IMG/VR virus record: IMGVR_UViG_3300044729_001490
Coordinates: 1 to 64,000 of that record
Source: a virus
Length of the DNA stretch: 64,000 bases
Reading direction: 5' to 3' (one strand)
A program made the position numbers and the translations under genes. Below are positions 1-64,000 of this stretch, one piece after another (position 1 is the stretch's first letter; each line of letters starts with the position of its first letter). The notes under the pieces were generated by a model, which did not search any database, was not told where the DNA came from, and was given only the letters and a program-made list of their open reading frames with translations.

Positions 1-2
1 CA

Positions 3-656
3 ACAGTATCGGTTACGCTAGCCGACGCAACGTTGTCGGCTTCTGGTACGCTTGCTGCTGGCTTAACTGGTAGCACGACTCAAACACTTGACAGCACAAC
101 ACTATCATCCAGTAGTACTGTCGCTGCGGGTGCATCAGGTACTGTAACACGTTCACTCGACAACGCAACTTTGTCCTCGACAGGTGGTGCGGCTGGTTCC
201 GTAACTGGTTCGCTATCGTCAACCCTAGCGGCTGTTACTTGCTCGTCTAGTGCAACGCTTGCGGCTGGGCTAAGTGGTACGGTTACAAGGACACTCGCTG
301 ACGTTGTATCGTCGGCAACTGGCACATTAGCTGCCGGTGCATCAGGTTCGGTAACGCGAACACTCGCAGATGCTACGCTAGTATCCACTGGTTCTTTCAG
401 CCCAGGCTTAACAGCACAAGTCAACCGAGCACTCGACTCGTGCGTTGTATCGTCGTCTGGTACTTTAAGTGCGGGTGCTACTGGAACTCTATCGGTTCAA
501 CTTGCGTCTGCAACTTTGGTTAGCGGCAATGTGGCTCTAGGTGGCTTCCGGCTGAAGGTTGCGGGTGAATGGAAAGATGCGATGGCATTTGTTAAAGTAA
601 CCGGCACTTGGAAGAACGCAACACCTTATGTCAAAGTCAGCGGGGTCTGGAAGTAA
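3..656 (+). CDS. Repeat-rich tail fibre/appendage protein (5' end outside window)
   Basis: The frame is open to the left edge, so this is the C-terminal part of a longer protein. It consists of about eight degenerate 22-23-residue repeats, each with a core like SSSGTLAAGASGTVTRTLAD, rich in Ser, Thr, Ala and Gly as expected of stacked beta-strands in a fibre. The end carries three copies of a short Trp-Lys unit (GEWKDAM, GTWKNAT, GVWK) with KV strands, a C-terminal module seen in phage appendage proteins. A TTG at 33 is only an internal codon. It lies 3 bp before the next structural gene. Role as a virion fibre is inferred from repeats and context; the exact function is unknown. Confidence 0.7.
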   Translation, partial: TVSVTLADATLSASGTLAAGLTGSTTQTLDSTTLSSSSTVAAGASGTVTRSLDNATLSSTGGAAGSVTGSLSSTLAAVTCSSSATLAAGLSGTVTRTLADVVSSATGTLAAGASGSVTRTLADATLVSTGSFSPGLTAQVNRALDSCVVSSSGTLSAGATGTLSVQLASATLVSGNVALGGFRLKVAGEWKDAMAFVKVTGTWKNATPYVKVSGVWK

Positions 657-659
657 ACT

Positions 660-1325
660 ATGCCAATCGTAACCTATACCAACTCAAATACTGGCACGAT
701 AGTAGATTGCTTTCCAGTCGCTGGCTCGCTTGCGAACTGGGCAACGCAAAAGGTAAGACTTACCGAAGGAACCGCACCGAACACAGGACGCTGGACAGGT
801 GATTTGTTTGCTGGTAACTGGGCAGTGTTCGAAGGTGGGACGACTCCAAGCAGTTTCTCGGCTAGCGTTGGTACGTTCTTTGTCGAAGCGATATCGGATA
901 GCCAAATCACGTTGCTTGACCCTGCGTGCGGTGAGGGTGTCAACCTGTCTCACACTTCGCTGGTGAGGGACTTTACGATATTCCAGGGTGCTTATTGGGA
1001 GTCGGTGCCGATATCGTTCGTCGATACGGCTGGAGTCTATGTGGACTTAAGCCAAGTCGTGTTCCGTGGACAAGCTAGACGAGACTTGGGTCCGTCCACT
1101 GGTATTGCTTACTCGTTTACGTTTACGGTGAGTATCGCAGACCCGAATAAGCACACGGTTGTCGTCTCGCTTGCTGCAACAACGACGGACGCACTTACGG
1201 TCGGCAAAACGGTAAAGGACAAGGACTCGATTTTCTACTACGACTGGGAGATGGTGGACACGCTTGGTCGTCCGCACCGCTTCATGAAGGGTCGTAACTT
1301 CATAGACAGGAACGCAACGCGATGA
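660..1325 (+). CDS. Phage baseplate/fibre-associated protein, hypothetical
   Basis: A 221-residue protein starting at ATG right after the preceding stop. Its second half (QGAYWE, then VDLSQVVFRGQARRD, ending in YYDWEM and GRNFI) follows the pattern of small phage proteins that sit just upstream of tail fibres: an N-terminal region, then a beta-rich domain with a DL..G..R..aR block and a tyrosine-aspartate strand near the end. No catalytic motif is seen. The stop overlaps the next gene's start by ATGA, so the two are translationally coupled, which supports a role in attaching or assembling the fibre. Function is inferred from position. Confidence 0.6.
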   Translation: MPIVTYTNSNTGTIVDCFPVAGSLANWATQKVRLTEGTAPNTGRWTGDLFAGNWAVFEGGTTPSSFSASVGTFFVEAISDSQITLLDPACGEGVNLSHTSLVRDFTIFQGAYWESVPISFVDTAGVYVDLSQVVFRGQARRDLGPSTGIAYSFTFTVSIADPNKHTVVVSLAATTTDALTVGKTVKDKDSIFYYDWEMVDTLGRPHRFMKGRNFIDRNATR

Positions 1326-3898
1326 GTTTTGTAGAAGGTGAAATAACGGTCGAGTTCGGTGGTACTGTCGGTCCTGCTGGACCTGCGGGTAACGCTATTC
1401 CAATCGCTGCGGGTACGGTGCTGGCGAATCCTAGCGGGGTGCTTGCGAATCCTGTCGGGGTGGATGCGGCTGGGATGAGGGATTTGATTGACGCAGTTGG
1501 GTACAGTACGTACAGTGAGTTTCTTTCTACTACATCAACAGTGGTTGAAATCTCAAGTGGATCATACACCGTTCCGAGTGATTCAACAGTTATTGCTGAC
1601 GTGCGAGGTTTGACTCGTCATTGGGTTGGTGGAGTTTTTGTAAAAGACAACACAGCGACTATAGACGGTGGATGCGTAATCGCTAATACCGCAGGCGATA
1701 AATACGTTCGTCAATGGGACAAAACCAATGCAGTCCCAGAGTTCTACCGTTTGGGCGTCGATTCAATTGCCAGTGATACAGACGCCATCAGTAGAGCTCT
1801 GTCGCAACTCAACAACGGAGGAACCGTACATCTTCAGCGAGAAAAAACATACATTGGCGAGACGGTTGTGATTGGAAAAGGGTGCACGATCACGGGTGGA
1901 ACTATCAAACGGGCACAGCTTGTGCGCACTACCTTAGCGGCTAATGCTTCAGTTTCAGCGACATCGATAACGGTCACAAGTGCGACTGGTTTTCGTATCG
2001 GCATGTACATCCAAATTGCTAGCGGAACAGCTTACGCAGATCTAGCAACAAATGACTCAACTAACTTTTCGATAACCAATATTGTCGGCAATGTAATCAC
2101 GTTGAACCAAGCGATCCAGGTAGCAAAATCATCTGGGGCTAGTGTGTTCCAAATTGCAGACCAGTTAAGCTATTCCGGTGCAATCGACGCAAATGTGGAT
2201 TGCAACGTCTACCTGGATAACGTGACTTTCGACGGAAACGAATCCCAAAACGCTATCTCTCGCTCGTGGACCGTAAATAATCTAGGTGCGTTTTCTAGTC
2301 GTCTGCAAAACTTCAGGGTAAATGGTTGCTTGATAACCAACCAACCAAGTGAATGCTTTACCATCGCTACACGTGCGTGGTTTACAGACTGCTACTTCAA
2401 TAACGTCTGGGGGTCATGTATACACGGTAGTGCAGCCAATTTAGCCGATTACGAACCGGGAGGAGTATGGATCAATAGTTGTTATTTTGAAAACGTCTGT
2501 AGATCCACAGCAGCAGAAAACGGACACAGCACTGAGTTAGGTGTTTATACACAATCGCAGAACACGCAGCATGTTGGTTTCGATGACTGCGTGCTGGAGG
2601 ATACTAACAACGGATACATTGTTTCGGCTGTTTCTAATTTGCTGTCCATTACCAGATGCAGAGCTAAAGACTGTAAAGGGATTGCGTTTGATACGAATAG
2701 AACAACAGCGATAGATGGCCCGATTGTAGTTGACAATCAGTTCCAGGATTGCGGAAATCTTACGATAGGTGGGTCAGGTGACGTACCAACAAACATCGGG
2801 GTTCGGATCACTGGAAATGTTTTTATCAACACAGCAATTCGAGCTGTTGGTTTAGTCGATAGCTTGATTGGTCACAATACCTTTAGATTCAACTCGACCT
2901 ATCAGACGAATAGAGACAGCGGGTACTGGCACAATCTTGGACTTGGTACGGCTTTGATGGTTGGCTATGAATGCGATGTTGTCGATAACAGCATCGAAAA
3001 CGAATCAACCGCGTCAGCATCTCTGGAGTTTGGTGTTTATCTCTACGGATTTGCTGCCAATCCTCTAGCGTTGCGATGCGACGAAAACAGAATCGTCGGA
3101 TTCAAAACATCTGTAAAAACGCTGGACAATACTCCAGGTTCACCGTGGAGAAATTCGATAAGCCGAAACCAGATAACAATCCCTGTGATTGCTGGAAACC
3201 GTTTTGGCATCGATTGTACCTTGTCGGGCACTGAGATCACCGACAACCAAATCTACTCAGCCAGTAGTGCAAGCGTGGTTGGGATACGTGCAGTTGGCGT
3301 TGACACCGATACGACTCCGACATTGATTGCAGGGCAAATCAAAAACAATAAGGTTGTCGGGTGTGTAACCTGGCTTCGAACTTCTTGGTTCGACAATATC
3401 ATTGATGGAAACATCTATGACGGGGCGTATGATTGGCTATCTGGATCAACTAGACAGCGGCATGGAATCAACCAAAAAATAGATACGATTTCTGGTACTC
3501 GGTTGCTGACTATCGGGTTAGGAAATGGATCGCTAATCAATGGTGTATTAACGATGAATGCGACAGGGGGCGGATCTCTCGCTACTCCAGTCGTCGCTGG
3601 CATGAAGCTGTACTCATCGGATGGTGCCTATGCTATTGGTGAGATATTAGCTAGGTCACAAACTTCCGATCTGGTTCAGTCTAGGCTTGCGTTTCGTGCT
3701 GCTTCTAATGTTGTGACTCCAGTCTTAAACGATGATGTGGTCATTGATGGAGTTCGTGGAGACGTAACTATTCGAGGATCAGTTGGAGTTGGATCTCTAG
3801 CTGATGGGTCCGCACCAAATTCAACTATCTACTACTCGACTACACAATCGAAACTCGTTTATAAGAATTCAGCAGGAACGGTCAATGTGCTGTATTAG
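1322..3898 (+). CDS. Tailspike/tail fibre with right-handed beta-helix
   Basis: An 858-residue protein. The N-terminus has a very short collagen-like GPAGPAG, then a pectate-lyase-like entry segment (SIASDTDAISRALSQLNNGG, residues about 145-165) typical of phage tailspikes. Residues about 160-700 are rich in short beta-strands with N/D/G turns (repeated VDNQF, ITRCRAKDC, NRIVG, NQIYS-type rungs), as in parallel beta-helix depolymerase or receptor-binding spikes. The C-terminal region ends in a strand-rich TIYYSTTQSKLVYKNSAGT segment that resembles a trimer tip. The start overlaps the upstream gene by 4 bp. Polysaccharide cleavage is possible, but no catalytic residues can be assigned. Confidence 0.75.
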   Translation: MSFVEGEITVEFGGTVGPAGPAGNAIPIAAGTVLANPSGVLANPVGVDAAGMRDLIDAVGYSTYSEFLSTTSTVVEISSGSYTVPSDSTVIADVRGLTRHWVGGVFVKDNTATIDGGCVIANTAGDKYVRQWDKTNAVPEFYRLGVDSIASDTDAISRALSQLNNGGTVHLQREKTYIGETVVIGKGCTITGGTIKRAQLVRTTLAANASVSATSITVTSATGFRIGMYIQIASGTAYADLATNDSTNFSITNIVGNVITLNQAIQVAKSSGASVFQIADQLSYSGAIDANVDCNVYLDNVTFDGNESQNAISRSWTVNNLGAFSSRLQNFRVNGCLITNQPSECFTIATRAWFTDCYFNNVWGSCIHGSAANLADYEPGGVWINSCYFENVCRSTAAENGHSTELGVYTQSQNTQHVGFDDCVLEDTNNGYIVSAVSNLLSITRCRAKDCKGIAFDTNRTTAIDGPIVVDNQFQDCGNLTIGGSGDVPTNIGVRITGNVFINTAIRAVGLVDSLIGHNTFRFNSTYQTNRDSGYWHNLGLGTALMVGYECDVVDNSIENESTASASLEFGVYLYGFAANPLALRCDENRIVGFKTSVKTLDNTPGSPWRNSISRNQITIPVIAGNRFGIDCTLSGTEITDNQIYSASSASVVGIRAVGVDTDTTPTLIAGQIKNNKVVGCVTWLRTSWFDNIIDGNIYDGAYDWLSGSTRQRHGINQKIDTISGTRLLTIGLGNGSLINGVLTMNATGGGSLATPVVAGMKLYSSDGAYAIGEILARSQTSDLVQSRLAFRAASNVVTPVLNDDVVIDGVRGDVTIRGSVGVGSLADGSAPNSTIYYSTTQSKLVYKNSAGTVNVLY

Positions 3899-3952
3899 CC
3901 TCCCTATGGCAAAGGTACTTACAACAGCATTCAAAGTCTATCGCGAGATTAA

Positions 3953-4945
3953 ATGATGGCAAATTTTTATAATGTCGGCAGTCAAATGACAGTTACTTAC
4001 GAAAGGCTTAAAGAAAGAGTTGGGCATTATTTGTTTGGCATCAGGAATGAATTTTCTGAAGACCAAGCATTGGACGTAGACGACTGCATTATGGATGGAC
4101 TCCAGAGAGTTTACGCCTCGCATGATTGGTCGTTTTTTCGTCCCGTGGTTGATGTAACAACAACGGCTCCATATTCCACGGGAACAATTGCAGTTAACGC
4201 TGGTGTCGTGACTTTAACTGGTGGCACATTTCCGTCTTGGGTCGCTGATGGAATCCTGAAGATAAACAGCCGTTCTTACGCTGTGGCTGCCAGGACTGGG
4301 AACGCTACAGTAAGAATTGGTGATACTTCCCTTGTTGTCGCAGCAGGCGCTGAATACCAGCTTGGCAGACCAGAAGTTCCTGTGCCTTGCGGGTTCGAGT
4401 CAGTCGCAAATGATAGCGAATTGGCTTACTACCCAGACGACAATGCGTATTATCCTGCAGTAGTGCACCGTGGCGACCAGGCTATTCGCAAGCTCGAGCA
4501 AAGCGGTCAAATATTTGATAGACCCGTTTATTACTCTGTTCGCACTGTTGAGTTTTGCCCTACAGTCGGCAGTCGTAGAGTTTTGGCGTTTTTTCCGACG
4601 CCTGATAAAGCGTACACTATGCGGGTTCCAATGTTTTTGCGTCCAGTAATGCTAACCGCCGACGACCAGCAGCCAGTTGGCGGTGAAGTCTTGTCCCAGG
4701 TTATCCTGGAAGCGTGCCTAGCTAGCGCGGAGCACAATTTTGAGGAGCGGGAGCATATTCACGAAAAGCGATTTATGGAAATGATTACGCTGTCTATTCG
4801 CAACGATTTGGAACGAAGTTGCCCGTCTACGCTTGGTCATGACGCCCCTAAGGGAAATTATGGCAAGAATAGCGTTTTCGGGTATGATTATCGGACGCGA
4901 GAACAACGCATCGGCAGATTAACTTTGGACGGAGATGGATTATGA
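3953..4945 (+). CDS. Head-tail adaptor (podovirus gateway-like) protein
   Basis: A 330-residue protein whose start (ATGATGGC) is separated from the spike gene by 54 bp. The N-terminal helices contain the pattern D.CI.DGLQRVY..HDWSFF, which is characteristic of phage adaptor proteins that join the portal to the tail in short-tailed phages. A beta-rich insert follows (GTIAVNAGVVTLTGGTFPSWVADGILKI, about residues 75-105), and then a C-terminal helical part (LSQVILEACLASAEH) expected to pack on the portal. It is followed by other tail-tube genes. The assignment rests on this pattern and on synteny. Confidence 0.65.
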   Translation: MMANFYNVGSQMTVTYERLKERVGHYLFGIRNEFSEDQALDVDDCIMDGLQRVYASHDWSFFRPVVDVTTTAPYSTGTIAVNAGVVTLTGGTFPSWVADGILKINSRSYAVAARTGNATVRIGDTSLVVAAGAEYQLGRPEVPVPCGFESVANDSELAYYPDDNAYYPAVVHRGDQAIRKLEQSGQIFDRPVYYSVRTVEFCPTVGSRRVLAFFPTPDKAYTMRVPMFLRPVMLTADDQQPVGGEVLSQVILEACLASAEHNFEEREHIHEKRFMEMITLSIRNDLERSCPSTLGHDAPKGNYGKNSVFGYDYRTREQRIGRLTLDGDGL

Positions 4946-5265
4946 CAAGTGCAAAATACAGTGTTTCGATACCGTCTATAGCAGTTGGGACCACCGTCGC
5001 TGCAAGTGATGCGATTGCGTTCGGCGATTTCGAGACAGGAATGGTTTATATCCCTGCTGGTTCTTCAATAACTACATTGACGTGGCACGCTAGCGTCGCA
5101 CAGGATGGAACGTACTTGGCGGCAGAGGACGCTTCAAGCGCGGCAGTGACGCAAACTGTTGCTGCAAGCCAGGCGCATCCGATACCAGCGGCGTTAATGG
5201 GCGCTAGGTTTCTAAAGATTACTGGCAATGCTGCTGGTGTGGTTGGCGTTACTCTTAAAGACTGA
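4942..5265 (+). CDS. Small beta-sandwich virion protein, hypothetical
   Basis: A 107-residue protein coupled to the adaptor gene by an ATGA overlap. It is made of alternating beta-strands (VSIPSIAVGTT, MVYIPAGSSITTLTWHAS, LKITGNAAGVVGVTL) and no charged helices, which fits a small virion surface or fibre-decorating protein. There is no signal peptide. It probably serves the tail, given its neighbours; no more specific function can be assigned. Confidence 0.5.
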   Translation: MTSAKYSVSIPSIAVGTTVAASDAIAFGDFETGMVYIPAGSSITTLTWHASVAQDGTYLAAEDASSAAVTQTVAASQAHPIPAALMGARFLKITGNAAGVVGVTLKD

Positions 5266-5290
5266 TTTATTTTCGAAAGGGTTAATTGAT

Positions 5291-5683
5291 ATGGAACATC
5301 GTATTCTAAACGTTTTGCTAGAAGCTTTTTCTAGTGGTGGTCCTGGTTTAGTTCCTTTGACCGCGACAGCTGCAGGGGTGAACATTCCAGATGAAAGGCT
5401 GTACGTGTTTATTGTTCCGACATGGGGAGCAGTAGACAACATACTAATCCTTCCTCCTCCTGTTCCTGGTAGGATTGTCGTTATTGCAGGTGCTGCTACT
5501 GGTGGCGAACTACGGTCAAGTGCTCCTGCGACAATTGGTATCAATGGTGGGACAGGTGCCAATGTCGAATCTGCGGTTGCAGCGAACCAAATGGTCATTG
5601 CTATCTGTGAGAGCGCAACATCCTGGAAGGCGTTCGTAATAGGCAGCACTGGAACGACAGCTGGGCTTGAAGCTGCTGCGTAG
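5291..5683 (+). CDS. Hypothetical small virion protein
   Basis: A 130-residue protein. An ATG at 5291 preceded by GAAAGGG (5274-5280) is preferred over an upstream in-frame start at 5228 that would overlap the previous gene and lacks a binding site. The protein is beta-rich (LYVFIVPTWGAVDNILILPPP, GRIVVIAGAA) and ends in a short Ala/Gly tail, similar in style to the previous gene. No catalytic motif is visible. It lies between adaptor and nozzle genes, so a structural role is inferred. Confidence 0.5.
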   Translation: MEHRILNVLLEAFSSGGPGLVPLTATAAGVNIPDERLYVFIVPTWGAVDNILILPPPVPGRIVVIAGAATGGELRSSAPATIGINGGTGANVESAVAANQMVIAICESATSWKAFVIGSTGTTAGLEAAA

Positions 5684-5691
5684 TTTTCTTC

Positions 5692-6849
5692 ATGACGACC
5701 AAAGAGCTGCAGTTTCCATCGGGAATAAACCGTCGCTTATCTTTTCGACAGCAAGCTGGGCGAAGAGATAGGTACTTTTCGCCTTACGCAATGAACGTAA
5801 GGATGGAGGATACTTTCGGTCGCTTGAGAGGTGGTTCTTGGACTCCTGCGGCAGCTGCCGTAACTGTAGGGGTCGTGCATTCTGGCGGTTATGTAGTTGC
5901 GACTCCTGGAGGCACTGCGCCTGGCAATAGCAGCAACCGAGATTGTATTTACCGAGATAGGTTCGTTCGTCCTGTTAGTCAAGCTATCTTTGCAAGTCGG
6001 CAAGGAGCATACGCTGATTGGGCGATGAGCGCCGACATAAGCGATGTTGGTCGCCCGTTTGTAATGCAGTTGTCCGAAGCTGGCGAACTAGGCGGCAATA
6101 TCACCGCGCTGGTTCCTCATAAGGATGCGTACATGCTTGCATCAACCAGCGGTTCTCTATGGACTGTTCAAGGCGATCCAGTTGCCGATGGTGGGCTGAG
6201 AAACATTTCGCGTGATGTCGGAATGGTCGGTGCAAGAGCTTGGTGTCGCGACCATCTCGACAGGTATTACTTCCTTTCTTCGCATGGACTGTATACGGTT
6301 GGGGCGAGCGGTGATGGACTGCAAGCAGTATCTGAGGATGTTATTCCTGAAGAGCTAACTGGAGTTTCGGATGTTGACACGGTTCTTGAGTACGACCATG
6401 AAACTCGCGGAGTGTACATTCACATTCCAGATGAGGTGTCTTGGTTGTACGACACAGAGCGGCAAGGGTTCTGGCCGTTCACTGTTGGGTACACTGGGTC
6501 GCATGTTGCTATAGGTCCATTGCTCCTTGGTGACGGGAATACGATTGGTCGACTTAAGCAACTCCATGGAATCACAGCTAACGGAAGCGTAGACATTACT
6601 TGGCGAGTTCTTGTAGCTGACACGGCTGAGCAGGTTAGCGTCAATGCGAAGGCTGCTATTGTCGCTTTGATTGACGGAGACGATGCTTCAAATGTTCACA
6701 GTACGGGAGTTTGGACGGCTGGAATAAATCACAGGAGCTTTCCTCGGTCGAGAGGTCAGTACACGATTCTGTTGTTGTCTGCGGAAAGCGGCAACTGGGC
6801 TTGGGAAGGTGCGTCGATAGTAATAGAGCCATCAGGAAAGTGGAGGTAG
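5692..6849 (+). CDS. Tail nozzle / stabilisation-like beta-propeller protein
   Basis: A 385-residue protein. Near the N-terminus the segment FSPYAMNVRMEDTFGRLRGG is typical of podoviral nozzle or packaged-DNA-stabilisation proteins, which begin with a list of contributed values and an R-GG turn. The remainder has repeating blade-like strands (VPHKDAYMLASTSGSLWTVQ, DHLDRYYFLSSHGLYTVG, YDHETRGVYIHIP, WLYDTERQGFWPF), consistent with a beta-propeller. Its position after the adaptor and before the coiled-coil tail protein matches short-tailed phages. The assignment is by pattern, not by search. Confidence 0.65.
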   Translation: MTTKELQFPSGINRRLSFRQQAGRRDRYFSPYAMNVRMEDTFGRLRGGSWTPAAAAVTVGVVHSGGYVVATPGGTAPGNSSNRDCIYRDRFVRPVSQAIFASRQGAYADWAMSADISDVGRPFVMQLSEAGELGGNITALVPHKDAYMLASTSGSLWTVQGDPVADGGLRNISRDVGMVGARAWCRDHLDRYYFLSSHGLYTVGASGDGLQAVSEDVIPEELTGVSDVDTVLEYDHETRGVYIHIPDEVSWLYDTERQGFWPFTVGYTGSHVAIGPLLLGDGNTIGRLKQLHGITANGSVDITWRVLVADTAEQVSVNAKAAIVALIDGDDASNVHSTGVWTAGINHRSFPRSRGQYTILLLSAESGNWAWEGASIVIEPSGKWR

Positions 6850-6853
6850 TAAA

Positions 6854-9073
6854 ATGCCGATAGAAGTACCAGAAATACCAGAAGTACCATATCAGTTCCC
6901 AAGACAGGATGAGATATACTACCCAGACGTCGCCAACCCAATTCTCGGTGTAGTTTGGAACACGCAAACTATTACGCGAGTCCCAGAGAATGTCATGGGG
7001 TGGCTTGTTGCGCAAGGGTATCAAGTTACTGGTATCACTCAAGACACAACGACAGTCCCGCCAACTAATTACTTCTCGCTTACAAAGGAGGAGGTAGACC
7101 CACAGCAAACGCTACTGAGTGTTTGCAATGCCTACACTTCTGCCGTCAATAACGCGAGGGACGCAAATGAGCATCGGTACAATCAGGTAGTTACCAGCTG
7201 GTCGCAAATGGTCAGCACCTCGCAAGAGCAGTTTAATAAACAGGTAGAGCAGCAGAATGAGCAAGCTGGGATATTTTTTACTGACTTAGATAGCTACATG
7301 ACTGCTATCGAAACGTTAATCGCAGATAACCAGTCGGAGTTTGCATTAGACGCATCGGAAGCAAAAGTCTCGCTGGTGGTAATGGACTCGCGATTGACTG
7401 AGCTGGAAGACAATGCGGCGGATAGCGCAGTTATCATCACCAATTTGTTGACTGAGCAAGAAAATAACCTGCAGGCATACATCTCCAGCTACGATGCTCG
7501 ACTTGCTGAATTGCAGAATAATGTTACCGACCATATAGCCACAGTGCTTGCTGACGTGAGTTCGCTTGAAGCAGTGCTTGAGTCTCACGTCGCAGACTAT
7601 GCGCAGCAGTTCGATTTGCTAGTTTCGAATTACAATAATCACGTAGTGGATATTGACGCCTTGCTGGCAAACGTAGCTAGCAACGTTACAACCTACGTTA
7701 CGGATGTTGCTACAATTTTGACTGCGTTAGACAGCGACTACCAGGCTGTATCGACAGATCTTGGTGCAATCAGGACAACCGCTGGAAACTTGGTTGATGC
7801 GCATGTGCTTGATTATAACGCAGTCTTGGCTTTGCTAAGCAGCGACTACACAACACAGGCGTCGACAATTAGAGCTGTTGTGAATTTCCTGTTTCCAGAC
7901 TACGCGGCACATGCAACGGTCACCAGAAATATCACTGGTACGCTGGAGAGCGACTACCTATTGCACAGTCCAGCAGCCACGGCTTTTCTGGATGACCTCG
8001 GGTCTACGGAGCGTGCCAGGATAAACGAGCAAGCTGCCGCAAGTCTTTCGGTGCAGATGCAAATGCTTGTGTCTAAGGGGTTGTATATGTCAACCATCCC
8101 TGTCGACGTTACGCAGCGAAACTGGCGGGACAGGGATGAGAATATTCAGCTGCATAACGACCGCTTGATGCGAGAGAAGTACGACAATCAGCACAGGTTA
8201 TACGAACAGCAGCGTGGCGTGCGTTCGCAGACAATGGACAACGAGCACAGGCTGTACGAACAGCAGCGTGCAATGCGTGCGCAGATAATCGACGCTGAAG
8301 GGCGGCTGTACGAACAGCAGGCTGGCATGAGAGCTCGGACGCTTGATGGCAAAAACCAAGTCCACACAGTGCAGCAGGAGGTGTTGCGGTACCAGGCTTC
8401 GTTAATCAGTGGAGTCTATGCGTTGCTCCAAGACACTCGCAATCGCGTGCTGTCAGGTAAGCAAGCTATTTTTGCAGCTAGAGACGCCAATGAGAGGCTT
8501 GGAATAGAAGTTCAAACACGGCTATATTCGCAATTGCAAGACGTACGGCAGAGGATAATCGAATCTGCCGACAGGATTTATCAGTTGCGGGATGTGTACG
8601 CCAAGTGGGCTAACACAGAGACGCACCGAACCTATGAACAATTGCAGCAAATAAAGCAACAGTTTGTGGAAGCAGTCGAGCGTCAGCACGCAGCGAAACA
8701 AACAGTAACTCGGACCGAGATGTCGCAGAGGGATACGCTTTTGCAGCAACTGCAAACAGCACTTACTGGCGTTCTTGGCGGAAAAGAAAGATTCTCGAAC
8801 TTGCTTATGCAGAACGCTAACGCATTGTCCGCCAGCAAGCATAGAGCAATCGCAGAAAGAATGAACACTGCGGCACAGCGACTTGATGGCTGGAAGTCTA
8901 TTGCTGACGAGAACCGCAAGTTAATGATGTACCAATTGGACGAGAGGAACAAGCTGCTTGTTGGCTTGTACTCATTCGTTGAGCGCCGCGATGACATAGG
9001 TCCATCTTGGCAAGATGCGGCAAGAGTTGTTACTTCGCTCGGAGATGCTGCTGGAGGCTGGATCCAGCCCTGA
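6854..9073 (+). CDS. Long alpha-helical tail protein with 18-residue repeats
   Basis: A 739-residue protein. After a Pro/Glu-rich start it becomes almost wholly alpha-helical with many Gln, Asn and Asp residues. Residues about 445-500 hold three 18-residue repeats (HRLYEQQRGVRSQTMDNE and two variants), echoed at DNA level by a 54-nt period near 8190-8350. Shorter repeats of the form SDYxxxSxDL occur around residues 290-370. Such long helical proteins in this position usually form a tail needle, internal tube or ejected tail component. There are no enzymatic motifs. It starts 4 bp after the nozzle gene, so it is in the same operon. Confidence 0.6.
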   Translation: MPIEVPEIPEVPYQFPRQDEIYYPDVANPILGVVWNTQTITRVPENVMGWLVAQGYQVTGITQDTTTVPPTNYFSLTKEEVDPQQTLLSVCNAYTSAVNNARDANEHRYNQVVTSWSQMVSTSQEQFNKQVEQQNEQAGIFFTDLDSYMTAIETLIADNQSEFALDASEAKVSLVVMDSRLTELEDNAADSAVIITNLLTEQENNLQAYISSYDARLAELQNNVTDHIATVLADVSSLEAVLESHVADYAQQFDLLVSNYNNHVVDIDALLANVASNVTTYVTDVATILTALDSDYQAVSTDLGAIRTTAGNLVDAHVLDYNAVLALLSSDYTTQASTIRAVVNFLFPDYAAHATVTRNITGTLESDYLLHSPAATAFLDDLGSTERARINEQAAASLSVQMQMLVSKGLYMSTIPVDVTQRNWRDRDENIQLHNDRLMREKYDNQHRLYEQQRGVRSQTMDNEHRLYEQQRAMRAQIIDAEGRLYEQQAGMRARTLDGKNQVHTVQQEVLRYQASLISGVYALLQDTRNRVLSGKQAIFAARDANERLGIEVQTRLYSQLQDVRQRIIESADRIYQLRDVYAKWANTETHRTYEQLQQIKQQFVEAVERQHAAKQTVTRTEMSQRDTLLQQLQTALTGVLGGKERFSNLLMQNANALSASKHRAIAERMNTAAQRLDGWKSIADENRKLMMYQLDERNKLLVGLYSFVERRDDIGPSWQDAARVVTSLGDAAGGWIQP

Positions 9074-9134
9074 TGATTGATTTGCGGCTTAAAGCGTGTT
9101 TTTGTGTAGATGACTAACTTAAAGGAAAAAGAAA

Positions 9135-9773
9135 ATGGCTAATCCTACAAACCTACCTGGCGACTTGATTGTTCCAGGCGATATTCGCGTAACTGGCAAG
9201 ATGTCGCCAGCAATGTCCAAGGCGAACATCCTCGCCTTAGCTGAACTGCAAGCGTTCCCTGTTTCGCTGACTGACTTTCGAGTTTGGGATGCCATGCAGA
9301 CCAGCCTGCCTGGAACGCCAGCTACTGACGACCTTGGCTTAGTGGGTGGAACATTCGGAACGGCGACTCCATCGCTGAGGTCAGAAGACTTAAAGACTCT
9401 TGGCGCGACTAACAAGCGAGCTCGAGTCTTGGTGCAACTTCCGTGGGAGTACGTGGCTGGCGAAAGCGTTACACTGCGATTCATGGCTGGAATGATTACG
9501 ACGGTCGCCGGAACAACTGCAACCATCGACTGCGAGGCTTATAAGCTTCAGTCTGACCCTGATGACGCTATCGGTTCTGACCTCGTTAGCACATCTGCGA
9601 CGACCATGAACAGTCTTGTATTTGCGAATGTCGACTTCGTGGTGACTCCAAGTTCGTTGTCTCCTGGAGACATTCTGGACGTTCGCGTCACGTGTGCAGT
9701 AAATGACGGAGCTTCGGCGACCGCGGTTATTGCTGGCATAACATCCTGCAAATTACTTTGTGACGTTCGGTAG
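9135..9773 (+). CDS. Hypothetical virion/fibre protein
   Basis: A 212-residue protein preceded by a clear AAAGGAAAAAG binding site. The N-terminus has a short beta-turn run (NLPGDLIVPGDIRVTGK) of the sort used as an anchoring or trimerising tip in phage fibres. The remainder is a beta-sandwich-like domain (ARVLVQLPWEYVAGESVTLRF, then IDCEAYKLQ, DVRVTCAVND). It is followed directly by a copy of the dispersed palindrome. No enzyme motif is seen, and the role is inferred from location between tail and collagen-fibre genes. Confidence 0.5.
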   Translation: MANPTNLPGDLIVPGDIRVTGKMSPAMSKANILALAELQAFPVSLTDFRVWDAMQTSLPGTPATDDLGLVGGTFGTATPSLRSEDLKTLGATNKRARVLVQLPWEYVAGESVTLRFMAGMITTVAGTTATIDCEAYKLQSDPDDAIGSDLVSTSATTMNSLVFANVDFVVTPSSLSPGDILDVRVTCAVNDGASATAVIAGITSCKLLCDVR

Positions 9774-9781
9774 AGCATTCA

Positions 9782-9804
9782 TTTTGTGACAGCGTGTCAC
9801 AAAA
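9782..9804. repeat. Dispersed palindrome, copy 1
   Basis: Perfect 10-nt arms around a GCG centre (core GTGACAGCGTGTCAC with T4 and A4 flanks). It ends 21 nt before the ATA that begins the next gene, the same distance as the copy at 55536 has to the terminase ATG. There is no T-tract on the 3' side, so it is not a standard terminator. Confidence 0.85.
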
Positions 9805-9825
9805 ACTACGGAAGGCAGGTGTAGC

Positions 9826-12717
<2,892 letters not shown>

Positions 12718-12724
12718 GTGAGTT

Positions 12725-13144
12725 ATGGGTTGGTTTGGACCAAGTGGAGATTGCGGATGCTGCGAGGAGCCGTGCGAGCCTTCCGTGTCTATTACAAAAA
12801 GCGTTTCGCCGAACCCAATCACTTTAGGAAACATTGCGTCGTGGACAATTACAGTCACAAATACGTCAAGCTGCGAAGTTCCAGCTGGAATCGAAGTGAG
12901 CGACCAATTGCCGGATGAATCAGACATACTCTATGAAACAGGTTCTCAATATGGTGGAACTTCAAACGATTCTACGTCAGCACCGATTTTAACTTGGGTA
13001 CTGCCAGCGATACCAGTAGGACAGTCTGTTGTGCTTGGTTACGACACAGACACACTTTCAACAGGCACATTTACCAACTTAGCAACAATCGATGCGGGAA
13101 CTGGCGTGGGACAATCAGACTCCGAAAGCCTAACCGTAAATTAA
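12725..13144 (+). CDS. DUF11-like beta-sandwich virion protein
   Basis: A 139-residue protein with AGGTGAG just upstream of the ATG. After a Cys-rich N-terminus (GDCGCCEEPCEP) it has a single DUF11-type immunoglobulin-like domain: SVSITKSVSPNPITLGN, WTITVTNTSSCEVP, VSDQLPDE, TWVLPAIPVGQSVVLGY and NLATIDAGTGV are the family's usual strands. Such domains decorate phage particles or mediate adhesion. It follows the fibre gene by 7 bp. A function in attachment is inferred. The 100 nt after it (13145-13245) hold no supported gene. Confidence 0.65.
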   Translation: MGWFGPSGDCGCCEEPCEPSVSITKSVSPNPITLGNIASWTITVTNTSSCEVPAGIEVSDQLPDESDILYETGSQYGGTSNDSTSAPILTWVLPAIPVGQSVVLGYDTDTLSTGTFTNLATIDAGTGVGQSDSESLTVN

Positions 13145-13245
13145 CACAACAGAAATTATTTGGGACGATGCTGTCAAGTTATGGAATTGGAACCAGTATC
13201 ATGGAGAGACAGGAATACACTAATGCTATTGGAGAGTAAAAAATA

Positions 13246-14313
13246 ATGCGAATCGTAGCCACAATGCTCGCGGGAAATACTGAGGCTATCGCTGCAGATG
13301 CTGCCACCTCTGTCATTGATTTTGTTGACGAACTATGCCTTATCAACACTGGCATTACGGATAACACAATAGGCGTGGTGCGTGACGCAGTTGGCGACAA
13401 ACTACATGTGGAAAGTTATGCATGGACTAACGATTTTGGTGCGGCACGCAACGCTGCACTCGAATGCGCTTTAAAGCGCGGAGCTGACTGGTCGCTTTTT
13501 GTAGATACAGATGAGCGTTTTGCATTTCCAGGCTATAAAACACGCAGTGAACTAAACCAAGCGCTTGATGGAGCAAATATCTGGCTTGTGCAGCAACAGA
13601 ACGGCACGTACGCTCAGGATCGATTTATCAGAATCCCAACTAATGCGTTCTGGCACGGAAGAGTACACGAGGGGCTTTGTAGTACTGAGAAGCGTTCAAT
13701 ACTTCCCGGTTGTTCGTTCTACGAGCTACCGAAAAACCCAGAATCGCTTAAGTCTAAGTTTGAACGCGATTTAGTTGTTTTGCTGGAAGAGGTGGCTGTA
13801 CACAAGGACAAGCCTAGATGGCACTACTATCTCGGTCAGACACTGGAATGCCTTGGCGAGACAAGAAAGGCTATAGATGCTTACGATAACTGCATAATGC
13901 TCGATGGGTGGGCTGATGAATCAGCGTGGGCTTGCTATACCGCAGCCCGATGCTGCTCAACACTTGGCGAGTATAAGCAGGCTGAGAAGTTCTGTGCCGC
14001 TGGGATGACAAGGAAGCCACGCATGCCAGAGCTTCCGTGGCTTGCAGGTTGGTGCTGCTACAAACGCGGAGCGTACGAAGATGCGATAGCGTGGAGCGAG
14101 GTTGCTGCTGCTCTTGGAGGAAGAACAGCTCGCCACGACTCTGGCATGTTTGTGTATCCACCAGCTTGGTGGGAGGCTCCGTACGATGTGATGCGATGGT
14201 CGTATAAAGCGATGGGGCATCGGGATGCAGAGCTAGCGGAAGAAAGATTTAAGGAGATGCTCGCCTTTCGAACTAACAAAACGATTAGCGGGAGTTTAGG
14301 TTATGCCAAGTAG
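13246..14313 (+). CDS. Glycosyltransferase (GT-A like) fused to TPR-like helices
   Basis: A 355-residue protein with GGAGAG upstream. The N-terminal half follows family-2 transferases: a start strand MRIVATMLAGN, then ELCLINTGITDNT, FGAARNAAL, and the nucleotide-metal motif VDTDE at residues 86-90. Residues about 195-300 form TPR-like repeats (WHYYLGQTLECLGETRKAIDAYDNC, WACYTAARCCSTLGEYKQAEKFC). This is the architecture of SunS-like or LPS-type transferases. In this location it could glycosylate a virion fibre or modify the host surface; the acceptor is unknown. Confidence 0.75.
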   Translation: MRIVATMLAGNTEAIAADAATSVIDFVDELCLINTGITDNTIGVVRDAVGDKLHVESYAWTNDFGAARNAALECALKRGADWSLFVDTDERFAFPGYKTRSELNQALDGANIWLVQQQNGTYAQDRFIRIPTNAFWHGRVHEGLCSTEKRSILPGCSFYELPKNPESLKSKFERDLVVLLEEVAVHKDKPRWHYYLGQTLECLGETRKAIDAYDNCIMLDGWADESAWACYTAARCCSTLGEYKQAEKFCAAGMTRKPRMPELPWLAGWCCYKRGAYEDAIAWSEVAAALGGRTARHDSGMFVYPPAWWEAPYDVMRWSYKAMGHRDAELAEERFKEMLAFRTNKTISGSLGYAK

Positions 14314-15250
14314 GAGGTGCTGCTGCGGAGGGGGAATTTGTAATATTAGTGGTTGCATTGAGGCCGGGCAAGCCTACTGTGCTTCAGCCGAAGCAGCCGA
14401 ATCCTACATCATCTATTTAGACATAGACTCTGCACTTCTGGGGGTTGGTGATACTTTGTGTTGTGATGACATGTGGCAAGCTAGACTCGAGACACCTCCC
14501 GCTGTACTTCTTTTTCCTGTGTCAACATACTCGTGTATCTACGAAGACGAGGTAGAAGATGCTTGCGGGAGACTGTATCTTGAAGTCATTAGTGCAACTT
14601 CAATTAAGGTCACACTGGAATTAGCTAGCGGTCAAACTATAGTTTGGAAAAACACCACAACTGCTGACCCGCTTTGCCCAACAGTAGTGAGATATTCGGC
14701 AGAGGACTCCGACCCGCCTGACGACTGTGCGTGGCGCTCTAGGCTATGTGTCTATCCGCGTGGCTCTTGCTGTCCTGACTTTGTTTACCCAAAAACTTTG
14801 TACGTCACTTTGGTTGATACTGGCAACTGCGATTGCGACGTGACTGCCGTCAATAACACGGTTTCGTTAATCGAATTTGCGCCTCGGCATGATTTAGTGC
14901 CAGTACCGCCGTTGCTTAACGGTATTGTGCTTGCTAACCCATTTAAGCTGAAGGCTCGCTATCGTGGCACGCTAATAGTCGGAGACTGTGGTCTATCAGG
15001 ATTGATTGAATTATGGTGCTACGATGACTTTGATTTTGCGGATGGTATTGGAGATATGGTGTGGATGTTTAACTGGGAAGTCATGGGAGGCGCTCCTTGC
15101 TTAGAAGGAGTTGTCATTGGAGCAAACGCTCCAATGAACGCCCCAGACATAACATGCGATCCATTTATAATTACGTTTTCGGCTATTACTGACCTAGCTG
15201 GCTGCTGCCCTAACGGCGGCTCTAATTTAACGGTGATATTCAGTGAATAA
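14303..15250 (+). CDS. Cysteine-rich virion protein, hypothetical
   Basis: A 315-residue protein with 23 cysteines, beginning MPSRRCCCGGGICNISGC. The Cys residues are spread as single and paired (CC) sites with no CxxC spacing repeat, and the rest alternates between hydrophobic beta-strands, so disulphide or metal-stabilised beta domains are plausible. It overlaps the glycosyltransferase gene by 11 bp. No known family is recognised. It may be an extracellular appendage or fibre tip; the collagen fibre and DUF11-like genes nearby support a virion surface role. Confidence 0.5.
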   Translation: MPSRRCCCGGGICNISGCIEAGQAYCASAEAAESYIIYLDIDSALLGVGDTLCCDDMWQARLETPPAVLLFPVSTYSCIYEDEVEDACGRLYLEVISATSIKVTLELASGQTIVWKNTTTADPLCPTVVRYSAEDSDPPDDCAWRSRLCVYPRGSCCPDFVYPKTLYVTLVDTGNCDCDVTAVNNTVSLIEFAPRHDLVPVPPLLNGIVLANPFKLKARYRGTLIVGDCGLSGLIELWCYDDFDFADGIGDMVWMFNWEVMGGAPCLEGVVIGANAPMNAPDITCDPFIITFSAITDLAGCCPNGGSNLTVIFSE

Positions 15251-15719
15251 TTTACGTTGCGAAGACCTACCTGGACGATTACGAGACATCTGTCGCGGAC
15301 ACGACGAACAGGGCGTTCCTGTCTTAACTTTAGAAAAATGCAATAAATACAGGGACTTTTTTATTAACGGACAATTTAAAGCTGACCATAGCGGTGCGGC
15401 TGCTGTTTTTAAAGAAAGAGCCGTAGGAAAAAAAGTTGCTTCAGTCTCAAAGGCAGAGCAAGGCAGGGCTCTTTGGAAAGAACTGTTTTTAGCGGTTGAA
15501 ACTGAATTTCAGTTGCAAAATTGGGAACAGAAGATTCCAAAATACGGCTGCTCGTGTTCCAGTTTTTACACCAAATGGAAATCAAACCATATTCCGTCGT
15601 TTCCGTTATCATTTGAATGGAAACATTCTCTCAAATCCGCAGTCAACCAGAAACTTGGGCACCCAGACCTCGCTTTAGAAGAAGCCCGTGCCTTTTGGAA
15701 CTCACAATCAGGAACCTAA
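15243..15719 (+). CDS. Hypothetical protein
   Basis: A 158-residue protein overlapping the previous gene by 8 bp. The N-terminus has a Cys/Arg arrangement (LRCEDLPGRLRDICRG) and the middle a short Cys motif (KYGCSCSSFYTKW), then helices (SFEWKHSLKSAVNQKLGHPDLALEEARAFW). No catalytic motif is visible. I do not recognise it. Position between the Cys-rich and internal virion genes suggests assembly or cargo, but this is only contextual. Confidence 0.45.
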   Translation: MNNLRCEDLPGRLRDICRGHDEQGVPVLTLEKCNKYRDFFINGQFKADHSGAAAVFKERAVGKKVASVSKAEQGRALWKELFLAVETEFQLQNWEQKIPKYGCSCSSFYTKWKSNHIPSFPLSFEWKHSLKSAVNQKLGHPDLALEEARAFWNSQSGT

Positions 15720-15722
15720 TAA

Positions 15723-17558
15723 ATGGCGATACGAATTGTTAGTGACGCGGCGGCTGTCGTCATTCCTCCAAATCAATCTAGCAGGAAATACGGTCAGCAA
15801 CTCGTATTGCAGCAGCAGAAGTACGCGAACGACCAGCGGCAGTTGCAGCAGGAGAACATGTACGACCGCCAAAGGCTGTTTACGCAGAATGCCATGCAGT
15901 TGCAGCGTGAGCAGGAGCGAAGGAATCAGCTAGGTCAGCAAGCGTTAGCAGACTTGAATGCAAAGCAGGTTTTCGGTGCGCAGAAAGCTGACGCGGCTCA
16001 GGTCGCTCAAAAGCAAAAAGAGAGACAAGCAGCCGAGAAAGAGGCGCAGCAACGAGCGGCACAGTTAAAAGCTCAGGAGCGTGCAGATGATTTTGCTGGC
16101 ATAAAGTCTGGGGCTTTCCGCGGCAAGACAGCCGCCGAGTTAGAGGCTACTTATGCACTTGAAACGCAAATTGACCTTCAGGCGGAACGTGGCGAACTGG
16201 ATGAGGCGCAGAGGGCAGACGCGCACAGGCAAAACTATGCCGCACGCAGCAAACTTAGAGAGGCTCGCATTGCTATGCCATCGATGGCGGATAGGGGCAA
16301 TGAGAATCTGCAGTATTACGTTCCGAGCAAAAGAGGCTTTGTCAATCGCGAAGAGGTGGATACTTTAAATCCAGATGTTGAAGTTCAGGTTTATCAGGAC
16401 GGTAAACTAATGCCTACTCCTGCTTCTCAGCAGCCGCAACTCCCATTGTCGTATGAGGAATACATTGATTTTGAGCCTGACAAGGCTGACAAATCGCTTG
16501 ACGCAAAAATTGCTGAGTTGCGAGATAGGTCTTTAGGCGGAGGGAAACAGTACGACACTGATGAAGAACTAGAAAACGCCGCCTATGCCGAATTGAAGGG
16601 CAAGTATGAGCGTCAACGTAGTCGTGCTGCTAGCGCAAGGCAAAAGCCTGTGGCACCCGCAATTCCACCGCAAGGCGGTCAGCCTGCAATGCCACCAGTA
16701 CAAGCTCCAGCACAGCAACCGGAGATGGGGATGCAAGACCTCGAGCCGACTTACAATGAAGACAAAACGACTGTAGCGTCAGGGCAACCTGTAATGCCAC
16801 CTGCTGAAATAGGTCAGCCTGTTCAGGCAATGCCGCCTGCTGAAGCGAATCAGCCTGTAGCTCAAGGTCAGCCAGCAGCTGCGCCAATGCGAGCTTACCA
16901 CCAAGATGGACGCATATTCGAGCAATCGCCAGATGGGAATTGGAAAGAAGTTAAAGATGTAGCGTCGCAGCCAATTCAGCAAGCTGATGGAAGTATGTGG
17001 CAGCAATCTCCAACTGATGGTGCTTGGAGGCAAGTACAGCCGACTCAGGTAGCGCAACCCGCGACTCAGCCTGTAATGCAGCCTGCTCGTCCACTACAGC
17101 CAGGCGAAGAGGAAGGCGGGTCTACGTTCGCTCCTAAAGCTCCAGTCGTAATGCAACAGCCTACAGAGACTCTTCCTGTAGACCAGACTGGTATGCAGCC
17201 TCCAGCACAGAACGTGTGGGCAGAAGTCGCAATGCCAGAACAGCAAAAGCCTGAAGAAGAAATGGCAGACGTCGCAGCTTCTGCAAAACAGCCTGTTGTA
17301 CCGGCGGCGCCAGACTTCAAAAAACTTGCAGGCAGGATGACAGACTCCACGGATCGAGTTGTGCTAGGCAAGTTGCAAAGCATGTACGACAACCAGACTC
17401 CCGATATTCAAAGTGCAATAGGCGTTGTCGTTGACCCTGAAGCAGATCCAAAGATGACTGCACAGGCGTATTTGTATTTGAAAAGCAAAGGTATTGATAT
17501 TTCGCAATTGGCTAAGACCAAGAAACGTCAGCTTCCTGGGATGTCAGGAATAAAATAG
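15723..17558 (+). CDS. Coiled-coil, Gln/Pro-rich internal virion protein
   Basis: A 611-residue protein. Residues about 25-200 are Gln/Ala/Glu-rich helices (QLQQENMYDRQRLF, AEKEAQQRAAQLKAQER) that should form coiled coils. Residues about 310-560 are disordered linker with repeated PVMPPAE, QPVAQ and QSPDGNWKEV-type units, and the end (RMTDSTDRVVLGKLQSMY to LKSKGIDISQL) is a helical domain. The gene precedes the giant polyvalent gene by 29 bp. Such proteins in short-tailed phages are often ejected with the DNA; this is inferred from composition and position. Confidence 0.5.
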   Translation: MAIRIVSDAAAVVIPPNQSSRKYGQQLVLQQQKYANDQRQLQQENMYDRQRLFTQNAMQLQREQERRNQLGQQALADLNAKQVFGAQKADAAQVAQKQKERQAAEKEAQQRAAQLKAQERADDFAGIKSGAFRGKTAAELEATYALETQIDLQAERGELDEAQRADAHRQNYAARSKLREARIAMPSMADRGNENLQYYVPSKRGFVNREEVDTLNPDVEVQVYQDGKLMPTPASQQPQLPLSYEEYIDFEPDKADKSLDAKIAELRDRSLGGGKQYDTDEELENAAYAELKGKYERQRSRAASARQKPVAPAIPPQGGQPAMPPVQAPAQQPEMGMQDLEPTYNEDKTTVASGQPVMPPAEIGQPVQAMPPAEANQPVAQGQPAAAPMRAYHQDGRIFEQSPDGNWKEVKDVASQPIQQADGSMWQQSPTDGAWRQVQPTQVAQPATQPVMQPARPLQPGEEEGGSTFAPKAPVVMQQPTETLPVDQTGMQPPAQNVWAEVAMPEQQKPEEEMADVAASAKQPVVPAAPDFKKLAGRMTDSTDRVVLGKLQSMYDNQTPDIQSAIGVVVDPEADPKMTAQAYLYLKSKGIDISQLAKTKKRQLPGMSGIK

Positions 17559-17587
17559 TCACCAGCAGAAGGGAAAGATGGACAATC

Positions 17588-20500
17588 ATGGGAACATTGA
17601 CGCAAAGAATAGAGCAAGCAGAAAAGGATGCTGCGAAGTCTGGCGATGAAATTGAAGGCTTGGGGCGAGTTGATGAACGCGAAAAGGCGATTATTGACCG
17701 CCACAAAAGCGAATTGCCTGGAGGAAGTCTAATGCAAAAGATTTCCACTGGATTGGCAGACATGGAGATAGAAGACCGCCGACAGAAACGTGCTTACGCA
17801 GAAAAGCCACCAACGGCACTTGCACAAATGACGGTTGACCCAGCGAGAGAGATGCTTGCAAACCTTGGCGACAGAGCAAGAGTTCTTGATGTTTATCGCA
17901 AGTTGTCTCCAGAGCAACGACAGGAAGCGTTAAAACTAGCCCCAGGTATTGCACAGATGGGCGGCGATGATCGAGGTGGCTTTACTGGTCGCGTAGGAAG
18001 TGCAGTCGCTCGCGGAATAGCTGGTGTGTCTCAGCCGATTATGGAGTTGCTGGGTGGTGGAGGTAGTTCCGAAGAAATTGAGTTCATTCGCAAACTGGAA
18101 GGGGCTGCAGCTCAAGAGTTCAATCCAGCTCTCCCAAGTGATCCGTGGTATGAACGCGGTCCATTGCAAGCAGTCGAGATGCTTCCGTGGATGGCGACAA
18201 CGGTAGGCGGTGCTGGGCTCGGGCGTGCTGCTGCTACTGGAATTGCTGGACGATTAGCTACTAGCGCTGCTGCTGGCAGCAAAGCGGCTGGCGTCGTCCA
18301 GAAGGCTGGACAGGTAGTTGGAAGTCTTCCGACCAAAGTACCAGTAGTTGGGAAATATATACCTGCATTGACTGCTGGCAAAGCTGGCGAGTTGGCTGGA
18401 ATCACAACAGCGGCATTTCCATCGCAATACGCACAAGAAGTCGACCAGCTTAAAGCGTTGGGCATGGCTGATGATACAAGACTGCGACTCTTGGCTGGAG
18501 GAACAGCGGCGGTTACTGGTCTTATTGAGGGGATTGTTCCAAATCCGTTTGGTGGCGGAAAAGTGTCGTTGACCGAGGGTGCTACTAAAGCTGCAAGACA
18601 GTATCTTTGGAACGCTGCTAAGAATGCTCCTGCAGAATTAACGGAAGAGTACCTACAAGGCGTTACGAGCGGTCTTGGCGAGCATGTCGCACAACATATT
18701 GGAAATGCAGCGGTTGATAAAGACGGAAATATTACCCCAATACAGAAGAAGTCTATTGCAGATTCTTTCAGTAAAGGCTGGAAGCAAGCGCAAGAAGCAG
18801 CGTTACCTATGGCGTTTCTGCTTGGCGTCCCAGCTGTTGGTGGAGCTAGTCTAACGGCAGCGCGAGCACAACGATTGCAACAAACTCTATCTAAGGGTTT
18901 TGTTTCAGAAGATGACGCTAAGCAGCTGGGTATATACGGCAACAGCCGCAAAGAACGAGAGGCTAGCGCGAAGGCGGAACTCGAGAAACTGCAAGCTCAA
19001 GTCGCTCAGGAGTCAACTGCAACAAACGAAACTGCCGCAAGTGCAGAGTTGCCAGTCACTCTTGGAGCAAAGGAATTTACTTCTCCTTCGCTGCCAGAGC
19101 AGTCAGTACCCACTGATGAAGAGCAAGTTAAGTCGCAGTATGCTGAAGAAATCGCACGTCGACGAGCTGCAAAAACTCAACCACAACCAACTGGTGACAC
19201 CGCACCACCACCCGAACAAACGCCGCCTGAAGACGTGGCACCTTTTATTTCAGAGGAGCAAATCCGTGACAGCGTGTCACCAGTGCCACCCACACAGACT
19301 GAAGTTCGTGACAGCGTGTCACAAAATGAACAAGTACCTGCTGTAGATGCTATTGGCGAGCGAATGAAGATAATGAATACGCCTGTTGTGCGTTCTAGTA
19401 TCTTTACTGACAAAGATAACATTCGATATGAGATGTTTGAATCTGATGACGGCAAAAGTGGTATTGTTCGGTCGACAGACGTCGACTCTGGTAATGTCGT
19501 TTCTATTAAAAAGTACCCGAGCATCAACACTGCCAAGAATGCGTTTGATAAGGTTCAGGGAAGTCGAGAACAATCGCAACCCACTGCACAGCCTGCTGCG
19601 CCCGAAGCGACCGTCACTACTTCGGTGCCACCAAGTAAAGCGATAGAGCCGTTCTTAACGCCTGAATGGCGAGCTAATCGCAAGAAGGAAATTACAGAAA
19701 GACCAGGCGCACCTGTTCCTAACGGAGAAAAGCAAAGAGCACTCATCGAGAAGGCAGTAGAAGAGCAGATTAATAAAGAAATCGAGATGCTGACGAAGTA
19801 TCCTCCTGGAACGAAGCTAATGGTTGGCGGCTACGAGCAAGTTCAGACGGTAATGCCTGATGGAAAGTTGTTGGACGCAAGTGGTCGGACTTACGCTGGT
19901 AATGCTGGTACTGTTCTTAAAGACTACGAGCCTGAGCAGATCAGAGTCATATCGAGTCTAGAGCCGAAAGTGAAGCAATCTGCTTCTATGGTGCCAGAAG
20001 GCATATTAGAAGTAAGCGACGAATCGTCGGCTGCAGAAATTGATCGCAGGATGAAAGAGAAATCTCGTGACACGGTGCCTCGAGGCGACTTAAAGCGTGC
20101 ATTGAACAGATGGAAAGGCGATCCGTCTTCGATGCAATTACTGATCAGTGACATCCAAAGCGGTCAGTCTCCATCGAGCCAGAACGGCGTAGACGCCGCA
20201 TCGATCCTGAACGAGGTCAGCTCTGCGCCAATGAATCCTGTCACGCTTTACCGTGGCGATTCTAGTAGTAGAGGTGGAGTACTTGAACTCACTTCAGATA
20301 GAAACGTCGCTGAAGGTTTTGCAAAACATTACGGAGGGCAAGTTACGGAGTTTCCTGCTGGGACAATTCAAGCGTTAAATATAGAGGAAGCTACTGGACG
20401 TTCTGATGTGGAAAAGGGGTGGATCGGGCTGCTGCCAGATCCGAATGCGAAAAATAAAGGATCCGTGTCTCCTGGCGTGGTGTCAGGGGAGTCTCAACGT

Positions 20501-23500
20501 GACCAGGAGAAACAAGATGCTCCAAAGACCAAGAAGGGAGGTGATCCTAATGAAGTCGAAGCCAAAGATGGGCGGCAAAAGCAAGCCAATGCCGATGCCG
20601 AAACCAAAGCCGAAGCCGAAGGGCAAGTAGGCTCTAAAAAAGGTCGGGCGGCGGAGGAAACTCCGTCGTCTGATTCTTCTGTTGGTAAGCCAAGACCGCC
20701 AAAGGGCTACAAGCCTTTGAAGGAGTTCACGCCTGTCGTTACGCAAACTCAATCACCAAATTTGGAGTTGCGAGACAATAGGGACGGCATAAAGGAGCTA
20801 GGTCTTAAAGCTGGCGAAGCGGTAGGTTATCGCGTCTATCCCAAGCGAGGGTCTGTCAAAGGTGGCTACTGGCAGTACGGGACCGTTCAGTATGATCCGA
20901 CCGGTAGCCATGCGTCTATTAAGCTTGAGGACGGGACTGTTGAGTCTGTTGGTGGCTCGCGTCTTATTCGCCTTGAGAAAGAAGAAGCTTCTTCGCCTGA
21001 GTCTTCTAAGTCGTCAGAAAAGGAAAAGGCTGATCGCGATGAAAAGCTTCGAGAGCGATTAAAGACTCTCGATTACGATAACCTGCGAAAGCTCAACAAG
21101 GATGCAATCATCCAGGTTGGTGATGAAGTCATCGGTGATGTTGGTGGTCTTGCTCTTGACGAATTGAATCGCCGTATGGATGAAGATGCGCTCGAGGCGA
21201 TGATTGAGGCGGAGTTCGATAAGCAGACAGAGCCAGTTCAGCCGAAGAAGAAGCGACCTGTTCGTAGGGAAAAAAGCGAATCCGTTCCTTTGCCGAAAAA
21301 GGCTACAGGGAAAAAGGAAACTCGCATTGAGCAAGCGGCAGACAAAGCGCGTAAAGAGGCTGACGACCTTTGGGCTCAATGGGGAAGCGTTGGCGGTGAC
21401 AAGCTGACAGCAGGTTTGGACCCCGAGTTAGCGGCTTTGGCAGTACGAATCGCACTTGCTGAAATAAAGGCTGGAACATTGTCGTTTGCGTCGTTTGTTG
21501 AGAGGACGACAGCGAAAATTCCTGCGGCAATGCTTGAAAAGAGCAAGCCGTACATGGAGATGGCTTGGAAGGTTGCGCACAAGCGGGGTATGACGAGCGA
21601 CCCTGGAGGGAAGTTTGACGCTTACTTGAAAAAGTACGGAACGGCAGAAAATCCAAATCGAGTCGCTTTGGGTAAGTATTTTGCATCAAGACTGCGAGAC
21701 GGAGCTTCTTATGCTCGAATTACAGATGCGAGAAAGGAAGCCGCAGAGCTAATCGGTGGTTCGCCAAAAGATGGAACACAAGCAATCAAGACGATTGACG
21801 AAGCAATAGAGCTTGGTGTCGTAATAGTAGCTAGAGACATCGCGCAGAACGGAGAGACTGACTCTGCCATCTACGATGAGCTTGTTGACTTGTACGAAAG
21901 GCAACCAAATTTAGGAACGAGAACAAGCACCTCGATGCTTAATCAGGCTTACAGTACGCCAGCTCCGTTGGCGTTCCTGGTTAATCGACAGGCTGGAATT
22001 ACGCAAGAGGATACTGTTTACGACTCGTCGGCTGGCAATGGAATGTTGCTAATTGTTGGAGGTAAGCGAATTGCCAACGAGCTGAACCCCGACAGAGTTG
22101 AAGCATTAGAGTCTCAAGGAATCGAGACAACGAGCAATGACGCGACCGAGTTTGAGTTGGACAAACCCATTACTGCGCTGGCAATCAATCCTCCATTTGG
22201 TGAGGTGAAGCAAGAGGATGGAAGCATCAAGCAATGGACAGTTGATGGTGTTAAGACAGACAAAGTGGATCATGCAATCACAATCAAGTCGTTGTCGGAA
22301 ATTCCTGATAGTGGCAAGGTTGCAATCATCATTGGCGCGAAAGGATTCGAGCAAAGAAAATCCAAAGACGATTCAAGGCGAGGAAAAGCGTACTTGAACG
22401 GAAAGGCTTTCTATGACTTTGTGTACGACAAATATAACGTCACGGACCATTACACAGTTGATGGCGACTTGTATTCTCGTCAGGGGGCTTCGTTCCCTGT
22501 CGATGTGATAATCATTGAAGGACGAGGCAAGTCGTCTCGTCCAAAGCCGTACAACATCATTGGCGGCGGAATACCACAAGTGTTTAGTTCTTGGGAGGAC
22601 TTAAAAAATGTCAAGTTACTGGGGAATATCCGACCAGCTGAAAGTGGAACTGGACGAGGGGCAGTTGACACTCGACAAGAAGGATTATCTGAAAAAACTA
22701 CAGGAGACGCTCGACAGGGACCAGAAGGAGTTCGAGCGGGAGCCAGGGGAGTTAATCAACAGGATGGACGAGACGTTCAGGGACCAGGGCAATCTGAAGA
22801 CCTGGGGGGACGTAATAAAGATGCCAATGTTTCTGGACAAGCTGAATCGACTGTGGGGAGCGACCAGCAGTCGTCCAATGAAACCAGAGGAGATAAGCAA
22901 CAATCGAGAGCCAGTAATGGCGGAAACGATAGTCGGGTTTCTGGAGGAGCCAAGAAGCGTGATGCTGGAATCGACAAACTAGATTCGGAAGAGTCAGAGG
23001 TCAAAGGCGACCAGTATCAGTCTGCTTACACGCCAAGCTCTAAGTCAAAGAGTGTTGATGCGCTTATTCCGAACAACCATCAGACAGCTGTTCAGGCGGC
23101 ATTGGATTCCGTTGAGGAGCAGTACGGAGATATAGATGAGTTTGTAGCAAAAGAGCTTGGAGTAAACCAGAAACATCTTCAGAAAGTATTCTCAGCAGAG
23201 CAGGTTGATGCTCTGGCGTTGGCTATAGCAAGACACAAGGATGGGCGTGCGTTTATTCTTGGCGACCAGACAGGCGTTGGGAAAGGTCGCGTGGCAGCTG
23301 GTATGCTCATTTATGCTAAGAAGCAAGGATTAGCTCCAGTATTCTTCACTGAGAAACCAACTCTATACGCAGACATAATTCGGGATTTGATTGATACTGG
23401 ATTCAGCACTGACAGTTCTCCATTCAACCCGTTGATTACGAACGTCACAGCAAAAAAGTCAGACCAGATAGAACTGCCTGACGGAAGGGTTCTTAGGCAA

Positions 23501-26500
23501 ACTGCTGGAGCAGACGAAAGAAATATCACTGAAGCGGTTGGTAATTTCCTTGCTGGTAAAGGCTTGGTGGCAACATCGAAGAAAGCTACCAAAAAGAAAG
23601 CCGCACAGATGGAAAGCTACGATGCAATCTTCACGACGTACAACCAGATGGTGACGGTCAATGGAGAGCTCAAGCCACGGCATACGTTTTTGCAACAGTT
23701 GTCGCCTCGAGCGTTTTTTGTCCTAGATGAAAGCCATAACGCTGGCGGTTCCGCGCAGGATAGCGACCGAGAAAGAGCGGCAAGACCTGACGACATTAAG
23801 ATACCAGTGTCTGAGATGGTTCGGAATCTGATTGAGAATGCTTCTGGTGTTTACTTCTCAAGCGGTACTTATGCCAAACGTCCTAGTGTCATGGACTTGT
23901 ACGCAAAGACAGGCATGACGGCAGCGACTGGACAAGACGGTGACTCGTTGGCTTCTTCTATCGCAGCTGGTGGAGTGCCGTTGCAGCAAATTGTTTCGCA
24001 ACAGCTTGTTGAGTCGGGAGCGTATCTCAGACGAGAGCGTTCGTTTGATGGAGTTGAGTTCAAGCCAGAAGTGTATGACGTCTCTACTGAGGGGGCGGAA
24101 CAGTCTGCGGCTATCTTCAGAGCAATCAATGCGTTCGACAAAATCAAGGGCAAGCTTGTTGAAGAAGAACTGGAGGACGGAGTTACAAGTGCAGGGGGTT
24201 CTATAAAGCCAGACTGGGCGACTGGCGAGGCTGGCATGACCAGCACTAACTTTTCTTCGATATTGTGGAATCTAACGGACCAGATGTTGCTGGCAGTTAA
24301 GTCAGACGTCATTGCCGACGAAGCAATAGCCTCGATAAAAAGGGGCGAATCGCCAGTAATCTATGTTGATGCGACTATGGAGGCGGCATTAAACGCTTAT
24401 ATCGAATCGTCTGGTCTTCAGGTTGGCGAGAAATCAGAGTTTTCGTTTCGTGATCTTTTGCAGAGATACTTGGACAGAAGCAGGGAGGTTTTGGTTCAAA
24501 GAGATGTTGCAGATAAGGATTCATACGAGCAGGTCCGGCTTACGGATGAGCAGTTGGGTAAAATCGGTCTAGCGGCGTTTAATAGGGCACAAGAACTGAT
24601 TGACAACTTCAGTGCAGACTTGCCTGCCTCGCCTATTGATTGGATTCGAAAGCGTATTGAAGACGCTGGATATTCGTTTGGTGAATACACTGGGCGACAG
24701 GTGGTGATGCGTTACGAAACGTCTGATACTGCTACAGTAGAAAAACGACCAGAGGACGAAGTAGGAGCAGCAAACAGAATCAATCTTATTCGCAAGTTCA
24801 ATAACGGCGACTTGGATGTTTTGCTATTTAATCGGTCTGGGTCAACTGGAGTCTCGATGCACGCAAGCGAGAAGGTGAAAAACCAGAAGCCTCGCCACAT
24901 GATTATTGGGCAACCGTCAAGCAATATCGACACATTTATGCAATCGCTAGGCAGAGTCCATAGAACAGGACAGGTAACTTTGCCGAAGTTCACATTGGCA
25001 ATGACTTCTCTTCCGTCTGAGATTCGCCCCTCGAGCGTTTTGGTGAAAAAGCTTGCTAGCTTGAATGCCAATGTTACTGCATCAGACAAAGGAAGTGTTT
25101 CATTCGATGTGCCAGACGTAATGAACGTCATTGGAGACAGAATCGTCGCTGAGTATTTGGCTGAGAATGACGAGCTAAACAGAGCGTTAAACGAAGGTGA
25201 AGAGGAAGGTCTTGTTACTGTAGGAAGGACTGGACAACCAAAAGTTGTTCCTGGGATCGCAAGGAAAGCAAGCGGTCGGCTGGCAATCATGCCAATCAAG
25301 ACACAGCAAGAGTTCTGGGATAGCGTCACGGAGACATTTGCTGACACTATCGCTGAATTAGATCGCATGGGAGCGAATCCGCTTTCAGCTCGAGTAGCCG
25401 ACTTGGACGCGAAGACAGTAGAGTCGTTTCCTGTGTTCGAGGGAGATCCAGATTCGGCGAACGTGTTCGATAGACCAGCGTATATCGAGAAAGTAATTGC
25501 CAAGCGTCCAGGTAAGCCGATGACTCCTGAGGAGATCATGCAGAAAGTCAATTCTTTTTACAAGATAGATTCGTCGGATATGAAAGCTTTAGAAGCAGCG
25601 ATGAATACATGGGAGATGAATCGAAGGGAAGAAGCTATCGCGATACACGCTAAGCGTATTGAAGAAATACGAAACGAAGGATTGGCAAAAGGAACAGATC
25701 CAGAGCGAATTAAAAACAGTATTGATAGAGAGAACCAGCAGAAGCAAAATTTCCTGTATTTGATGCGAGCGTTCATGCCTGGAAGTTCTGTATCGGTTTG
25801 GGAAAGTGGACCTTCTGATGGTTTGGATGTTATTCCAGGGGTAGTTTTGTCTATCGAGAGAAAAGGTAAAGAAGGCAACCCCTTGTCTCTTTCGAAATGG
25901 CGAGCTGAAATAGCGATTGGTTCTCCAGATCGCATTATTAGGATGTCGCTTTCCCAGCTTAGAGTCGCATCGGATCAAAACGACAAGTCAGGTCGAAACA
26001 GCGATTTAGAGGAAGACACTGAAGATAACGTAAAGATTTTTCCGAACCGAGAAATTGTCAGCAAAAGTGTATTAGATGATTTCGTTGAGTCTGAAGTATC
26101 GACTATGGAAACGCGGTATATCGGGACTGGAAACATCCTGGCTGCGTTTAATTTGTTCCGAGAGCAAAAGGGAAGGGTAACGTTCTTTCGCGACTCGGAT
26201 GGAAATCTTCAAAGAGGCGTCTTGCTTCCGCGACGATTCAAAATCGATAAATGGATTAAGGACCAGCCTGTTGGATTTGATAAAGCAGAACAAATACAGC
26301 AATTCCTAGCATCGGGCAATAACTTACAAACACCAGACAGGGCGCTAAGCGTTATGTCTGTTCGTGGTGAGCTTGTTTTGAGAGCGCCGAAGTCGAAAGC
26401 CAGAGGTGGAAAGTACACGCTAAATCAGGTAATCCTGAAAGCGTCGTCGCCACAAGAGTTTGTTTCCATTGGCTCCAGGATGGAGATGGTGGTTGACAAC

Positions 26501-29500
26501 CCTGCAAAGCAAAATACTGTCATCGAGGCAATACTTTCCATTTCTGGATTGCAGGCTACGACGGAAAAGGAACTTGCTAGAAGAATCAAGAGCGAAGGCG
26601 TACCGAAAGACAGCAGCGGCTTGAGTGCAAAAATCAATGAGTTGCCAGATACGGAAACGTTGATGCAAACCGAGCCTGATGACGTCAATGCTTCCATCCG
26701 AACGCAAGCCTTGGACATTGCTTTGGCGGCTGAGGATGCGGGAATCAAGACGTTTGATAGGTTGGTTGCGTATTCGGTCAAGACAGTCGGCGAACGTCGC
26801 ACACGCGAAATTGGAGCGTATCTAAGGCTTGCTGCTGATGTGGCTGGTTTTGCTGGCGTTCGTCAGGTCGGCGATGTTCTTGGAACGGCAAACGTCACCA
26901 GGGAGCAAGCTGTCTCGTTTGCCAAGGCGGCGTTCCCGATGTTGTCGGACGAGCAGACTGAGGCTGGAGTAGCGATATTGGAGCAGCTTGGTTTGCTGAA
27001 CAAGGTTGGTTTGGCACCTGCAGGAACTCCGATTCCAAGTTTGCCTCAAGCTGATGATTCTATTGTTCGCGGTGGAGAGCAGATTAAGTCAGACAGGGTA
27101 AAAGGCTGGACGCAGTTCATTTCTGCCACCAGGGCTATCATTGGGGCGACCAATAAAGCGGACGTATCGACGTTCATTCACGAGTTCTTCCATCCGACTC
27201 GCAAATTCCTTCTGGATCGCAGCATTCCGCAAGACCAGAGATATGGCATTACCGACGAAGATATCAAAGCGTTGGAGGAATATTCTGGAGTTGAAGATGG
27301 CAAGTGGACTCGAGAAGCAGAAGAGAAAGCAGCGAAGGCTTGGGAGCAATACTGGTTCGAAGGTCGTTCTCCATCAAAATCACTCAAAGGTATTTTTGAG
27401 AAGATGGCTCGTTGGATGCGAGATGTGTACAGCGGCATTCAGCAAATCACTGGTGGTCAGTTGCCGCAAGAAGTACGTGCACTGTTTGACAAGTTAGTGC
27501 AGCGAGGCGGAGACGGGCAATTTACTGACACGGTGTCAGTAAATGAGGACCCAGACACAACAAGCATTAAGAACGCCGCAGTAAACGAACTTCGCGCTAA
27601 TCGTGGAGAGCCTGCTTTGGCTGACGTGGCGTCTCAAACGCAACAGCAGTGGCTTGATGCTGCAGATTCAATGCTGCAAGACGACCCAATGATTGGCGAT
27701 AGGTTAGTAAAAGAGCTTAACGCGAATGCTCGCAACTTGAGCAACATTGAAGTTGCTGTAATGCAGATTCATTATCGGCAGTTAAATAATCAACTAGAGA
27801 GAGCTTCAGACCGATTGTTTAAGGCGAAGGACGATAAGGATTCAGTTGCTTCAGCGCAGGCGATGATGGATACGGACATCATCATGAATGCTCTTGCGGA
27901 GATGGAAGAAGCTACCAAGAAAGCTGGTAGAGAGTGGGGACGTGCGGGTGTCGCTCGACAAATCGCTTTGGAAAAAGACTTTTCTTTGGCTGCATTGATG
28001 CGAAAGGCTCGTATTGCCAATGCGGGAAATGCTTTAGACGAGAAGCAGCAAGAAGAAATGCGAGCACTCGCCAAGAGGGTAGCTGAACTTGAAGGGCAGT
28101 TGGCTAAAGCGAACCAAGAAAAGCTTGATGCTGAGCGAGAGAAGAATGTCGATGCGCAGATTGAGGACAGCAAGAGCAAGGCTGTGCCGATTCCAAAAGC
28201 CGTCCGCAGCAAAGCGGTAGACAAGCTGACTGCGTTCAGGAACAAGTTCGCATCTGTTTTCGCTTTAAGTAGCAAGGGCGATACGGAATCGTTGTTTGCA
28301 ACGCAAGACGAGCAGATGGCTGACGAAGCCAAGACGGTCATTCAGGCGTATGTAGACATGGGTATCTTCTCGCTGGGTGAGTTTCTTGCGAACATTCGAA
28401 AGGATTTGGGTTCCGACATTCCTGTTTCTGCCAGGGCGGCGTTTGCGACTGCGTGGAAGGAAATGCATGACAACGGAGATATCCCAACTCCAATGGTTGA
28501 TGTGAACAATGTTCGAGCTCTGTCTAGGCTTGCAAAGCAAATTGAGCGTTCGTTAGTGGAAGCTGGAATTACGAAACGTGACGATGTTGTCCAGGGAGTG
28601 CACGAGTCGCTGCAAGAGTTCATTCCTGAAATTACAGTTCGCGAAACGATGGATGCGATGAGCGGGTACGGTCAGTATTCGCAGTTGTCTGACAACGAAA
28701 CCGACAAGATTCTTCGAGATATAAACGGGCAGTTGCAGCAGTTGGCTAAACTGGACGATATGCGCAACAAGATTGCTCCAGCAAAGACTGGTGTCGAAAG
28801 GCGAGAGCCAAGCGATGAAGAGCGACGTCTGATTGCTCAGGTTAATGAAATGAAACGACGTGGCGGGTTTGTTGTTACGGATCCAGAGTCGCAACTAAAA
28901 ACAGCGATTGCTGCAACCAAAACTGCGTTACGAAACAGAATCAAGGATGTGCAGTTTGAAATAGACCGAAGGGAAAAGATTGTTCGTACTCGCACCGATA
29001 CGAAGGCGGACCCAGAAGTTATAGAGCTTCGCAAGCAGCTAGATGAGCTTATGAAGCAGCATAAGGAGTTATTCCCAAAGCCTGAAGCTACGATGGACCA
29101 GCGAATTGCTGCGACCAGTCGAGTTCTGGACAGGGTGATTGCTGACTTGGAAAAACAATTGCAAACGGGTGAGTTCGCTGGACCGAGGTCAGCAGAGCCA
29201 ATATCGACGCCAGAGCTGGATGCTAAGAGAGCTCGCATTGATGCGTTACGGGACCAGCGAGATTTGCTGCGTGGAGTTAAGAATCGCACTCCAGAGCAAA
29301 TCGACAAAGCGTACAAGGCGAGCTTGATGAAGAAGATTGCTGACTACAAAGACATGGCTTTGCATAGCTACTTCGACCCAAAGCCAAAGAAAGAAGTCAG
29401 GGTTCTTACTCAAGAGCAATTAGCACTGAAGCTTGAGCTGCAGAAAGTGAAGGACGAGTTTTTCCGCCTGGCAGGTTTGTATCGACTGCAGAACATGAGC

Positions 29501-31129
29501 CCTAAGGAAAGAGCTTGGGATTACATCAAGGAAACAGTTCATTTGTCTCGAGCGCTGATGACGTCCTTGGACTTCTCGGCGGTGTTTCGTCAAGGTGGAG
29601 CTGTTGCGTTTGCTCACCCGCGAATGGCGGCTGAGACGAGCAAGGAGATGTACAGCGCGATGCGACGGGAAGCATCGGCATTTGATACAGCGGAAAAAAT
29701 CCGCAATGACGACATGTACCAGTTTGCCATAACGGCTGGTCTGTCTATCACCGAAGAGGAAGGAAAAATTACCAAGCAAGAAGAGGCGTTTATGGGGCGC
29801 TGGGCGAGAACAGGCATTGGAGCGCCAGGCTCGAGTCTGAATGTGTTCAGTCAGAAGTTACTGACTCCAATCGCATCTTCTGCGCGAGGCTACATGACAT
29901 TCCTTAACGGGATCCGCTTCAAGCTGTTCAAGCACATGGTTGCCAATCTAGGCAAAGGCGGTCAAGTGACTGCCGACGAAGCCAAGGTAATCGCCATGTA
30001 CATCAACGCGGCTACAGGTCGGTCGGAGCTTGGTCCGATGATGAAGTGGGCAGAGCAAGCCAACATGCTGTTCTTTGCACCTCGATTCGTCGCATCGCGA
30101 TTCCAGTACCTTGGAATGCCGTTGTGGTTGCTGGGAAGCACAAAGGTGTCTGGGCGAGTCAAGAAGGCGATTGCCATGGAGTACATTCGGCACGCGACTG
30201 GCGTCGGGTCGTTCCTTGCGTTGACGGTGGCTCTTGGAAGCCTGCTTGGGGACGATGATGAAGAAAAGCCAACGGTTAGCCTGGACCCTCGTTCAAGCGA
30301 CTTCTTAAAGATTAAGCTTGGCGAGACTCGAATCGACCCGATGTCTGGCTTGTCGCAGGTTATGGTTTTGATGGGGCGTATTAGATACGGACAGCGAGTA
30401 GACCCAGATGGGGAGGTTGTGGATTTGCGAGGCGAAAAAGCTCCATACGGAGGACTTGGAGTGGCTGGTGTCATTGGGAACTTTATCCGAACAAAGCTTG
30501 CTCCAATCCCTGGTGCAGCATTGGATATAGCAACTTTGGAGAATGTTGTCGGTCAGGATGTGACTCCTTACTCGTCACTTGTGAACTTGTTTATTCCGTT
30601 GTCTCTCCGAGAAATCAGGGATACGGCTGAATCGCGAGGAATCCCGCAAGGCGCAGTAATCTCGCTGCTTTCATTGCATGGCATGGGAGCCAGCACGTAC
30701 GGTCCAGAGTCGAATTACAGGAAGGGCACGATTGAGCAGCGCAAGAAGCAGTTCGATAAAGACCTGAAGAAGATGACGTTCGATTCAAAAGAGCCTGCTT
30801 ACAAAGGGCTTCTGAGCAAAGAGCAGATGACTGAAGTTGCGGAACGTCGCGAAGACCGCAAGCAAGGGTTAGTGTACGCCGCGTCAGCGAACCCGATTCG
30901 AAAAACGTACAAAAACGAGGAGACGTATAGTCAAGCGGTAAAAGAAAGGGACGCTGCCTTGGAAAGCCTTAGAAAGTCAGGCTTTACGCTGGATGATTCT
31001 CGCAAACTGCTAATTAAACACTGGGAATCGTCCTACGGATCCGCGAGAGAGATGCGAGGCGGGGTTCGTGTTTACAAAGAAGCATTAAGTGACCGATTGA
31101 AACAGCTGAGAAAAGTGTATTCGCAATAG
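17588..31129 (+). CDS. Giant polyvalent protein: ART-like, N6-MTase, SNO helicase, HExxH peptidase, LPD38
   Basis: One uninterrupted 4,513-residue frame. Regions in order: hydrophobic Ala/Gly helices about 195-425; Pro-rich linker; ADP-ribosyltransferase-like segment (LYRGDSSSRGG, R889); small beta domain about 1073-1131; adenine methyltransferase with DSSAGNGM (1479-1486) and NPPF (1534-1537); linker 1674-1798; Strawberry-notch-type helicase with Walker A GDQTGVGKGR (1892-1901), DESHN (2047-2051), GVSMHA (2421-2426) and GRVHRTGQ (2455-2462); mixed domains; HEFFH peptidase signature (3198-3202); coiled coils about 3300-3950; LPD38-like C-terminus with FFAPRFVASRFQ (about 4162). Such polyvalent proteins are thought to be packaged and ejected to act on host DNA and defences. 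Two in-linker palindromes and two nested frames are listed separately. Processing is not known. Confidence 0.85.
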   Translation: MGTLTQRIEQAEKDAAKSGDEIEGLGRVDEREKAIIDRHKSELPGGSLMQKISTGLADMEIEDRRQKRAYAEKPPTALAQMTVDPAREMLANLGDRARVLDVYRKLSPEQRQEALKLAPGIAQMGGDDRGGFTGRVGSAVARGIAGVSQPIMELLGGGGSSEEIEFIRKLEGAAAQEFNPALPSDPWYERGPLQAVEMLPWMATTVGGAGLGRAAATGIAGRLATSAAAGSKAAGVVQKAGQVVGSLPTKVPVVGKYIPALTAGKAGELAGITTAAFPSQYAQEVDQLKALGMADDTRLRLLAGGTAAVTGLIEGIVPNPFGGGKVSLTEGATKAARQYLWNAAKNAPAELTEEYLQGVTSGLGEHVAQHIGNAAVDKDGNITPIQKKSIADSFSKGWKQAQEAALPMAFLLGVPAVGGASLTAARAQRLQQTLSKGFVSEDDAKQLGIYGNSRKEREASAKAELEKLQAQVAQESTATNETAASAELPVTLGAKEFTSPSLPEQSVPTDEEQVKSQYAEEIARRRAAKTQPQPTGDTAPPPEQTPPEDVAPFISEEQIRDSVSPVPPTQTEVRDSVSQNEQVPAVDAIGERMKIMNTPVVRSSIFTDKDNIRYEMFESDDGKSGIVRSTDVDSGNVVSIKKYPSINTAKNAFDKVQGSREQSQPTAQPAAPEATVTTSVPPSKAIEPFLTPEWRANRKKEITERPGAPVPNGEKQRALIEKAVEEQINKEIEMLTKYPPGTKLMVGGYEQVQTVMPDGKLLDASGRTYAGNAGTVLKDYEPEQIRVISSLEPKVKQSASMVPEGILEVSDESSAAEIDRRMKEKSRDTVPRGDLKRALNRWKGDPSSMQLLISDIQSGQSPSSQNGVDAASILNEVSSAPMNPVTLYRGDSSSRGGVLELTSDRNVAEGFAKHYGGQVTEFPAGTIQALNIEEATGRSDVEKGWIGLLPDPNAKNKGSVSPGVVSGESQRDQEKQDAPKTKKGGDPNEVEAKDGRQKQANADAETKAEAEGQVGSKKGRAAEETPSSDSSVGKPRPPKGYKPLKEFTPVVTQTQSPNLELRDNRDGIKELGLKAGEAVGYRVYPKRGSVKGGYWQYGTVQYDPTGSHASIKLEDGTVESVGGSRLIRLEKEEASSPESSKSSEKEKADRDEKLRERLKTLDYDNLRKLNKDAIIQVGDEVIGDVGGLALDELNRRMDEDALEAMIEAEFDKQTEPVQPKKKRPVRREKSESVPLPKKATGKKETRIEQAADKARKEADDLWAQWGSVGGDKLTAGLDPELAALAVRIALAEIKAGTLSFASFVERTTAKIPAAMLEKSKPYMEMAWKVAHKRGMTSDPGGKFDAYLKKYGTAENPNRVALGKYFASRLRDGASYARITDARKEAAELIGGSPKDGTQAIKTIDEAIELGVVIVARDIAQNGETDSAIYDELVDLYERQPNLGTRTSTSMLNQAYSTPAPLAFLVNRQAGITQEDTVYDSSAGNGMLLIVGGKRIANELNPDRVEALESQGIETTSNDATEFELDKPITALAINPPFGEVKQEDGSIKQWTVDGVKTDKVDHAITIKSLSEIPDSGKVAIIIGAKGFEQRKSKDDSRRGKAYLNGKAFYDFVYDKYNVTDHYTVDGDLYSRQGASFPVDVIIIEGRGKSSRPKPYNIIGGGIPQVFSSWEDLKNVKLLGNIRPAESGTGRGAVDTRQEGLSEKTTGDARQGPEGVRAGARGVNQQDGRDVQGPGQSEDLGGRNKDANVSGQAESTVGSDQQSSNETRGDKQQSRASNGGNDSRVSGGAKKRDAGIDKLDSEESEVKGDQYQSAYTPSSKSKSVDALIPNNHQTAVQAALDSVEEQYGDIDEFVAKELGVNQKHLQKVFSAEQVDALALAIARHKDGRAFILGDQTGVGKGRVAAGMLIYAKKQGLAPVFFTEKPTLYADIIRDLIDTGFSTDSSPFNPLITNVTAKKSDQIELPDGRVLRQTAGADERNITEAVGNFLAGKGLVATSKKATKKKAAQMESYDAIFTTYNQMVTVNGELKPRHTFLQQLSPRAFFVLDESHNAGGSAQDSDRERAARPDDIKIPVSEMVRNLIENASGVYFSSGTYAKRPSVMDLYAKTGMTAATGQDGDSLASSIAAGGVPLQQIVSQQLVESGAYLRRERSFDGVEFKPEVYDVSTEGAEQSAAIFRAINAFDKIKGKLVEEELEDGVTSAGGSIKPDWATGEAGMTSTNFSSILWNLTDQMLLAVKSDVIADEAIASIKRGESPVIYVDATMEAALNAYIESSGLQVGEKSEFSFRDLLQRYLDRSREVLVQRDVADKDSYEQVRLTDEQLGKIGLAAFNRAQELIDNFSADLPASPIDWIRKRIEDAGYSFGEYTGRQVVMRYETSDTATVEKRPEDEVGAANRINLIRKFNNGDLDVLLFNRSGSTGVSMHASEKVKNQKPRHMIIGQPSSNIDTFMQSLGRVHRTGQVTLPKFTLAMTSLPSEIRPSSVLVKKLASLNANVTASDKGSVSFDVPDVMNVIGDRIVAEYLAENDELNRALNEGEEEGLVTVGRTGQPKVVPGIARKASGRLAIMPIKTQQEFWDSVTETFADTIAELDRMGANPLSARVADLDAKTVESFPVFEGDPDSANVFDRPAYIEKVIAKRPGKPMTPEEIMQKVNSFYKIDSSDMKALEAAMNTWEMNRREEAIAIHAKRIEEIRNEGLAKGTDPERIKNSIDRENQQKQNFLYLMRAFMPGSSVSVWESGPSDGLDVIPGVVLSIERKGKEGNPLSLSKWRAEIAIGSPDRIIRMSLSQLRVASDQNDKSGRNSDLEEDTEDNVKIFPNREIVSKSVLDDFVESEVSTMETRYIGTGNILAAFNLFREQKGRVTFFRDSDGNLQRGVLLPRRFKIDKWIKDQPVGFDKAEQIQQFLASGNNLQTPDRALSVMSVRGELVLRAPKSKARGGKYTLNQVILKASSPQEFVSIGSRMEMVVDNPAKQNTVIEAILSISGLQATTEKELARRIKSEGVPKDSSGLSAKINELPDTETLMQTEPDDVNASIRTQALDIALAAEDAGIKTFDRLVAYSVKTVGERRTREIGAYLRLAADVAGFAGVRQVGDVLGTANVTREQAVSFAKAAFPMLSDEQTEAGVAILEQLGLLNKVGLAPAGTPIPSLPQADDSIVRGGEQIKSDRVKGWTQFISATRAIIGATNKADVSTFIHEFFHPTRKFLLDRSIPQDQRYGITDEDIKALEEYSGVEDGKWTREAEEKAAKAWEQYWFEGRSPSKSLKGIFEKMARWMRDVYSGIQQITGGQLPQEVRALFDKLVQRGGDGQFTDTVSVNEDPDTTSIKNAAVNELRANRGEPALADVASQTQQQWLDAADSMLQDDPMIGDRLVKELNANARNLSNIEVAVMQIHYRQLNNQLERASDRLFKAKDDKDSVASAQAMMDTDIIMNALAEMEEATKKAGREWGRAGVARQIALEKDFSLAALMRKARIANAGNALDEKQQEEMRALAKRVAELEGQLAKANQEKLDAEREKNVDAQIEDSKSKAVPIPKAVRSKAVDKLTAFRNKFASVFALSSKGDTESLFATQDEQMADEAKTVIQAYVDMGIFSLGEFLANIRKDLGSDIPVSARAAFATAWKEMHDNGDIPTPMVDVNNVRALSRLAKQIERSLVEAGITKRDDVVQGVHESLQEFIPEITVRETMDAMSGYGQYSQLSDNETDKILRDINGQLQQLAKLDDMRNKIAPAKTGVERREPSDEERRLIAQVNEMKRRGGFVVTDPESQLKTAIAATKTALRNRIKDVQFEIDRREKIVRTRTDTKADPEVIELRKQLDELMKQHKELFPKPEATMDQRIAATSRVLDRVIADLEKQLQTGEFAGPRSAEPISTPELDAKRARIDALRDQRDLLRGVKNRTPEQIDKAYKASLMKKIADYKDMALHSYFDPKPKKEVRVLTQEQLALKLELQKVKDEFFRLAGLYRLQNMSPKERAWDYIKETVHLSRALMTSLDFSAVFRQGGAVAFAHPRMAAETSKEMYSAMRREASAFDTAEKIRNDDMYQFAITAGLSITEEEGKITKQEEAFMGRWARTGIGAPGSSLNVFSQKLLTPIASSARGYMTFLNGIRFKLFKHMVANLGKGGQVTADEAKVIAMYINAATGRSELGPMMKWAEQANMLFFAPRFVASRFQYLGMPLWLLGSTKVSGRVKKAIAMEYIRHATGVGSFLALTVALGSLLGDDDEEKPTVSLDPRSSDFLKIKLGETRIDPMSGLSQVMVLMGRIRYGQRVDPDGEVVDLRGEKAPYGGLGVAGVIGNFIRTKLAPIPGAALDIATLENVVGQDVTPYSSLVNLFIPLSLREIRDTAESRGIPQGAVISLLSLHGMGASTYGPESNYRKGTIEQRKKQFDKDLKKMTFDSKEPAYKGLLSKEQMTEVAERREDRKQGLVYAASANPIRKTYKNEETYSQAVKERDAALESLRKSGFTLDDSRKLLIKHWESSYGSAREMRGGVRVYKEALSDRLKQLRKVYSQ
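19266..19322. repeat. Dispersed palindrome, copies 2 and 3 (inside giant gene)
   Basis: Two exact GTGACAGCGTGTCAC cores at 19266-19280 and 19308-19322, 42 nt apart. Both are read as RDSVS in the same frame, in the Pro-rich linker. Their in-frame presence shows the element is tolerated in disordered linkers. Confidence 0.85.
20550..20630 (+). CDS. Nested small basic peptide with consensus SD (inside giant gene)
   Basis: An ATG at 20550 is preceded by AGGGAGGTGAT (20535-20545), a near-perfect anti-ribosomal match at ordinary spacing. The frame differs from the giant gene and encodes 26 residues of Lys, Pro, Met and Gly (begins MKSKPKMGGK, ends KPKPKGK) with no acidic residues. It lies in a linker of the host frame rich in Lys/Ala/Glu, so the giant frame is weakly constrained here. 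Function is unknown; a DNA-binding or antimicrobial-like peptide is a guess. It may be fortuitous, since the peptide is short. Confidence 0.35.
   Translation: MKSKPKMGGKSKPMPMPKPKPKPKGK
22608..22982 (+). CDS. Nested overlapping gene candidate in methyltransferase-helicase linker
   Basis: A 124-residue frame that starts 9 nt after GGAGG (22594-22598). The giant gene is read here as a disordered Gly/Gln/Asp/Arg linker, but the second frame gives a compact, charged, helical protein: MSSYWGISDQLKVEL, YLKKLQETLDRDQKEF, INRMDETFRDQG, KTWGDVIKMPMFLDKLNRLW, with no cysteine and few rare residues. Other alternative frames across the giant gene do not look like this. It is either an overprinted gene or a former in-frame segment now shifted. 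No family is recognised. Confidence 0.5.
   Translation: MSSYWGISDQLKVELDEGQLTLDKKDYLKKLQETLDRDQKEFEREPGELINRMDETFRDQGNLKTWGDVIKMPMFLDKLNRLWGATSSRPMKPEEISNNREPVMAETIVGFLEEPRSVMLESTN
27521..27543. repeat. Dispersed palindrome, variant copy 4 (inside giant gene)
   Basis: Perfect 10-nt arms around CGG, with CTGACA in place of GTGACA. It is read as FTDTVSVNE just after the peptidase-containing region, again at a domain border. The arm has changed symmetrically on both sides, which argues for selection on pairing or dyad symmetry. Confidence 0.6.
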
Positions 31130-31142
31130 GTTTATAGCAAAG

Positions 31143-31231
31143 TTAGCCAGGTTATCGAAAACCGATAAGCTAAAAAAATTTCCAAAATATTCCCAGGGTG
31201 CAATTGCATCTTGGGGTGCGACTGCTAGGAT
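31143..31231 (+). promoter_or_regulatory. Hairpin and direct repeats upstream of recombination operon
   Basis: The 141-nt gap between the giant gene and the nuclease gene contains a perfect hairpin TTATCG/CGATAA (31152-31168), extended by TTAGC/GCTAA and followed by an A-tract, then a 12-nt direct repeat GGGTGCAATTGC / GGGTGCGACTGC (31196 and 31214, period 18). TAGGAT at 31226-31231 could be a -10 box, but no good -35 is evident. This looks like an operator-promoter for the following genes; it is an inference. Confidence 0.35.
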
Positions 31232-31270
31232 GCTCCTGGTTGAGAGTGACCTTTAGCTTTGGAGATGACT

Positions 31271-32086
31271 ATGAGTGACGAGGTGAAATTTAGGGCAAGT
31301 GCTGTCGGCAACTTGCTGGTCGGCGGGAACGCCATAACTGACAAACAGCTTGCGAAACTCGAAGAGCTGCAAGCCAGGAAAGACAATCCAGAAGCCAAGC
31401 CTTTGACTGCAAACATGCAGGCAGAACTTGACGAGCTGATTGCCAAGCGAGACGGAGATTTTGAGTTTGGTGCCACCGCGATGTCTTACATCCGCGATGT
31501 GTGGATGCGGAACACGTTTGGGTACGACGAGCCACTCGTTTCTAACGAGATCCTGAAGGGGCTGATGTGTGAGGATGAAGTCATTGGCATTATGACTCGT
31601 CAAATTAATGGTGGGTTTCGTGTCAAGAATGAAGACTCGTTTGAGGATTCGCACTTCACTGGCACACCTGACGTTATTCTCGACGATGCCGTTGAGGACG
31701 CTAAGGCATCTTGGACACTCAGGACATTTATCGAGACGCGACGTCCAGACCCAATGTACTACGCGCAGGGGCAAGTCTATATGGCGATGACTGGTCGTAA
31801 GATGTTTCGCCTGTGCCACGTCCTGGTGGACACCCCTAAGGCATTAGTTGATGAGGAGAAAAAGCGACTGTACTTCCGTTTCAACTGTGACGAGGAAAAC
31901 CCCATTTACCAAGAGCTAATCAAGAAGGTGGATGCGATGCACATCATCGCACACAAGATTCCTGAGAAGGACAGGATTAAGGTATTTGAGTTTCCTATCA
32001 ACCACACTTACCTCGATGAGCTTCGTTTGCGAGTCAAGCAGGCTCGTGTTGTCTACGCGGGCATGTCGCTTGGACTTGAGTTCTAG
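31271..32086 (+). CDS. YqaJ/RecB-type PD-(D/E)XK exonuclease for recombination
   Basis: A 271-residue protein. ATG at 31271 is chosen because GGAG (31261-31264) lies at good spacing; the TTG at 31259 would make a longer form. The core FTGTPDVILDD followed by VEDAKASW gives the GxxD...(D/E)xK pattern of PD-(D/E)XK nucleases, with a conserved YYAQGQVYMAMTGR helix downstream, as in viral YqaJ-like exonucleases. It precedes the ERF annealing gene by 27 bp, the usual pairing of nuclease and single-strand annealing protein for phage recombination. Assignment is strong in class, not in subfamily. Confidence 0.8.
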   Translation: MSDEVKFRASAVGNLLVGGNAITDKQLAKLEELQARKDNPEAKPLTANMQAELDELIAKRDGDFEFGATAMSYIRDVWMRNTFGYDEPLVSNEILKGLMCEDEVIGIMTRQINGGFRVKNEDSFEDSHFTGTPDVILDDAVEDAKASWTLRTFIETRRPDPMYYAQGQVYMAMTGRKMFRLCHVLVDTPKALVDEEKKRLYFRFNCDEENPIYQELIKKVDAMHIIAHKIPEKDRIKVFEFPINHTYLDELRLRVKQARVVYAGMSLGLEF

Positions 32087-32113
32087 TTTTTACTTTTGTT
32101 TTGGAGATTGAGC

Positions 32114-32893
32114 ATGAGTGAGAGTCTAAATTTGTACCAGCGTATCAACAAAGTCATGGAGAGCATGGGAGCCATCGGCAAAGGTGGTCGTGTTGATTAC
32201 GGGGAAAAGTACGCTTTTCATCGCATCGATGACATCGACGACAAGTTGCGTGTCGCGTTGATTGAGCATGGTGTGGTTTGCACCGTAACGGAAATCACCG
32301 ACAGGAAGCTGGAGTACTTTGTCGAAAAAGACAGGTACGGCAAGGACCGTGGTGCGTGGTACGCAGAGTGTGCAATCACCATTGAGTTGGTGAACGTAGA
32401 CAGACCAGACGAACGAACCAAGATTGTTGGTTGGGGGCAAGGGCTCGACTACAGCGACAAGGCGACTGGTAAAGCGGTTAGCTACGCCTCGAAGTCAGCC
32501 TACTTATCAGCTTTCCACCTGCGAGGTCAGCCAGACAACGAGCATGACAATATTGTCAAGCCAGGCAAGGATGTCAACACCACCGCTGTTGTTACTCCTG
32601 CCGTGGAGTACGACGACCTAGACGAGGCTTCGCAAGGATGGGTGAATGCAATCAATCAGTCGGACGACGCTGAAAAGCTAGCTGAGCTTGGTATTGATTG
32701 GCGAAAAGAGGCAAAGAATGTGCAGAGCGCAACATTGCCTTACTATTGCGACATGTGGAAGAAGTTTCTGAATAAGGCTTCCACTAAGCAAGAACTGCAC
32801 TCGCTAGGTCTTATCCTAGCGAAAGAAGCGAAGAGTGTTGGCGATGGAGTTCGCCCGTTCTATAAAGCCAAGGCAGCTACATTGAGTGAGTAA
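32114..32893 (+). CDS. erf: ERF-family single-strand annealing protein
   Basis: A 259-residue protein; ATG at 32114 is favoured by GGAG at 32103-32106 over an upstream ATG. The N-terminal half holds the ERF signature: GGRVDYGEKYAFHRIDDIDD, then LRVALIEHGV and GWGQGLDYSDKATGKAVSYA. The C-terminus is a helical Lys/Glu region that may bind partners. It works with the upstream nuclease to anneal homologous strands. A palindrome copy follows its stop by 16 nt. Confidence in the family is high by motif. Confidence 0.85.
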   Translation: MSESLNLYQRINKVMESMGAIGKGGRVDYGEKYAFHRIDDIDDKLRVALIEHGVVCTVTEITDRKLEYFVEKDRYGKDRGAWYAECAITIELVNVDRPDERTKIVGWGQGLDYSDKATGKAVSYASKSAYLSAFHLRGQPDNEHDNIVKPGKDVNTTAVVTPAVEYDDLDEASQGWVNAINQSDDAEKLAELGIDWRKEAKNVQSATLPYYCDMWKKFLNKASTKQELHSLGLILAKEAKSVGDGVRPFYKAKAATLSE

Positions 32894-32908
32894 TTTTGTG
32901 ACCAATTT

Positions 32909-32925
32909 TGTGACAGCGTGTCACA
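32909..32925. repeat. Dispersed palindrome, copy 5
   Basis: TGTGACAGCGTGTCACA with GCG centre. An additional half-site TTTTGTGACC lies just upstream at 32893-32902. The copy is 34 nt before the ATG at 32960. Confidence 0.85.
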
Positions 32926-32959
32926 GATTTTGACCTTTAAAGTTTTTAGGAGATTTGAA

Positions 32960-33241
32960 ATGAGTGAAGTGGCTACAAGCGAAGTTGTTATTGAGAAGAC
33001 CGAAGACCCGATGATGGAAGAGATTCGGTCGCAGTTGAGAATTAGTTCAGCTGTGCGTGAGTACCTGCGTGCAGTGGAGCAATTCGAGACTGCAAGCAAG
33101 GAGTTCCACGATAGCTGCAAGGCTGTTCGTGAGAGCATTAAACCAGACTCGAGGTTCGTCCTGCGTAGTGGCTACAAGCATTACTTGGTGACGAGTGATG
33201 GCGGAAACAATTTCAACGTAGAGTCGATTGAGATTATCTAG
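32960..33241 (+). CDS. Hypothetical protein in recombination operon
   Basis: A 93-residue acidic helical protein. ATG at 32960 has AGGAG (32948-32952) at proper spacing; an in-frame ATG at 32918 is rejected because it overlaps the palindrome. Helices (EEIRSQLRISSAVREYLRAVEQFETASKEFHDSCKAVRES) precede a short beta-strand segment (RFVLRSGYKHYLVTSDGG). No family is recognised. Its place after ERF suggests an accessory DNA-metabolism role. Confidence 0.55.
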   Translation: MSEVATSEVVIEKTEDPMMEEIRSQLRISSAVREYLRAVEQFETASKEFHDSCKAVRESIKPDSRFVLRSGYKHYLVTSDGGNNFNVESIEII

Positions 33242-33270
33242 TCAGCATAACTTTTTTATAGAGAGCTATT

Positions 33271-33528
33271 ATGTCAGAAGAAAAAAAGGCAGTCGTTCAC
33301 GATAATGAACTGGCTGCAATTAAGGATAGTCGCAAGCGGGACATGTTGTTGTTCGCAGTAACGAAAGACGATTGCGATATGTGGATTGTTGCGGTGAGCG
33401 ACCATCAAGCGAAGTTGGCGTTAATCGACCGCATTTACCCAATGGAGAAGTGCAGCAAGAAAGACAGGGACTCGCGGTACTTGGGTCTGCTTGAGACTGC
33501 TGCCGAGAAAGTCGCGACGGACAGTTGA
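33271..33528 (+). CDS. Hypothetical protein
   Basis: An 85-residue protein with AGAG before its ATG. It is charged (MSEEKKAVVHDNEL) with a compact beta/alpha pattern (RDMLLFAVTKDDCDMWIVAVSD then AKLALIDRIY). No recognised family. It is part of the plus-strand run following ERF. Confidence 0.5.
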   Translation: MSEEKKAVVHDNELAAIKDSRKRDMLLFAVTKDDCDMWIVAVSDHQAKLALIDRIYPMEKCSKKDRDSRYLGLLETAAEKVATDS

Positions 33529-33538
33529 GAGTTTGATA

Positions 33539-33703
33539 ATGAAAATCGATAAGCAAGTCTGGGAAGCTATTCGTAAGTACCCAGACGCATATGACGAGGG
33601 GATGCAGGCTGCGATTGACGGTAAAGACGCAACAGCGTGCAAGTACCCGAATGATTTACCGCAAAGGTGGGCGTGGCGTGCAGGGTTTCTTGGCGTTTGT
33701 TAG
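33539..33703 (+). CDS. RMF-like small protein
   Basis: A 54-residue protein starting at ATG 33539, 11 bp after the previous stop. A longer frame starting at 33491 lies inside the previous gene and is rejected. The pattern Y..GMQAAIDGKDATACKYP....W..GFLG matches the short conserved core of ribosome-modulation-factor-like proteins in phages (helix, Gly, Cys-x-Tyr-Pro, Trp-Gly end). Function as a translation modifier is possible; binding to ribosomes is not shown by sequence alone. Confidence 0.45.
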   Translation: MKIDKQVWEAIRKYPDAYDEGMQAAIDGKDATACKYPNDLPQRWAWRAGFLGVC

Positions 33704-33718
33704 TAAGGAATGAGAGCT

Positions 33719-34471
33719 ATGGTGAAGAAAGAGTTTAACGGCAAGATTCGAGTCGACAGTCGCATTGAGGCGTTGATTCCTCCTCTCGAAAAAGAGCAAT
33801 TAAGGACTCTCGAAGACTCCATCTTGGCGGAAGGAGGCTCGCATAGTCCTCTTTGGTTATGGGGCGATTTGCTTGTAGACGGTCACCATCGTTACAGGCT
33901 ATGCAAGAAACACAAGCTGCCGTTCGAAGTGGTGCAAGTGTATGAAGATGCTGAAACGCTTGAAGAGGTTGAGTACCGCATTAAGCGTGACGCAATCGGA
34001 CAGAGAAATCTTACTCTAGGTGCTCAGTCGAAGTTTCGCGCTGAGATGGTCGCGTATCACATCAAGAGCGGTTCGAAAAAGAGAGCTGCCGTCAAGACGG
34101 TTGCTGACGAATCAGAGGTGTCTATTCGCAAAGTGTACCGAGACGTTGAGCGAGCTGAACTGGTAGCAACGATTGACGATGAGGTAAAGCCTGTCACGGC
34201 AAACATGTCTACTCCAGCGGTCAAGAAACTCGCCAGCTTGCCTAAGCCTAAGCAGAAAGCAGCTGCGGAGCGTGCTGGTGGTGACGGCAAGAAGCTCGAG
34301 AAAGAGGTCAAGAAGGATACTCCTGCAGAAGCTGCTGCGAAGGTGAAGAGCATTGCGCACCAGCATCGAGACAAGTTGGTTCGCGCTATCGACGATTACC
34401 ACCAGCACAAACCGAACGCTAAGGAACGCGACAGGCTGGTGAAAGTGACACAAAACGTCTCGTTGTGGTGA
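33719..34471 (+). CDS. ParB-like nuclease/DNA-binding protein
   Basis: A 250-residue protein. ATG at 33719 has AAGGAA (33705-33710) at good spacing; the ATG at 33710 lies too close to it. The N-terminal ParB-type fold shows LEKEQLRTLEDSILAEGG and LLVDGHHRYRLC, the arginine-containing loop of that family. A helix-turn-helix follows (ESEVSIRKVYRDVERAELV). The C-terminal half is Lys/Ala-rich with PAEAAAKVKS (nt 34322-34353), the segment copied into 44642-44673. Such phage proteins act as transcription or plasmid-like partition regulators; the target site is unknown. Confidence 0.7.
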   Translation: MVKKEFNGKIRVDSRIEALIPPLEKEQLRTLEDSILAEGGSHSPLWLWGDLLVDGHHRYRLCKKHKLPFEVVQVYEDAETLEEVEYRIKRDAIGQRNLTLGAQSKFRAEMVAYHIKSGSKKRAAVKTVADESEVSIRKVYRDVERAELVATIDDEVKPVTANMSTPAVKKLASLPKPKQKAAAERAGGDGKKLEKEVKKDTPAEAAAKVKSIAHQHRDKLVRAIDDYHQHKPNAKERDRLVKVTQNVSLW

Positions 34472-34478
34472 GGCGAAA

Positions 34479-36053
34479 ATGATTGAACTACCTAAACTCA
34501 GACCATACCAGGAAGCATTAGTGCAAGAGGTTCGCGGAGCTCTCGTAAAGCATCGCAGTGTCATTGTGTGCATGCCTCCAGGTGCTGGTAAGACGAGAAC
34601 GGCGAAGTACATCCTCGGCTTGTACCTTAATCGACCAAAGAGAGAGGGCGAGTCTGGCAAGGCTGCTTTTATGGTTCACCGGCGCGGTTTGGTGGAGAAT
34701 GCAAGCGACTCATGCAACGAGCATCCACGCCTCCCGCATGGTGTCATCATGTCGGGTTGCGATACTGGACCAGGATATGATATCCAGGTGGCTTCGATTG
34801 ACACGAAAAACAGTTGGTACGTTGATGGAGGCAACTACCGAAGCGATTTCACTTATGACTTCCTGGTATTCGACGAGATTCATGCTCACGTAGCTAAGTT
34901 CAGGACATTCCTGAAGGCACACAGCAAGAAGCGAGAAGAGCTAGGTTTGCGACCTGCATTTATCCTCGGGCTGTCTGCAACGCCGCAGCACAAAGAACTG
35001 AACAAAGTCTTTAATCACATTGTGACTGGACCGTCGCCGTCATGGCTCATTGAGAACGGGTTCTTGTCTCCATTTCGATACTTCCAAGCCACCCAGGGCA
35101 AGCTAGGGCTGCTTGTGAAGAAAGGAGATGATTACACCGAGGACAGTGTGGCGGAGGCGATGCAGGGGCTCGCTGGCGATTTGGTGAGAGATTGGAAAAA
35201 ACTGGCAGAAGGACGGGCGACTGTTGGTTTTTTTCCGAGAAGGTCGCATGCGTACGAAGCGATGGAGCTGTTGCGGCAGAACGGAATTGATGCGCATTAC
35301 GTGGACGGCGAGACGAATGATGAAGAACGTCAGTCGTTGTTCAAGAAGCTGAACTCTGGCGAAATTCAATACATTTGCAACGTAGGGGTTATCGAGCGAG
35401 GAACAGACATTCCTCGAGTGGGGTGCGTGCAGCTATGCACTGCTATTGGAAGTGTTGTTCGGTATCGGCAAATGGTTGGTCGAGGCTCGAGAGTGCACCC
35501 AGATGTTCCAGACTGCATCGTGTTGGACCATGCAAATAGCGTCAGGAAACATGGTTTTTTTGAGGATGACATTGCGTGGACGCTGGAGTGGGGCGAGCGA
35601 CCAGCAAAGACGCATGAGCCCAGGGCAACGATTAGCTGCCCATCATGTGGAGCAATTTACAGAGGCGGTAAGTGTCGCGCGTGCGGATACGAGCCAACAG
35701 GAAAAGACAGAAAGTCGCAAGGTCTTGAGTTCGTTGGTGGCGAGCTGAAGGAAGTTACGAAGTCCAACAGAAAGGAACCGAAGAAGTACACCTGCGAACA
35801 GATGATGACAATTGCCTTGTTCAAGGCTGGACATATTGGCGGAACATGGGGTCAGGCGTGGTCTATAGCTAAGAGGATGGCAGAAAAGCAAGGCACGGCG
35901 TTTCGAGTTCCTGCAACGGTCGAAGTGGCAGGTCACAGATACAAAACGATTCCGTACGGTCATCCAGACTGCAAACGAAAGGTTCGAGATACCTACGGAT
36001 TCACTGTCGGTAAGTATAACAAGGAACATAACCCATACAGGACAGGAAGCTAG
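34479..36053 (+). CDS. SF2 DEAD/DEAH-box helicase with zinc ribbon
   Basis: A 524-residue protein starting 7 bp after the ParB-like gene. Motif I is PPGAGKT (residues 33-39), motif II DEIH (132-135), motif III LSATPQ (about 169-174), and motif VI QMVGRGSRVHPD. A CPSC...CRAC zinc ribbon follows the second RecA-like domain, and the C-terminus is basic. The set fits a UvsW/RecG-like or phage replicative accessory helicase. It could unwind replication forks or resolve structures during recombination. No primase or polymerase accompanies it. Confidence 0.85.
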   Translation: MIELPKLRPYQEALVQEVRGALVKHRSVIVCMPPGAGKTRTAKYILGLYLNRPKREGESGKAAFMVHRRGLVENASDSCNEHPRLPHGVIMSGCDTGPGYDIQVASIDTKNSWYVDGGNYRSDFTYDFLVFDEIHAHVAKFRTFLKAHSKKREELGLRPAFILGLSATPQHKELNKVFNHIVTGPSPSWLIENGFLSPFRYFQATQGKLGLLVKKGDDYTEDSVAEAMQGLAGDLVRDWKKLAEGRATVGFFPRRSHAYEAMELLRQNGIDAHYVDGETNDEERQSLFKKLNSGEIQYICNVGVIERGTDIPRVGCVQLCTAIGSVVRYRQMVGRGSRVHPDVPDCIVLDHANSVRKHGFFEDDIAWTLEWGERPAKTHEPRATISCPSCGAIYRGGKCRACGYEPTGKDRKSQGLEFVGGELKEVTKSNRKEPKKYTCEQMMTIALFKAGHIGGTWGQAWSIAKRMAEKQGTAFRVPATVEVAGHRYKTIPYGHPDCKRKVRDTYGFTVGKYNKEHNPYRTGS

Positions 36054-36056
36054 CTA

Positions 36057-36380
36057 ATGGAAATGCCGTTTAAGAAAGTTGACGAGTACGACTTGGCTTG
36101 GGTGCGAGACGCATTGAACGTCATGAGAGTCGAACTCGGGCAGTGGAAGACAACGACTGTTCAGTTAGCCGACAGGTTAGAGGCAGCGGAGAAGTCGCTC
36201 CACGAAGCACGAGTGCAACGACAGCAAGACGTAATCAAGATGGGTTCGTTGTCGGTTGAACGCGACCAGTTCAAGAAGATTTGCAGCGACCAGGAAGAAC
36301 GAATATTGAAGCTGGAGGCATCAATGGACAAGGCGCGAGAATACATTCTCGGGCTAAAGAGGCATGAGGCAGTAACGTAA
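36057..36380 (+). CDS. Short coiled-coil protein, hypothetical
   Basis: A 107-residue, almost entirely helical protein with heptad patterns (VQLADRLEAAEKSLHEARVQ and DQEERILKLEASMDKAREYI). It begins 4 nt after the helicase gene, suggesting coupled translation. No known family. It may be a scaffold or partner of the helicase; this is contextual only. Confidence 0.55.
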   Translation: MEMPFKKVDEYDLAWVRDALNVMRVELGQWKTTTVQLADRLEAAEKSLHEARVQRQQDVIKMGSLSVERDQFKKICSDQEERILKLEASMDKAREYILGLKRHEAVT

Positions 36381-36421
36381 CGTGTTTGTGATTTGACGAA
36401 ACTGTTTTAGGAGAGAGTGAG

Positions 36422-36964
36422 ATGATGATTCAAGACGTTAAGCGTATGGCGTACATGAAAACGAAAAATGTCATGGACCGTGACTATTACGGTACTCCGC
36501 CAGAATTTGTAGACATGGCTCGGTCTGTCATGGGAAACATAGAATTGGATCCTGCTAGCTGCCGAGAGGCTAACGAGCGATTCATTCACGCGAGTCGGTT
36601 TTACGACGAACAAACGGATGGACTGAAGCAGTCGTGGGCTACGTCAGCACTATGGCTGAATCCTCCGTACTCAGGGCGAGGGGCGTATGAGTTTGCGCGT
36701 AAGTTTGCGGATGAAGCGTTAAGCATCACGCAAGCTATAGTGCTAGTGAACTCTGCAACTGGAACAAGGGCATTCCGTTACCTGTTTGATAACTGTGATG
36801 CGATTTGCTTTTGCAGTCGCCGTATTCAGTTCGTCGATCCGTCAGGATTACGTTCGCAAAGCAACAACTCGAAAGAGCAGTTGTTCTTCTACCGTGGGCG
36901 ACGCATAGCACGGTTCATGTCGGTCTTCTGCAACATTGGACGTATCGTAAGGACGAAATCATAA
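36422..36964 (+). CDS. Phage N6-adenine DNA methyltransferase (Dam family)
   Basis: A 180-residue protein preceded by TAGGAGAG. The motif order DYYGTPPEFVDMARSV, LDPASCREAN and ALWLNPPYSGRGAYEFA is the phage DNA N6-adenine methyltransferase family, with NPPY as catalytic motif. It methylates adenine in DNA from S-adenosyl-methionine, probably protecting phage DNA. It overlaps the next gene as TAATG. The ATG at 36425 is an alternative start. Confidence 0.8.
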   Translation: MMIQDVKRMAYMKTKNVMDRDYYGTPPEFVDMARSVMGNIELDPASCREANERFIHASRFYDEQTDGLKQSWATSALWLNPPYSGRGAYEFARKFADEALSITQAIVLVNSATGTRAFRYLFDNCDAICFCSRRIQFVDPSGLRSQSNNSKEQLFFYRGRRIARFMSVFCNIGRIVRTKS

Positions 36965-37500
36965 TGCCAGGGGGAAAAACAGCTGGCGAGTCTGGTAAAG
37001 CTGGCGAAGACATTATAGGAATCCAGCTTGCAGCGCTTGGATTTTATATTTACCCAAAATGGGCGATATGGCGAAAAGCTAAAAAGAAAAGTCTTTTTGC
37101 TATGCCGAAAAAATATGCCGTACACCAAATGCGGTATGAAAGCATTTACCGTCCAAACACAAACTGCCAAATGGACTGGGGGTGTTTTATTGAGGATGTT
37201 TTGGTTTTGCATATAGAATCAAAAGTTCAAACAGGCCAAGGCAGTGCAGCTGCAAAGTCGGTCGCTTCCGTGTATGAGCTTGAGGATCAAATTACTCGCG
37301 GCAAGTGCCCAGAGGCTTATCTGATTATTCCACATGTAGATATCCTAAATACCTTGCCTAATTGCGATGCAGACTACTTCCGCTGGGCTGAGAGGCTGGT
37401 GCGAAAATCAACACTGCCTGTTGCTTGCGGAGACGTAGGTGCTTGCGGAGCGTATCTGGTCAAAAGGTTTCGGACGACCAAAAGGATTATTGAAGTATGA
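36964..37500 (+). CDS. PD-(D/E)XK nuclease, candidate type II restriction enzyme
   Basis: A 178-residue protein; ATG 36964 overlaps the Dam stop (TAATG). An internal segment QMDWGCFIED...HIESKVQTGQGS gives D71, then E85-x-K87, the PD-(D/E)XK pattern, followed by GQGSAAAKSVASVYELEDQ, the acceptor-like helix that many restriction nucleases use. The upstream part is basic (WAIWRKAKKK). It lies between two methyltransferase genes with 1- and 4-bp overlaps, so it reads as the nuclease of a restriction-modification set or a phage homing-like nuclease. The target site is unknown. Confidence 0.6.
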   Translation: MPGGKTAGESGKAGEDIIGIQLAALGFYIYPKWAIWRKAKKKSLFAMPKKYAVHQMRYESIYRPNTNCQMDWGCFIEDVLVLHIESKVQTGQGSAAAKSVASVYELEDQITRGKCPEAYLIIPHVDILNTLPNCDADYFRWAERLVRKSTLPVACGDVGACGAYLVKRFRTTKRIIEV

Positions 37501-38264
37501 AGCTAATTCATGGAAGTTCTCTTACTGTTAGTGTTCCTCAATTTGACCACATTGTTACTTCGCCGCCGTACTACAAACTGCGAAAGTACGGTGGAAAAGG
37601 AGAGCTTGGTTGGGAACCCAGCGAGCAGGAGTACATCGATAACTTGGTTCAGGTGTTTACGCGATTATGGAAACAGCAACCAGAGGAAGGGACGTTGTGG
37701 ATAAACATAGGCGATAAGCACGATAAAGGCAGGCTGATGGGTTTGCCTTGGAGGTTGGCTATAGCGTTGATGCCACTCTATACATTGCATTCCGACAATA
37801 TTTGGCACAAGCGCAGAATCATGCCGCAATCAGCGAAGACGCGATTTACTTGCGACCATGAGTATGTGTTTTTGTTTAGCAAGTCGTCGAAAGGATACAC
37901 TTTTAACCATGAAGCAGTCATGCAAAAATCCCTATGGGCGCATGACCGCAGAGCAGGAAAAGGAGCGCATCGATACAGGCAAAAGAGGGAGCGAGATGGT
38001 TTAGGTCATACGGCTCCAGTGGTAATTAACGAGAAGCGATTGTGTCGTACTGTCTGGAATGATATTTCGACTAGCCAGGAAGATAAAAACCATTCTGCGA
38101 CCTTTCCTGTGGCTATACCAGAAAGGTGCATATTGGCTGGAAGTAATCCTGGCGACACAATCCTCGACCCCTTTTGCGGCACTTGCACTACTGGCGTGGC
38201 AGCGGAAAAGCATGGACGCAAGTTCGTAGGAATCGATACCAATAAGGAGTTTTTCCCAAAATGA
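37497..38264 (+). CDS. DNA methyltransferase (N4-cytosine/N6-adenine, beta class)
   Basis: A 255-residue protein. The catalytic motif TSPPYY (21-26) comes first, then a target-recognition region, then the S-adenosylmethionine motif DPFCGTCTTGVAA at the C-terminus, an order of the beta class. SPPY suggests N4-cytosine or N6-adenine methylation. It shares ATGA overlaps with the nuclease upstream and the RuvC-like gene downstream, so the four genes are co-translated. It may protect the site cut by the preceding nuclease. Confidence 0.85.
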   Translation: MKLIHGSSLTVSVPQFDHIVTSPPYYKLRKYGGKGELGWEPSEQEYIDNLVQVFTRLWKQQPEEGTLWINIGDKHDKGRLMGLPWRLAIALMPLYTLHSDNIWHKRRIMPQSAKTRFTCDHEYVFLFSKSSKGYTFNHEAVMQKSLWAHDRRAGKGAHRYRQKRERDGLGHTAPVVINEKRLCRTVWNDISTSQEDKNHSATFPVAIPERCILAGSNPGDTILDPFCGTCTTGVAAEKHGRKFVGIDTNKEFFPK

Positions 38265-38728
38265 GTTCCATCATCATCGGCATCGATCCATCGCCTCTCT
38301 TGCAAGCGTGCGTCTTGTTTGACGTAACAGAGAAGCGTGTCGTATCGGTAGGCACGTTCAAAGCGGACGATTTGCCTGATGCGTTATTCAAGCAAAAGGT
38401 TGCCATCGAATGGATTGAGTCGTACGGCATGGCAGTCGGGCAAGAAGTGTTTCGGACTGTGTTTCAAATTGGACGCATGCAGCAACAACTTGGAGTTGTT
38501 CGTCTGATTCCAAGGCGAGATGTAAAGCTAACGCTATGCGGTTTAGCTCGAGCGAAGGACACCAACATTCGCCAAGCGTTGATAGACGCGATTGGAGAGG
38601 TTGGCACGAAGAAGAATCCAGGACCGCTTTACGGCGTTTCTGGGCATTACTGGGCAGCGTTAGGCGTTGCTTACACGGCAAGTCGGTGTGAGCCGACGGA
38701 ACATGAAGCGTTTTTTCACGTAGAGTAA
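38261..38728 (+). CDS. RuvC-like Holliday-junction resolvase
   Basis: A 155-residue protein. The start GIDPSP supplies the first catalytic Asp (D9). An Glu-rich helix IEWIESYGMAVGQEVFRTV holds the second acidic position, and the end has the phage-RuvC tail (NIRQALIDAIG, GTKKNPGPLYGVSGHYWAALGVAY). The usual final catalytic Asp is not evident in this tail. It should resolve recombination or branched packaging intermediates. A symmetrical palindrome begins at its stop codon. Confidence 0.75.
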   Translation: MSSIIIGIDPSPLLQACVLFDVTEKRVVSVGTFKADDLPDALFKQKVAIEWIESYGMAVGQEVFRTVFQIGRMQQQLGVVRLIPRRDVKLTLCGLARAKDTNIRQALIDAIGEVGTKKNPGPLYGVSGHYWAALGVAYTASRCEPTEHEAFFHVE

Positions 38729-38752
38729 TTCTGTGACAGCGTGTCACAGAAT
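38728..38752. repeat. Dispersed palindrome, copy 6
   Basis: A 25-nt perfect palindrome with 11-nt arms and GCG centre. It overlaps the last base of the resolvase gene. The extended symmetry (ATTCT flank on both sides) is longer than needed for a stem of the core alone. Confidence 0.9.
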
Positions 38753-38780
38753 GTAGGTTTACTTAAAGAGGAGTTTGACA

Positions 38781-39035
38781 GTGACAGGATTTGAACAAAG
38801 AGATAACAACGGAGTTCTTTTCAAAAACGATAAGAAGACGAGCGATAAACACCCAGACTACAAAGGCAATGCGATGGTCAACGGCGAGGAGTTCTGGCTC
38901 AGCGCGTGGATTAAGGACGGCAAGAACGGTAAGTTCATGAGCATCGCACTTCAGCCAAAGGAGGAATCCAGCGGGGAAAAAAGCAAACCCTCCAGGGGTA
39001 GTGCTGGAGTCGATGAATCGGAAATGCCATTCTGA
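38781..39035 (+). CDS. SSB-like protein with acidic C-terminal tip
   Basis: An 84-residue protein with a GTG start at 38781 behind AGAGGAG (38768-38773). It has the short DUF736-like beta arrangement (FEQRDNNGVLFKNDKKTSD, WLSAWIKDGKNGKFMSIAL) and ends GVDESEMPF, like the acidic protein-interaction tip of single-strand DNA-binding proteins. This suggests ssDNA binding or recruitment of partners in recombination. It is shorter than a standard SSB, so identity is inferred from the tip. Confidence 0.5.
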   Translation: MTGFEQRDNNGVLFKNDKKTSDKHPDYKGNAMVNGEEFWLSAWIKDGKNGKFMSIALQPKEESSGEKSKPSRGSAGVDESEMPF

Positions 39036-39036
39036 T

Positions 39037-39192
39037 GTGACCGTCCGTTGCCAGTGTGCAAGGGATAGGTCGCTGTGGGTTGACGAGCCAGACAGGAAGC
39101 GAGCCGATTGGATTCGAACAGTGTGTGGCGTGTGTGGCAGATGGTTAGGTTATCGTCCGAAGGGTAGAGATTATGAAGAAAATGAGCGATAA
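39037..39192 (+). CDS. Small zinc-ribbon protein
   Basis: A 51-residue protein. A GTG at 39037 just after the SSB-like stop is used (upstream in-frame ATG at 39013 would overlap that gene). Pairs RCQCARDR and VCGVCGRW form a CxC...CxxC zinc site. It overlaps the next gene by 20 nt. Its start is uncertain. Its role is unknown; a small DNA-binding adaptor is plausible. Confidence 0.4.
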   Translation: MTVRCQCARDRSLWVDEPDRKRADWIRTVCGVCGRWLGYRPKGRDYEENER

Positions 39193-39730
39193 GGCACGGA
39201 AGCGATATCAGGAAGCAAAACCTGTTCGTGATGCGTTGCGTGCTGAAGTTGGGCGATGCGAGATAACTGGAGCCACTGGCGTTCCTCTTGATGTGCATGA
39301 AATATGCCGGGGAGTGAACAGAAGTAAAGCACTAGACAAGCGGTTTGCGCTGCTTGTTGTGTGCCGTCTAGCTCACGAAGAGTTGGGCTCTGCGAGCAAG
39401 TGGCCTGAAGCTCGGCAGTTGGCGTGGCTTGCTGAGCGAAGACTGTATGATTTTGATTTGAAGGCATATCTGGAACTAACGAGCCCCAGAGCGCCAAACA
39501 GGATAACTTTAGAGGAGGTAGTAGAGCACATGAGTGATGAGCTGTTCAAAGTGGAAGAGGTGGCTGTTCGTCTTCGCGTGAACAGACGGACGGCACAAAG
39601 CTGGATAGACTCTAAGGAACTGCCAGCAATTGACGTCAGACCAGACGGTGCGCAACGTGCCATGTGGAGAGTCAAGCCAGAGGACTTGTTGCGATTTGTC
39701 CAAGACCGTAAGTCCAAGGAGTCGCTGTAG
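39173..39730 (+). CDS. HNH-like domain fused to excisionase-type HTH
   Basis: A 185-residue protein. Residues about 28-70 resemble a degenerate HNH motif (RCEITGATGVPLDVHEICRG...LLVVCRLAHEEL) in which the usual zinc Cys pairs are incomplete. Residues about 125-185 are an excisionase/MerR-like helix-turn-helix (DELFKVEEVAVRLRVNRRTAQSW, then DGAQRAMWRVKPEDLLRFV). It could bind DNA as a recombination or repression factor, with a nuclease domain decayed or specialised. Fusion of these two parts is unusual. Confidence 0.55.
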   Translation: MKKMSDKARKRYQEAKPVRDALRAEVGRCEITGATGVPLDVHEICRGVNRSKALDKRFALLVVCRLAHEELGSASKWPEARQLAWLAERRLYDFDLKAYLELTSPRAPNRITLEEVVEHMSDELFKVEEVAVRLRVNRRTAQSWIDSKELPAIDVRPDGAQRAMWRVKPEDLLRFVQDRKSKESL

Positions 39731-39996
39731 TGATTGCGTATATTGAAACAAAGATAACTAGGATGTTTGATGAAATGCCGTCAGGTGGCAGGTTTAACGA
39801 GACAACAACAACCTACGATACTATTGATTGCTGCGATGCATTCGATGCTGAACAAGAGGTTCGGAGGCGAAAAAGCAATTTAGCCGACAAGTATACCGAC
39901 AAGTTTGTTTGGTTTGATGTAAAGCGTATTTCTCTAGACGAGTTTGAGCTTGCTTGTGTGAAGGACGAAGCGTTTGAAAGAAAGTTTGCAATATGA
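39730..39996 (+). CDS. Hypothetical protein
   Basis: An 88-residue acidic protein with a GTG start sharing a base with the upstream TAG stop. It is rich in Asp, Glu and Lys (FDAEQEVRRRKSNLADKY, WFDVKRISLDEFELACVKDE) and is probably soluble. It overlaps the next small gene by ATGA. No family is recognised. Confidence 0.5.
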   Translation: MIAYIETKITRMFDEMPSGGRFNETTTTYDTIDCCDAFDAEQEVRRRKSNLADKYTDKFVWFDVKRISLDEFELACVKDEAFERKFAI

Positions 39997-40151
39997 ATTC
40001 AAATCAAGGCTGCATTGGAGCTTTGTGTATGCTTGCTTTGCTGTTTTTCGCAATGACAGCATGGAGTTTGTGGCACATGGCAGGACTTTACGACCGCATT
40101 AACACATTAGAAGAGAAAGCTACCAGGATTGAAAATGGACAAAACAACTGA
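39993..40151 (+). CDS. Small single-span membrane protein
   Basis: A 52-residue protein missed by larger-ORF searches. It begins MNSNQGCIGALCMLALLFF and has one transmembrane helix up to SLWHMAGLY, followed by a charged tail (DRINTLEEKATRIENG). The start overlaps the upstream stop as ATGA and the end overlaps the next gene by 17 nt. Small membrane proteins of this sort can be holin-like or superinfection factors in phages, but nothing shows which. Confidence 0.45.
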   Translation: MNSNQGCIGALCMLALLFFAMTAWSLWHMAGLYDRINTLEEKATRIENGQNN

Positions 40152-40353
40152 GACTGAAGAACTAGCAAAAAGACTGAAGGAACTGCGACTAATTGAAAGC
40201 ATGCTGGTTGATGTCCACGATTGGTTCGAGAAACACGAACACGAAATGAGAAACGTAATCGATTACTATGACCTGAGCGATGCAATCAACGAAGTGCAGA
40301 ACACGCTTTATGACATTGAGTACACCTTAGAGGAGGACGACGAAGATGAATAA
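40135..40353 (+). CDS. Acidic helical small protein
   Basis: A 72-residue protein, ATG at 40135, overlapping the membrane-protein gene. Highly acidic C-terminus (TLEEDDEDE) and helices LAKRLKELRLIESMLVDVHDW suggest a soluble inhibitor, mimic or partner protein. No family is recognised. It overlaps the next gene by 8 nt. Confidence 0.45.
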   Translation: MDKTTETEELAKRLKELRLIESMLVDVHDWFEKHEHEMRNVIDYYDLSDAINEVQNTLYDIEYTLEEDDEDE

Positions 40354-40660
40354 ATTTCCAGTCGGTCCCGAAACCGTCAAGAAAGCCGCAAAGACGGTCC
40401 CAGGTCAGTTGGCCGTATTGCTCAATGAAGTGCTGTACTCGGCGGACTACAAAAAGGTTTTGGAGCCTGGATTCTCCGACATGCCGCAGATTGAACGCCG
40501 TCGATGGGTGGCGGAAGATGAAGTTTTCAAAGGGGACAAGCCAATCCCGTCAGGCATGAAAGGAATGGCAAACAGAAATTGCTATTTCGAGACGCAAGAA
40601 CTAATGATTGCGATCCGTGACTATTTAGAATTCATGAGTTTTAAGGAAGTGATACCGTGA
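40346..40660 (+). CDS. Hypothetical protein
   Basis: A 104-residue protein in the overlapping accessory run. Predicted mainly helical with a conserved-looking start (FPVGPETVKKAAKTVPGQLA). No domain recognised. It ends in GTGA overlap with the next gene, indicating coupled translation. Confidence 0.45.
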   Translation: MNKFPVGPETVKKAAKTVPGQLAVLLNEVLYSADYKKVLEPGFSDMPQIERRRWVAEDEVFKGDKPIPSGMKGMANRNCYFETQELMIAIRDYLEFMSFKEVIP

Positions 40661-41064
40661 GCATATTTGAAGTCGGTCAGAAGTGGTACACGCGAGGCGG
40701 GAAATTAGTAACTATCGTGTACATCAACGAAACAGCTTTAGTGCTTGAAGACGAGAATAAAGGGGTTCATGTTGTTGGAGCAAATGGGCAAATGTACGGT
40801 GGTTCTAATACAAACCACGCAGACGACTTGTTTGAACAGAATATTCCGCCGAGATACCGTCCGTTCGCCAATCGATACGACTTCGCTCCATACAGAGACA
40901 AGTGGGTAAAGAACAAGCACGACGGGACGTCGACGTGCAGAATTGGTGGGTACGATGACAGTTTTGTGTTTTTCCCTCCAATACAAGATGCGATGACCTA
41001 CGAGAAATGCTTCGAGATTTTGGTGTTTGATGACGAAACGCCATTCGGAGTTAAAATCGCATGA
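40657..41064 (+). CDS. Hypothetical protein
   Basis: A 135-residue protein with a GTG start at 40657. The N-terminus (VGQKWYTRGGKLVTIVYINETALVLEDE) resembles a small beta-barrel domain; the rest has no clear motif. It ends with ATGA overlapping the nuclease gene. Confidence 0.45.
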   Translation: MSIFEVGQKWYTRGGKLVTIVYINETALVLEDENKGVHVVGANGQMYGGSNTNHADDLFEQNIPPRYRPFANRYDFAPYRDKWVKNKHDGTSTCRIGGYDDSFVFFPPIQDAMTYEKCFEILVFDDETPFGVKIA

Positions 41065-41477
41065 ACAATGACAGCCTCGGTTTAAGCTGGACCGTAGCGT
41101 TTACGGTGGCGATGGTTGCGATTGTGTTCGCACCGACGCAAGAAAAGCCAGAATGGGAATACAAGTATCGCGCCGAAGTGGTTCGAGTTGTAGACGGAGA
41201 CACTGTAGACGCGACGGTCGACCTTGGGTTCAACCTAAAGCTGTCAGCTCGCTTTAGGCTGCTTGGAATCAATGCCCCTGAGAAGAATACCCGAGAGGGA
41301 AAGGAGTCGCTGGCAAGGCTTGCTGTGCTGCTTCCTGTGGGTTCCTCGGTTGTAGTTCAGACTACCAAGGACAAGAAAGAAAAGTTTGGGAGGTACTTGG
41401 GAACTTTCCTGTTAAATGGAAAGAGCGTCAATCAGCAGTTGGTTGACGAGGGTTTTGCTGTTTTGAAAGATTACTAG
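41061..41477 (+). CDS. SNase-like thermonuclease with N-terminal membrane/signal helix
   Basis: A 138-residue protein. Residues 7-25 form a hydrophobic helix (GLSWTVAFTVAMVAIVFA), followed by a staphylococcal-nuclease fold: RVVDGDTVDA, then RFRLLGINAPEKN (catalytic Arg and Glu), and KFGRYLGTF (second Arg). The enzyme would hydrolyse DNA or RNA in a Ca-dependent manner, probably in the periplasm or at the membrane. Its length is short but complete. It could degrade host DNA or exclude competing phages (inference). Confidence 0.7.
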   Translation: MNNDSLGLSWTVAFTVAMVAIVFAPTQEKPEWEYKYRAEVVRVVDGDTVDATVDLGFNLKLSARFRLLGINAPEKNTREGKESLARLAVLLPVGSSVVVQTTKDKKEKFGRYLGTFLLNGKSVNQQLVDEGFAVLKDY

Positions 41478-41487
41478 GAGAAAAGTT

Positions 41488-41739
41488 ATGAGAGTTCTAG
41501 GCTTATTGTTTGTTTTGGTTTTGGGGTCGTCGGCAACGGCGCAGGACTTTACGGCGAGATACGACACGAGGGGTCCGAGATTCACTTACGGAACGTACAA
41601 AACCAGCAGCGGCGAGGTTGGTTCTGTGTCGTACAACCGTGTCGGTCGTTTTACTTATGGGTACTTCAGCGATGGGTCTCGCTCGACCACCACTCAAGTG
41701 GGACGTCGTATCTACACCGACATCTGGATTAACAGGTAA
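41488..41739 (+). CDS. Secreted small protein, hypothetical
   Basis: An 83-residue protein with a clear signal peptide (MRVLGLLFVLVLGSSATAQ, cut near residue 19). The mature part is Gly/Tyr/Arg-rich (RFTYGTYKTSSGEVGSV, GRFTYGYFSDG) with repeated strands. It follows the SNase gene by 10 bp, so both may be exported. No family is recognised. Confidence 0.5.
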   Translation: MRVLGLLFVLVLGSSATAQDFTARYDTRGPRFTYGTYKTSSGEVGSVSYNRVGRFTYGYFSDGSRSTTTQVGRRIYTDIWINR

Positions 41740-41744
41740 CAGCC

Positions 41745-41972
41745 ATGCGAGTAACAGATAACGCTAGCGTCGTTCGCGACCTAGCGCTGGAGGATTTCGA
41801 CGGGTGCTGGATAGCTCAGGATGGTGGCTCGTTTAGCCTGCATCGCAATAGCGGGTCGTCAACATCTAGTCTGACGATTAGCAGTGAAGATGCGCTCTGG
41901 ATTATCGATACACTCGGGCTCGACGCATCGTTATCGATATCGCGTCGTCGGGTTGTTCTTTGGAAGCAATAA
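41745..41972 (+). CDS. Hypothetical protein
   Basis: A 75-residue protein directly downstream of the secreted-protein gene. It starts MRVTDNASVV and has a compact beta/alpha pattern (LTISSEDALWIIDTLGLDA). No domain recognised. It lies just before palindrome copy 7. Confidence 0.4.
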   Translation: MRVTDNASVVRDLALEDFDGCWIAQDGGSFSLHRNSGSSTSSLTISSEDALWIIDTLGLDASLSISRRRVVLWKQ

Positions 41973-41982
41973 ACTCCGATTC

Positions 41983-41999
41983 TGTGACAGAGTGTCACA
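41983..41999. repeat. Dispersed palindrome, copy 7 (GAG centre)
   Basis: TGTGACAGAGTGTCACA: same arms but GAG instead of GCG at the centre, so the spacer is variable. It is 29 nt before the ATG at 42029. Confidence 0.85.
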
Positions 42000-42028
42000 A
42001 AACTTTTTATTAACTTAGCGAGGTAGAG

Positions 42029-42370
42029 ATGAGTAAGAAGTCTGGCGAATATTTGAATCAAAAGAACTGTAGGTTGTTGAAGATGGACGGCTACAGTGAC
42101 GAAGAACTTAAGAATCTAGGATACGATGAGGATACCATCAGGCGGACTATCGTCGCGCTGAATGGACCTCGCATCAATAAAACCACCAAAAGATGCAAGG
42201 AGTGCGGCGCGAAGTGCTACTACCTAGACCGGGGTGGAGATTGTTACGAATGCGCATTGAAAACGAAGATTGCCAGGGAAGGAAAGATTCCGTCTACTGA
42301 CAAGGTGTTTGCCAACGACGGTTGGAAACAGTGCCAAAAGATGATGGATGACCCAGACGGGTTGATTTAA
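42029..42370 (+). CDS. Hypothetical zinc-ribbon protein
   Basis: A 113-residue protein. The middle has a CKECG...CYYL...CYECA zinc-ribbon-type set. The N-terminus is helical (NLGYDEDTIRRTIVALNG). It starts in the leader containing palindrome copy 7 with GCGAGG upstream. No function assigned; possibly a DNA-binding adaptor. Confidence 0.5.
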   Translation: MSKKSGEYLNQKNCRLLKMDGYSDEELKNLGYDEDTIRRTIVALNGPRINKTTKRCKECGAKCYYLDRGGDCYECALKTKIAREGKIPSTDKVFANDGWKQCQKMMDDPDGLI

Positions 42371-42394
42371 CGATAGGATTATCCGAGGCGACCA

Positions 42395-42742
42395 ATGCCA
42401 GACAGTTACGAATTACATTTACGCCAAATCGCGAGAGCAAAGATGGCAAACCAAAAGACCAAGCCTTCGGATCAATCCGTTGTTCATACGCCTGGACCCT
42501 GGGAGGCAGTTCGGTCATTAACTTGTGGTCATCTCAGAGCGGCACACAATTACCAAGTGGACCCTAAAGAAGAATGGACAGATGCAGACCTTAAATTGAT
42601 TTCGGCAGCCCCCGAAATGCTTAAAGCTTTGCGGCGAATCGTGCGGCATCAGGATTGCATTGGCGGGTCGATGGCGTCCATGTCGTCTACGCGACACATG
42701 GCAGCGCAGGCGATACAACACGCTACTGGAGAGGTCGTGTGA
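42395..42742 (+). CDS. Phage protein with HTPGPW and AAPEMLKAL motifs
   Basis: A 115-residue protein. The pair HTPGPW (near residue 31) and ISAAPEMLKALRR is a combination seen in many small phage proteins of unknown function. The middle is otherwise variable. No catalytic residues can be named. It is followed by a structured RNA-like segment. Confidence 0.55.
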   Translation: MPDSYELHLRQIARAKMANQKTKPSDQSVVHTPGPWEAVRSLTCGHLRAAHNYQVDPKEEWTDADLKLISAAPEMLKALRRIVRHQDCIGGSMASMSSTRHMAAQAIQHATGEVV

Positions 42743-42753
42743 ACGACATGGTT

Positions 42754-42806
42754 TACCGAGCCCCCTTCGGTAGACTTTCCATTTTAGAAACCGTTGTGAG
42801 GGGGCT
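42754..42806 (+). ncRNA. Hairpin with C5 loop and downstream G5: possible pseudoknot leader
   Basis: TACCGA (42754-42759) pairs with TCGGTA (42767-42772) around a GCCCCCT loop. AGGGGGCT (42799-42806) is complementary to the loop and could form a pseudoknot. CTTCGGTAGA occurs twice. The element ends 30 nt before the ASCH gene. Confidence 0.35.
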
Positions 42807-42835
42807 TCGGTAGAACCAATTGTTTATAGTGCCTT

Positions 42836-43201
42836 ATGCCAAGAAACATTTCCTTTGCGTTGACAACAGATCAGATTCGGAATCGGACTAAGACGGTCAC
42901 CCGTCGTCTAGGCTGGAAGAATCTCAAGCCTGGTCAGATACTCAACGCGTGCGTGAAGTGCATGGGATTGAAACCAGGGGAACAGATTCAGCGATTGGGT
43001 CAGATTCGTGTTGTCAGCGTGTTTCAGGAGCCATTGGTGGCGATGATGCGTGATGAGGCATACGGAAAGGCGGAAGCCCAGCGAGAGGGTTTCCCACAGA
43101 TGGACGGCAAGCAGTTTGTAGAAATGTTCTGCGAACACATGCGACCAGTAAGCGGTTGCGTCACAGAGGTTACGCGGATCGAGTTCGAGTACGTTGATTA
43201 G
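42836..43201 (+). CDS. ASCH-domain protein
   Basis: A 121-residue protein. The sequence ISFALTTDQIRNRTKTVTRRLGWKNLKPGQ then CVKCMGLKPGE and RVVSVFQEPL is the ASCH (RNA-binding/coactivator-related) fold as found in phage proteins. It may bind RNA or modified nucleotides. The leader immediately upstream has a pseudoknot-like structure. It is the last plus-strand gene before the minus-strand HNH gene. Confidence 0.7.
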   Translation: MPRNISFALTTDQIRNRTKTVTRRLGWKNLKPGQILNACVKCMGLKPGEQIQRLGQIRVVSVFQEPLVAMMRDEAYGKAEAQREGFPQMDGKQFVEMFCEHMRPVSGCVTEVTRIEFEYVD

Positions 43202-43335
43202 GTCAAATGAACGCTTGAAGCAGTCTGTTGTTTCTAATGAAAAAGGGGTGTTATTCATTAGAGAAAAAACGGCAAAAAGATACTGGGAAAACAGGTGACT
43301 CGCCTCTGATAATCCCGCAAAAGGGCAGCTGGAAG

Positions 43336-43833
43336 CTAGTCAAACGAATCCACGCCGTGAAGTTTACAGTGACATCGACAACACACAACCATGATGTCCG
43401 TTCTCTTCTCTCTTCCAAGGCTTCGGTAGTGCTTGTGGTGGCATTGTAATCCTTTAGTCGTTCCGCACATCTCGCAAGTCTTTTGTAGCTGCCTGAACGA
43501 CTTAGAGCGAGCCGCCCACTCGCTAGACTTTATGTACTTCCTGTAATCAACCCTCTTTTTCCTCAAAGGTTTAACCACCTTTGCTACAAAACGAGGCTTC
43601 CCCGACTTAGTAAAGTTTTTTGCGTTATTCACCCAAAGTCTGAACGCGGTTTGCTTGTCCACGTCAGTAGGATTGTGCCGTAAGTAAATCTCAAAGTCCT
43701 CTGGATACATAAACCACCTACTTAAAAACAGCTGTAAGGTCCAAAAGTCGACAAGTCTAAGCGCAAAACCCCCCTCCTGCACCGCGCTAAGCCACGCAAC
43801 CAATGCCGCTTGTCTCGGCATTCCCATCAGCAC
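43336..43833 (-). CDS. HNH endonuclease, minus strand
   Basis: A 165-residue protein, opposite in strand to its left and right neighbours. The C-terminal part is HNH/zinc: KYIKSSEW, CEMCGTTKGLQCHHKHYRSLGREKRTD, CCRCHCKLHG, with CxxC twice and the catalytic HH pair. The N-terminus is helical with an FRLWVNNAKNFTKSGK segment. Such genes act as homing endonucleases or host takeover nucleases. It lies in a 1.1 kb segment with a different strand, as if inserted. Confidence 0.75.
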   Translation of the reverse strand: MLMGMPRQAALVAWLSAVQEGGFALRLVDFWTLQLFLSRWFMYPEDFEIYLRHNPTDVDKQTAFRLWVNNAKNFTKSGKPRFVAKVVKPLRKKRVDYRKYIKSSEWAARSKSFRQLQKTCEMCGTTKGLQCHHKHYRSLGREKRTDIMVVCCRCHCKLHGVDSFD

Positions 43834-43870
43834 CAGGATATTTTAACGATAGAGCGTACATTACTGCACG

Positions 43871-44173
43871 TTATCGCCGTGCTGGCTTCGCGTAATTGCT
43901 TTCGCAGTGACTCACCAGCATATCGGATTTGTCGCCATGCCTTTGTTGCTCTCGACGCTCGGTAGCATGACCGTTGAACCGTTTTGCCAGATATGGGCTA
44001 TCTGAGCCCATCAATAAAGAAAGCCCAGGTACTCCTGGAGGTGGAATCCTGAACAACACACCCAAGTTCGCGTTGCCAAGAACTCCAGGTGTAACTGGGC
44101 TCTGATGTAAACTACTTGGGTTTTTGTTGCCGTCAGGATTTCCACGTCCATTCGACAGAAGCATTGTTATCAT
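43871..44173 (-). CDS. Possible minus-strand gene upstream of HNH, hypothetical
   Basis: A 100-residue frame starting at ATG 44173 (a TTG at 44194 is also possible) and ending 37 nt before the HNH start, so the two could form an operon. Composition is polar with NGRGNPDGNKNPSS and LAKRFNGHATERREQQRHGDKSD. There is no family match and no strong ribosome site, so it may be spurious. The 43834-44323 stretch otherwise holds nothing I can support. Confidence 0.3.
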   Translation of the reverse strand: MITMLLSNGRGNPDGNKNPSSLHQSPVTPGVLGNANLGVLFRIPPPGVPGLSLLMGSDSPYLAKRFNGHATERREQQRHGDKSDMLVSHCESNYAKPARR

Positions 44174-44323
44174 TGCCACACAAAAGTCAATCAACTATAT
44201 TCAAAATGTTCGATGTCACCCAAAACAAGGAAAAAATCGATGCTCTGAATGTATTCGTGACCCGCCAAACGTGATTTTGACTGTTTCTTGGTTCAGTTGT
44301 CTTCAAATATGTTAGGGTTCAAA

Positions 44324-44749
44324 ATGATTTCTAAGCTAGTTCGTGCGAAGTTTCGGGTCAAAATCAACAGCCTTTCTGCCGAGTCCAGAATCATCCGCGT
44401 GGAGGAGAGGCGATGTGTCGGACAAAAGCGTTCTTCCGATCGCGGAGTCTTGCGGTGGCATCGGGTCAGCCTGCTGAGAGATGAGCAAAGGGCAACACTT
44501 TTGGCGTATGCCTTCGTTCGTGGCGTTCCTTACAAGGTTGTGGAGGGAAAAGGTGCCACGCCTTCAGATGCAATTATCGGCAGGATTTGCGAGATATCCC
44601 GCAGTCTGGCTTGGCGACGTATCTCGAATGATGACGTCGCCCCTGCAGAAGCTGCTGCGAAGGTGAAGAGCATGCGTCTGGCTTGGCGACGTATCTCGAA
44701 TGATGACGTCGCCTGCTGGATGAGTGGTGTAAAAGAAAATGCGGCTTAA
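44324..44749 (+). CDS. Phage protein with tandem duplication and copied insert
   Basis: A 141-residue frame starting MISKLVRAKFRVK. RDEQRATLLAYAFVRGVPYKVVE is a phage-type motif. Near the end LAWRRISNDDVA occurs twice, in frame, separated by PAEAAAKVKS, which is identical at DNA level to a piece of the parB-like gene. Without this insert the C-terminus would read straight into CWMSGVKENAA. The insertion keeps the reading frame (72 nt = 24 codons), so the gene may still be functional. No domain name is assigned. Confidence 0.6.
   Translation: MISKLVRAKFRVKINSLSAESRIIRVEERRCVGQKRSSDRGVLRWHRVSLLRDEQRATLLAYAFVRGVPYKVVEGKGATPSDAIIGRICEISRSLAWRRISNDDVAPAEAAAKVKSMRLAWRRISNDDVACWMSGVKENAA
44604..44713 (+). 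repeat. 38-nt direct repeat flanking a 34-nt copied parB-like segment
   Basis: The 38-nt unit beginning GTCTGGCTTGGCG at 44604 recurs at 44676. Between them are 32 nt (44642-44673) identical to 34322-34353 in the parB-like gene, plus GC. The period is 72 nt. Confidence 0.85.
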
Positions 44750-44762
44750 CTAAGCCACATTG

Positions 44763-44834
44763 GCGACCATAGCATCAAGGCGATGCAAACGGCTTTCAAT
44801 CCGTCTGAGGTGGGTTCGATTCCTACTGGTCGCA
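44763..44834 (+). tRNA. tRNA-like gene with 8-nt anticodon loop (Glu-UUC or UCA reading)
   Basis: Acceptor stem GCGACCA/TGGTCGC pairs in full. The D-arm is GCAT/ATGC with a 7-nt loop, and the T-arm GTGGG-TTCGATT-CCTAC is canonical. The anticodon arm pairs ACGG with CCGT, leaving an eight-base loop CTTTCAAT. With standard numbering the triplet is TTC (Glu); shifted by one it is TCA. No CCA is encoded. It is probably an expressed phage tRNA or a decayed one; an eight-nt loop is atypical. It sits at the convergent junction of two gene blocks and could mark an integration site. Confidence 0.65.
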
Positions 44835-44835
44835 A

Positions 44836-45078
44836 TTAGTCTGCTCCCTGTCTTGGGTTCAGGACTTCAGCCACCACGAACGTTTTAACCCTCACCATTG
44901 ACGCTGGAATCACATCGTCGTTCTCTCGTCGGACTTCGACCGGCCATTCGTACTGAGGCAGTCCAAGCCAGCTCAACGCCGCTTTAACCGCCTCCTGCTT
45001 GGCTGCGCTGTACATGGAAACGTTTCCATAGTCGTTCCAGATGTCGGAACCTTCGAGTCTTGCTTGTGTGTTCGTCAT
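44836..45078 (-). CDS. Hypothetical protein (csrA operon)
   Basis: An 80-residue protein, ATG coupled to the CsrA stop by ATGA. It is acidic/helical (MTNTQARLEGSDIWNDYG, AAKQEAVKAALSWLGL) with a charged middle (EVRRENDDVIP). It does not match a known family. Because it is co-translated with csrA, it could modulate CsrA or share its targets. Confidence 0.55.
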   Translation of the reverse strand: MTNTQARLEGSDIWNDYGNVSMYSAAKQEAVKAALSWLGLPQYEWPVEVRRENDDVIPASMVRVKTFVVAEVLNPRQGAD

Positions 45079-45245
45079 TGTGCTTCAACCTCTTCCTTTT
45101 TCTTTTCGAGTAGCTCAGTTCGTACAACTTCAATCTCCCGAGGAGCATCGATTGCCAGATTTGTTGTTCCGCCAGCTTTTACCGTAATCACAATCGTTCC
45201 ACCAATCGTGATGGACTCCCCAACTTTTCGTTTAATCATTAGCAT
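45075..45245 (-). CDS. csrA: CsrA family RNA-binding regulator
   Basis: A 56-residue protein. The upstream ATG (45245) gives MLMIKRKVGESITIGG, aligning with the canonical MLVLSRKVGE start, and the segment LAIDAPREIEVVRTELLEKK carries the conserved IDAP...R pattern, where the Arg is the RNA-binding residue. CsrA dimers bind GGA in hairpins to block translation or alter mRNA stability. Phage CsrA could reprogramme host or phage mRNAs. It is followed by an ATGA-coupled gene. The longer tail (EEVEAQ) is charged. Confidence 0.85.
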   Translation of the reverse strand: MLMIKRKVGESITIGGTIVITVKAGGTTNLAIDAPREIEVVRTELLEKKKEEVEAQ

Positions 45246-45302
45246 TATTAATTCTTTCTGTTTAGTGGCTTACCATGCAAGCCATTCCATGATTGCTGTC
45301 CA

Positions 45303-45833
45303 TTAGCAGTAGTGCGGTCGTCGAGCTGGCATCGGCTCAGGCGGCCACGATTCAAGCCTAGCGCAGAAGTGCCCTTCGGATGCTACGGATGACGGAGAAC
45401 GACGATTGCTATTCTCTCGCTCGCACCATGCACGCAGTTCCACCATAGCCTTTTCGGCTTCCTCCACTGACGTGAAGTGTCCATAGCGTGGTGGCGTCTC
45501 GTCCCAGTCTCCATCGGCAGGAGTGTAGGTGTCATACCACCATCCCCCCTCCTCGGGTCCACCATAGTCGCGGTCGTGCAGATACAAGTTCGCGTACAGA
45601 TGTGGTGTTGCGTCTGCAATCTCCCACGATCCTGTTTCGTCCTCGCCTTCCAGCTTCGTTTGCTCCACGCGTCCGTCCTTCCATCGGACGGTAATCGTTC
45701 CGATTGTTTCGTAACCGTCGCGGTCGCAATCCTCTTCAATTGCAATGATTGTCCCGCCGATAGCGTTATCGGGAACAATCCATTCACCTTCGCCGTTCAG
45801 GTGCACAAACGTAACCAAGCTACCTACTCTCAT
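45303..45833 (-). CDS. Hypothetical protein
   Basis: A 176-residue protein, start ATG 45833. The N-terminal portion has a small beta-barrel appearance (VGSLVTFVHLNGEGEWIVPDN, TIIAIEED, GTITVRWKDGRVEQ), like a KOW/Tudor-type module that follows the WKDG..E pattern. The rest is acidic with WWYDTYTPADGDWDE. No definite assignment. Confidence 0.5.
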   Translation of the reverse strand: MRVGSLVTFVHLNGEGEWIVPDNAIGGTIIAIEEDCDRDGYETIGTITVRWKDGRVEQTKLEGEDETGSWEIADATPHLYANLYLHDRDYGGPEEGGWWYDTYTPADGDWDETPPRYGHFTSVEEAEKAMVELRAWCERENSNRRSPSSVASEGHFCARLESWPPEPMPARRPHYC

Positions 45834-45960
45834 TTCTAATCCCCTTTTCTTCGAACTCGATACTTACAGACGGTTCACCGTGAACTCGTGTTACTGTTAC
45901 TCTCACTCGCTGGCTTGCGCAACCGCAGCAAACTAGCAAAAGCAAAATCCATTTTGCCAT
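45820..45960 (-). CDS. Small putative lipoprotein
   Basis: A 46-residue protein, start ATG 45960, missed by longer-ORF searches. N-terminus MAKWILLLLVCCGCASQR has a charged start, hydrophobic stretch and a Cys-rich lipobox-like site (VCCGC), so it is probably exported and lipidated. The mature part is short (VRVTVTRVHGEPSVSIEFEEK). It overlaps the next gene by 14 nt. Role unknown; some phage lipoproteins block superinfection. Confidence 0.5.
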   Translation of the reverse strand: MAKWILLLLVCCGCASQRVRVTVTRVHGEPSVSIEFEEKGIRNESR

Positions 45961-45972
45961 CTCGATACTCCT

Positions 45973-46227
45973 TTAGTTTTGTTCTGGGTTGTAAGTCACT
46001 TCCGCCTTGAACTCTCTGCACTCTTGGTTCAGGCTTTCAATTAAATCAATGTGCGATTCCACGTTATCGCTGTCGTCGTCTGCACCTATATCCTTCATGA
46101 CTCGCATAATCGTATAAGCACCCGCAAAGAACGAGTTGCGCATGTCAGTGTATTGCCTGCTTGGTGGCTCCAATCCTAGCCCTTTAGCCAATAGCATCCA
46201 CGCTTGTTGAATCAATCTTGTTTGCAT
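45973..46227 (-). CDS. Hypothetical protein
   Basis: An 84-residue helical protein (LIQQAWMLLAKGLGL, SFFAGAYTIMRVMKDIGADD). No family. It is adjacent to the upstream gene by 3 nt and the lipoprotein gene by 12 nt, so all belong to one minus-strand run. Confidence 0.45.
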   Translation of the reverse strand: MQTRLIQQAWMLLAKGLGLEPPSRQYTDMRNSFFAGAYTIMRVMKDIGADDDSDNVESHIDLIESLNQECREFKAEVTYNPEQN

Positions 46228-46230
46228 TAT

Positions 46231-46446
46231 TTATCCTTTGAGTAAATTGTTTTCCTCTACCAGTCTGATTAAGCCTTGTTCCAAGGCAGTTGGGATATGG
46301 ACGTGTTTATTAAAGCTGTCTTCCGGATCGTCGTAAACGGCTTTGTCGTCCACTAATCCAGGAAACCACTTACCCTTGTAATAGAACAGATCAGGGCGTT
46401 TCTCTAGCGGAGCACCTGTAGCCGCCACAACGTATTTCTTTTCCAT
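46231..46446 (-). CDS. Hypothetical protein
   Basis: A 71-residue protein. ATG 46446 is chosen because AAGGAAATT lies just upstream; a longer frame begins at 46482 without one. Sequence (MEKKYVVAATGAPLEKRPDLFYYKGKWFPGLVDDKAVYDDPEDSF) has no known motif. It is a single short soluble domain. Confidence 0.45.
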   Translation of the reverse strand: MEKKYVVAATGAPLEKRPDLFYYKGKWFPGLVDDKAVYDDPEDSFNKHVHIPTALEQGLIRLVEENNLLKG

Positions 46447-46465
46447 AATTTCCTTGATACAAAAT

Positions 46466-46630
46466 TCAGACACGTGAAACAATCACACCTAGCACAAACC
46501 CGCATAGCGTGGATATGAGTGCAGTGTAGTAAAGTTGCCGACGTATGTTGACAGTGGAATAGTTGTTTTCTGATGCGGCGTACCCTTCCAGGTAGGCCGC
46601 TTGGTAATTGTCATCGTCGATTGTGTTCAT
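46466..46630 (-). CDS. Small C-terminal-anchored membrane protein
   Basis: A 54-residue protein, start ATG 46630. An acidic N-terminus (MNTIDDDNYQAAYLEG) leads to a C-terminal transmembrane helix (YYTALISTLCGFVLGVIVSRV) ending the protein. Topology suggests a tail-anchored inner-membrane protein. A longer reading frame starting at 46942 is rejected because it runs antisense to nothing but lies in frame through the next gene. Confidence 0.45.
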   Translation of the reverse strand: MNTIDDDNYQAAYLEGYAASENNYSTVNIRRQLYYTALISTLCGFVLGVIVSRV

Positions 46631-46634
46631 CGCT

Positions 46635-47099
46635 TTATGACACCGCCAGTTCTTCGTCTGTGTACGCGCAGCCACCATCAGCAAACCCATCGCTTGGGAT
46701 AACCTGCGCGACCAATGGCAAGATGGATGCAGGGAAATCGTACTCGCTGCGGTTCGCCTTAGCTTTGGTATACAAGCGTTCAATGAGCTCGTCGTGCTTG
46801 CCGTTACGCACATCGTTCGCGATGCGCTCGAGTGTCTTAGCCGAGAATCGTGCGGCTGGCTCCAGGCTTGCGGTTGGGTTACCTTTTCCGTCGAGCAACA
46901 TAGACGTAAAGCCTTGGTCTGACTTTCGGTCGTGTTGGACACTGATATCGTAACCTCTAGGGATTAGGTCACCTGTAAAGTAGCTGACGCCTCCCTTTGT
47001 ATAGCTCACGACCAGCGTAAGGCGTGGCGTAAGCATAGCGTTACAATCCTTGAATGCAGGCGCTGTAACTTGTTTGATAATGATGGACTGTGTAGACAT
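46635..47099 (-). CDS. Hypothetical protein behind leader A
   Basis: A 154-residue protein. The ATG at 47099 (MSTQSIIIKQVTAP) has AAGGAGATT upstream; a TTG two codons earlier is less likely. Mixed alpha/beta with a C-terminal acidic end (GCAYTDEELAVS). Residues about 30-60 (YTKGGVSYFTGDLIPRGYDISV) look like a beta domain. The gene is preceded by structured leader A. No known family. Confidence 0.55.
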   Translation of the reverse strand: MSTQSIIIKQVTAPAFKDCNAMLTPRLTLVVSYTKGGVSYFTGDLIPRGYDISVQHDRKSDQGFTSMLLDGKGNPTASLEPAARFSAKTLERIANDVRNGKHDELIERLYTKAKANRSEYDFPASILPLVAQVIPSDGFADGGCAYTDEELAVS

Positions 47100-47131
47100 G
47101 TGCAAATCTCCTTTGCGTTATTGAATGCCGA

Positions 47132-47183
47132 CTCTGACAATCAGAGGCTCGGGCGGTCGGTCACTGGGCGAAGTGACCTCACG
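47132..47183 (-). promoter_or_regulatory. Structured leader A (paired with leader B)
   Basis: On the minus-strand transcript CGTGAGG leads a hairpin with stem GGTCACT/AGTGACC and loop TCGCCC, then CCGACCGCC and a second hairpin CTCTGA/TCAGAG. It ends upstream of the start at 47099. Three blocks (GGCGGTCGG, GGGCGAA, CCTCACG) are identical in leader B while the stem bases differ in a compensating way. Confidence 0.6.
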
Positions 47184-47222
47184 TTCGAGTCTATGCGTGG
47201 ACTCCTCATGTCCGAACTCTAG

Positions 47223-47369
47223 TCATGACAATTTCCAAGGACCAACTACACGGACAATACAGGCATCTGGCATATCTTCCAAAATCTTTGCAGTTGCTTG
47301 CTCTTTAGTTTCGCACCTTACGTTTTTAGTGCCTTCGATTCCATTCACGGTGTATGTGACTTCAAACAT
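47223..47369 (-). CDS. Hypothetical protein
   Basis: A 48-residue protein, start ATG 47369 behind GGAGG. Short beta-alpha-beta pattern (FEVTYTVNGIEGTKNVRCETKEQATAKILEDM, then CIVRVVGPW). It could be a small binding domain. It starts 3 nt after the upstream gene's stop. Confidence 0.45.
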   Translation of the reverse strand: MFEVTYTVNGIEGTKNVRCETKEQATAKILEDMPDACIVRVVGPWKLS

Positions 47370-47371
47370 TA

Positions 47372-47665
47372 CTATGCCTCCACGTTTGTTGTACTGTCCT
47401 CGATTGCTTTGACCGCCGCATCTGCTCCCGCTTGACATCCGCGAACGTACTCGGCCATCAACGCTTTAGCTTCATCGCTCGAATCGATTCCGTCCCATCC
47501 AAACTTTGTTTTCACAAAACTAGAATCGGCGTTGATTAGCATTCCATCCCAGCCATCGCAACCGGCATCGGCGGATTCGCTTTCGCGAGCCATTTCGTTG
47601 CCGTGCTCGAATCCCAGATCGTAGGCTTGCGATAGTGTCAACAGTGCAATTGTGTTGTTCGTCAT
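47372..47665 (-). CDS. Hypothetical protein behind leader B
   Basis: A 97-residue protein (MTNNTIALLTLSQAYDLG). Acidic, soluble, with a short hydrophobic core (EAKALMAEYVRGCQAGADAAVKAI). AAGGAGATT precedes the start, the same ribosome site as behind leader A. No family. The 82-nt leader carries the repeated structure. Confidence 0.5.
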   Translation of the reverse strand: MTNNTIALLTLSQAYDLGFEHGNEMARESESADAGCDGWDGMLINADSSFVKTKFGWDGIDSSDEAKALMAEYVRGCQAGADAAVKAIEDSTTNVEA

Positions 47666-47693
47666 TTGTGAATCTCCTTGATTGTGTAGTGGT

Positions 47694-47736
47694 CCTGCGA
47701 CGATGCAGGCGGTCGGGGTCGGGCGAACCCCTCACG
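47694..47736 (-). promoter_or_regulatory. Structured leader B (paired with leader A)
   Basis: Same three blocks as leader A (GGCGGTCGG at 47708, GGGCGAA at 47721, CCTCACG at 47730 on the plus strand), with a GGGGT/ACCCC stem in place of A's TCACT/AGTGA and a second hairpin CCTGC/GCAGG. Confidence 0.6.
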
Positions 47737-47747
47737 CGCAAAACGTC

Positions 47748-48044
47748 TTAGTCCTTCGTTCTCGCCCATCCGTAAGCGTAAGCAATTGATAGTTGGTATT
47801 TCATGGTTTCTTCGTGTCCGCTTCCCATTGCTGCCATACATTCAACATGATCCGCGCCGAGGTAAGTCTGCTTGTTCTGCGCAAGGTAATGGCTTGCCTC
47901 TTGGAGTTTCTTCCAGACGTGTTCAGCTCCCAGCCAATCGCCGTTGCCTCTAGGTAGTTTCGCTTGTCTCTTCTCAACTGGCGACAATTCCATTGGCTTG
48001 AGTGGGCAATTGTTTTCCCAGAATATTTTTGAAGGCCTTGTCAT
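47748..48044 (-). CDS. Hypothetical protein
   Basis: A 98-residue protein (MTRPSKIFWENNCPLKPMEL). Contains helices with the repeated pattern LGAEHVWKKLQEASHYLAQ / YLGADHVECMAAMG, suggesting duplicated segments. It overlaps the upstream gene by 4 nt. No family. Confidence 0.5.
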   Translation of the reverse strand: MTRPSKIFWENNCPLKPMELSPVEKRQAKLPRGNGDWLGAEHVWKKLQEASHYLAQNKQTYLGADHVECMAAMGSGHEETMKYQLSIAYAYGWARTKD

Positions 48045-48265
48045 TTCACGACTCCATTTCTTAGTTCTGTCGCGGTTTCCCAGTTGCAGTAAATGAATCC
48101 ACGCGATTCCGCTTTAGAATCGACAACCGCCATCTTGTACGTGACCGACTCAGCGTGTTTGATTGCGTCCAATAGGCGAGCGTATTGCCCAGCTGGAACT
48201 ACCTCGGGGTAGTCCGAGTATGCTTCGACGTTGAACACCTTGTATCGTTCGTCTGTTGTTGCCAT
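48041..48265 (-). CDS. Hypothetical protein
   Basis: A 74-residue protein with AAGGATTG before the ATG. Beta-alpha arrangement (YKVFNVEAYSDYPE, YKMAVVDSKAESRGFIYCNW). No family. The stop overlaps the next gene by ATGA. Confidence 0.5.
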   Translation of the reverse strand: MATTDERYKVFNVEAYSDYPEVVPAGQYARLLDAIKHAESVTYKMAVVDSKAESRGFIYCNWETATELRNGVVK

Positions 48266-48269
48266 TGTT

Positions 48270-48461
48270 TCAATCCTTCTCTTTTGTTTTAGTTAGTGTG
48301 ATTTCTTGTGACGCGAAAAGCGCGTGCTCCATGTTGCAAAGTAAGTTCATCAGACCTTCAGCCCAATCGGGTAATGGCTGCCCCTTTTCGCCGTACTCTG
48401 CAAAGAGCAATTGCCCGAATTCGTTTGCTTGGTCGGTTAGCAGTTCTAGATTGATTTTCAT
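48270..48461 (-). CDS. Hypothetical small acidic protein
   Basis: A 63-residue helical acidic protein (INLELLTDQANEFGQLLFAEYG, WAEGLMNLLCNMEHALF). Starts with ATG overlapping the upstream gene's stop. No family. Confidence 0.45.
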   Translation of the reverse strand: MKINLELLTDQANEFGQLLFAEYGEKGQPLPDWAEGLMNLLCNMEHALFASQEITLTKTKEKD

Positions 48462-48685
48462 TTCGATATCCTTTCGCGGTTTAGCTTGGCGACCTCTTTT
48501 TTGTACTCAGTAACAGAACACTCTCCGATGCTCAATCGTGAGCCATCTGGTAGCGGCAGAGTGCCGACATAGCCTTTCATGTTGAAGTACAGTTGGTCGA
48601 AGAGCTTGCCATCGACCAGAACGTCATAGCGCGGCGTGCGCTCTAGCATTTGGCATCCGCGCGTTGTCTTAACGAGTTTAATCAT
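48458..48685 (-). CDS. Hypothetical protein
   Basis: A 75-residue protein (MIKLVKTTRGCQMLERTPRY). It has a strand-rich middle (YDVLVDGKLFDQLYFNMKGYVGTLPL) and Lys-rich end. No family. Translationally coupled to the downstream gene by ATGA. Confidence 0.45.
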   Translation of the reverse strand: MIKLVKTTRGCQMLERTPRYDVLVDGKLFDQLYFNMKGYVGTLPLPDGSRLSIGECSVTEYKKEVAKLNRERISK

Positions 48686-48696
48686 GGTCTTATTCC

Positions 48697-49320
48697 TTAG
48701 AATTTGAGAAATGCGATGTTTTTATCGGCAGCGAAGCAAGCCTTGCAGCGTGCGCATGTGGTTCGTTTTTCGGCTGGGACGCCCTTACGCTTTTGCGCAT
48801 CCACTGGGCAAAGAAACTCATCGGCTTGGCGTTCAGTCGCCTCGTTGATGACTCTCGCGGTTCTCCATCCGTTGGCGTTGTGTGCTGCTTTCTCGTCGGC
48901 AGAATCACAGCTCGCTAGGATGTGCAGATTGCTCGGTAAGTCTTTGGGTGTGATTCCAGCCTTGCGCCACTCTGCCGCTGCGTGTGTGTAGCCCCAACCC
49001 GTCAACCAGGGAGCTTTTTTGTGCAATGCGATGACGGCGCGGACGAACGCCTTATCGAGTGTCTTACGACCGTTTGCGAGAGTCTTGAGCCAATCACCAC
49101 TAACCAAATGCCTTGCAAGTGTATTGCCTGCTAAAGCCATCAGGTCGCCGTTATCGTCGGCAGACTTTGTGGCGTGGATGCCAACGTGCCCACGTTGGGC
49201 ATAGCATCCATTCCCCAGCAATGGGCAGGATGGAGGGCAAGTAATTCCGACGGGTCTGTAGGTCGTTCCAACGCCTGGTCCGAGCTTGGCGTTGTTGCCG
49301 TTTGAAACTACTTTGAGCAT
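48697..49320 (-). CDS. Phage GP88-like Cys-rich protein (conserved, unknown function)
   Basis: A 207-residue protein. The start (MLKVVSNGNNAKLGPGVGTTYRPVG) and the Cys cluster TCPPSCPLLGNGCYAQRG, together with a C-terminal CPVDAQ...TTCARCKACF, match a family of phage proteins annotated as gene product 88-like with two paired Cys sites that could hold zinc or an iron-sulphur centre. Function is not established. The start shares its first base with the RadC stop region. Confidence 0.6.
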   Translation of the reverse strand: MLKVVSNGNNAKLGPGVGTTYRPVGITCPPSCPLLGNGCYAQRGHVGIHATKSADDNGDLMALAGNTLARHLVSGDWLKTLANGRKTLDKAFVRAVIALHKKAPWLTGWGYTHAAAEWRKAGITPKDLPSNLHILASCDSADEKAAHNANGWRTARVINEATERQADEFLCPVDAQKRKGVPAEKRTTCARCKACFAADKNIAFLKF

Positions 49321-49763
49321 TACATAGACTCCAATACAGAAGTCGCGTAATCGCCAACAACGATATGGTCGAGAACCTTGATTCCGACGATATCGCCCAC
49401 CTTTTGGAGCATTTCGGTAACTGCTCGGTCTTGACGGCTCGGTGTCGGGTCGCCTGATGGGTGGTTGTGAATGAGCAAAATGCTCGCGGCGGCGTCGGCA
49501 ATGGCTGCCCTGAATACTTCTCGGGGATGCACTAGCGAAGCGTCTAGCGTGCCTCTAGTGATGCGTACAACGCGACGAACTCGGAGTTGTGTGTCGAGTG
49601 TCGCAATCAAGAACTCTTCTTGGTCGAGTTTGTCGGCGAAATATTCGCCAAGACAGTTTTTCGCCCACTCGCAAGCGGCTGCCGACGAGTTGATTTTCGT
49701 CGACTGGTAGTGAGTTGCGGACTCGCCGACTTTCTGGAAGCGTGTTTCAAACACTGTTTTCAT
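49320..49763 (-). CDS. RadC-family JAB/MPN metalloprotease-like protein
   Basis: A 147-residue protein. The JAMM signature HNHPSGDPTPSRQD (His-x-His, Ser, Asp) sits in residues about 98-111, followed by a VGIKVLDHIVVGD strand characteristic of RadC. The N-terminal helical RadC region is reduced. JAB proteins can remove ubiquitin-like tags or act as nucleases in phage and mobile DNA; the substrate is unknown. A ribosome site AAGAAGGATTG precedes the start. Confidence 0.8.
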   Translation of the reverse strand: MKTVFETRFQKVGESATHYQSTKINSSAAACEWAKNCLGEYFADKLDQEEFLIATLDTQLRVRRVVRITRGTLDASLVHPREVFRAAIADAAASILLIHNHPSGDPTPSRQDRAVTEMLQKVGDIVGIKVLDHIVVGDYATSVLESM

Positions 49764-49812
49764 TGGTCAATCCTTCTTAGATTGGCTTGGTGGTAGCTGC
49801 CATCGTCAGTAC

Positions 49813-49848
49813 CTCGGAACTACCCGAGATAAACGCCCGAAGGCGTTT
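49813..49848 (-). terminator. Two tandem hairpins after gene ending at 49854
   Basis: On the minus strand, AAACGCC-TTCG-GGCGTTT (a UUCG-type tetraloop hairpin) is followed by CTCGG/CCGAG. There is no long T-run, so termination is probable rather than certain; it may instead act as a processing or stabilising structure. Confidence 0.45.
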
Positions 49849-49853
49849 CGGCT

Positions 49854-50240
49854 TTAGTTTGCTGCCTTCAGTTCTGGTTTAATAACGAAACACTTCGAAG
49901 TCATCGTTTGAAACTCCGATTCGATGCGGCCTAGGATTCTTTCGGCGGTGTGCTCGCGGAATAGCATGGAACACTCAACGTCTAGGTCTTTCCATTCGCC
50001 ACCCTTGGAAACGTCCCATTCTATTTCGACTGACTCCTCTGTGATGGAAACGCAGAAAAAGTAGCCGCCGTCTCTATTGTGGAGCATGACTTGGCTCGCG
50101 TCCTCTGTGTAGACAAGCCCTGCGAAAAACTCGCGCAAGAATTCCGACACCTCTTTAGTGATTCCGGCGGCGTTCAATACTGATTGTGCTTCGATGAGGT
50201 AATCCAAAGCAGTCTTTTGTTTAAGTTCTTGTTCTGTCAT
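49854..50240 (-). CDS. Hypothetical protein
   Basis: A 128-residue protein. ATG 50240 (MTEQELKQKTALDYL) has AAGGATTAAGAA upstream; a longer frame to 50369 lacks support. Helical, acidic; residues around SVEIEWDVSKGGEW suggest a beta element. No family. This is the first gene of the minus-strand block next to the divergent control region. Confidence 0.5.
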   Translation of the reverse strand: MTEQELKQKTALDYLIEAQSVLNAAGITKEVSEFLREFFAGLVYTEDASQVMLHNRDGGYFFCVSITEESVEIEWDVSKGGEWKDLDVECSMLFREHTAERILGRIESEFQTMTSKCFVIKPELKAAN

Positions 50241-50540
50241 TTTCTTAATCCTTCGTAGATAGTGGACTTGGGACCATTCCCCTATACGCCGCGAAGTGCG
50301 GGTCTGTACTATGTCCATTGTCGCCACCTGCGTTTCGGTGTCAATACTATTTCTTCCAACATTGGGCATAAAATAGGGCAGATTCTACAAAATAGCCTGT
50401 TTTCCCTGCGTTTGCTGCGTGTTTTTTTGGGGTAATGAGTGCTTAAATCTGGTACTATTGGGTCGTTTCGGAGGCTGTTTTGTGCTGTCTTGGGTGGTGT
50501 CCGATGCGGTCGCTTTAATGAGAGACTGCACGGAGCCAGG
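50241..50540. promoter_or_regulatory. Divergent control region; extended -10 element at 50450-50458
   Basis: This 300-nt stretch has no supported gene on either strand. It separates the minus-strand block from the plus-strand 50.6 kb gene. TGGTACTAT (50450-50458) matches an extended -10 box for the plus strand and resembles TGGTAGTAT at 54791. No convincing -35 is seen. Open frames here are shadows. Confidence 0.4.
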
Positions 50541-50603
50541 ATGAGCGACGAAGTGCAACCGCCAGCAAGCAAACAAACGCAAGCAAACCAAAGGAAACCA
50601 TGA
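50541..50603 (+). CDS. 20-residue leader ORF
   Basis: ATG 50541 behind GGAG, encoding MSDEVQPPASKQTQANQRKP, stops at a TGA that overlaps the next gene's ATG (ATGA). It is likely a leader peptide for translational coupling; functional peptide is uncertain. Confidence 0.4.
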   Translation: MSDEVQPPASKQTQANQRKP

Positions 50604-51289
50604 CGAAACAAACGCTGATGATGACCGTGTTCAAGCGACTGAAAGCCGAGAATCGCTGGGACGAAGCAGAACCCGTAAGGGATGAGCTGGCGACCCGTGC
50701 CAGAGACCTCCGCCTTAAAGGACAGGACGCCCAGAACTACACGTATACCGAACTCGCCAAGAAATACCCTCCACTGGACGGCTCGAAACCTGAAACGGCA
50801 ATCAGCGAGGATCCAGCAAACGAGCGAAAACCAAGCAAACCAGCAAAACAGCAACTTGAAACGGGGGACGCCGCCCGTTTTTCGACCGCGGCAGACGTGG
50901 CACCTTTTCCAGTCCAAGACGTGGCACCTTTTTCCAAAAGTGGCGATTTGTCAGTGTCAGGATTGTCAAAAATCCCTGAGAATTGGGGCGATTTGCCGTC
51001 TAACGCGCAGCTGAGCGCCGAGGTTAGCTGGGTGCAGGCAAACAGGCTTCGGGTGGTCCGCGAAACGGCTGATGGAGTCGTTGTCGACCTGTCTCGGGCG
51101 TTGTCGCCAGCGCCGTCCTACGCGACCCTCGGCTGGCTCGAAACCTCGATCAAGACGTACGCTAAGTTCGTGGATGTTGCCGCCAAAGCGACCGCGACGC
51201 AGGATAGCGAGGCGGCTGAGATCCGCCGCGAGCAACAATCCATCGAGGAGGTTCGCCGACTGTTGGCGTCGATGCTGGAGGCTGATTAA
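50600..51289 (+). CDS. Candidate small terminase subunit / DNA-recognition protein
   Basis: A 229-residue protein. The N-terminal helices (VFKRLKAENRWDEAEPVRDELATRA) lead to a Pro/Lys linker with two copies of DVAPF, then a conserved C-terminal segment (WVQANRLRVVRETADGVVVDLS, PAPSYATLGWLETSIKTYAKF, EEVRRLLASML). Genes with this C-terminus often lie upstream of large terminase genes in phages, so small terminase is my suggestion. There is no visible HTH signature, so this is uncertain. It ends 38 nt before a palindrome. Confidence 0.4.
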   Translation: MTKQTLMMTVFKRLKAENRWDEAEPVRDELATRARDLRLKGQDAQNYTYTELAKKYPPLDGSKPETAISEDPANERKPSKPAKQQLETGDAARFSTAADVAPFPVQDVAPFSKSGDLSVSGLSKIPENWGDLPSNAQLSAEVSWVQANRLRVVRETADGVVVDLSRALSPAPSYATLGWLETSIKTYAKFVDVAAKATATQDSEAAEIRREQQSIEEVRRLLASMLEAD

Positions 51290-51327
51290 GGCGTTTCCCC
51301 TGTGTTTTCATTGGTGGAAGTCAATTC

Positions 51328-51344
51328 TGTGACACGCTGTCACA
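51328..51344. repeat. Dispersed palindrome, copy 8 (inverted centre CGC)
   Basis: TGTGACACGCTGTCACA: the same dyad in the opposite orientation, with CGC at the centre. It is followed 13 nt later by a short 19-residue frame (ATG 51361) that ends at 51423. Confidence 0.85.
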
Positions 51345-52235
51345 AAATCTAGGCGTCGAGATGGCTAGCGATGTCGGCAATGACCGCTTTGCAGGAAACC
51401 TCGTATTTCGCAGGGATTTATAGGTTTTCACCCCTAGTCCGACACCAACAAGTATGGGCTACGTGGTGCGTGTGGACTGCTGGTGCTCATGTGTGCAGGC
51501 TGCTAGCTGTGGGATGCTGGCTACGCTTGGGTGCTTGGCGCACGGCGTGTGCGCTGTTTACGCGAGGCTAGCGCGTGGTGCTGCGAGCTGTGACGCAAGC
51601 AGGCACCGAGGCGTTGAAGGGCTAGAAGTGCAGGGATTCGTTGGGTTTTTGTGCGTGCAAGGTGATGGCAGCGGAAACGTAACCACACCCCCACCCCACC
51701 GTCGCGGGACTCCTGACGAATGTCCATTTTTCGTCAGCCCTAATTTTCAAGTGCGTGTCTGGGTCAATGCTCCTGGCGTTAGTTTTTGGCTAACTGAGTT
51801 AGTTATTAGCTAACTGGGGATAGTAGTGGGTTTAGTGTCTCTGAGGGGCATTTTGTTAAAGCGGTTGGTGGCAACTTTTCCAGTACAAAACACCTCCAGG
51901 AGTGAAGTGTTGGAGGTCTAACGGAATTTGAACCGCGACAGCCACCCATGCCTCGCGCTCCGAAGTACCACTCTAAAATCAGCCACAATTTCCAGTTGCG
52001 TTGACGGGTCAATGGTGTTATGTTGCTAGTGTGCTTGTCGCAGGGTTCTTAAGAATGATGGCCATCGACTACGCGATTAGGATTGCAACCGAAAGCGAGA
52101 CGGCAGCAAGGGATATTACGGTTCGATTCCGTTGTGTTGCGACTTGAGAATCCTGCGACTGGCATTCTGGTGGAATCCGCCATGTTTAGGCGTTGTGGTT
52201 TTGTAGTGTGAGGCTGGTTAGGATAGTGCCTTTGT
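51345..52235. other. 0.9 kb noncoding, G/T-rich region
   Basis: No convincing gene. The stretch 51440-51610 is rich in G and T with many TGCTGG/GCTAGC words. Two hairpins GTTAG/CTAAC (51778-51794) and AGTTAG/CTAACT (51797-51815) lie in tandem and give iteron-like repeats. The region also holds a 17-bp long-range helix (separate entry). It lies between the small-terminase candidate and the metallopeptidase gene and could be an origin, packaging signal or ncRNA cluster; the function is unknown. Confidence 0.5.
52037..52159 (+). ncRNA. Structured RNA closed by a 17-bp helix, with T-arm-like hairpin
   Basis: Segment 52037-52053 pairs with 52143-52159 in all 17 positions (two G-U). Inside is ACGG-TTCGATT-CCGT, a tRNA T-arm-like hairpin. 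A competing pairing GTCGCAG/TTGCGAC (52037-52043 with 52137-52143) is possible. It is not a canonical tRNA: D- and anticodon arms are not recognisable. Confidence 0.4.
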
Positions 52236-52955
52236 TTGAAGTGGGACCCGGGACAGTATCTGATGTTGTTTTCAAAGTTTCCTAGTTATAAGTGCGAAGC
52301 TCCAATTGAACCTCAGAGTCTTTCAGAGGTTAATTTCCGTCCTTCGATGTTGGAGATTCCTGTTTTTTCAGACGACCGAGAGATTACTTATCAGCTGCAA
52401 ACGCTTTATCGAAACGGGTCGTACAACTCAACGATTCGGCTGGATTTCATACAGCCAATTTTTGATTACATGGCTGAGACTAAGGCAATTCGCTTTCGCA
52501 GGGTTTCTCAAGGCGCAAGATTGATTATTGAGCAAAGCAATCGTTCAAAAGGAAAGAATGTTTTTGCTTGGGCAGGCGGAAACAAAATTAGCTTGTCGCC
52601 TGATGCAAATTACGGACGAAGCGTTTACACGACAGCCGTTGTGCTGTGCCACGAGTTTTTACATTGCGCAGGAGGAAGTTCGCATTCTAAAAAAGCAGAA
52701 CCATTAATGGCTGCTAATGGAGGGACGACAGGTGGGTTTACTGCTTTAGACGAACCGTGGTGGAAGGCTTACGCATGGAAAGGCTCAGCAAGACCTGAAG
52801 CTGGCGGTCTTAGAAAGCGATTTGGAAGTGTACAAACACTTGAGGGTCGTGATTTGTCAGGTGAAGAAATTGCTATTGAAAAACTTTTTAGCTCAAGTGG
52901 TTGTGGTTGCGAAATGTCGTGGTTAGAACTTTTTTTTGGAGTAATGGAACCGTGA
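52236..52955 (+). CDS. Zinc metallopeptidase (HExxH, metzincin-like)
   Basis: A 239-residue protein. HEFLHCAGGSSH (139-150) gives HExxH plus a later His, and PLMAANGG resembles the Met-turn. The spacing to the third His is one residue longer than in classical metzincins. Start is uncertain: TTG 52236 or ATG 52263. The sequence is AT-richer than neighbours, suggesting recent acquisition. It could cleave host proteins or the cell wall/virion proteins. It overlaps the GNAT gene by GTGA. Confidence 0.6.
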   Translation: MKWDPGQYLMLFSKFPSYKCEAPIEPQSLSEVNFRPSMLEIPVFSDDREITYQLQTLYRNGSYNSTIRLDFIQPIFDYMAETKAIRFRRVSQGARLIIEQSNRSKGKNVFAWAGGNKISLSPDANYGRSVYTTAVVLCHEFLHCAGGSSHSKKAEPLMAANGGTTGGFTALDEPWWKAYAWKGSARPEAGGLRKRFGSVQTLEGRDLSGEEIAIEKLFSSSGCGCEMSWLELFFGVMEP

Positions 52956-53413
52956 AAACAAAAACGCACAATTATTTGCGATGGTTAATTTTTCGCGATA
53001 TGCCGACAGTTGTGGATATTGAAAACGAAAGTTTCAGCAATCCTTGGACTAAAAAGGAGTTTGTTCGCTGCATGAGCAATTGCAACGTCATTGGTATGGT
53101 AGCTGAAGTTAACAATGAAGTTGTTGGCTACATGATTTACGAAATAATGCCGAAAGAAATAACTCTTCTTTCGTTTGCGGTTCACCCAAAACATCGAAGA
53201 AGTGGCGTCGGAAGAACTTTGATTGAAAGATTGATTTACAAACTTGATAAAGGGCGAAGAAACAGAATATTGGCTGCAGTTCGCGAAAGAAACCTCGAAG
53301 CTCAACTATTTCTTCGCAATATGGGGTTTCTTTGTACTCAAGTGCTGACGGATTATTACGAGAATGTCACAGAAGATGCGTACATGATGGAGTATTTTAT
53401 AAGTGACAATTGA
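52952..53413 (+). CDS. GNAT N-acetyltransferase (RimI-like)
   Basis: A 153-residue protein. GTG 52952 overlaps the peptidase stop (GTGA). The domain has ITLLSFAVHPKHRRSGVGRTLIERLIYKL, the acetyl-CoA loop Q/R-x-x-G-x-G/A, and the C-terminal NLEAQLFLRNMGF, very like RimI. It would acetylate protein N-termini or other amines. Its low GC and pairing with the metallopeptidase mark a moron pair. Confidence 0.8.
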   Translation: MKTKTHNYLRWLIFRDMPTVVDIENESFSNPWTKKEFVRCMSNCNVIGMVAEVNNEVVGYMIYEIMPKEITLLSFAVHPKHRRSGVGRTLIERLIYKLDKGRRNRILAAVRERNLEAQLFLRNMGFLCTQVLTDYYENVTEDAYMMEYFISDN

Positions 53414-53581
53414 GCAACCTTGGCGTGGGAGCGTCGTAACGGGACGCAAAACGCTGGTGAGCACTAGAGCCGCGAGTCTTCATAATCGCAATCGGTGCAG
53501 CAGGGAGGCTGGCCTCAGAGGAAGAGCCGTCCCTGCAATTTTTTAGCGGTGATTGGTTGTAAAAAACTAAAGGAACAAAAC
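53414..53581 (+). ncRNA. Probable small structured RNA with terminator
   Basis: The 168-nt gap contains GCGTC-GTAACGG-GACGC and a final GC-rich hairpin GCAGGGA/TCCCTGC (53500-53536) followed by six T (53539-53544), a good intrinsic terminator. The intervening sequence is GC-rich compared with neighbours. It could be a 5' regulatory leader of the next gene or an independent small RNA. Confidence 0.4.
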
Positions 53582-54139
53582 ATGATATATTCGAAATCTG
53601 GCGACATACCAACTCATCAATACTGCTACGTCGAGCAAAGGTACATAACTGGCGGCGAGTTGCAAGGTGTTGAACCCTGCGTTTGGTTCGGTATTGTTGC
53701 CTACACCGGCAGAGTGTGGGGCTGTCAGATTATGTTGAAATGCGGCGCAGTGTATCGCGAAGTTCCGTTGCATGCACTGAGCTTTTGCAAGCAGCCAATC
53801 CCTGAATGGTCACCCGCACTTGCGCAACATTGGGATTGCTACGGCAATGAGTTTTCGACTCTGTGCTACAAATATCTTTACGGATTGGATGTAAAAGCAA
53901 GATGCGCATTCGACCAAGAGCACGAAGGTAAATATTTGTTTACAGCAATTCCGGTTGGAGATGCTTACTCCGAAGCTCCTGACGAAGCAAAAGAGTTTGC
54001 CTTTATCCAACTCGACAACGGCAGAGTTACATGCCAGCCAACAAACAGATTGTTGTTTATTGATAAATCGTTTACTTCTCGCGACGCCGAGTGGCCCAAG
54101 CACCTTAGACCTCTTGAAACAACGTACCACGCAGAATGA
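53582..54139 (+). CDS. Hypothetical protein
   Basis: A 185-residue protein starting at ATG 53582 with AAAGGAAC upstream. Several Cys residues and mixed beta-strands (YCYVEQRYITGGEL, VWFGIVAYTGRVWGCQIMLKCGAVYREV). No domain recognised. It faces the minus-strand recombinase gene convergently. Confidence 0.5.
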   Translation: MIYSKSGDIPTHQYCYVEQRYITGGELQGVEPCVWFGIVAYTGRVWGCQIMLKCGAVYREVPLHALSFCKQPIPEWSPALAQHWDCYGNEFSTLCYKYLYGLDVKARCAFDQEHEGKYLFTAIPVGDAYSEAPDEAKEFAFIQLDNGRVTCQPTNRLLFIDKSFTSRDAEWPKHLRPLETTYHAE

Positions 54140-54140
54140 A

Positions 54141-54169
54141 AAATTTTGTGACAGCGTGTCACTAAATTT
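54141..54169. repeat. Dispersed palindrome, copy 9 (between convergent genes)
   Basis: 13-nt arms with one mismatch around GCG. Lies at the convergence of the hypothetical gene and the minus-strand recombinase, so here it precedes no start codon. Confidence 0.85.
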
Positions 54170-54753
54170 TATTTTTCTCGCTGTATGCGAATGTATCTCC
54201 ACACAGTGCTTTCGCAAACACCAAGTTTGTCTGCAATCCGCTTGGCACTCCATCCTCGCAATCTCCACCTTGCAATTTTCTTTGGGTCAAATCCTGGCTT
54301 GGTAGCACCAGGCTTTTTGCCTTTGTAGAGTCCTTTTGCTTGTGCTTGTTCGATTCCCTGTCTTTGGCGCATGCGTTTGTAGTGGTCCGCAAGGTTTAGA
54401 ACAACATTTAGAAGAGAATGAGCAGACTTGATGCTCTCGGAGTCGAAAAAGATATCTTGCGAGATGACGACAATCGCTATGTCCTTCGAAGCCAGAACGG
54501 CAATTGCGTCTGTTATTGTTGCGATAGAGGTGAATGCTTGCTCGAGACTGTACAGAACTAGCGTCTGGATAGAGCCGTTTTGAATGTCTTCGAACATCTG
54601 CTGGAACTCAGACTTTGACTCGCGGTCAACGAACCAGTGGACAGACGACGGGACAATTTTGTTTTGCATAAGCCATTTTTGAATGCCCGCGCGCTGAATG
54701 ACCTCTGGCGGGAAAAAACGGTCAACCTGCATATAAACCGCAACTGTCGTCAT
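54169..54753 (-). CDS. Serine-recombinase-like protein lacking catalytic serine
   Basis: A 194-residue protein. The N-terminus (VAVYMQVDRF) corresponds to the resolvase catalytic segment Y-x-R-x-S, but the conserved Arg and Ser are replaced by Gln and Asp. The middle (TLVLYSLEQAFTSI, DIAIVVISQD) retains resolvase strands, and the C-terminus is an HTH (GWSAKRIADKLGVCESTVWRYIR). It is probably a DNA-binding regulator or an inactive accessory, not an active recombinase. Minus strand, facing away from the zinc-ribbon gene across a promoter-like region. Confidence 0.65.
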   Translation of the reverse strand: MTTVAVYMQVDRFFPPEVIQRAGIQKWLMQNKIVPSSVHWFVDRESKSEFQQMFEDIQNGSIQTLVLYSLEQAFTSIATITDAIAVLASKDIAIVVISQDIFFDSESIKSAHSLLNVVLNLADHYKRMRQRQGIEQAQAKGLYKGKKPGATKPGFDPKKIARWRLRGWSAKRIADKLGVCESTVWRYIRIQREK

Positions 54754-54790
54754 AAAATCTCCTTCTTGCTTTATTACTGTTCTGGGTCTA

Positions 54791-54799
54791 TGGTAGTAT
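54791..54799 (+). promoter_or_regulatory. Extended -10-like element
   Basis: TGGTAGTAT, 33 nt before the zinc-ribbon gene start, closely matches the element at 50450-50458. No -35 is obvious. Confidence 0.35.
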
Positions 54800-54831
54800 G
54801 AAGTATTGTTGTTTGTTTAGGGAGTGGGTTT

Positions 54832-55128
54832 ATGAAAAAGCTGGAAATCGCTGCGGATGCGAAGTACGGCAATTTGGTTATTGTTCAAGAGGTCGAGCCT
54901 CTTGGAACCAAGCGCAGGTTTTTGTGTGCGTGCTCTTGCGGAGCTTCAAAGATTGTCCGTCTAGACCACTTGCGTAGTGGACATACCCAGACATGCGGAA
55001 GCTGTGGGATTGAACATGAAGGCGAGAGGATGCCGCTTTGCGAGTGGGCGAAACTCGCTGGACTTCCTGAATCGACACTTCGGGCAAGGCTGAAGACTAT
55101 GGACATGTCTGAGGCGTTACTTAGGTAG
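54832..55128 (+). CDS. Zinc-ribbon DNA-binding protein
   Basis: A 98-residue protein. YGNLVIVQEVEP...RFLCACSCGASKIVRLDHLRSGHTQTCGSC is the phage zinc-ribbon/AP2-associated pattern: C.C.CG followed by CGSC. The C-terminal helix (WAKLAGLPESTLRARLKTM) resembles an HTH. A regulator of the terminase operon is plausible by position. Confidence 0.6.
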   Translation: MKKLEIAADAKYGNLVIVQEVEPLGTKRRFLCACSCGASKIVRLDHLRSGHTQTCGSCGIEHEGERMPLCEWAKLAGLPESTLRARLKTMDMSEALLR

Positions 55129-55148
55129 TTTATTTCTAGGAGTTTGTT

Positions 55149-55433
55149 ATGAAAAAGTGCTTGTGTCTTGGTGGAAAAATGTTTTGGTCAGACTTGAGTA
55201 AGCAGCTTGCTAATGTCTGGTCTGAGGTTGCGGAGCTTGGCGGGACGTTGCAGCATGGAGATTTGGAAAATGCTGAAACTATGTTTTCAGTAGTTCTAAA
55301 TAATCATGGTGGGCGTTGCTTTCATGCGGAAACGCCAATGGACGCATGGAGAAAAGCAAAAGATTGGCTTTTGTCTCCTAGTCGCCCTTCATTTGCGGCA
55401 ACTCAAGACACTGTAGTTACTGAAGTTTGTTGA
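55149..55433 (+). CDS. Hypothetical protein
   Basis: A 94-residue protein (MKKCLCLGGKMFW). No known motif; the WSEVAELGGTLQHGDLENAETMF segment is soluble and helical. It lies between the zinc-ribbon gene and the terminator. Confidence 0.45.
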   Translation: MKKCLCLGGKMFWSDLSKQLANVWSEVAELGGTLQHGDLENAETMFSVVLNNHGGRCFHAETPMDAWRKAKDWLLSPSRPSFAATQDTVVTEVC

Positions 55434-55495
55434 CATGAAAAATGGACATGGCTATATTTGGAATCTCACTCTGCCTAGTAGGCAAATCTCCAAAG

Positions 55496-55528
55496 AAGGG
55501 TGCGTTACTTCGGTGGCGCACCCTTTTT
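55496..55528 (+). terminator. Intrinsic terminator before large terminase
   Basis: AAGGGTGCG pairs with CGCACCCTT across a 12-nt loop and is followed by a T-run (TTTTTCTATTT). It separates the preceding operon from the terminase operon. Confidence 0.85.
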
Positions 55529-55535
55529 CTATTTC

Positions 55536-55552
55536 TGTGACACGCTGTCACA
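55536..55552. repeat. Dispersed palindrome, copy 10 (terminase leader)
   Basis: TGTGACACGCTGTCACA, CGC centre. With flanking AAA it ends 21 nt before the terminase ATG, matching the copy at 9782. Confidence 0.9.
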
Positions 55553-55576
55553 AAATTCCTGAAAGGCTAATGTAGC

Positions 55577-57487
55577 ATGGAAGCGCTCTATTACGATTTA
55601 TGCCCTCGCGACCCTGTTGAGAATTTGAAGTGGCGCATTCGCTGTCGAGAACGAGCTTTGACAGACATGAAGTTCAGAGACGCCTTTTATCAGGCTTGCA
55701 TGAGCGATGTTTGTTTTTTCATGGCAGCGACCATGTACGGGTACGACCCACGCGCTAAGAATAAGATTGTTCCCTTCATTCCTTATCCGCATCAAGAAAA
55801 GGTGTTTCGGAAACTAGACGAAGCTTTTGATTACACGCAAGTGAACGACAGAACGCTTGACGTGCTGGTTGATAAGGCAAGAGCTCAAGGCGGAACGTTT
55901 GGCTACCTTTGGGTGGACTTGCGACGGTGGTTGCGTGATCCGATGTTCTCTGCTGGATACGTGACTCGTAATGCGGACCTTGTGGATAGCAAGACTGACT
56001 CTGATACTGTTCTGTGGAAAGTGCAGTTTGCACTCAATATGCTTCCCTCTTGGATGCGACCTCGGTACGAACGGAACCTAAGTCAGCACACGTTTGAGAA
56101 CAAGGACAATGGTTCATTGCTTAAAGGTTACTCTGCAGGACAAGACGTCGCGGCGGGTGGACGTGCCACGGTATTTACGATGGACGAAGCTGGCGCGAAA
56201 GACTTCGTGTCTAATGGTAAAGACTACTCCGTAATGGAATCGTTGCACGATGTTAGTCATTATCTTAGGCTTGTCTCAGCTCGTTATGTAGACCAAGGCG
56301 TGTTTCATGAAGCGTGCGAAGCTGGCGGGACTGAGGGTGGGTGGCACTTAGTCTTGGACTGGAAGGACCATCCTATTCACTCCAAGCATTCTTACGTGGT
56401 AATGGACAATGTTCCGAAAGCATGCAAGCCAGAAGACGCGGAAGAGGTTGCTGAGTATCACAAAAGCAAACCGAACCTGAGAGATTTGTTGGAGAAGAAG
56501 GGGTTTAAATACGAAGGCGTAGTTCGGTCGCCATGGTACGACATGCGGTGCTTGCGAAAGACAGCTCGTCCGCAATTGATTGCATCGCAGCTCGACAGAA
56601 ACCCAAAAGGTGCTGTGGGAAAAGTGTTCACAACTGACCTTCTCGACCGCATGAAGAAGATGAACGAGAGGAAGCCAGTGTGGAAAGGTACTCCAGTGTT
56701 CGACAGTGAAACATTGGAGTTAAAAGGGCTGGTTCCTCGGGAGGATGGACCGCTTACGCTTTGGTTTAGACCTGGAATAGACAGCAGCGCTCCACTTGGT
56801 CCGTTTACTCTGGCGTGCGATATTGCGTCAGGGGGAGTAGGCGTGTTTGCGTCCAATTCTATTGTGTCTGGAATGGACGACAGAACTGGCGAGCAAGTTC
56901 TTGAGTATGTTATCAAAGGACTTGAGCCAAGACCGTTTTCTCGCATTGCCGTCGGGCTTGCTTTATGGATGCGAAAAGCAAAGCTAGCCTGGGAAGACTC
57001 GGGAGTCTCTGGTGGTTTCGCAAAGGAAGTAATGGAGGTTCTCTACTACGGAAATATCTACTTCAGAAACGTTACGCAGCTTGGTACGCAGAAGAAAAGT
57101 CGAAAGCCTGGGTTCCCATGCCGAGACGTCGACAAGGCTGACATGTTCGAGCAATTTGCTTTAGCTATGGAGACGGGGCGATACATTCCTAGGTCTGGCG
57201 AAATGCTCATTGAGTGCGGAGAATACGAGTGGGATGGTGGAAAAATCATCCATGCACCAACAAAAAACAAAGGAGCCACTGAGAAGAATCACGGCGATAG
57301 AGCGATTGCTGCAGCAGGCGCTTGGCTTGTGTACTCTGCGGATAATATTCGTGAGAAAGTTGACAGCGACGATGAAATACACAAGAATCCTGAATACGGG
57401 TCGTTTTTGTGGCGAGAGCAACAAGAGCGTCGAAGCGCAAACGCGGGTAGTCCTAGTTATGGAATACGGGACGTTTTGCGAGGATGA
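55577..57487 (+). CDS. terL: Terminase large subunit
   Basis: A 636-residue protein. ATPase: Walker A-like KARAQGGTFGYL, Walker B TVFTMDEAG (D203, E204). Nuclease: ACDIASGG (D415), WEDSGVSGG (D474) and HGDRAIAAAG (D574) give the acidic triad. It packages DNA into the prohead with the portal. Its Walker A deviates from the usual K-S/R pattern. Leader is shared in style with the collagen-fibre gene. Confidence 0.9.
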   Translation: MEALYYDLCPRDPVENLKWRIRCRERALTDMKFRDAFYQACMSDVCFFMAATMYGYDPRAKNKIVPFIPYPHQEKVFRKLDEAFDYTQVNDRTLDVLVDKARAQGGTFGYLWVDLRRWLRDPMFSAGYVTRNADLVDSKTDSDTVLWKVQFALNMLPSWMRPRYERNLSQHTFENKDNGSLLKGYSAGQDVAAGGRATVFTMDEAGAKDFVSNGKDYSVMESLHDVSHYLRLVSARYVDQGVFHEACEAGGTEGGWHLVLDWKDHPIHSKHSYVVMDNVPKACKPEDAEEVAEYHKSKPNLRDLLEKKGFKYEGVVRSPWYDMRCLRKTARPQLIASQLDRNPKGAVGKVFTTDLLDRMKKMNERKPVWKGTPVFDSETLELKGLVPREDGPLTLWFRPGIDSSAPLGPFTLACDIASGGVGVFASNSIVSGMDDRTGEQVLEYVIKGLEPRPFSRIAVGLALWMRKAKLAWEDSGVSGGFAKEVMEVLYYGNIYFRNVTQLGTQKKSRKPGFPCRDVDKADMFEQFALAMETGRYIPRSGEMLIECGEYEWDGGKIIHAPTKNKGATEKNHGDRAIAAAGAWLVYSADNIREKVDSDDEIHKNPEYGSFLWREQQERRSANAGSPSYGIRDVLRG

Positions 57488-57525
57488 ATCTCAAGTGTTT
57501 CAGAGCTAGAACCTGGAAGGAAAAA

Positions 57526-57714
57526 ATGGAAAACGACGTAAATAGTACAATTGACGCTGCTGTTATTAAGATGGCAGACAAAGCAAGGGTTGAAGTAGAT
57601 GCGAACAAGGCTTTGCATTTCTCACAATCGGCTTTGAACTTGGCGAACACAAAAGCGACTCTGTTTGGGTGTAAGGCTGCAGGCTCTTCGGAGTCGAGTA
57701 AAAAAACTAGCTGA
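57526..57714 (+). CDS. Small hypothetical protein between terminase and portal
   Basis: A 62-residue protein. The ATG at 57526 is preferred, since GGAAGGAAAAA precedes it; an upstream ATG at 57484 overlaps the terminase stop. Acidic, helical (TIDAAVIKMADKARVEVDANKALHFSQSALNL), with a Ser-rich end. Small genes of this type before portals often aid assembly. Confidence 0.45.
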   Translation: MENDVNSTIDAAVIKMADKARVEVDANKALHFSQSALNLANTKATLFGCKAAGSSESSKKTS

Positions 57715-57797
57715 TGTAAATCAGGTTTTGAAGGTCGGAGTTAGAACCCGGTCGGAATACAACTTTTTGCAATTCAACGCAACTGTTCCGACTTTTA

Positions 57798-59585
57798 ATG
57801 CTAGACCTATTAAACAACGAAAAACGAGCAAGATTACTTAAGGCTATTAAGTCGTCTCGCGATTCACTTGAGCCGTTCAGGAGAGTTCGCAAGGAACTCA
57901 TCAAAGACTACGTGGGAAGCTGGTACGCTGAGTCTGGCGCCAGCAACAAGACTCTCGTCAATCTGATTAACCAAACGGCACGTATCTATACTGTCGCACT
58001 TGCCGCTAATAATCCGCAAGTGCTGGTCAGTACGCCAAAGACAGAGACGCTGGCATTCGCTCGTCGCTTTGAAGTGAATATCAATAAGCTCATTAGCGAC
58101 ATGGCACTTGATAAGACATTCCGAGCGATTGTCTTGGACGCATTCTTCTGTCTCGGGTGCGGTGTCGTAATGATGCGAGACACTGACACAAGATTTCATG
58201 GAATCCTTGAATCCGAAGAAGATGTCTGGCTAGACCCAGGTGAGCCATGGTTCAATCGAGTATCTCTCGATGACTTGATACTGGATATGCCAGCCAAAGA
58301 GCTCAGTAAGATGCGGTATTGTGGGCACAGGTATCGTGCCGACTACGAAAAAGTCATGGACGAGCCTGGATACGACAAGAAAGTTCGAGACAAGCTCAGT
58401 CCAACAAGCAGAAGCCACCACGACTCGACTGGCGCAGCACGAGACATAGCGTCTGACTGGGGGAGCGCGGAAGACGACGACCTTAAAGACATGGTTTGGT
58501 TGATGGATGTCTGGATTGCCGAAAACAACTCCATTGTAACTATGGCTTGCGATCAAGACCTGCCACCATTGATTGAACGTGAGTGGGTCGGCTCGCAAGC
58601 AGGACCGTACAAGTTTCTTTCGTTAGGCGAGACGCCTGACAATGTGATACCGACGTCTCCAGCGATTAACCTGAAGGGCATGCATGATTTGCAGAACCGA
58701 TTGCATCGCCGCATGGAAGACGATTCAGATGCTCATCGAGTCGTGAATGTGTATCCGCCAAACATGTCAGATGATGCAGAGCGACTGCGAACAGCCGAAC
58801 GAAACAGTTGGCAGCGAGGAACTAGCCCAGAGCAGATTAAGCAGTTTGAGATGGGTGGTATTGACCAGCGAGACATGGCAATGGCTACGTTTTTGCAGAA
58901 TGAATACGACAGGTTTGCTGGAAACTTGCAAGCGATGGGTGGTCTGGGCGCTCAGGCTTCGACTGTTGGTCAAGAAGAGATAATCAGCGGGAATTTGGCG
59001 AGAAACGTGGCAGACATGCGAATGGCTGTTGTCTCTTTTGCGTCTGAGTGTGTTTTGGATTTAGGGAGATTGATGTGGGAGGACCAGACCCTTGAGTTGC
59101 AAACATCAATTCCTGTCGGGAATAGCGGCATTGAAGTCTCGTCTAACTGGATGCCAGATTACCGACAAGGAGCGTTCGAGGATTACGAGTTCCGCGTGGA
59201 GCCGTATTCCATGGTCTTCAAAACACCAGAACAGCACTTACAGGAATTGTTCCAGGTGCTCCGCGAGCTCGCGCCGCTTTGGCCCATGTTCCAAGCGTCA
59301 GGAGCAACATTCGATGCCGAAGCCATCGTCGACGAAATTGCCAGATTGAAGAATCGTCCAGAGTTCAGGAAGTTCATAACGTTTGCGGATCCGATGGGAA
59401 TGCTTGGAGGCGACGAGAACACGGTAAGGCAAGCCGCCAACACTACCAGGACGAACATTAGAAAGAACGTGAGCGATGGCGGAACCGCAGACGCTCGAAA
59501 CTCGGCGATGATCCAAACGTTAATGGGTGGTAAACCACAAATTAACAGTCAGCAAGCGGCAATGTTGAAAAGGGCACCAGCATAA
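57798..59585 (+). CDS. Portal protein
   Basis: A 595-residue protein following terminase. Helical portal-like architecture: SNKTLVNLINQTARIYTVALAANNPQV near the N-terminus, a central domain (YNGVV-like VVMMRDTD), and long C-terminal helices (LQELFQVLRELAPLW). It lies between terminase and scaffold/capsid genes, the usual place. The start lacks a strong ribosome site. The identification is by order and fold style. Confidence 0.75.
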   Translation: MLDLLNNEKRARLLKAIKSSRDSLEPFRRVRKELIKDYVGSWYAESGASNKTLVNLINQTARIYTVALAANNPQVLVSTPKTETLAFARRFEVNINKLISDMALDKTFRAIVLDAFFCLGCGVVMMRDTDTRFHGILESEEDVWLDPGEPWFNRVSLDDLILDMPAKELSKMRYCGHRYRADYEKVMDEPGYDKKVRDKLSPTSRSHHDSTGAARDIASDWGSAEDDDLKDMVWLMDVWIAENNSIVTMACDQDLPPLIEREWVGSQAGPYKFLSLGETPDNVIPTSPAINLKGMHDLQNRLHRRMEDDSDAHRVVNVYPPNMSDDAERLRTAERNSWQRGTSPEQIKQFEMGGIDQRDMAMATFLQNEYDRFAGNLQAMGGLGAQASTVGQEEIISGNLARNVADMRMAVVSFASECVLDLGRLMWEDQTLELQTSIPVGNSGIEVSSNWMPDYRQGAFEDYEFRVEPYSMVFKTPEQHLQELFQVLRELAPLWPMFQASGATFDAEAIVDEIARLKNRPEFRKFITFADPMGMLGGDENTVRQAANTTRTNIRKNVSDGGTADARNSAMIQTLMGGKPQINSQQAAMLKRAPA

Positions 59586-60313
59586 TGCCTAGAAAAACAA
59601 CAAAAGTGCAACGTTGCTGCAAGAAGTGCGGAGATCAGTTCTTTGCTTTGCAAAGTGTTGTTGATAAAGGGCTTGGCGTCTTCTGTAGTCGAGACTGCTA
59701 TCTAATCTCAAGTGGGAAATCGCCAGCACGACCAAAAGTTCAACGAACCTGTAAACAGTGCGGGAAGGAATTTCTCATAAGACCACGCACAGCAGATTCA
59801 GGGAAAGGTATCTTCTGCAGCCCAAAGTGCTGGAAAGAATCGCCCAAGCCTGCGCCTATTGTTACATGCGGTTGCTGTGGAAAAGTATTTGCGGATCCAG
59901 GTAGATACAGACCTAAGTATTGTTCGCCTGAGTGCTATCAAAATTCGCGACCGAAAGCGGCACAATCTCCCGCAAGACCTCACGAACATGACACATGGGC
60001 TTTGGCTGTTATTCTGCGAGACAAAAAATGCGTTCGCTGTGGTGATGTAGAAAACTTGCAAGCTCATCACTTGAAGGAGTGGAAAGGCTATCCCGACTTG
60101 CGGTTTGTTGTTTCCAACGGGGTGGCGTTGTGTCCATTGTGTCATCACGCACAGCACCCGTACCTTCCTTTGGAGAGATTTGTAGCCTCTGGCGGTAAAA
60201 AAGTTCAGTATTGCGTCGTTTGTGAAACGGCGTTTTTGGTCAGGAAGAAAACACAGCGAGTTTGCAGTCGACAATGCGGCTGGGCTCGTAAGAAGCAAGA
60301 GGCGGTGACGTAA
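59585..60313 (+). CDS. HNH endonuclease with multiple zinc fingers
   Basis: A 242-residue protein inserted between portal and scaffold with TAATG overlaps at both ends. Four CxxC zinc pairs (CCKKCG, CKQCG, CGCCG, CVVC) flank an HNH domain: VRCGDVENLQAHHLKEW, then VALCPLCHHAQH. This is the arrangement of phage homing endonucleases. It may cut sites in related phages lacking the gene. Confidence 0.8.
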   Translation: MPRKTTKVQRCCKKCGDQFFALQSVVDKGLGVFCSRDCYLISSGKSPARPKVQRTCKQCGKEFLIRPRTADSGKGIFCSPKCWKESPKPAPIVTCGCCGKVFADPGRYRPKYCSPECYQNSRPKAAQSPARPHEHDTWALAVILRDKKCVRCGDVENLQAHHLKEWKGYPDLRFVVSNGVALCPLCHHAQHPYLPLERFVASGGKKVQYCVVCETAFLVRKKTQRVCSRQCGWARKKQEAVT

Positions 60314-60477
60314 TGAAGATTCATGTGCATGTGCGTTTGGCTGATACGGAACGAACTCTCGAATGGCGAGAAGTCGAAGCCTTGACGTTGAGCGAAGCGA
60401 TCAAAGTCGCTGAAGCTATGCCAGATGTGGAAGTGTGTTTGGAAGCAAGCGTAATACCTGGAGGTGTAGTGACGTGA
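60313..60477 (+). CDS. Hypothetical small protein
   Basis: A 54-residue protein (MKIHVHVRLADTERTLEWRE) with beta strands and a short helix (LSEAIKVAEAM). Too short for most ORF searches. It overlaps the HNH stop (TAATG) and the next start (GTGA), so it is in a coupled operon. Confidence 0.5.
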   Translation: MKIHVHVRLADTERTLEWREVEALTLSEAIKVAEAMPDVEVCLEASVIPGGVVT

Positions 60478-60794
60478 GTACTATTGTTCGCATGTACAAG
60501 GGCAGGGAAGTAACGCAGGAGGAGTTGGATAAGCTCATGCCTCGCAAGGCTAATTGGCTTGAGGCTCCGTCGATGGCTGCTAACACGTACACCGAGCATG
60601 ATCCTTTAATTTCTGAAGGGTGTGGCGTCATGAAGTCGCAGGTTGGCGAAGCAAGAGAAATGATTCGCCAACACAACATCCAAGGCGCAGCTGTGCACGA
60701 TAACGGACAGATTCGATTTACGAGCAAAGGCGCCAGGAGGGAGTTTCTTAAGCGCCGGGGCTTAGTTGATATCGATGGCGGGTATTCAGACTAG
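60474..60794 (+). CDS. Hypothetical protein before scaffold
   Basis: A 106-residue protein; GTG 60474 preferred to an upstream in-frame start. Contains GREVTQEELDKLM and SKGARREFLKRRGLVD. Many phages have such a small soluble gene before the scaffold; function unknown. Confidence 0.5.
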   Translation: MSTIVRMYKGREVTQEELDKLMPRKANWLEAPSMAANTYTEHDPLISEGCGVMKSQVGEAREMIRQHNIQGAAVHDNGQIRFTSKGARREFLKRRGLVDIDGGYSD

Positions 60795-60842
60795 CACGAT
60801 TTAGCCCAGCATTACAACAAAACACTTACGGAAAACAACACA

Positions 60843-61823
60843 ATGTCATTATCAGACCTAGCCGAAGTCACTCAGGAAACAACAAGCGACGAAATTGCCG
60901 CTTACGCTGATGCCGTTGCTCAAGAAGTTGAAAGCGAGCGACAGGGAGATACAAAGTCAGACGCAGAAATCATCAACGATGTCGCGTCCATTGAAACATC
61001 TGCTGAGAAAAATGCCAGCAGTGAATCCGCTAAGGCGTCGAGCCAAAGCGAGGAGTCCGGTGATGAACCGTCATATCCAGAATGGGTAGATGATGACGTG
61101 AAAACCGAGGTTGCCGCGTACGGCATTAGTGAGTCGGACTTGTCTGACTTTGCCAGTCGCGAGGAGTTGGATAGGGCGTTACGCCTACTTGATAAGACAG
61201 CTCTTGAAGTCGGTCGCAAGGCGACAGTAGAAGGCGATTCGGATAAGAGTCGCAACGACAAGGGGCAGTTTGTCAAAAAGGAAGAGCCCAAGCCTAGCAG
61301 CTCAGAAGAAAGTTCTCCAAAGAGTGGCAGGTACGAAATTTCGTTGAGCAAGGATATTTACGATGACGAGATTGTGAATGAGTTTACGCGAATGCGTGAC
61401 CATTACGAATCACGTCTCGAGCAGCTGGAGTCGCACTTTATGCAAGTGAGCGCCAGTGAGGAGGAGAGGCAGTTCGACAGCTATGTTGACTCGCTCGGTC
61501 ATTCCGATTTGTTTGGAAAGACAGGAAGTGAGTCAGAAAAAGAGCTGGAACGTCGCAGAGATTTGCACGTTGCTGTCAAGGCTCAACTCATAGGCTTAGA
61601 GCGACTTGGGCGACCGTCCGAGCTTAACGACAAGCTGATTAGCCGCGTTGCAAACATGGTGTTTGCTGACGAATTGAGTAAGAAACGATTAAAGCAACAG
61701 ACTCAGAAGATTTCCAGACAAAGCCAACTTCGTCAGGGTGGAAGCCCAACGAAGCCGTTACCACCGCGAGATAACGCTCGCGATGAGGCGGACAGACTTT
61801 ATCGGGAGCTCGAACGAGCTTAA
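60843..61823 (+). CDS. Scaffold/assembly protein
   Basis: A 326-residue acidic protein. N-terminal disordered Ser/Glu-rich stretch (residues about 40-90), then helices (DLSDFASREELDRALRLLDKTALEV) and a basic end (KKRLKQQTQKISRQSQLRQ). High acidic content and position right before the major capsid gene suggest an internal scaffold. No protease motif is visible. Confidence 0.65.
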   Translation: MSLSDLAEVTQETTSDEIAAYADAVAQEVESERQGDTKSDAEIINDVASIETSAEKNASSESAKASSQSEESGDEPSYPEWVDDDVKTEVAAYGISESDLSDFASREELDRALRLLDKTALEVGRKATVEGDSDKSRNDKGQFVKKEEPKPSSSEESSPKSGRYEISLSKDIYDDEIVNEFTRMRDHYESRLEQLESHFMQVSASEEERQFDSYVDSLGHSDLFGKTGSESEKELERRRDLHVAVKAQLIGLERLGRPSELNDKLISRVANMVFADELSKKRLKQQTQKISRQSQLRQGGSPTKPLPPRDNARDEADRLYRELERA

Positions 61824-61841
61824 TTATAAAGGAATCGCCAA

Positions 61842-62960
61842 ATGGCACTTTCAATTGAACAAATTGATGATTTTGTAAACAGCATTCACCAAAAGTTTGC
61901 TGGTGAAGAAAAGCTTGCAGCACAGGACTTGTCCTTGCCGTTGCAAGAGTACAAGTACGCATCGCGTCTATTCTCGGGCAACCTGAAGAAGGACACGATG
62001 AGCACGTCGCAGTGCAAGTGGAAGGTAAAAGTCAATACTAATGACAACTTCCAGACGGTTGGTCTTTACCACCGCGATTCGTCAACCCGCGTGAATACGC
62101 TGGATGAAGGCGAGTTGAAGTGGGCGTTGACCACCAACAACTACCACTACGACATTGACGAAGAGATTTTCCGAACGGGTGGTCGGCAAATCTACGATTA
62201 CATCGAGGACATGGAACGTGACTTGATGACGTCGTTTTACACAGGGATGGAAGACCTTGTGTTTGGTCCTGGTCCTACAGGTCCAACTCAGTCTCCGTTC
62301 TCGGTCGCATCGTTGCTGTGGTGGATTACCGCAACAAACGACAGCACAACTGAAAACAACGCGACAGAAGGCTTTAATGGATTTGAGCCTGTTGGCTGGG
62401 GAAGCAATGGCGTTGGTGGAATTTCTTGCACGGATTACCCGCAATGGCGTAACCGCACGTTCCCGTACACCTCCGTTAGCCGTTCTGATTTGGTCGAGAA
62501 AACCATCAATTCGATGGATTTGTGCCATTTCATTCCGCCTGTTCAACGACCAGACATTGTTGACCAAAAGCGTCACGACTGGGAATTGCTGACAACGCAC
62601 AGCGTTTTGGCTGCAGGTCGTCGCTTGCTACAGTTGGGAAATGACAACATTGGCGACGATATGGCTGCAAGAAGCGGGACCGTGTTTATTCGAGGCGTAC
62701 CGTTGTCTTGGGTTCCGGCATGGACAAATGCTTCTAGCGTCAACGCTCGCACGGATGGTATAATCCTCGGTGTAAACTGGTCGACGTTCCGAGCTTACTA
62801 TGCTGCTGGTCGGCAGATGCGTAAGCGAAAGGCGTTCCAGCATCCAGAAATGAGCAACGTTCGCGTTCGCTGCATGGATGACTCAGTACAAATGGTTTGT
62901 TTCAATCGTCGCGGTAATTTCCGTGGTTATTGCACACAAGCCGTAACAGAAACTGCGTAG
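61842..62960 (+). CDS. Major capsid protein
   Basis: A 372-residue protein after the scaffold. Alpha/beta composition, no signal peptide, N-terminal helix (SIEQIDDFVNSIHQKF) and a beta-rich body (SVSRSDLVEKTINSMDL). Downstream GTVFIRGVPLSWVPAW and IILGVNWSTFRAYYAAG resemble HK97-fold P-domain ends seen in phage capsids. Palindrome copy 11 follows closely. The assignment rests on order and size. Confidence 0.75.
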   Translation: MALSIEQIDDFVNSIHQKFAGEEKLAAQDLSLPLQEYKYASRLFSGNLKKDTMSTSQCKWKVKVNTNDNFQTVGLYHRDSSTRVNTLDEGELKWALTTNNYHYDIDEEIFRTGGRQIYDYIEDMERDLMTSFYTGMEDLVFGPGPTGPTQSPFSVASLLWWITATNDSTTENNATEGFNGFEPVGWGSNGVGGISCTDYPQWRNRTFPYTSVSRSDLVEKTINSMDLCHFIPPVQRPDIVDQKRHDWELLTTHSVLAAGRRLLQLGNDNIGDDMAARSGTVFIRGVPLSWVPAWTNASSVNARTDGIILGVNWSTFRAYYAAGRQMRKRKAFQHPEMSNVRVRCMDDSVQMVCFNRRGNFRGYCTQAVTETA

Positions 62961-62978
62961 GCTTAATGCCTGCGTAAT

Positions 62979-63005
62979 AATTCTGTGACAGCGTGTCACA
63001 GAATT
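62979..63005. repeat. Dispersed palindrome, copy 11
   Basis: 27 nt with perfect 12-nt arms around GCG, right after the capsid gene. Longest fully paired copy in the window. Confidence 0.9.
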
Positions 63006-63114
63006 AAATGTCTTTGGTGGGCGAGACAATAAAACACGCCCACCAATTTTGTATAATGGGACAACACTCACCCAGAGCTGAGGCAATCCCGCAATCTTCC
63101 TTGAAAGGGAAACA

Positions 63115-63966
63115 ATGATTACATTTGATGAACTGAATATTGGCTATCTTCCGTCTGGCAGGTTGTGGAAAGGCTTTGCTCCTCCAACAGCTTTTGGTCC
63201 GCACGGAACTACTACGATTTCGCAATCTGGCAACCCGTCGTTTGGGTTTTACGACAACTTTCATTCGTTTCATGCCACGACAGCGGAAGGTCCATACAGG
63301 ATTGTCGAAGGGACTGGCTGTACGATTGAGCAGATTGCAGATACTGCATCAGAGAAAGGTCTGGTTCAGCTTGCTATCGACGGTAATGCCGCTAACGACG
63401 AAGCGATACTTCAATGGGGTCGTGGGCTTGGCGCTCCGTTTCAGTTTTCTGGCAATGATTTGGTGTTTGAAGCTCGTTTGAACGTGAGCAGCATCACTAC
63501 GGCTTTGCATTCGTGGGCTATTGGGCTTGGGGTTGTTGGAGCTGGTGCGACTGACGGTTTGCTAACAGACACGACAGGCATCTTGGCTGACACAAGTTTT
63601 GTTGGTTTTGCTAAGCTGTCGGCGGCATCTTCTGGTGTTTCAGGTACCTACCGAGCTTCTGGGCAAGCGGTGCAAAACGGATCAACTAACACGAGGCTGT
63701 TGAATCTGGCGACACTGGCGGTGAATGGTTACGTCAAGCTTGGAATGCGTTTCCGAGCTGCTCCGCAAACGCTTGAGTGGTTTGTGAACGGTAATCTAGC
63801 TGGGTCGTCTGCAGCTCCAGCTAGATTGACGACATCGCAAATCAGGGCTGCTACGTTTCCAAGTACGACCCTAATGACTCCAGTCATTGCAGTGAAGGAC
63901 GTTGCAGGGTCCGCGTCGTCGCTGAACATGAAAGTTGACTGGATTGCCTGCGCACAAATGCTGTAG
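63115..63966 (+). CDS. Jelly-roll-like virion decoration protein
   Basis: A 283-residue protein with AAGGGAAAC upstream. Beta-rich with strands such as DLVFEARLNVSSI, HSWAIGLGVVGAGATDGL and YVKLGMRFRAAPQTLEWFVNG, consistent with a concanavalin-like jelly roll seen on phage capsids or fibres. No catalytic residues. Position after the capsid gene suggests decoration or head fibre. Confidence 0.55.
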   Translation: MITFDELNIGYLPSGRLWKGFAPPTAFGPHGTTTISQSGNPSFGFYDNFHSFHATTAEGPYRIVEGTGCTIEQIADTASEKGLVQLAIDGNAANDEAILQWGRGLGAPFQFSGNDLVFEARLNVSSITTALHSWAIGLGVVGAGATDGLLTDTTGILADTSFVGFAKLSAASSGVSGTYRASGQAVQNGSTNTRLLNLATLAVNGYVKLGMRFRAAPQTLEWFVNGNLAGSSAAPARLTTSQIRAATFPSTTLMTPVIAVKDVAGSASSLNMKVDWIACAQML

Positions 63967-63970
63967 TAGC

Positions 63971-64000
63971 ATGAGTTCTGCTGGGGCTGGCATTTCAGTC
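63971..64000 (+). CDS. Start of a further gene, cut by window edge
   Basis: ATG 63971 opens MSSAGAGISV, only ten codons. If the genome is circularly permuted, this could be the N-terminus of the repeat fibre that enters at the left edge; the Ser/Ala/Gly style is similar, but this cannot be shown. Confidence 0.35.
   Translation, partial: MSSAGAGISV

Follow-up and report, generated by a model that had tools for sequence, protein, structure and literature searches.

The present study analyzes a stretch of viral DNA of 64,000 nucleotides (the window), part of a 70,387-base IMG/VR virus record, and concerns an open reading frame (ORF) lying wholly inside a giant gene and read in its +1 frame (Table 1). 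The giant protein carries an adenine methyltransferase (approximately residues 1440-1670) and an SF2 helicase in one polypeptide, as indicated by NPPF, AAA_34 and Helicase_C_4, and so meets the definition of its host-gene class. Across the nested ORF, the giant frame reads as a hydrophilic linker rich in Gly, Gln, Asp, Arg and Ser between methyltransferase and Strawberry-notch helicase. The original prediction, made from this sequence alone, was of an additional gene in the linker with a 124-residue product lacking cysteine and a GGAGG ahead of its start, and all of these features are present as described. The TAA just upstream of the ATG means that the nested ORF could not be entered by a frameshift from further upstream. 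Elsewhere in the window, a beta-1,4-glycosyltransferase is predicted at 13246-14313, downstream of the tail fibre gene (phrog_13126, E 5e-27).

Table 1. Coordinates in the window of the giant gene, its domains and the nested ORF.
Feature	Position	Strand	Basis or remark
Giant polyvalent gene, 4513 codons/aa	17588..31129	+	DarB-like methyltransferase/helicase protein
N6-adenine methyltransferase part (NPPF motif)	21911..22607, approximate bounds	+	alignment A1; phrog_9133 match, residues 1442-1591
GGAGG, Shine-Dalgarno-like, 9 nt before ATG	22594..22598	+	read from sequence
TAA in nested-ORF frame, just upstream of ATG	22602..22604	+	read from sequence
Nested ORF, ATG to stop, 124 aa, no Cys	22608..22982	+	+1 relative to giant frame
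Remaining linker and helicase module start	22983..23180	+	giant frame only
AAA_34 (Strawberry-notch NTPase) domain	23180..24091	+	PF13872 E 4.2e-19, residues 1865-2168
Helicase_C_4 (Strawberry-notch C-terminal) domain	24683..25081	+	PF13871 E 7.9e-22, residues 2366-2498

Length and composition had been offered as arguments that the ORF is a gene. The ORF is real, but these properties are insufficient on their own, and it is the relatives that carry the proof. When the giant gene was shuffled synonymously, 7-9% of the shuffles had no +1 stop anywhere along the ORF, and 31% contained, at some place in +1, an ATG ORF of 124 amino acids or more; the giant gene also has numerous alternative frames longer than the nested ORF, up to 279 amino acids. 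Codon-usage and shuffle tests on the single sequence gave no decision on the window ORF.

Nested ORFs in homologous loci

No close relatives of the window were found by DNA or single-protein searches of phages and viral contigs. An alignment of the methyltransferase-helicase region used as query matched 80 viral and 80 bacterial loci, plus plasmid and phage records, and the linker could be delimited between both domains in 165 homologous methyltransferase/Strawberry-notch-helicase loci. That the frame should be open in relatives had been set beforehand as the test by which the original prediction could fail, and it passed: a +1 ORF of 70 codons or longer occupies the corresponding site, after the methyltransferase domain, in 143 of the 165 loci. 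The median open span over the 162 stop-free linkers was 132 codons in +1 vs 42 in +2. Among non-redundant cases the +1 frame was open in 116 of 116, compared with approximately 30 of 116 expected from shuffles that keep the giant protein, and the ORF began with ATG in 111 of the 116. There was a Shine-Dalgarno-like site in 81% of 107 homologues vs 46% expected from the giant protein sequence. The closest relative of the window, L010, has approximately 51% identity with it in the flanking domains and approximately 29% in the ORF, and its +1 ORF is exactly 124 codons long and is preceded by GGAGGAG. In the 22 loci without a nested ORF the +1 spans were mostly short (14-94 codons) and base composition was ordinary in most linkers. 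Four loci (L087, L114, L137 and L141) had far longer linkers of 280-350 amino acids, with extra giant-frame sequence beyond the nested ORF. Many of the loci are related, so locus counts are not independent, and the test on 24 pairs and the tree described below correct for this only partly.

The protein family and its predicted fold

The +1 products of 116 of the 143 loci fell in a single BLASTP component, with sizes of approximately 90-230 amino acids (median 131) and a shared pattern consisting of a near-invariant W.P near the N-terminus, then L.aV.vP..L......yL..L..Rv, later FP, and L..W near the end. The window ORF scored 13.9 bits against a family profile built without it, a score reached by none of 500 giant-frame synonymous shuffles (best 10.8), and leave-one-out profiles gave 19.0 bits for L010, 53.9 for L087 and 42.3 for L101, again with 0 of 500 shuffles reaching the score in each case. 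Judged by these profile scores, the window ORF is a divergent member of the family. Across the 165 linkers, 138 +1 translations but no +2 and no giant-frame translations scored at least 20 bits, a count that is partly circular since the profile contains most of the sequences scored. Some divergent groups, among them Bacteroides and the short forms, were not clearly above shuffles when left out of the profile, and their homology therefore rests on position and frame.

Searches of Pfam, NCBIfam, PHROGs, PADLOC and PDB sequences gave no profile match common to the members, only scattered matches of single members attributable to chance; PDB profile matches were to interleukin-6 (E ~0.01-0.07) and were taken as chance. 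Single family members used as queries against phages and plasmids gave no match. For the protein of locus L030, AlphaFold2 with 61 family members predicted short N-terminal strands followed by helices, with pLDDT 95.4 and pTM 0.88. Structure prediction of the 124-residue window product, proposed as a check when the ORF was first noticed, gave pLDDT 77.2 and pTM 0.70, with an order of secondary structures similar to that of L030, albeit without direct superposition. Foldseek found no match at E < 0.001 in PDB and BFVD, and VIA gave Z of at most 2.6; absence of a structural match does not prove a new fold.

Selection in the overlap

Over 639 pairs of relatives, the proportions of differences at positions 1, 2 and 3 of the giant codons were.38,.30 and.23 in the overlap, vs.26,.18 and.58 in the methyltransferase flank and.22,.13 and.54 in the helicase flank. 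The giant wobble base, on which the second codon position of the small ORF falls, changes least of the three positions within the overlap and most in either flank, which is the excess conservation at giant-frame synonymous sites that the original prediction required. Differences were then classified by their effect in both frames. In 24 pairs sharing no sequence, dN/dS (dNN/dNS) of the small ORF was 0.30 (bootstrap 0.25-0.37) and that of the giant frame in the overlap was 1.01 (0.85-1.16), indicating purifying selection in the small frame. Applied to the methyltransferase flank, the same statistic was 0.69 in a pseudo-ORF, with the giant frame at 0.13. The counting ignores transition bias and treats multiple substitutions only by Jukes-Cantor, and its baseline in the flank is 0.69 and not 1. 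These values come from other members of the family and not from the window copy, whose nearest relative, L010, is too distant.

The giant frame was open in 116 of 116 cases vs 23 expected were only the small protein constrained. An open giant frame with dN/dS of approximately 1 implies that the fusion of the enzymes is maintained while the amino acids of the linker are immaterial, being forced by the small gene. On these substitution patterns, the small ORF is inferred to be the constrained gene and the “disordered linker” of the giant protein its neutral shadow. Overprinting, as originally envisaged, thus holds in that a nested gene does occur there, and is mistaken in casting that gene as an addition to an existing linker. 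In one clade the mean amino acid difference was 45% for the small protein vs 36% and 29% for the flanking domains. There were also pairs of loci (L029/L065, L039/L051 and L041/L065) in which the nested ORFs were nearly identical and the methyltransferase and/or helicase flanks strongly diverged, which suggests recombination around the nested gene.

Distribution and the domain junction

The nested family occurs in phages, plasmids, Cyanobacteriota, Pseudomonadota and Thermodesulfobacteriota and, by position, in Bacteroidota. Culturable carriers include Picosynechococcus PCC 7003 and PCC 7117 (L003, L136) and Bacteroides phage BS-TP4 (L006). The idea that the overlap is a local economy of one phage, gaining a protein at no cost in length, is accordingly not supported, the gene being old and widespread and present in plasmids and bacterial genomes also. 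The family profile gave 31 matches over 35 whole host genomes; those fetched and inspected are +1 ORFs of a single gene, flanked by its methyltransferase and its helicase, with the exception of L199, where these two are broken, and no standalone copy was seen among them. None of the inspected annotated records carrying the ORF had a feature annotated for it, and a literature search, which left most subscription papers and preprints outside its coverage, found no paper describing the nested gene.

A helicase tree built quickly from 139 sequences accounts for presence of the ORF by 2 changes, vs a shuffled mean of 23, as expected if the ORF was gained once and subsequently lost in one Bacteroidota clade. 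In this tree the window lies with L010 and L087 inside the ORF-bearing part. In Bacteroidota homologues without the ORF (L150, L146, L161, L112 and L160), the two enzyme domains are separated by a MutS_I domain inserted in frame (PF01624, E as low as 2e-20). The possibility that ORF-less loci contain an in-frame homologue of the small protein was rejected, with the slot holding MutS_I and profile comparison giving a probability of 0.1. In L163, methyltransferase and helicase are two adjacent ORFs (5953-7011 and 7024-11640), an arrangement that could be split or ancestral.

A search with the portal protein identified 80 close phage relatives of the window phage. The methyltransferase-helicase module was absent from all 36 searched records of portal-sharing phages, so that they are of no use for measuring selection on the window copy. 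Nine large genomes of portal-sharing phages were compared (L209, L210, L222, L223, L229, L231, L237, L252 and L277), and seven had a giant gene matching the C-terminal 1043 amino acids of the window giant protein, in open frames of 1931-5168 codons and with identity to the window C-terminus of up to 47%. Since C-terminal matches occur in seven of nine but the module in none of the 36 records, giant genes appear to acquire and lose the module, nested gene included, by swapping.

Discussion

Patterns detected are consistent with 22608-22982 being a genuine nested protein-coding gene and a member of a previously unannotated +1 family, and we hold this with high confidence even though it is a reading of sequences without expression data. 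An alternative explanation could be that the frame is open by chance, a hydrophilic linker short of NTN codons making a long +1 ORF trivial. A stop in +1 can arise only from a giant codon whose second base is T, and such codons are scarce in the window linker (12% vs 24% gene-wide), so that an open +1 frame comes easily; 20% of single-sequence shuffles had an open span as long as that of the window, and darB of phage P1 has chance +1 ORFs of 118 and 127 amino acids with scrambled composition. Chance does not, however, predict that ATG and a Shine-Dalgarno-like site are conserved, that wobble bases of the giant frame vary less than its first bases, that dN/dS is 0.30 for the small frame and 1.0 for the giant one, or that the products are homologous and one is predicted to fold with a pLDDT of 95. 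Moreover, homologues without the ORF mostly have linkers of normal NTN content (0.2-0.3), suggesting that the ORF is the cause of the linker composition, and chance is in our estimation extremely improbable. It is also very improbable that the frame is reached by programmed frameshifting into +1, yielding a fusion of methyltransferase and ORF in place of internal initiation. Upstream AAGGAG sequences resembling a Shine-Dalgarno site can stimulate frameshifting in known cases, but frameshifting would not account for the ATG kept in 111 of 116, and a shift would have almost no room, the ORF's frame having a stop at most 5 codons before the start in 64%, and at most 2 in the window.

For a genuine nested gene, the mechanism we infer is internal initiation at the nested ATG on the mRNA of the giant gene, although expression has not been shown, by which the small protein would be made together with the methyltransferase-helicase. 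It may then be a partner dedicated to that enzyme, serving as a subunit or regulator where methyltransferase and helicase meet, or else assisting in the loading of the giant protein into a virion or a transfer apparatus. That the small protein acts with the DarB-like anti-restriction enzyme in one of these capacities is an inference that we favor to a modest degree only, the sole basis for a partner role being exclusive co-occurrence, i.e. that no copy was found elsewhere. It may instead be an independent anti-defence or moron protein hiding in the giant gene and not acting with the methyltransferase-helicase. Its fast divergence relative to the flanking domains would suit a protein in an arms race, and there is a precedent in ardD, an anti-restriction gene nested antisense in tniA of Tn5053 (PMC3533173), but an independent effector should sometimes stand alone, and no copies were found outside a methyltransferase/Strawberry-notch gene in 35 genomes; we consider this rather unlikely, while not negligible. 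The more specific possibility of a virion-loading helper, like Ulx for DarB in phage P1, draws on the listing of Ulx, a 17-kDa protein whose gene adjoins darB, as aiding DarB localization (PMC9024508) and on the association of DarB-like giant proteins with virions in P1 and JC1 (PMC9024508, PMC9144972). However, family and Ulx are not similar in sequence (hhalign probability 0.1), and the family is found also on plasmids and in cyanobacterial genomes with no evident virion; this role is more doubtful still.

The host gene has known counterparts. In P1, DarB guards the phage DNA against type I restriction and is carried inside the head (PMC5512222, PMC9024508); virions of phage JC1 contain a DarB-like protein of 4515 amino acids (PMC9144972). 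The window giant protein, with its adenine methylase fused to a Strawberry-notch-like ATPase, fits the polyvalent proteins with a methylase-helicase dyad described in PMC5512222, where a word search found no mention of any overlap. P1 DarB and Ulx resemble the present system in that DarB, from a mobile element, joins a methyltransferase and an SF2 helicase and has a small partner whose gene is adjacent (PMC9024508), but Ulx has a separate gene and no detectable similarity to the nested family, and it is offered as a functional analogy only. A nested family ORF was sought in P1 darB itself and rejected, the products of its +1 ORFs not being family-like. The ardD gene likewise acts against restriction and lies within a second gene of a mobile element, but it is antisense and its host gene encodes a transposase. 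The regulatory gene comS of Bacillus subtilis is similar in encoding a small protein out of frame in a giant gene of unrelated function, srfAB (PMC8160284); in contrast to comS, the present gene always occupies one domain junction.

As regards origin, a tentative reading, which we would put at somewhat under even, is that the methyltransferase/helicase junction is a plug-in slot, filled by in-frame MutS-I in one Bacteroidota lineage and elsewhere mostly by an obligate specificity, clamp or regulatory subunit encoded out of frame, with the linker merely the neutral consequence of an old gene having been caught between the enzyme domains when they fused.

Long out-of-frame nested genes have rarely been established in bacteria and phages because annotation pipelines discard them and evidence of selection is usually weak. 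The present gene differs, also from comS, in being conserved across phages, plasmids and several phyla and under stronger constraint than the stretch of host gene that it overlaps, and its small protein has a compact fold, predicted with confidence, for which no match was found. If the inferences made here hold, the nested gene is a new component of the anti-restriction methyltransferase-helicases of mobile elements, and the mechanism of these enzymes becomes testable, since a change silent in the giant frame can abolish the small protein alone.

Follow-up and report, generated by a model that had tools for sequence, protein, structure and literature searches.

Templated insertions that accompany a tandem duplication are known mainly from eukaryotes, where template switching, microhomology-mediated break-induced replication and polymerase-theta-type joining are the routes described. 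Cancer and yeast genomes have provided well-studied examples of small duplications that enclose copied sequence; junction microhomology is common in this class of mutation but not obligatory. Structures of similar outline occur in CRISPR biology: Nivala, Shipman and Church reportedly described in 2018 a non-canonical spacer integration, termed "neo-CRISPR", and virus-borne mini-CRISPR arrays are cases in which a virus itself bears a repeat-spacer-repeat unit.

The locus analyzed here lies in a 64,000-nucleotide stretch of DNA (the window), which is part of a 70,387-base IMG/VR virus record. As in the eukaryotic cases, a local duplication surrounds a short copy of distant sequence from the same genome, in the same orientation and near a hairpin; unlike them, this phage case has no junction microhomology, comes from a prokaryotic virus and is a single case. 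In a prokaryotic virus the agents must differ, with ERF/RecA-type annealing rather than polymerase theta. The locus resembles neo-CRISPR in that a 34-nt piece stands between the copies of a duplicated 38-nt target that contains an inverted repeat, outside any array, but it lies in a phage gene, its donor is the same phage, the record encodes no integrase, and its right end is inexact. With virus-borne mini-CRISPR arrays it has in common a repeat-spacer-repeat unit within a virus, whereas the unit here is coding sequence and its "spacer" matches the virus itself and would self-target.

Within the recipient gene, two exact 38-nt direct copies recur with a period of 72 nt and leave a gap of 34 nt, the first 32 nt of which are identical to a stretch of a ParB-like gene (Table 1). 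Insert and donor are 10.3 kb apart and share orientation and reading frame, and ten ParB-like residues (PAEAAAKVKS) now stand within the recipient protein. The gain of 72 nt amounts to 24 codons, and the recipient frame stays open from its ATG to its stop codon. Apart from a collagen-like stretch, the 38-nt and 32-nt repeats rank first and second by length among exact direct repeats in the window; from base composition, about 1.4e-10 direct repeats of at least 32 nt are expected in 64 kb. The preliminary description, made from the letters alone, had reported the exact 32-nt match, its placement between identical 38-nt copies, the preserved frame with 24 added codons and a repeat length far above expectation, and we recovered all of these at the same positions.

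Table 1. Coordinates of the features discussed (window positions).
Feature	Coordinates	Strand	Remarks
ERF-family single-strand annealing protein	32096..32893	+	candidate agent
Donor gene, ParB-like, 253 aa	33710..34471	+	uninterrupted; 100% identical to L007 over residues 4-253
Donor stretch	34322..34353	+	exact repeat; 34322-34357 in the one-base-deletion reading
Holliday-junction resolvase-like protein	38261..38728	+	candidate agent
Recipient gene, 141 aa, unassigned function	44324..44749	+	ORF, relatives, alignment, structure model
38-nt duplicated unit, copy 1	44604..44641	+	exact repeat
Hairpin in the 38-nt unit	44613..44641		perfect 8-bp arms GGCGACGT/ACGTCGCC, 3 more pairs past a bulge
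32-nt exact match to the donor stretch (34322-34353)	44642..44673	+	exact repeat
Two junction bases, GC	44674..44675	+	not donor sequence, unless one donor T was deleted
38-nt duplicated unit, copy 2	44676..44713	+	exact repeat
tRNA gene immediately 3' of the recipient gene	44763..44834	+	marks the syntenic empty site

A structure model of the recipient protein (mean pLDDT 75) has a confident three-helix core at about residues 1-95, followed by a low-confidence C-terminal tail in which segments 98-105 and 110-120 fall below pLDDT 50. Insert and duplication both sit in this tail, and the model suggests that the insert was tolerated because it is located there, behind the confident core. Relatives of the recipient gene were recovered from five loci among viral contigs, as five weak matches among phages, and at one locus in a Planctomycetota MAG. 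The preliminary description had called for alignments of homologues of both genes and for an uninterrupted ancestral sequence; homologues of the recipient gene were aligned, and the uninterrupted form exists in relatives. In two records of a different phage (L004 and L005, about 65% protein identity), the recipient gene precedes the same tRNA (DNA 91% identical) and lacks the 24 codons; in the alignment, the more distant relatives L016, L017 and L282 lack them as well. Since relatives carry gene and tRNA but not the insert, the insert is the derived state. Among these relatives we found neither an empty site closer than about 65% protein identity nor an intermediate form between empty and full, and a search with the same sequence in phages (distant mode) and plasmids gave no match.

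The order of recipient gene and directly following tRNA occurs in three lineages (window 44324-44834; L004; L282 10001-10372), and the tRNA in the Planctomycetota contig (L282) is a different one, Ile. In the window and in L004 (10366-10437), the tRNA has an 8-nt anticodon loop, to which ARAGORN assigns the anticodon ttca (Glu or SeC-like). L004 retains the loop sequence CTTTCAAT, while one stem pair has changed on both sides (G-C to A-T). This is possibly a frameshift-type or UGA-reading tRNA.

That the ParB-like gene gave the sequence and the small gene received it follows from two observations: the former is uninterrupted, and the relatives' versions of the latter lack the insert. The 32-nt donor stretch is also present in IMGVR_UViG_3300042568_000881, a record that ends short of the recipient gene. 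Upstream of the donor gene, the close relative L007 has about 370 nt of extra sequence (L007 3407-3777 against window 33240-33245), and the matches flanking it overlap by 6 nt, the pattern expected from an insertion that duplicated a short target.

At the left junction the first 38-nt copy ends and the donor sequence begins at once, with a microhomology of 0 nt. At the right junction the dinucleotide GC precedes the second copy and microhomology is 0 or 1 nt. If one T of 34353/34354 was dropped, GC and the following G fit the donor and the insert becomes 35 nt minus one; the chance of such a one-base-deletion fit is about 5%. The CCTGC motif, which had been put forward as microhomology near the junction, is indeed common to donor and recipient, yet it is two bases out of register with the true junction. 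With this offset it is not the annealing site unless a slip occurred, and we set it aside as the cause. The stem base of the hairpin coincides with the 3' end of the 38-nt unit (44641). In the window, 45 of 63,962 38-mers end at the base of such a hairpin (90 when either end is counted), a figure that serves as a guide only, as the statistic was chosen after the sequence had been inspected. The hairpin folds as DNA at -9.8 kcal/mol (z -4.2), and none was seen at the corresponding place in the L004 relative.

We consider it probable that the structure arose in a single mutational event, a tandem duplication with a templated insertion at the hairpin, brought about by template switching or break repair. 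Replication or repair synthesis of the phage DNA would have halted at the base of the stable hairpin. About 34-35 nt would then have been obtained from the ParB-like gene, either through a template switch or as a short fragment ligated into a staggered break, and synthesis or ligation would have restarted 38 nt upstream of the break, with the result that the 38-nt stretch was made twice. The gain, in frame and in a C-terminal tail that appears dispensable, would have survived, and at least two records of the lineage carry it. The unmatched GC at the right junction is in keeping with error-prone joining. Against this explanation stand the missing microhomology, which simple microhomology-driven template switching predicts at the junctions, and the lengths 38 and 34, which both fall in the range of CRISPR repeats and spacers. 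The idea that a ParB-like fragment was copied during a local duplication is thus supported, whereas the preliminary description's choice of template switching as the agent goes further than the anatomy, which fits staggered-break repair with fragment capture equally well and is also compatible with an off-target CRISPR integrase. Besides the ERF-family annealing protein and the resolvase-like protein, the virus record codes for a helicase, and these three could supply the repair intermediates.

The same anatomy could be read as CRISPR adaptation gone off target, which we regard as unlikely. Here the Cas1-Cas2 of a host would have pasted a ParB-like spacer into the hairpin-bearing site of the phage gene and duplicated a 37-38-nt target, leaving a one-spacer neo-CRISPR in which the loss of one base restored the frame (38 + 35 becoming 72). 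The layout of 38-34-38 (or 37/36 by another reading), whose repeated unit contains an inverted repeat, is that of repeat-spacer-repeat, and the left junction is blunt. On the minus strand the 38-nt unit consists of a hairpin and a 9-nt 3' tail, an arrangement found in many CRISPR repeats. The hairpin site also fits what PMC9456107 and PMC11788318 state, both citing Nivala 2018, namely that Cas1 prefers stem-loops and that integration of a non-canonical kind is on record outside arrays. Among 20 cas1 loci read in Planctomycetota, neighboring arrays include unit lengths of 37/35, 36/34 and 36/36 nt (L291, L294, L302), and cas1 is present in 48 of the 149 Planctomycetota genomes sampled. The 38-mer, however, resembles none of 11 Planctomycetota array repeats beyond chance (22 strand tests; best, 6/300 shuffles), and the link to such a host consists of one gene 39-49% identical to the recipient gene. 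This was the only genome relative of the recipient gene, one locus from 115 stretches and confined to Planctomycetota; a second phage protein, from the tail region, gave one weak match in 294 genomes (E 1.2e-4), and none of the 27 stretches in a host search with it held a relative. The virus record has neither cas1 nor cas4, the insert matches its donor incompletely (32 nt out of 34, or 35 nt minus one under the deletion reading), and no recognized PAM was apparent by eye in the donor flanks, though the motif to expect depends on the host's system. In our viral sample, one comparable clean structure has lengths of 39/36 nt and to that extent favors an integrase, but it lacks a hairpin and a donor in its 39-kb record. 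A genuine CRISPR array carried by the virus was considered separately and rejected: an array detector run over the virus loci reported nothing beyond two repetitive protein-like stretches (L041, L178), and the lack of cas1/cas4 likewise speaks against it.

Improbable, in our judgment, is an origin by another mobile or retroelement mechanism, such as a diversity-generating retroelement or a transposon making long duplications, or in two steps, a duplication and a later insertion. Formally, a duplicated target on either side of an insert recalls a transposon, but the insert comes from the interior of a gene and has no terminal inverted repeats. Diversity-generating retroelements leave adenine-specific changes and depend on a reverse transcriptase; the 32 nt are identical to the donor without changes at A, and no RVT_1 domain was found in the virus record. 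The insert stands exactly between the two copies, for which one event is a simpler explanation than two. An assembly or chimeric-read artefact comes to mind for any metagenome-assembled virus, and we hold it to be very improbable here. The identical allele is carried by IMGVR_UViG_3300034111_000937 (20,723 bases), a record with six differences from the window elsewhere. This argues for a separate haplotype or assembly, though both assemblies may stem from related samples, and since the allele recurs in a second, slightly different record, assembly error is probably not the cause. A junction with sequence from 10 kb away would, moreover, require spanning reads.

The rarity of the structure was gauged against a baseline of 263 loci (3.79 Mb, with some overlap; L001-L018 and L139 excluded), made up of at least 120 viral loci matching an arbitrary 14-mer, pieces of 27 of their records, two further loci and the window. 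With a minimum repeat length of 18 nt, this baseline contains 37 "clean" structures. Four combine a repeat of at least 24 nt with an insert of 20-60 nt: the window (38/34), L140, which equals L112 (39/36), L228 (31/32) and L168 (26/25). L228 and L168 were set aside by eye as protein-repeat genes, and L228 is no longer clean under stricter criteria. Once the protein-repeat genes are removed, L140/L112 is the only other clean structure whose repeats exceed 30 nt and whose insert measures 20-60 nt. It lies near the start of a gene in an unrelated virus record (L112 12396-12509), with two 39-nt repeats around a 36-nt insert, all in frame, and for its insert no donor longer than 12 nt was found in that record. 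A distant donor within the same record was found for the window case only, low-complexity repeat genes excepted, in a comparison covering 121 of the 263 loci. A structure like that of the window is therefore uncommon; the sample gives a rough measure of rarity and holds too few cases to show whether lengths cluster or scatter, the point on which templated repair and spacer integration would differ.

Other features of the window were recorded along the way. The palindrome TGTGACAnnnTGTCACA occurs in ten copies with at most two mismatches, where 0.33 are expected, at window positions 9785, 19265, 19307, 32909, 38732, 41983, 51328, 54147, 55536 and 62984. Most copies are intergenic, and they are candidate operator or ParB-type sites. 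Positions 17588-31129 encode a 4,513-residue protein with Strawberry-notch-type helicase domains. Of the six differences from IMGVR_UViG_3300034111_000937, five lie within 111 bases (42350-42460) and four of them within 14 bases; we examined this cluster as a second templated mutation and found no template.

The 24 extra codons are a confirmed, derived, in-frame templated insertion with a local duplication. The case belongs to a known class of mutation, and its own parts are well documented. A literature search at title and abstract level, a depth that does not establish absence, returned no phage case with a donor, an empty relative and both junctions. Read as a templated duplication, the case is a modest but well-documented mutational fossil, and its interest would rise considerably only with confirmation of the integrase reading. 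In that event, the added codons would be the fossil of a host CRISPR adaptation gone astray in an infecting phage that escaped, and off-target spacer integration would be a source of variation in phage genes. Phage genomes would then hold a readable record of their hosts' adaptation errors, and searches for repeat-spacer-repeat structures with a donor in the same genome would offer a new view of CRISPR adaptation in nature.
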